Position numbers and translations under genes: made by a program. The notes under the pieces are model-generated. The model was not told the DNA's origin and did not search any database. It saw only the letters and a list, made by a program, of their open reading frames with translations. A stretch of 16,703 nt of DNA, taken from NCBI GenBank assembly GCA_946611445.1, contig CAMODP010000018.1, forward strand, positions 1 to 16,703, written 5' to 3'. The stretch comes from an uncultured Eubacterium sp. Lineage in GTDB: Bacteria; Bacillota; Clostridia; Lachnospirales; Lachnospiraceae. Positions 1 to 16,703 of the stretch are shown here, one piece after another; positions within the stretch are counted from its first letter, which is position 1; each line of letters starts with the position of its first letter.

Positions 1-63
1 TTCCGCATGGTTCTGAACAGTTACACATATTATAATAATGGAGAAGATGGTTCTGTGACGTAG
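1..63 (+). CDS. Possible 3' end of an upstream gene (partial)
   Basis: Frame 1 is open from the window edge to a TAG at 61-63, while the other two plus frames close within about 35 bases. The stop lies 11 bases before the next ATG and next to its ribosome binding site, as in an operon. Only 20 codons are visible and no family can be named. The stretch also holds a TATAAT at 31-36, so it could instead be a promoter region. A methyltransferase gene would be the expected neighbour of a corrinoid protein, but nothing visible shows one. Confidence 0.25.
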   Translation, partial: FRMVLNSYTYYNNGEDGSVT

Positions 64-74
64 AGGAGGAAAAA

Positions 75-716
75 ATGCTGGACACAGGAAAACTGGCAGA
101 GGCAATGGGTGATCTGGATGAGGATACCCTGGTGGAAATGCTGCATGCGGTCATACGTGAAGGCGGGGCAGAGGCACCGGCTGCCATGGAAGCGTGTCAG
201 AGAGGGATGGATAAGGTAGGTGCCCTCTTTGAGGAAGGTGAATACTTCGTCGGCGATCTGATCTACGCGGGTGAACTGATGACAGAAGCGGCAGATATTC
301 TGAAGGAAGCATTGATTGCGGATGCGGGAGACGGGAATACCAAAACGAAGATGATTTTATGCACCGTCAAGGACGATCTGCATGATATCGGGAAGAACAT
401 TGTCAAAGCAATGCTGGAAGCGGGCGGATTTGAGGTGATCGATCTCGGCATTGATGTGCCGGCAGAAAAAATCATTTCCACGGCAAGGGAGGAAAATATC
501 AAAATCGTGGCGCTGTCCGGCGTTCTGACTCTGGCTGTAGACTCCATGAAGAACACGGTCGACGCGATCAAAGCGGCCGGCATGGATGACGTAAAAGTCA
601 TTATCGGCGGAGCTCCCGTCAATGCGGATGTATGTGCCCACGTGGGAGCAGATGAGTGGGCTTACAGTCCGCAGAAGACGGTGCAGACCTGCAGGGCCTG
701 GGCAGCGGGCATGTAA
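75..716 (+). CDS. Corrinoid (B12-binding) protein of a methyltransferase system
   Basis: This is a cytoplasmic methyl carrier of the MttC/MtbC/MtmC type, 213 residues, the usual full length. An N-terminal helical cap domain (about 1-90) precedes a Rossmann-like cobalamin-binding domain (about 91-213). The hallmark DLHDIG lies at residues 101-106, with His103 expected as the lower axial ligand of cobalt. The LSGVLTL segment near 147 and the GGAPV loop near 178 are the other B12-contact motifs. In known systems a substrate-specific methyltransferase loads the methyl group from a methylamine, methanol or methoxy compound, and a second methyltransferase passes it to tetrahydrofolate or CoM. The start is supported by AGAGGAGG about 6 bases upstream. 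No methyltransferase or reductive activase gene is visible downstream, so the substrate cannot be told. Confidence 0.92.
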   Translation: MLDTGKLAEAMGDLDEDTLVEMLHAVIREGGAEAPAAMEACQRGMDKVGALFEEGEYFVGDLIYAGELMTEAADILKEALIADAGDGNTKTKMILCTVKDDLHDIGKNIVKAMLEAGGFEVIDLGIDVPAEKIISTAREENIKIVALSGVLTLAVDSMKNTVDAIKAAGMDDVKVIIGGAPVNADVCAHVGADEWAYSPQKTVQTCRAWAAGM

Positions 717-773
717 AGGAGATGTGACTGCGGGACAGACTTTCCGGTAAGAACCTTAAACTTGCCTGACAGC

Positions 774-782
774 TGCTATAAT
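774..782 (+). promoter_or_regulatory. Extended -10 promoter element
   Basis: TGC directly followed by TATAAT is a perfect extended -10 motif; no convincing -35 is seen. The expected transcription start near 789 lies downstream of the possible TTG start at 782, which argues for the ATG at 827 as the start of the next gene. Confidence 0.5.
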
Positions 783-826
783 TGAAATATACCGGATACA
801 GAGAAATCAGGAAGAATGGGTTAAAA

Positions 827-1312
827 ATGAGTGATGTAGAAAAATTTTTTTACAAGGGAGGCCTCAACTGCGCAGAATCCACATTAAGATGTCTGATTGA
901 AGACGGCGCGGTCGACATCCCTGAGGAAACAGTGCGTATGATGACCGGATTTGGCGGCGGTATGCAGAGAGGGGCTGTTTGTGGTGCCGTTGTCAGTGCA
1001 GTATGTGCTATCGGTTCCAAAACCGGGCGAATTTCACCGGAAGAATCCCGTACGCCATCTGCTGCAGCCGTGAGGGAATTTCTGACCCGCTTTGAAGGAG
1101 AGTTTGGAACTATTTACTGCAGAGACCTTCAGAGTACATACGTGAAAGAGCATGCACTGAAATCCAAAGGCATGTACAGAGCATGTACTGTGTTTGTTGA
1201 AAAGGCGATACAGATAACGGAAGATATACTGAGGCGGATGCCGAAAACGACTTTTTTGCCGAATATTTCCTTAATGAAACTGCGTGTGTTTTCTCTGTCC
1301 ACTGTAATATGA
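827..1312 (+). CDS. C_GCAxxG_C_C family protein (cysteine-motif protein of unknown role)
   Basis: The 161-residue protein matches the family's pattern of spaced cysteines and glycines. NCAES contains Cys15, GFGGGMQRGAVCGAV spans residues 41-55 with Cys52, and Cys98 (YCRDL) and Cys120 (ACTVFVEKA) follow. The family is common in anaerobes and is thought to bind metal or act in redox, but no reaction is established. The ATG at 827 was chosen over an in-frame TTG at 782 because the TTG lies inside the likely -10 element; AGGAAG sits upstream with rather long spacing. After about residue 140 the chain runs on for some 20 residues that do not look like the family, and this tail overlaps the convergent gene by 42 bases. 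A recent junction or frameshift near the 3' end is possible. Confidence 0.8.
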   Translation: MSDVEKFFYKGGLNCAESTLRCLIEDGAVDIPEETVRMMTGFGGGMQRGAVCGAVVSAVCAIGSKTGRISPEESRTPSAAAVREFLTRFEGEFGTIYCRDLQSTYVKEHALKSKGMYRACTVFVEKAIQITEDILRRMPKTTFLPNISLMKLRVFSLSTVI

Positions 1313-2032
1313 TTGCTGCATATCCCATTTTTCGGCCAGTTCAGCTATGGAATGGGCGTCAGTTCCGACCACGATATCTGTGGTATCGGGCACGAGATTC
1401 CAGAATTCCTCACGGTAATTGCGTTCTCGCTTCATGGACTCCAGATTTTTTTCAAGTTTCATACCCGCAGCATTTGCTGCATGAATAAGGAGACGGCTCA
1501 ATTCGGTCATGTCGTCCGTCCATTCTTTCCGCCTCTCAAAACACCGGTCCGGATGGGCGACTACATCAAACAAACCACTTTCAATCCCCTCAATCATTGC
1601 CTCCATACAGCCGATATGTTCCCGGTTATCCTTTTCTGATGGAGAAAGCTGGAAGCTGTATACTCCGGGACGTACCTCATACGTGTGCTGGCCGATCATC
1701 AAAAAATCCAACAGTGCATTTTCCCGCAGCTCTTCATAAAAACCGCGAAAGGACGGCAGATATTCTATTTCCAGTCCGACACGAACAGCAATGCTGTCGG
1801 CATACTTCTCTTTCAGTACGTGAATCGTATGCAGATATTCAGACAGCTGTTCGATTTTCATCCGGTATGCAATCGGATTGCCGGGAAAAGGAGAATGGTC
1901 GGAGAACAGAATGCCCGATGCGCCCAGTTCTATTGCCTTTTCTACGTAAGCTTCGTCAGAGACTTCCTCTGCGTGCCCGCAGCGATATGTATGCACATGA
2001 AACAATTCTGTTTTATCAATATACAGACGCAT
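1271..2032 (-). CDS. PHP-domain phosphatase, histidinol-phosphatase (HisJ/HisK) like
   Basis: The 253-residue protein has the PHP metal-site residues in order: His12 and His14 (FHVHTYRCGH), Asp45-His46 (FSDHS), Glu88 (GLEIEY), His116 (GQHTY), His160 (VAHPDR), and Asp225 with His227 (GTDAHS). HisJ-type enzymes remove phosphate from L-histidinol phosphate in histidine synthesis. Many PHP paralogues outside his operons act on other phosphoesters, and no his gene is seen here, so the substrate is uncertain. The start at 2032 follows a GGGGG run about 8 bases upstream; a longer reading from 2080 lacks a better site. The last 17 or so residues diverge from the usual closing helix and overlap the tail of the convergent gene, so the C-terminus may be altered. 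Confidence 0.82.
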   Translation of the reverse strand: MRLYIDKTELFHVHTYRCGHAEEVSDEAYVEKAIELGASGILFSDHSPFPGNPIAYRMKIEQLSEYLHTIHVLKEKYADSIAVRVGLEIEYLPSFRGFYEELRENALLDFLMIGQHTYEVRPGVYSFQLSPSEKDNREHIGCMEAMIEGIESGLFDVVAHPDRCFERRKEWTDDMTELSRLLIHAANAAGMKLEKNLESMKRERNYREEFWNLVPDTTDIVVGTDAHSIAELAEKWDMQQSYYSGQRKHTQFH

Positions 2033-2132
2033 ACTTACGCCCCCGAAAGATTTGTTCATAAGAAAAAATCCGCTGCACATTTCAGAATACTGAATCTTTT
2101 GACCGTAAACCCGGGAAATGGCCGGATTCTGT

Positions 2133-2162
2133 TTGAATTTGTTTCAATTCCTATGATACACT
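2133..2162 (+). promoter_or_regulatory. Weak promoter candidate with TTGAA/TTCAA inverted repeat
   Basis: TTGAAT (2133-2138), 18 bases, then TACACT (2157-2162) could be a sigma-A promoter for the permease-kinase gene. TTGAA and TTCAA (2133-2147) form a small inverted repeat over the -35, a possible regulator site. The match to consensus is modest and the region is divergent, so it may serve either direction. Confidence 0.25.
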
Positions 2163-2187
2163 ATTTTTAGCTGCTTGCATATCTGAA

Positions 2188-2211
2188 TGACATCGAAGCC
2201 GTCCCCTGTCA
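2188..2211 (+). repeat. Degenerate GACAGGGG-type palindrome, upstream copy
   Basis: TGACA (2188-2192) and TGTCA (2207-2211) flank a short core. The right-hand 15 bases, AGCCGTCCCCTGTCA (2197-2211), are identical to 5094-5108 in the terminator hairpin after the same gene. Compared with that copy, the left arm here has lost its GGGG and much of the loop. Confidence 0.6.
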
Positions 2212-2232
2212 CATCTTATGAGGTATGTTTTT

Positions 2233-5061
2233 ATGAAGCGACAACCGAAATCTGAAACCGTTTCCCCAAAACTGTTATGGAAGCCTTCTGTACTGGGTAT
2301 ATGGGGCCTCTCTTTCGGGTGCGTGATCGGCTGGGGCAGCATTGTCATGCCGGGGACGACCTTCCTCCCGGAAGCAGGCCCTCTGGGGAGTGTTGTCGGC
2401 CATCTGGCAGCGGCCGCGATGATTTTCGTGATCTGCGCGAACTATTCTATTCTGGCCCGTGCCTGCCCGGACAGTGCCGGCACATACGGATATATCAGGA
2501 AAATGCTCGGCCATGACTACGCATTCCTGTCTGCCTGGTCTCTTGTCATTTCCTACCTGATGCTGTTCTGGGCAAATTCTACCGCATTTATGCTGATCGG
2601 GCGGTATTTTCTGGGAGGCATCCTGCAGTGGGGAATGCATTACACGGTCGCCGGCTATGACGTGTATATGGGTGAAGTCATCGCGACGATTATCATTGAA
2701 GCGGTGTGCTGCCTCGTCCTCTGCCATACGAGAAGAGCAGTGTACACATTGCGGATCCTTCTGGCTGTCATTTTGTTTGCCGGTGTGGCGCTTCTGTTTG
2801 CCGGCGCGCTTCTTCGCGGCGAGATCAGCCTTCCGGAACCGTTCTTTGCAAAAGACGGGGCAAAGGGCCTGCAGATCCTCAGCATCACGATTCTTGCTCC
2901 CTGGCTGTATGTCGGCTTTGAAACGGTTTATCATGAGGCGGGTACGGAGCATTATCCGCTGAAGCGCACGATCTGGGGTACTTTTGCCTCGGTTGCCGCC
3001 GGCATGTTTGTCTATGCCGCCCTGTCAATGATTGCGGCATCCGGGATGCCGGAGGGCTGCGGCTCATGGAAAGAGTATATTGCGAATCTCGGACAGTACC
3101 ATGGGATGGACGGGATCCCCGTGCTTTTCAACATTCAGAGGATGTTCGGCGTGAAGGGAACGCTGCTTGCCGCGGTCACGGTCTTCTGTGCGCTCGCCAC
3201 CGGCGTGCTTGGCTTCCTGCAGTCAGCGGCGAACCTGGTTCAGACCATGGCGGAGGATCAGCTTCTGCCCGCTTACTATTCTGCAGCGCCGAACGGCATA
3301 CCGCGCCGGGCTGTCATCTCCATCCTTGTTCTTTCCCTGCCGATTCCTTTTCTCGGCCGTACCTCCATAGGCTGGCTGGTAGATGTATCTACACTGGCAG
3401 TGGCAATCGTGTATGCCCATGTTTCCATGAGCGCATGGAAGATCGCAAGACAGGAAAACCGCATCGGAGGCCGCATAACCGGACCGGCCGGCATCCTTCT
3501 CTCTGCGGGTGCGTTCGTCTTTCTGATCATTCCCAACATCTTTTCACAGAATGCGCTTACGGCGGAGACATATTTTATGCTGGCGCTGTGGAGCCTGACC
3601 GGCATTATTTACTACTGGATCATTTTCCGCAGGGACACACAGAACCGCTTCGGAAAGTCAACAGTCATGTGGATCATGATGCTGGCGCTTCTCTTCCTGT
3701 CGGTGATCCTGTGGATTTCCATGGATACGCAGAACCGTGTTGTCAGCCTGGGAAAAGAAGAGCTCTCCGCGTTGCTTACAAGGAACAGTATCATTGAGGT
3801 CGGGCTGATGGCTGTCATGATCCTTGTGATCTTCAGCCTCTTCTCCACAATGCTGCGGCGGGAGCACAAACTCGACAGGGAACGCATTCTGGCGGAGGAG
3901 GGCAACCGCGCAAAATCCGTCTTCCTGTTCAATATGTCACATGATATCCGGACACCGCTCAACGCCATAATCGGCTATACGGGTCTTGCCATGCGGGAGA
4001 AGGACACACCGCCCCTGATTGCGGACTATCTTACAAAAATTGCATCCTCCGGGCATCATCTTCTGTACCTGATCAACGATGTACTGGAGATGAGCCGGAT
4101 CGAAAGCGGCAAGATGGAGTTGGAGCCGCAGCCGACAGACCTGAGGAAGGTGCTTCAGGAGGCCGAGGATATCTTTGCGGCGCAGATGGAGGCAAAACGG
4201 CTGACATTTACTGTCGATGCATCACAGGTAACAGATACTACCGTCCTGTGCGATAAGAACCGGCTGCTCCGCGTCCTGCTGAATCTGCTGAGCAACGCGT
4301 GCAAATTTACGCCGGAGGGCGGAAGGGTAGACGTTACGCTCCGCCAGACCGATACTGTGAACGGACGGACCGGGACATATCAGCTGCTGGTAAAGGATAA
4401 CGGGATCGGGATGAGCCGGGAATTTGCGGAACGGGTGTTTGATGCGTTTGAGAGGGAGAGAACCTCTACCGTCAGCAATACCCAGGGTACCGGGCTCGGT
4501 ATGGCCATAACGAAGGGTATCATCGATCTGATGAGCGGAAGCATCCGGGTGAACACTGCGCCGGGAGCCGGCACGGAAGTGATCATTGATCTGCAGTTTG
4601 AGATTCTGGATACCGTACCTGATTATGGCAGTTCTGCCGAGGCGGCGAGCGCTGCCGGGGCAGCCGGTTTTGATTTCAGCAGAATCCATCTGCTGCTGGT
4701 GGAAGACAATGCGATCAACCGCGAGATTGCCGCCGCCATCCTCACGGAGACGGGGTTCACACTGGAAAGCGCCGTAAACGGGCGGGAAGCCGTAAACCTG
4801 ATCGCCGCTTCAGAGCCGGGCCATTTTGACCTGATTCTGATGGACGTACAGATGCCGGTCATGGACGGCTACGAGGCCACCAGGGCAATCCGTGCGCTGG
4901 AAAACCCGGCATTGGCAGACATCCCGATCGTGGCGATGACCGCCAACGCATTTGCCGAAGACAAAGAGGCGGCCAGAAATGCGGGGATGAACGGGCATAT
5001 CGCAAAACCGATCGACATCCCCAATATGATTGATACAATCATGGAAGTGCTTCACAGGTAA
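2233..5061 (+). CDS. APC-type amino-acid permease fused to hybrid histidine kinase (HisKA-HATPase-receiver)
   Basis: This is a 942-residue membrane protein. Residues about 10-465 form an APC-superfamily permease of about 12 helices, with the unwound TM1-like CVIGWGSIVMPG segment near 30-41. Two further helices (about 479-497 and 520-540) lead into a linker and the kinase. The H-box SHDIRTPLN has phosphoacceptor His570; the N-box is LLNLLSNACKFTPEGG; the G-boxes are DNGIGM and GTGLGM. A receiver follows, with acidic VEDN, phospho-Asp871 (LMDVQMPVMDGYEA) and Lys925 (AKPID). It probably senses a solute at, or by transport through, the permease and signals through a phosphorelay. No HPt or response regulator gene lies nearby. 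The start is 2233 because TGAGGT lies 8 bases upstream; an ATG at 2218 has no site. All catalytic residues are present, so it looks functional. Confidence 0.93.
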   Translation: MKRQPKSETVSPKLLWKPSVLGIWGLSFGCVIGWGSIVMPGTTFLPEAGPLGSVVGHLAAAAMIFVICANYSILARACPDSAGTYGYIRKMLGHDYAFLSAWSLVISYLMLFWANSTAFMLIGRYFLGGILQWGMHYTVAGYDVYMGEVIATIIIEAVCCLVLCHTRRAVYTLRILLAVILFAGVALLFAGALLRGEISLPEPFFAKDGAKGLQILSITILAPWLYVGFETVYHEAGTEHYPLKRTIWGTFASVAAGMFVYAALSMIAASGMPEGCGSWKEYIANLGQYHGMDGIPVLFNIQRMFGVKGTLLAAVTVFCALATGVLGFLQSAANLVQTMAEDQLLPAYYSAAPNGIPRRAVISILVLSLPIPFLGRTSIGWLVDVSTLAVAIVYAHVSMSAWKIARQENRIGGRITGPAGILLSAGAFVFLIIPNIFSQNALTAETYFMLALWSLTGIIYYWIIFRRDTQNRFGKSTVMWIMMLALLFLSVILWISMDTQNRVVSLGKEELSALLTRNSIIEVGLMAVMILVIFSLFSTMLRREHKLDRERILAEEGNRAKSVFLFNMSHDIRTPLNAIIGYTGLAMREKDTPPLIADYLTKIASSGHHLLYLINDVLEMSRIESGKMELEPQPTDLRKVLQEAEDIFAAQMEAKRLTFTVDASQVTDTTVLCDKNRLLRVLLNLLSNACKFTPEGGRVDVTLRQTDTVNGRTGTYQLLVKDNGIGMSREFAERVFDAFERERTSTVSNTQGTGLGMAITKGIIDLMSGSIRVNTAPGAGTEVIIDLQFEILDTVPDYGSSAEAASAAGAAGFDFSRIHLLLVEDNAINREIAAAILTETGFTLESAVNGREAVNLIAASEPGHFDLILMDVQMPVMDGYEATRAIRALENPALADIPIVAMTANAFAEDKEAARNAGMNGHIAKPIDIPNMIDTIMEVLHR

Positions 5062-5073
5062 GGCGGGAAAAAG

Positions 5074-5115
5074 TGACAGGGGTCGTGGCAGGGAGCCGTC
5101 CCCTGTCATTTTTTT
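5074..5115 (+). terminator. Intrinsic terminator built on a GACAGGGG-type palindrome
   Basis: TGACAGGGG (5074-5082) pairs perfectly with CCCCTGTCA (5100-5108), followed by seven Ts (5109-5115). It lies 12 bases after the permease-kinase stop codon. Its right half is the same 15-base sequence found just before that gene at 2197-2211. Confidence 0.85.
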
Positions 5116-5116
5116 A

Positions 5117-5145
5117 TTGACTTTCTCCCTGAAAGGCAATATACT
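5117..5145 (+). promoter_or_regulatory. Sigma-A promoter of the ABC transporter genes
   Basis: TTGACT (5117-5122), 17 bases, then TATACT (5140-5145): near-consensus -35 and -10 at ideal spacing, beginning right after the T-run of the preceding terminator. The expected start of transcription is about 5152. Confidence 0.75.
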
Positions 5146-5154
5146 TAACGGCGA

Positions 5155-5168
5155 TTAGATATATCTAA
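5155..5168. promoter_or_regulatory. Palindromic operator candidate
   Basis: TTAGATATATCTAA is a perfect 14-base palindrome placed just downstream of the predicted transcription start. That position is typical of a repressor site that blocks RNA polymerase. The sequence type suits a PadR-, GntR- or TetR-like dimer, but no regulator gene is present in the window. Confidence 0.55.
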
Positions 5169-5206
5169 GTCATGTTAAACTATTCATGCCATAGAGGAGA
5201 TTGTAT

Positions 5207-5908
5207 ATGCATATTGTCGAGATGAGAGATGTATCCAGGGTTTACCGGAATGGCGAACATGAGCAGCGGGCGCTGGACCATGTGAACCTGACATTTGAGG
5301 AAGGACAGTTTATCGTTGTGCTGGGGCAGAGCGGAGCCGGCAAAAGTACGCTGCTGAATCTTCTGGGAGGGCTGGATGCGCCGACCGAAGGGACGATTAT
5401 TGTTGGGGGAAAGGATATTTCCGCCCTGTCAGATAACGAAATGGCAGATTACCGGGCAGCTGCCGTGGGATTTGTGTTTCAGAGCTACAATCTGATTCCT
5501 ACACTTACGGTTATCGAGAATGTGGCGCTTGTCAAGGAGATCGCACCGCACCCTCTGAGCAGTCATGACATGCTGAAGGCGGTGGGCCTTTCGGACCACA
5601 TACATCAGTTTCCTTCTGAACTTTCAGGCGGCGAACAGCAGAGGGTGTCCATCGCCAGAGCGCTTGCCAAGAATCCGCAGATTCTTCTCTGTGATGAACC
5701 GACGGGAGCCCTGGACTCAGAAACCGGCGTCATGGTGCTGAAGCTTCTGCTGTCGATGTGCAGAGAGATGAATAAAACGATCGTGATTGTGACGCACAAT
5801 CAGAACATAGCAGGAATTGCGGATGTTGTTGTGCGTGTGAGAAACGGGAAAATACAGAGCTGTGAGGTGCAGGAGCATCCGCTTTCTGTGGAGGAGGTGG
5901 ACTGGTAA
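5207..5908 (+). CDS. ABC transporter ATP-binding protein (LolD/MacB type)
   Basis: The 233-residue nucleotide-binding subunit has all motifs: Walker [10 protein letters not shown] (40-48), Q-loop Gln92 (FVFQSYN), signature LSGGEQQR (139-146), Walker B ILLCDEP with Asp163-Glu164, D-loop GALD and H-loop His197. Its closest relatives by motif are the ATPases that pair with FtsX-fold permeases and work as mechanotransmitters for lipoproteins, peptides or antibiotics rather than as classic importers. The ATG at 5207 was chosen because GAGGAGA lies about 7 bases upstream; a TTG at 5201 overlaps that site. The stop codon overlaps the next gene's start (TAATG), so the two are translationally coupled and form a two-gene transporter. 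Expression is probably controlled by the palindrome in the leader. Confidence 0.92.
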
Positions 5909-8205
5909 TGCTTCGAAAGAAGAGGCTGCGGACCTTCGGGAAATACAAGGCACAGTTTTTGTCGATGATTATCATGGTTGCGCTTGGCATCGGCGTTTTT
6001 CTGGGCTTTAACATGGAGTGGTACAGTCTGGAACGCAACACGGCAGAGATATATGAGGCTACAGGCTTTGCCGACTTCCGGATTTTTTCTGAGAAGGGAT
6101 TTTCCGAGGAGGATCTCGATGCAGTTCTGGCAATGGAGGGAGTCGAGGATGCCACACGGTACCTCTCAGTCAATGCGTCGGTAAAGGATGACACTGACAT
6201 TGTAGCGGTGACCGTATCAGAGAACATGAATGTTTCAGGTATCCTGCTGACGGCCGGAGAACCATATGACGCCGACAGCACTGACGGAATCTGGCTGTCG
6301 GATTCCTATGCTGAGAGCAATGGGATTTCCACAGGTGATTCGCTGGAGCTGAGCTATAAAGGCATAGATATCAGGGGAACGGTCAGAGGACTGGTCAAAT
6401 CAGGGGAGTATCTGATCTGCCTGCCGGACGAGACGCAGCTGATGCCGGACTACAGCAGTTACGGCTATGCCTACATTTCACCGGCTATGCTCGAGAACAG
6501 TATCCCGGCCCTGTATCGCAGATTCATCGGGGACTCCATGTATTATCAGATTAACGTCAAATCTCCGGCGGAGAAGGCGGATTTCGTAAAGGCGGCGGAT
6601 GAGGCGCTGGGGCGTACCTGCCTGGTTCTGTCTAAAGATGAGACGATTTCCTGGGCAGAGGCACAGGGAGAGGTGGAGGAAGGGAAGACCATGGGCTCCA
6701 TTCTGCCTGTCCTGTTTCTTGCAATTGCCATTCTGACAATGGTGACGACCATGCACCGGATCACAGCCAGCGAGAAGACCCAGATCGGCACGCTCAAGGC
6801 GCTGGGCTTCCGAAACCGGCAGATCCTGCGCCATTACACCGGTTACGCCCTGTCGGTCGGCATTGCCGGCAGCGTCCTGGGCATCGGCATCGGGTACTGG
6901 CTCGCGTGGTTCATTATGAATCCGGGCGGCGCGATGGCCACGTATATTGACATGCCCTCGTGGAAGCTCTATGTTCCGGGATTTTGCTGGATTGTTCTGA
7001 TTCTGATCAACCTTTTCCTGACGCTGATCGGCTATCTGTCTGTCCGGAAAATGCTGGAGGGTACGGCGGCTGACGCACTCCGCCCGTACACGCCGAAGAA
7101 GATCCGTCACCTGGCTGTAGAGGAAACAAAAGCGTTTAAGTCTCTGGGATTCGGCACAAAATGGAATCTGCGGGACGGCCTGCGGCATAAGTCGCGGTCC
7201 TTCATGACGCTTTTCGGCATTATCGGCTGCATGGTGCTGCTGGTCGGGGGCATGGGCATGATGGACACCATGAATGCCTTTATCGATACCTTTTACGATG
7301 AGGCCATCCACTACGATAAACGCGTCAACCTGGACGCGGAAACCGTTACCAATGAAAAAGCGCAGGAGCTGGCTGAGAAGCTGCAGGCAGACTGGTGCGC
7401 CCAGAGCAGCGTGCAGATCGGCGACAAGGGTTATAATCTGGAGATCTATTCCGTTACCCATGACAAGGTACGTTTTCCGGGGCAGGACATGAAAATGGTC
7501 ACGCTGCATGACGGGGGAGCGTATATCTGTTCCCGCATAGCCAGAGAATATGCCTTGGCGGCCGGAGACAGTGTGACGTTCACCCCCTATGACAGCGATG
7601 AAACATACACTGTGCCGGTAGCGGGGGTCCTGCTTTCCATGAGCGAAGGCATCGTCATGACTGCGCAATGCGCGGAGAATGCCGGCATCAGCTATACAAT
7701 CAACACGCTGTATACAGACGAGCCGGAGATTCCGGAAGATCCCGTGATCCTCAATACACAGAGCAAAAAGGCGATCATGGACTCCTTTGATACCTTCATG
7801 GATCTGATGAATACCATGATTGTCCTGCTGGTGGCGGCTGCGGTGATTCTGGGAACGGTTGTGCTCTACAACCTCGGAGTAATGAGCTATACCGAGCGAT
7901 ACCGGGAGCTGGCGACGCTGAAGGTGGTCGGTTTTAAAGACCGCAAAATAGCCGGCCTGCTCATCGGACAGAACCTGTGGCTGACGATTGCGGGAATACT
8001 GATCGGTCTCCCGGCGGGCGTGGCAGTCTTGCAGTACCTGATCACGGCGCTGGCATCTGAATATGAGCTGAAGATGGTCCTGGGACTGCCCACCTACCTG
8101 GTATCTGTCGCACTCACCTTTTTCGTTTCCCTGATCGTCGGGCTCGTACTGGCAAGAAAAAACAGACATATCGATATGGTTGCGGCACTGAAGACGGCGG
8201 AATAA
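5908..8205 (+). CDS. ABC transporter permease with two FtsX domains
   Basis: This 765-residue membrane protein is the partner of the ATPase just upstream, whose stop overlaps its ATG. It shows an internal duplication typical of fused FtsX/MacB permeases. TM1 is about 17-35, then an extracellular domain of about 220 residues, then three helices (about 263-283, 311-336, 357-378). The second half repeats this: TM5 432-452, an extracellular domain to about 630, then 632-655, 683-710 and 729-750. The coupling segments TLKALGF (near 295) and TLKVVGF (near 670) mark the two FtsX units. It is not the ten-helix BceB layout, so bacitracin-type resistance is not implied. Likely roles are lipoprotein or peptide extrusion or envelope signalling; the substrate is unknown. 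Confidence 0.9.
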   Translation: MLRKKRLRTFGKYKAQFLSMIIMVALGIGVFLGFNMEWYSLERNTAEIYEATGFADFRIFSEKGFSEEDLDAVLAMEGVEDATRYLSVNASVKDDTDIVAVTVSENMNVSGILLTAGEPYDADSTDGIWLSDSYAESNGISTGDSLELSYKGIDIRGTVRGLVKSGEYLICLPDETQLMPDYSSYGYAYISPAMLENSIPALYRRFIGDSMYYQINVKSPAEKADFVKAADEALGRTCLVLSKDETISWAEAQGEVEEGKTMGSILPVLFLAIAILTMVTTMHRITASEKTQIGTLKALGFRNRQILRHYTGYALSVGIAGSVLGIGIGYWLAWFIMNPGGAMATYIDMPSWKLYVPGFCWIVLILINLFLTLIGYLSVRKMLEGTAADALRPYTPKKIRHLAVEETKAFKSLGFGTKWNLRDGLRHKSRSFMTLFGIIGCMVLLVGGMGMMDTMNAFIDTFYDEAIHYDKRVNLDAETVTNEKAQELAEKLQADWCAQSSVQIGDKGYNLEIYSVTHDKVRFPGQDMKMVTLHDGGAYICSRIAREYALAAGDSVTFTPYDSDETYTVPVAGVLLSMSEGIVMTAQCAENAGISYTINTLYTDEPEIPEDPVILNTQSKKAIMDSFDTFMDLMNTMIVLLVAAAVILGTVVLYNLGVMSYTERYRELATLKVVGFKDRKIAGLLIGQNLWLTIAGILIGLPAGVAVLQYLITALASEYELKMVLGLPTYLVSVALTFFVSLIVGLVLARKNRHIDMVAALKTAE

Positions 8206-8284
8206 GGGGAGAGAACATGACAGATCTGTGACAATTCACATGTTACAATATGCGCAAAAAAGAAAGGCCGAGGAGGATACTGTC

Positions 8285-8476
8285 ATGACAAGATTTGTGC
8301 TTAGAAGTCTTTTGTATATTGTGCTGATGAATACCTTCATGTTTATTTTATGCGTTATTTTTGATACTGATTTTGATCCGACCCTGATCTCAGGTGTGGT
8401 CGTCCCAGTTGCTTGCGCGCAGGCCAGTTTATGGGCAGAGGGAAAGAGGAGAGCAAAAAGGAACGGCTCTCATTGA
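8285..8476 (+). CDS. Small two-helix membrane protein, unknown function
   Basis: This is a 63-residue protein with AGGAGG 8 bases before the ATG. Residues about 7-25 and 32-49 are hydrophobic, with an acidic loop (DTDFDP) between them and a basic tail (GKRRAKRNGSH), as expected for a hairpin membrane protein with its ends in the cytoplasm. It follows the ABC permease by 79 bases. It could be an accessory subunit, but this is only suggested by position. No family was recognised. A longer reading from a GTG at 8228 has no ribosome binding site. Confidence 0.6.
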   Translation: MTRFVLRSLLYIVLMNTFMFILCVIFDTDFDPTLISGVVVPVACAQASLWAEGKRRAKRNGSH

Positions 8477-8523
8477 CGCATCTTTCTTTCATTCCATCAT
8501 GCTTGCCGGGGCCGAAAGCCAAT

Positions 8524-8549
8524 GAGTCAGGGGACGTTTCTCCTGACTC
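8524..8549 (+). repeat. REP-like imperfect palindrome (GAGTCAG family), copy at the RAYT 3' end
   Basis: GAGTCAGG (8524-8531) pairs with CCTGACTC (8542-8549) around a loop containing GACGTTTCT. Copies with the same arms and nearly the same loop occur at 11922-11948 and, inverted, at 15509-15535. It overlaps the last codon of the transposase remnant, which is where REPs sit next to RAYT genes in other bacteria. Confidence 0.75.
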
Positions 8550-8991
8550 ACTTTGCCCGCTGAATGATATTTCTGTTTATTCCTGTAATGCGTTCCAGCT
8601 GTCTGACAGTCAGGCCGCATTTCTTAAGGCGGATCAGGATCTCTTTTCTGGCGGCAGGTGCCATTTCCTGAATAAGTGCAGGAGATGTCAGCCCGGTTTC
8701 TGAGAAGATATTTGTAATGCTGCACTGTCAGTTATCAATTTTCTTCTGCTTTCTATTTCAGGTTCGTACACCTCTGTTTCAGCATCATCTCTGTTCTCAT
8801 TGATATACATATACAGCTGGTCTTTATCGCCAATGATCGCATAGGCCTGTGTAATATCAGTTACCCCGTCCGTCATGCCGGTCAGATAGCTGGATGCACT
8901 GCTCCATCGATATTTGTCCCATCTGCAGATGCCTGCCGCCTCCGGATTGCGAAGAATATAACGAAGTACAGTCAGGAACCCGCCCTGACTC
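8548..8991 (-). pseudogene. REP-associated tyrosine transposase (RAYT, IS200-like), truncated and frameshifted
   Basis: Only the C-terminal half of a RAYT is left. On the minus strand, from about 8978, FLTVLRYILRNPEAAGIC, then KYRWSSASSYLTG and TDITQAYAIIGDKDQLYMYI, are hallmark segments of the family. This reading stops at 8688. The family's closing helix-turn-helix continues in another frame from about 8730 to a TGA at 8548-8550: RKEILIRLKKCGLTVRQLER followed by ITGINRNIIQRAK. One small indel near 8705-8735 explains the break. The N-terminal Y1/HUH domain, with its His-x-His and catalytic Tyr, is missing; the homology ends at a REP-like palindrome (8970-8991). The gene cannot encode an active enzyme. 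An ATG at 9011 opens the remaining frame, but the codons before 8978 are not RAYT-like. Confidence 0.85.
8970..8991 (-). repeat. REP-like palindrome at the broken 5' edge of the RAYT remnant
   Basis: On the minus strand this reads GAGTCAGGGCGGGTTCCTGA followed by CT. It has the same arms as the other GAGTCAG elements with a shortened loop. Together with 8524-8549 it places inverted copies on the two sides of the remnant. Confidence 0.55.
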
Positions 8992-8998
8992 CTCGTAA

Positions 8999-9027
8999 TT
9001 GCGGGAAACATCTGTTAGTATTATAAT
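8999..9027 (+). promoter_or_regulatory. Probable promoter of the flavodoxin gene
   Basis: TTGCGG (8999-9004), 17 bases, then a perfect TATAAT (9022-9027). The -35 is weak but the spacing is ideal. It lies just outside the transposase remnant and reads toward the flavodoxin gene at 9088. Confidence 0.5.
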
Positions 9028-9087
9028 CAAAAACTAGCCGGGAACGGTTTCCAATGAGAAGTCAGGAGAGCAAGAGGAGGAACAAAT

Positions 9088-9498
9088 ATGAAAATTGCTG
9101 TCAGATATTATACGAAGACCGGAAATACAAAAAGACTGGCTGAGGCGATCGGAAAAGCTGTCGGCGCAGAAGCGCTTCCGATCAGTTCACCCATAACCGA
9201 ACCGGTGGACATCCTTTTCCTGGGTAATTCCTATTACGCCTTCAGTATTGATCCGGAGGTCAGATCTTTCGTCAGGGGACTGGACAGGAATCTGGTGGGT
9301 AAGATCGTCAATTTCGGTTCCGCCGCCATGTTGAATTCTACGTACAAAAAGGTAAAGGCAGAGGCGGATAAAGCGGGTATTCCCATGGATGAGAGGGAGT
9401 TTCACTGCAAAGGAGAGTTCAAAGGCATCCATAAGGGAAAACCGGATGAATCCGATATGAGGGCTGCCGCAGAGTTTGCCAGAAAAATCATAGGGTGA
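9088..9498 (+). CDS. Small flavodoxin-like protein
   Basis: The 136-residue protein begins with the flavodoxin beta-strand and FMN phosphate loop, YTKTGNTKRLAEAI (residues 8-21). The strands DILFLGNSYY and KIVNFGSAA follow, as expected for the flavin-binding fold. Flavodoxins carry single electrons on FMN between reductases and acceptors in the cytoplasm. This one is short and may be a flavodoxin-domain protein rather than a classic ferredoxin substitute. AGAGGAGG lies 7 bases before the start. Its own promoter is likely at 8999-9027. The amylase gene follows after 83 bases on the same strand with a hairpin between them; no functional link is obvious. Confidence 0.82.
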   Translation: MKIAVRYYTKTGNTKRLAEAIGKAVGAEALPISSPITEPVDILFLGNSYYAFSIDPEVRSFVRGLDRNLVGKIVNFGSAAMLNSTYKKVKAEADKAGIPMDEREFHCKGEFKGIHKGKPDESDMRAAAEFARKIIG

Positions 9499-9538
9499 GT
9501 ATCCGGCGTTTCTGACGAGTAAATCATGAAAAAAGGAT

Positions 9539-9565
9539 GAGCAGCGGGGTCTGTCCCCGCTGCTC
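9539..9565 (+). promoter_or_regulatory. Strong hairpin abutting the amylase ribosome binding site
   Basis: GAGCAGCGGGG (9539-9549) pairs perfectly over 11 bases with CCCCGCTGCTC (9555-9565) around a TCTGT loop. The next bases, CGGAGG (9566-9571), are the amylase ribosome binding site. There is no T-run, so it is not a standard terminator. It may tune translation initiation, protect the 5' end of a processed mRNA, or partly end flavodoxin transcripts. Confidence 0.6.
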
Positions 9566-9581
9566 CGGAGGATACAATACG

Positions 9582-11216
9582 ATGGCATGGTATGACGACG
9601 CGGTTTTTTATCATATTTATCCGCTTGGCGCGGCAGGAGCGCCGAAGACAAATGATTACGGGGAGCCGGTGCACAGGCTGAATTCGCTGATTCCCTGGAT
9701 CGGTCACCTGAAGAGGATGCATTTTACAGCGCTGTATATAGGACCGCTGTTTGAATCGGTGGGGCACGGGTATGAGACGACAGACTACAAAAAACTTGAC
9801 ACCAGGCTGGGAACCAATGATGACTTGAGGGCTTTTGTAAAGTCCTGTCATGAGAACGGTATCCGGGTGATTTTTGACGGTGTGTTTAATCATACGGGAC
9901 GTGATTTTTTTGCCTTTAAGGATCTGCGGGAAAACAGGGAAAACTCGCCTTACAGGGACTGGTACTGTAATGTAAATTTCCAGGGGAATAATGAATATAA
10001 CGACGGCTTTTCCTACGATAACTGGGGAGGATATAATCTGCTGGCCAAGCTGAATCAGCGCAATCCGGCCGTCAGAGACTATATTTGTGATGTGATCCGT
10101 TTCTGGGCGCGGGAGTTTGATGTTGACGGGATCCGGCTGGATGCCGCCGACGTGCTGGATTTTGATTTCATGAGGGCGCTGCGCCGCACGGCGGAGGAAG
10201 TGAAGCCTGACTTCTGGCTCATGGGCGAGGTGATTCACGGCGACTATTCCAGATGGGCCAATGACAGTACCCTGCACAGTGTCACGAACTATTCGCTGCA
10301 CAAGGCTCTGTACAGCGGGCACAATGATCACAATTATTTTGAAATCGCCCACACCGTAAAGCGGAACAATGATATGGTGCCTGCAAATATCAGGCTGTAC
10401 AATTTCGTGGATAATCACGATGTAGAGCGGATCATCACAAAGCTGTGGAACAAGAAGCATTATTTTCCCGTTCATGTCCTCCTGTATACACTGCCGGGAA
10501 TCCCCTCTGTATATTACGGCAGTGAATTCGGGATCGAGGGGAAGAAGGAAAGATTTTCGGATGATTCTCTGCGGCCGCATATCGATATCAGCAACTACGC
10601 AGATGCCCTGACGGAGAATCCGTACACCGCATTTGTGGCGGAGCTGGGCAGGATCCGCGGCAGTTTTCCGGACCTTGCGCGGGGAGACTATCGCGAGATG
10701 TACCTGACCACTGAACAGTTTGCGTTCGCCAGAGGCGATATGATCATTGCCGTCAATAATGCGGACCATGCCGCGAATGTACGCGTGGCCGCACCGCATG
10801 CACGGTATACCGGCCTTCTGCAGGGAACCCGAGCCGACACGCGGGACGGGTGGATGGATATTTTGCTGGAGCCCTGCAGCGGAGAGATCTTTGCGCCCGG
10901 AGATGCGGCTGTGGAATCCGGAGACACCTCTGCTGTGCCGGCAGTATTTTCCATGCCGGCAGAGAATCTGCAAGAAGCGGAGTACATTGAAAAGAATCCG
11001 GATAGCGCGGACAGTCACAATGCCCGGCAGGCAGAGCAGGAACAGGTGACAATTCCTGAAGGCGTGCCGTACCGGGAGATGACCGTCCCGCAGCTGCAGC
11101 AGGTGATACTTGAAAAAATGGCGAAAAACGGGCCTGTGACAGAACGGATGCGAAGAGATGTCGAGGATAATATCTGGCAGGATTCCCTGGTGAAGTGGGC
11201 GGAGAGCTTCCGGTAG
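9582..11216 (+). CDS. GH13 alpha-amylase-family glycoside hydrolase, cytoplasmic
   Basis: The 544-residue enzyme has no signal peptide and should act inside the cell on maltodextrins or similar alpha-glucans. The four GH13 regions are present: DGVFNH (99-104), GIRLDAAD with nucleophile Asp187, MGEV with acid/base Glu216, and FVDNHD with transition-state Asp280. The barrel is followed by a beta domain (about 370-435). A tail of roughly 100 residues follows: an acidic, Ala/Ser-rich linker, then a charged helical end (YREMTVPQLQQVILEKMAKN and on) that is not part of the GH13 core. The start at 9582 has GGAGG 10 bases upstream; an in-frame ATG at 9537 would add 15 residues encoded by the hairpin and has no good site. 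Whether it is an alpha-glucosidase, neopullulanase-like or amylase cannot be told. Confidence 0.9.
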   Translation: MAWYDDAVFYHIYPLGAAGAPKTNDYGEPVHRLNSLIPWIGHLKRMHFTALYIGPLFESVGHGYETTDYKKLDTRLGTNDDLRAFVKSCHENGIRVIFDGVFNHTGRDFFAFKDLRENRENSPYRDWYCNVNFQGNNEYNDGFSYDNWGGYNLLAKLNQRNPAVRDYICDVIRFWAREFDVDGIRLDAADVLDFDFMRALRRTAEEVKPDFWLMGEVIHGDYSRWANDSTLHSVTNYSLHKALYSGHNDHNYFEIAHTVKRNNDMVPANIRLYNFVDNHDVERIITKLWNKKHYFPVHVLLYTLPGIPSVYYGSEFGIEGKKERFSDDSLRPHIDISNYADALTENPYTAFVAELGRIRGSFPDLARGDYREMYLTTEQFAFARGDMIIAVNNADHAANVRVAAPHARYTGLLQGTRADTRDGWMDILLEPCSGEIFAPGDAAVESGDTSAVPAVFSMPAENLQEAEYIEKNPDSADSHNARQAEQEQVTIPEGVPYREMTVPQLQQVILEKMAKNGPVTERMRRDVEDNIWQDSLVKWAESFR

Positions 11217-11221
11217 AATCG

Positions 11222-11261
11222 GCAGACAGGGGGACGACGAAAAAACCGTCCCCCTGTCTGC
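11222..11261. terminator. Long perfect hairpin between convergent genes (GACAGGGG type)
   Basis: GCAGACAGGGGGACG (11222-11236) pairs perfectly over 15 bases with CGTCCCCCTGTCTGC (11247-11261); the loop ACGAAAAAAC holds an A-run. It fills the 47-base gap between two convergent stop codons and may end transcripts from both sides, although neither side has a good T-run. It shares the core of the repeats at 2188-2211 and 5074-5108. Confidence 0.65.
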
Positions 11262-11263
11262 TG

Positions 11264-11869
11264 CTATTTCTGGAGTGCACGGATCACCTCCGCCATTTTT
11301 TCTGCATACCGCCGGTGCCCGCTCTCTGAAAAGTGCACCAGATCACCGGACAGGCTGATATCCCATTTTCCTGCATCGGCAAAGTGAGCGCCGGCCTGCG
11401 CGGCAAGCCCGCGGAACCCGTCATTCATTTTGATGCATTCCAGGCGGTATTTTCTGTATAACGGATCTGTGATGCCTTCCCTGCCGACATACGGCGGAGC
11501 AGTCACGAGAATATTGACATTGCCCGCACAGTCTGTCAGGAACTGCAGGAAGGTCCGCATCCGCCCGATGGCTTCCTCCGCATGCGGGTACGGGGTCAGC
11601 AGAAGATCGTTCGTGCCCAGCATGACTGCGAAAATATCTCCCTCTCCCAGCCGGCCCAGCAAAGGCAGGAGCCATCTGCCGTCACCGGGCAGCTCCGGGA
11701 GTCGCCGCCCGTTCATTCCTTCGGGTATTATCTGCCATTCCGCGCCAAGCAGACCGGCCAGAATCGTCGTCCACCGCTGCTCATACGGGTACCGGAGCGT
11801 CTGCCAGTTTGCGGGATCATAGCCGTATGTGTTGGAGTCACCATAAAAGAGGATTTTTCCTGACTTCAT
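11264..11869 (-). CDS. SGNH/GDSL-family hydrolase (esterase-like)
   Basis: The 201-residue protein carries the SGNH blocks: block I FYGDSNTYG with nucleophile Ser12, block II EGMNGR with Gly51 and Asn53, block III GTND with Asn87, and block V DLVHFSESGH with Asp176 and His179 completing the triad. The family removes acyl or acetyl groups from lipids, sugars or polysaccharides. The closeness of block II to NEGLNGR-type arylesterases suggests a small-ester or acetyl-ester hydrolase. There is no signal peptide, so it should be cytoplasmic. AAGGAGA lies about 7 bases before this ATG; the longer frame back to 12085 is a shadow of the MATE gene. It follows the MATE gene by 77 bases and is probably co-transcribed with it. 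Confidence 0.87.
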   Translation of the reverse strand: MKSGKILFYGDSNTYGYDPANWQTLRYPYEQRWTTILAGLLGAEWQIIPEGMNGRRLPELPGDGRWLLPLLGRLGEGDIFAVMLGTNDLLLTPYPHAEEAIGRMRTFLQFLTDCAGNVNILVTAPPYVGREGITDPLYRKYRLECIKMNDGFRGLAAQAGAHFADAGKWDISLSGDLVHFSESGHRRYAEKMAEVIRALQK

Positions 11870-11921
11870 TTCCAGATCTCCTTCTGCTGAAAACAGCCTA
11901 TTTCCATTATTCACGATGCAG

Positions 11922-11948
11922 GAGTCAGAAGGGACCTTTCTCTGACTC
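11922..11948 (+). repeat. REP-like imperfect palindrome (GAGTCAG family), copy at the MATE 3' end
   Basis: GAGTCAG (11922-11928) and CTGACTC (11942-11948) enclose a loop with GGGACCTTTCT, aligning with the copy at 8524-8549. It lies between the MATE stop and the hydrolase start, and its outer bases form part of the MATE stop codon. Confidence 0.75.
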
Positions 11949-13278
11949 ATTTTTCTCTGTGGAAGGCGGTGAGGTAGACGATGACCCGGAAGATCCAGTC
12001 TACGAACATGGCATACCAGACACCCAGAACATTCATATGCAGCACGCGTACATAGACATGCGCCAGGCCGATCCGGAAGGTCCACATCGCAAAAATGGCG
12101 ACGACCATGGTAAAGGCCGGGCGCCCGGATGCGCGGAAGTAATAGGGCAGAAGAAAGGCCAGGGGCCAGATGATCATAGCAACACAGTGAATGAAGATCA
12201 GGCCTTCTGCCAGCATGGCTGATTCACCGGTCAGGTGATAGCAGGAGACCCAGAAGGATCTGCCCGCCGCAATGACCAGGCAGATAAAGAACAGAATGAT
12301 GTAGTTCAGGCAAAGCAGGCGGCGGACATAATACCGGGCCTGCTCCTTTTTTCCTGCTCCGCAGCACTGAGCGGTAATGGTGATCATGGCGGCTCCCAAT
12401 GCGTTTCCCGGCAGATACAGCCAGGTCGCCAGATTACAGGCAACTGCAAAGGCGGCGATAGACGCTGTTCCCAATGTGGAAACCAGACTCTGGATCATCA
12501 GCTTGCCCAGCTGGAAAAAGCAGCTTTCGGTTCCATTGGGAAGACCGATGGAGAGAATAGACTTTATGACCGCCATACTGGGACGGAATGCGGACAGACC
12601 GGGAATGCGCAGGGCATGATCCCGGCGCTGGAGAGGTATAAGAATGCAGAGTGCGGCGATAATACGGGAGATGAGCGTCGGAATTGCCACACCTGCCACG
12701 CCCATATGCAGTACCAGGATGCAGAGTGCGTTCCCGGCAACATTGATCAGATTCATATACAGGGATACTCTGACGGCGATTTTTGTATTGCCGGCCGCCC
12801 GGAAAACTGCCGCACCGGAATTGTACAAAGCCAGGAAAGGAAAAGACAGGCAGGTGATCAGCAGATACAGGGCTGCATTGTCCAGGACAGCAGCCTCAAC
12901 CCGCCCGAACAGGAGCGTCAGCAGGCTGCGGTTTCCGAAAAGAAAGCCTGCAGTGACGCAAACAGCGCCTGCCAGTGTCAGACCCATGAGCTGCGCGCCG
13001 GCCTGGGCGGCTTTTGCGGTCTTTCTCTCGCCGATACTGCGCGCGCAGACTACGGTCCCGCCTGCCGAAACGGCATACAGAACCTGAATGACGAGATAAT
13101 TCATGGAATCCACCAGAGAGACGCCGGAAATGGCTTCTTTGCCGGCGAAGGAGATCATAAGGACATCCGCCATGCCCACCAGTACCGTCAGAAGCTGCTC
13201 CAGAAGCAGCGGCCAGATCATAGACCGCAGCTGACGGCGAGAGAACATGGGATCAGAAGGAAACGAGAATGACAGCAT
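11947..13278 (-). CDS. MATE-family multidrug/cation exporter
   Basis: The 443-residue integral membrane protein has the two-lobe MatE layout of about 12 helices. It opens with the amphipathic RRQLRSMIWPLLLEQLLTVL and the TM1 segment GMADVLMISFAGKEAISGVSLVDS that typify the family. The second lobe starts near IKSILSIGLPNGTESCFFQL. Members export organic cations, drugs or metabolites in exchange for Na+ or H+; the substrate is not predictable. The ATG at 13278 was chosen because AAAGGG lies 9 bases upstream; an in-frame GTG at 13323 is possible but has no clear site. The coding sequence ends in the palindrome at 11922-11948, which supplies its TGA. A good promoter with an inverted repeat lies at 13375-13404. 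Confidence 0.92.
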   Translation of the reverse strand: MLSFSFPSDPMFSRRQLRSMIWPLLLEQLLTVLVGMADVLMISFAGKEAISGVSLVDSMNYLVIQVLYAVSAGGTVVCARSIGERKTAKAAQAGAQLMGLTLAGAVCVTAGFLFGNRSLLTLLFGRVEAAVLDNAALYLLITCLSFPFLALYNSGAAVFRAAGNTKIAVRVSLYMNLINVAGNALCILVLHMGVAGVAIPTLISRIIAALCILIPLQRRDHALRIPGLSAFRPSMAVIKSILSIGLPNGTESCFFQLGKLMIQSLVSTLGTASIAAFAVACNLATWLYLPGNALGAAMITITAQCCGAGKKEQARYYVRRLLCLNYIILFFICLVIAAGRSFWVSCYHLTGESAMLAEGLIFIHCVAMIIWPLAFLLPYYFRASGRPAFTMVVAIFAMWTFRIGLAHVYVRVLHMNVLGVWYAMFVDWIFRVIVYLTAFHREK

Positions 13279-13374
13279 CTTCTGCGGCCCTTTCACAGTT
13301 ATTGATATTACTTCCGGTGTCACAAAAGTCCGAAACTACTTTTGCCAGAAGACAGATGCAATACAACCCGGATA

Positions 13375-13404
13375 AGTATAAGTTGCGACAAGGCGCAAAG
13401 TCAA
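13375..13404 (-). promoter_or_regulatory. Sigma-A promoter of the MATE-hydrolase unit
   Basis: On the minus strand TTGACT (13404-13399), 18 bases, then TATACT (13380-13375). A second TTGACT lies 11 bases further upstream. Transcription should begin near 13368, leaving an untranslated leader of about 90 bases before the ATG at 13278. Confidence 0.7.
13383..13398. promoter_or_regulatory. Operator candidate inside the MATE promoter
   Basis: TTGCG (13383-13387) and CGCAA (13394-13398) form an inverted repeat with a 6-base spacer. It lies entirely between the -35 and -10, where a bound dimer would block RNA polymerase. A MarR-, TetR- or MerR-type drug-sensing regulator would fit, but none is encoded nearby. 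Confidence 0.5.
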
Positions 13405-13746
13405 TAGCAGTCAATCAGAACCGCCCGTTTGATTAATATATTGACAGCCGCCCCTCTTGCAAGGGACGGCTGTCATTGCTTTCCGGTGCTGTCCTTTTGA
13501 GACAGTCCGGAGTATGAGCAAGGCTGGACACACATATTCTGGGCGGATCGGATGACGAGTATCCGGATATCGACAACGCAGCCTGCCCGGTCACAGGGAC
13601 GGCGGCCGATCTGATGAGCGCGGAAACAAACCTTCGGCAGACTCTGCCGAGGAGACCGCAATCCGGAGTGATCCCGATCATAAAGGCCTCAGCAGTACCG
13701 GCGAAGGCAAGGCACGAAAATGGATGGCGTCATAGAAGCCGGCCAG
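13405..13746. other. Gene-free stretch
   Basis: About 340 bases between the MATE promoter and the end of the radical SAM gene. Open frames exist on both strands (for example minus 13433-13681), but none has a ribosome binding site or a recognisable protein sequence. Besides the hairpin at 13442-13475 nothing is seen; it may be a decayed gene. Confidence 0.5.
13442..13475. repeat. Imperfect palindrome, GACAG/CTGTC type
   Basis: TGACAGCCG (13442-13450) pairs with CGGCTGTCA (13467-13475); the inner CCCT and AGGG also pair across one mismatch. Read on the minus strand it contains AGCCGTCCC, shared with the repeats at 2197 and 5094, so it may be a distant member of that set. Confidence 0.5.
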
Positions 13747-15474
13747 CTATTGCAGAAGCGAGAAGCCCGCCTCTCTTGTGACAGGATGTATATGACTGTA
13801 GTCGAACCGGATCCGCGAGGATCCGGTTTTTCCGGCAGGGCTTTTTCCGGTAAAATGAAAGTTTTCTTCTGCGGACATGCGCCGGCTCGGATGAAAATGC
13901 AGATACGTGTCAAACCGCAGCAGCTCTTCAAACTCTGTCAGATCCTGCTTCTGCGCCGCTGTTGTTCGGGCGAATGCGGCGAGGAATTCTCCCCGGGCTC
14001 TCGGGGACAGGGATTTTCTGCCCAGCTCCTGACGATAGTAATCCAGAAGGGCATCGTACATGTCAAATGCCGACGCATACAAAGGCTCAAGACAGGGGAG
14101 GGCATGGCGGAACAGACCGGAATTCCAGAATATGTCCACCATGTCCGCTATTCCGCGCAGCCTGTCAATCTCGGCAGCCGAAAGCCATTTTGTGGCAATC
14201 ACGGTATATGGGGGCCGCGATGAACTGATCAGGCCGTATTCTGACTCCCTGCGTTTCATTTCCGTTCCGGCCAGTACCTTCAGAAATCCCAGCTGGAACT
14301 GGTGCGCGCGGAGAGCGTACACACAATTGAATGAATTCGCAAAGGATGCAGGATCCTCATAGGGAAGTCCGGCAATCAGGTCTGTATGCAGCGCTATGTT
14401 CTGTGTCCTGACCAGTGTCTGCACCGCGTGAAAGATTTTTTCCGTATCCGCGGTTCTGCGAATGGCGGAAAGTGTCTTCGGATTGACGGACTGGATGCCG
14501 ATTTCCAGCTGGATCAGGCCGGGACGCAGAGACTGCAGCAGAGCCAGGTCTTCTTCCCGGAGAAGATCCGCGCCGATTTCAAAATGGAAGCAGGTTTTCT
14601 GATTGTCATGATCCCGGATATAGGTCCAGATTTCTCTTGCGCGGGATGCATTTGCGTTGAAGGTACGGTCCACAAACTTGACAAGGGATACATTCCGGTC
14701 CAGGAAAAACTGCAGCTCCTTTTTGACGGTCTCCGGATTCCGGAAGCGGACAGGCGCATCCAGGGAAGACAGGCAGTACGTGCACCGGAAGGGGCAGCCG
14801 CGGCTGGCCTCATAGTACACAATCCGGTTTGTGAAATCCTCTGTTCCGTCATACAGAAAGGGCATGCTCTCAATCTGCGGAGCCGGCAGCTCCACAGAAG
14901 AAATGCACAGTTTTCCCTCTCTTCGGAAGACGGCGCCGGGCAGCGCCTCTGCGGCCGCTTCAGGATCCGGCAGGATCTTTTTGGCGGAATTGCCCGCAGA
15001 ACCCGTCTCGGAGAGGATGGCGCAGAGGCGGGAAAAACTGTATTCCCCTTCACCTGTCAGCACAAAATCGCAGCTGTCCAGATATGCCTCGGGATGGGTC
15101 GCGGCTTCCGGCCCGCCGGCAAACAGCAGCAGTTCTCCGGCCGGCCGCAGGCGCCGCAGATCCTCCAGAAGCGACAGGCAGATCTGCGCATTCCAGATAT
15201 AGACGGATATGCCGATAACGTCAGCATTTTTTTCGATCAGGCCGAACAGGATATCCTCATACCGGTCATTTATGGTATATTCAGCTATGTCGATCTGCGG
15301 AAATGCAGATGCGGCACCGCCGTCCGGGGTGGTTTTCCGCTCCGCACAGGCATACGCGCTCCTGCGCAGCGCGTAAACGGCCGGGTTGGAATGGACGTAA
15401 CTGGCATTGACGGCGGCCAGCAGGATTTTCTTCTGTTGCGGAAGCTGTGTACATAAGAGTTGATCAGTTTGCAT
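13747..15474 (-). CDS. B12-binding-domain radical SAM protein (DUF4080 type)
   Basis: The 575-residue protein has an N-terminal cobalamin-binding-like Rossmann domain (about 15-150, with ADVIGISVYIWN and LLFAGGPEAATHPE) and then a radical SAM domain. The cluster motif CPFRCTYC has Cys227, Cys231 and Cys234 to hold the [4Fe-4S] centre that cleaves S-adenosylmethionine. The order and the EASRGCPFRC context match the DUF4080 group, whose reaction is not established; relatives include methyltransferases and MiaB-like enzymes. The N-terminal domain lacks a DxHxxG motif, so any cobalamin would bind base-off without that histidine. ATG 15474 has GAGGTG 9 bases upstream; an in-frame extension to 15537 would run through a REP-like repeat and is unlikely. 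It is a single-gene unit. Confidence 0.88.
   Translation of the reverse strand: MQTDQLLCTQLPQQKKILLAAVNASYVHSNPAVYALRRSAYACAERKTTPDGGAASAFPQIDIAEYTINDRYEDILFGLIEKNADVIGISVYIWNAQICLSLLEDLRRLRPAGELLLFAGGPEAATHPEAYLDSCDFVLTGEGEYSFSRLCAILSETGSAGNSAKKILPDPEAAAEALPGAVFRREGKLCISSVELPAPQIESMPFLYDGTEDFTNRIVYYEASRGCPFRCTYCLSSLDAPVRFRNPETVKKELQFFLDRNVSLVKFVDRTFNANASRAREIWTYIRDHDNQKTCFHFEIGADLLREEDLALLQSLRPGLIQLEIGIQSVNPKTLSAIRRTADTEKIFHAVQTLVRTQNIALHTDLIAGLPYEDPASFANSFNCVYALRAHQFQLGFLKVLAGTEMKRRESEYGLISSSRPPYTVIATKWLSAAEIDRLRGIADMVDIFWNSGLFRHALPCLEPLYASAFDMYDALLDYYRQELGRKSLSPRARGEFLAAFARTTAAQKQDLTEFEELLRFDTYLHFHPSRRMSAEENFHFTGKSPAGKTGSSRIRFDYSHIHPVTREAGFSLLQ
13805..13831 (+). other. Terminator-like hairpin inside the 3' end of the radical SAM gene
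   Basis: AACCGGATCC (13805-13814) pairs perfectly with GGATCCGGTT (13819-13828) around GCGA; the run of five Ts ends at 13831. The T-run is on the plus strand, opposite the gene, so it would stop antisense or unknown plus-strand transcripts. It encodes part of the protein's C-terminal tail. Confidence 0.45.
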
Positions 15475-15508
15475 GAATCGGACACCTCGGGTTTGTGACT
15501 GGACGGAT

Positions 15509-15535
15509 GAGTCAGACAGAAACGTCTCCTGACTC
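15509..15535 (-). repeat. REP-like imperfect palindrome (GAGTCAG family), upstream of the radical SAM gene
   Basis: GAGTCAG and CTGACTC arms (15509-15515, 15529-15535) enclose a loop that, on the minus strand, reads GAGACGTTTCTGT. This aligns with the copy at 8524-8549 with about two changes. It is in the opposite orientation and lies in the 5' leader of the radical SAM gene. Confidence 0.75.
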
Positions 15536-15567
15536 ACCTGAAGGATACACGATCTATGTGAAGACGT

Positions 15568-15650
15568 GATTGCAATCCGATTAGAATATTTTTAATTCTT
15601 TTGCCCGCAGGAGAAAACATCTGGAACTATGGTGCAGTGAGCGCTATACT
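15568..15650 (+). promoter_or_regulatory. Divergent regulatory region before the GH2 gene
   Basis: GATTGCAATC (15568-15577) is a perfect 10-base palindrome. AGAAT and ATTCT (15583-15599) form another dyad, and TATACT at 15645-15650 is a possible -10 for the GH2 gene with only a poor -35. These suit a sugar-responsive regulator, but the assignment is weak. Confidence 0.3.
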
Positions 15651-15736
15651 CAGAAGGAGTCCGGCCTTCTTCTGCGTATGTCTCCGGCGGGTACCGGGAC
15701 TGCGCAGGGGATTATTATGAATCAAAAGGGATGGCT

Positions 15737-16703
15737 ATGCGGATAAAAGATGCGGTCCGGGCTTTGCAGCCTGGCAGGGAAAAGAGCAGGGTTCCGGTCC
15801 TTCAGGAGACTGTATGGGACGGAGAGATATACGGGCGCAGGGGCGCAGAAGACGCATATGCAGAAGCCGCAGGAGAAGCGGACGCCGCAGCAGTTCCGCT
15901 GACGGAGTATCCGCGCCCGCAGCTTGTGCGGGAGAACTGGATCAATCTGAACGGGCCCTGGAGATATCAGATCGTTCAGGCCGGGGCTGCTTTTGAGAAG
16001 GCGGACGGGACAATCCGGGTACCCTTTTCGCCGGAGTCTTCTCTCTCAGGCGTAAACCGCACGCTGCTTCCGGGCCAGGCAATCTGGTATGTGCGGGAGG
16101 CAGAGCTTGCCGCCATTCCGCCGGGAAAGCGCCTGCTGCTCCATTTCGGGGCAGTTGATGAGCGCTGCAAAGTCTGGTGGAACGGCCGGTATGTGGGTAT
16201 GCACAGGGGCGGTTTTCTGTCCTTTTCTTTTGATGTGACGGAATATGCCTGCGAGGGGCGCAATGAACTCAGGGTATATGTCCGGGATGATTCCGATCAG
16301 GGTACTGCCGTCAGGGGAAAGCAGCGGCTGGAACCGGGCGGAATGTATTATCAGGCCCAGAGCGGCATATGGCAGACGGTATGGCTGGAGACTGTGCCGG
16401 AGAATTACCTGACAGATCTGCAGATCGAGGCAGAACCGGAGATGGATGAGGCGCAGGTCCGGTTCCGCATGAAGAGCCCGGTACCGGTCAGGATCAGGAC
16501 GGCGGAAAGAGAGTACCGGTTCGGGAAAGAGAGTTTTGCATTGACTGGGGCGCCTTCCGCTTCTGGCCGCGGTGTCGATGCGCACAGCGCCGGATCCGGG
16601 ATCGGGAACCTGCAGACATATCAGTTCGAAGCACACATTCCGATACGGGGTCTGCATCTCTGGTCACCGGAGGAACCGGTTCTCCATCCCCTGACGATAC
16701 AGG
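15737..16703 (+). CDS. Glycoside hydrolase family 2 protein, N-terminal part (cut by window end)
   Basis: The frame is open from 15641 to the window end with no stop, giving 322 codons of an N-terminal GH2 sugar-binding (jelly-roll) domain and the start of the next domain. Family marks are YPRPQLVRENWINLNGPWRY, IWYVREAEL, the LHFGAVDERCKVWWNGRYVG segment followed by HRGGF, and QSGIWQTVWLE. This group includes beta-galactosidases, beta-glucuronidases and beta-mannosidases; the catalytic TIM barrel lies beyond the window, so substrate and activity cannot be judged. No signal peptide is seen. About 55 residues precede the conserved fold, including a low-complexity Ala/Glu stretch. AAAAGGG ends 6 bases before the ATG at 15737; an in-frame ATG at 15731 directly touches it. 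Confidence 0.88.
   Translation, partial: MRIKDAVRALQPGREKSRVPVLQETVWDGEIYGRRGAEDAYAEAAGEADAAAVPLTEYPRPQLVRENWINLNGPWRYQIVQAGAAFEKADGTIRVPFSPESSLSGVNRTLLPGQAIWYVREAELAAIPPGKRLLLHFGAVDERCKVWWNGRYVGMHRGGFLSFSFDVTEYACEGRNELRVYVRDDSDQGTAVRGKQRLEPGGMYYQAQSGIWQTVWLETVPENYLTDLQIEAEPEMDEAQVRFRMKSPVPVRIRTAEREYRFGKESFALTGAPSASGRGVDAHSAGSGIGNLQTYQFEAHIPIRGLHLWSPEEPVLHPLTIQ

Follow-up and report, generated by a model that had tools for sequence, protein, structure and literature searches.

Can one gene join an amino-acid permease to a complete hybrid histidine kinase, and if so, what does the permease contribute and where does the signal go? The question is raised by an open frame on the forward strand of a contig from an uncultured Eubacterium sp., at positions 2233-5061 of the 16,703-nucleotide stretch of DNA that was analysed (hereafter the window). 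The initial annotation had read this frame as a permease, two helices, a kinase and a receiver in a single chain, and Pfam and AlphaFold2 confirm it: an APC-type permease is followed by two extra transmembrane (TM) helices, HisKA and HATPase domains and a receiver. An alternative in-frame ATG lies upstream at 2218; by direct reading, GAGG precedes 2233. The features of the gene are given below.

2233..5061 (+): whole gene, APC permease, two-helix linker, HisKA, HATPase and receiver (Pfam, alignment)
2287..3627 (+): APC permease module, residues 24-470, 12 TM helices, LeuT-type fold
2329..2337 (+): G38-W39-G40, TM1 break (printed alignment to GkApcT)
2569..2577 (+): W118-A119-N120 in TM3 (92 fused-clade versus 29 permease-only rows)
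2896..2949 (+): TM6 break (P228, W229, G233, E235) and cytoplasmic half TM6b (237-244) (row conservation)
3661..3741 (+): extra helix TM13 (482-508) (AlphaFold2)
3754..3993 (+): TM14, a single unbroken helix (513-592) continuing as DHp helix 1 (AlphaFold2 DSSP)
3913..4110 (+): HisKA, phospho-acceptor H575 at 3940-3942 (Pfam; H in 96/96 rows)
4252..4599 (+): HATPase_c with N, G1 and G2 boxes (Pfam, 96-row alignment)
4693..5040 (+): receiver, phospho-acceptor D876 at 4843-4845, and K930 (Pfam; D and K in 96/96 rows)
5074..5115 (+): terminator-like hairpin (TGACAGGGG ... CCCCTGTCA, then a T run; direct reading of the sequence)

In the Pfam scan of the whole protein, the permease module matches AA_permease_2 (PF13520) at 76.7 bits against a curated cut-off of 27, and its APC fold is complete, with 12 helices in a LeuT-type arrangement and the breaks in TM1 and TM6 present. 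The same scan gave no match for residues 442-565, between permease and kinase, and the helix running from TM14 into the DHp domain was modelled with a pLDDT of about 70-89 along its length. The H, N and G boxes of the kinase and the Asp and Lys of the receiver, annotated as intact, proved identical in 96/96 alignment rows at the six catalytic sites counted, and this alignment shows conservation of the permease sites too. An identical 13-mer, CCGTCCCCTGTCA, occurs on both flanks of the gene (window 2199-2211 and 5096-5108), with no match in 200 shuffles.

The genome is a draft in 265 contigs, which leaves room for an assembly or sequencing error that joined two genes. When the whole protein was searched against a capped list of 7996 candidates, at least 690 of them matched at E ≤ 1e-3; not every one of these need be fused, domains having been checked on the best 120. 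All of the best 120 carry HisKA, HATPase and Response_reg, and 119 of them also a permease Pfam match in the same chain, from several sources, so that the homologues are fused where a joining error in our contig would have left permease and kinase in separate genes; the one relative without the permease label (P0029) still aligns over 96%. Another relative, P0002, is 75% identical to the window protein. The same chain is encoded by Butyrivibrio sp. MB2005 (L007), whose record is not titled as a MAG. Because relatives carry the same fusion, the artefact reading is refuted, and we give it practically no weight.

Matches over most of the protein were found in records from Butyrivibrio, Selenomonadaceae, Erysipelotrichaceae, Quinella and Ruminococcus, a list that is a partial census since the scan used six short patterns. 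In a same-family sample, 52 of 299 genomes have a permease match at E ≤ 1e-30 (loci were retrieved from every listed place except G109), and the fused sensor, as assigned by local profiles and the tree, is encoded in 21 of the 299, our own genome included. That the family is Lachnospiraceae has indirect support: at L132, a locus within it, the permease segment is identical to the one in a protein that bears the name Lachnospiraceae. Across a sample of the phylum, 19 of 398 genomes match at 1e-60; of the 28 places given by this search, eight with weaker matches (E 2.7e-61 to 3.8e-73) and short frames, 463-519 aa long, were left out. Outside the family, G327 and G656 carry their sensors as tandem pairs. 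At L174:393-5382 (-) and L175:7504-12406 (-), from two genomes that belong to another family, two permease-kinase genes stand in tandem, preceded by a same-strand CheB-methylesterase gene.

The fusion had been described as far less familiar than the CbrA-like type; it is no oddity, given the number of its relatives and the range of outputs to which the permease is joined. A search with the permease piece returned 60 proteins, of which 19 are permease-GGDEF chains of 692-750 aa, the rest including kinase fusions and permease-only proteins. Among 38 sensor genes in the loci read, 27 encode permease-HK-REC, 4 permease-HK, 2 permease-HK-REC-REC and 5 a form with GGDEF, such as permease-GGDEF-REC-GGDEF-EAL (L135) and permease-PAS_4-GGDEF (L145, both by Pfam); the L124 frame enters a masked stretch and is counted as permease-HK-REC, with its permease in the tree and its tail and neighbours left out. 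A profile of the two-helix linker matches 34 of the 38 sensor genes, including all five GGDEF forms, and gave no match in the remaining L009, L127, L137 and L142. One other copy was found in our own genome, on contig C22, which consists of permease, linker and a GGDEF domain with its motif intact. Its permease retrieved at least 1944 proteins at E ≤ 1e-3 from a capped list of 7998 candidates, not every one of which need be fused; GGDEF is present in 117 of the best 120, the other three being one kinase fusion and two proteins without either output. As an input module the permease is portable and swappable, joined through a similar two-helix linker to kinase or GGDEF outputs.

Phylogenetic analysis of 149 permease segments (a quick IQ-TREE calculation with SH-aLRT support in place of bootstraps, two long branches being flagged) revealed one branch, with an SH-aLRT of 100, that sets apart 92 rows. 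This clade comprises all 58 kinase-fused and all 23 GGDEF-fused rows, 3 rows in which a linker or a tail is present, and 8 short proteins of metagenomic origin that lack context and of which no fewer than two (P0122, P0124) finish in apparent frame slips; permease-only genes among those read in genomes are absent from it. The GGDEF label requires at least two changes on the starred branches. P0175, in which REC-GGDEF-EAL runs into a permease, was excluded from the tree as a likely chimera. Other kinds of tail were seen on APC permeases, with Fe-ADH and TrkA labels assigned by length and by Pfam on L152, L162 and L172: distant permeases are fused to iron-containing alcohol dehydrogenase (L152:6331-8976 (-) and L162:3724-6612 (-), one of them in the genus of the window), a tail of this type occurs by length in 8 tree rows, and TrkA_C domains follow the permease in L172:5300-7381 (+), with L173 alike by length.

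The fused clade has kept some residues of the permease and changed others. G38, W39 and G40 at the TM1 break, and P228, W229 and G233 at the TM6 break, are invariant across the 81 rows that bear an HK or GGDEF label, and few stretches of the module are as well conserved as these ligand-site breaks; together with N120, G380, R381 and W386 the breaks are common to fused and permease-only relatives. E235 replaces Asp in 97% of the 92 fused-clade rows as opposed to 0/29 permease-only rows, and W118 replaces Pro in 93% versus 0/29; W118 and A119 mark the clade, N120 beside them being shared with the permease-only relatives, and D100, A119 and T392 also distinguish the clade from the 29 nearest permease-only rows. 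In TM6b, a Pro-Gln pair found in 57/57 rows outside the clade has been lost inside it (Pro 0%, Gln 10%). Conservation was compared by equal-sized resampling over 440 same-length alignment windows, against 29 rows, 57 rows or the 15 nearest, and its ranks are descriptive only, since the regions were chosen after the data had been seen: TM6b shows the largest loss, the lowest of the 440 against both 29 and 57 rows and 18th lowest against the 15 nearest, whereas the TM1 and TM6 breaks hardly shifted (-0.003 and 0.000 against the 29 permease-only rows), and conservation rose within the clade at TM12 and in the TM7-8 loop.

AdiC and GkApcT, APC transporters whose structures are known, are 12-17% identical to the permease. 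In the alignment to GkApcT, W39 corresponds to T43, W229 to F231, E235 to D237 and L186 to K191, equivalences that are open to a slip of one as they were counted by eye; these are positions that we take to serve substrate contact, gating and proton coupling in APC transporters. The window protein thus has the G-W-G at TM1 and lacks the Lys at K191, which in ApcT-type transporters serves proton coupling. Because the permease-only relatives are also without this Lys, its absence does not discriminate between transport and reception. With the TM1 and TM6 breaks kept and the TM6b Pro-Gln lost, the sequence change in the permease favours binding over transport, though a clade may acquire residues of its own and still transport.

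The neighbours of the sensor genes say little of the ligand: signalling genes head the list, and no ligand-linked gene recurs in the first 25 families. Among the permease-only sisters, L115 lies beside choline-kinase-type and nucleotidyltransferase genes, with an SSF symporter as another neighbour, L128 adjoins an HTH-nucleotidyltransferase gene and L119 a glycyl-radical activase and Fe-ADH, whereas the neighbour of L131 has no Pfam match and that of L144 matches RsmH; these neighbours hint, weakly, at small amines. L115:9503-12019 (+) itself, being beside choline/ethanolamine-kinase-type genes, is possibly a choline permease of APC type. In the window, the gene at 75-716, near the contig edge, encodes a corrinoid protein closest to the MtbC and MtgC families, below their cut-offs, with a possible part in methylamine or betaine demethylation; as an opposite-strand PHP gene lies between it and the sensor, it was dropped as an operon mate.

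As to output, it had been supposed that the signal must leave by a route encoded elsewhere, and the window indeed holds no HPt or response regulator partner of the sensor gene. In relatives such partners can be close by. A separate HPt and/or GGDEF-EAL gene occurs in 8/36 sensor loci versus 0/42 loci of other permeases (Fisher p 0.0013, related loci not being independent); the other 28/36 sensor loci, some of them on short contigs, have neither. At L138, L141 and L143 the sensor is followed by a REC-GGDEF-EAL gene and then an HPt of 112-119 aa (the L138 regulator being assigned by local profile and reading), at L140 the REC-GGDEF-EAL and HPt pair is divergent from the sensor, and at L139 a REC-GGDEF-EAL regulator lies upstream. 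In L129 an HPt gene sits immediately upstream, with a GGDEF-EAL frame at a greater distance; L007 has an HPt and, just upstream, a REC-GGDEF gene, and L145 an SBP-GGDEF-EAL gene. Two genes on each side were taken for 37 of 38 sensor genes, and among the 118 neighbour proteins of 100-1300 aa so obtained Pfam assigned 16 Response_reg, 12 GGDEF, 8 HisKA, 6 EAL and 6 Hpt, counts that describe sensor neighbours only. The five adjacent REC-GGDEF-EAL proteins resemble phosphodiesterases, since the EAL motifs looked for are kept and GG[DE][DE]F is absent.

A look through our own genome, which is 67% complete, found unlinked proteins of both kinds away from the window: an HPt of 110 aa on C117 and one of 113 aa on C172, both with H-A-L-K-G (the stop inside the profile match of the latter is the end of the frame itself), and on C5 a 1078-aa REC-GGDEF-EAL-GGDEF protein with its EAL motifs and C-terminal GGDEF motif intact. 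Against profiles of the neighbour types these score E 7.8e-36, 4.9e-41 and 1.4e-229, respectively. An HPt is present in 23/23 sensor genomes, but also in 43/60 sampled family genomes (39/56 without the four on the sensor list), a frequency that weakens the case for partnership: with HPts so widespread in the family, finding one proves little by itself. The HPt and REC-GGDEF-EAL proteins are candidate outputs, encoded by adjoining genes in some relatives and unlinked here. The C172 HPt has as its neighbour a Trans_reg_C/BTAD regulator that matches GGDEF weakly (L189:1918-4195 (-)) and that may miss a receiver, since the contig stops close to where the regulator begins.

The gene is best read as encoding a receptor of APC fold whose phosphorelay leads to c-di-GMP, a reading that we hold with roughly even confidence. 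A small extracellular ligand would bind at the broken helices TM1 and TM6, and the conformational change that opens the inner gate in transporters would instead be relayed through TM12-TM13 to TM14, which as one long helix into the kinase dimerisation helix would set autokinase activity at H575, in whichever direction. The phosphoryl group would then pass from H575 to D876 of the protein's own receiver, to a separate HPt, putatively that of C117 or C172, and on to a REC-GGDEF-EAL regulator, putatively the C5 protein, so changing the level of c-di-GMP. The initial annotation proposed a transceptor in which transport or binding of an amino acid or amine sets kinase activity; the transceptor idea holds, and of its two modes binding is the one favoured by the lost TM6b Pro-Gln. 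This loss from a motif kept in all 57 outside relatives, in what is also the most relaxed segment, is what makes it doubtful, if possible, that the permease still transports as in a true transceptor like CbrA, with the transport cycle or bound state modulating the kinase, for which the complete 12-helix fold and the TM1/TM6 breaks, N120, G380, R381 and W386 shared with permease-only relatives would speak; CbrA itself is a transporter of L-histidine in which the SLC5 domain appears to influence the autokinase (PMC7096432).

The phosphorelay might also end in transcription, through an HPt and a winged-helix regulator, and this is possible because one HPt of our own genome, on C172, adjoins the Trans_reg_C/BTAD protein; we think it rather unlikely, given adjacent REC-GGDEF-EAL partners in five relatives and, in other genomes, sensors of this kind that are fused directly to GGDEF and EAL. 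It is less probable still that the permease is a membrane anchor for a kinase that senses something else, for example an interior signal: such an arrangement would fit the lack of a recurrent ligand-linked gene in the first 25 neighbour families, but would hardly keep the ligand-site breaks among the best-conserved parts of the module.

For the receptor reading, the comparison with CbrA-like symporter-kinase proteins drawn in the initial annotation holds, CbrA being the nearest characterised bacterial case. It is called a transceptor and a rare example of a transporter and a histidine kinase joined in one protein (PMC13022988, in the part available); CbrA transports, yet histidine affected none of its activities significantly, according to the accessible portion of PMC7096432. 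The SLC5/STAC kinases (CbrA, CrbS, RpuS) share with the window protein a LeuT-fold transporter and a histidine kinase in one chain (sections of PMC13022988, PMC9100948 and PMC5715377). The transporter is APC (PF13520) here and SLC5 there, the SSF model (PF00474) in the Pfam set having no match in the window protein, and GGDEF versions of the sensor exist here. Where STAC would lie, the stretch 442-565 is free of Pfam matches (Pfam coverage of STAC itself is uncertain) and AlphaFold2 shows two helices only, the second modelled as continuous with the DHp helix, unlike the CbrA type. In its proposed working the window protein resembles a CbrA-type transceptor, yet with a transporter other than SLC5 it falls outside that group. 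The 5TMR sensor kinases likewise use a transporter-like membrane fold as kinase input (PMC11109136, in excerpt), but theirs is the ECF S-component fold, different from the one here. No paper on an APC-kinase or APC-GGDEF family was found in searches of open-licence papers, and the available part of PMC1183210 holds nothing on either.

In Ssy1, the amino acid receptor of the yeast SPS system, TM6b, a plug in the TM7-8 loop and a hinge in TM12 are among the gating or signalling parts, along with TM1a, TM1b, TM6a and a C-terminal latch (PMC12958826, 2025, available part). TM6b, the TM7-8 loop and TM12 are also regions with a conservation shift in the fused clade, a parallel drawn post hoc and not extending to TM1a, TM1b, TM6a or the latch; Ssy1 signals via the separate Ptr3 and Ssy5, whereas the window protein would do so via its fused kinase. 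The resemblance would be convergent at best. We propose, with confidence a little short of even, that the family is an undescribed bacterial sensory module, in which an APC transporter once turned into a dedicated receptor, a counterpart of Ssy1, with the ligand site kept and the inner gate diverged, and was then plugged through a conserved two-helix linker into hybrid kinase, diguanylate cyclase and GGDEF-EAL outputs that for the most part meet at c-di-GMP, in Bacillota that come in part from rumen and gut samples. Such a family would suggest that a nutrient or amine feeds c-di-GMP signalling by a route so far unrecognised, and since it is large, with kinase and cyclase versions of one sensor and unfused sisters for comparison, the step from transporter to receptor can be tested on close relatives.
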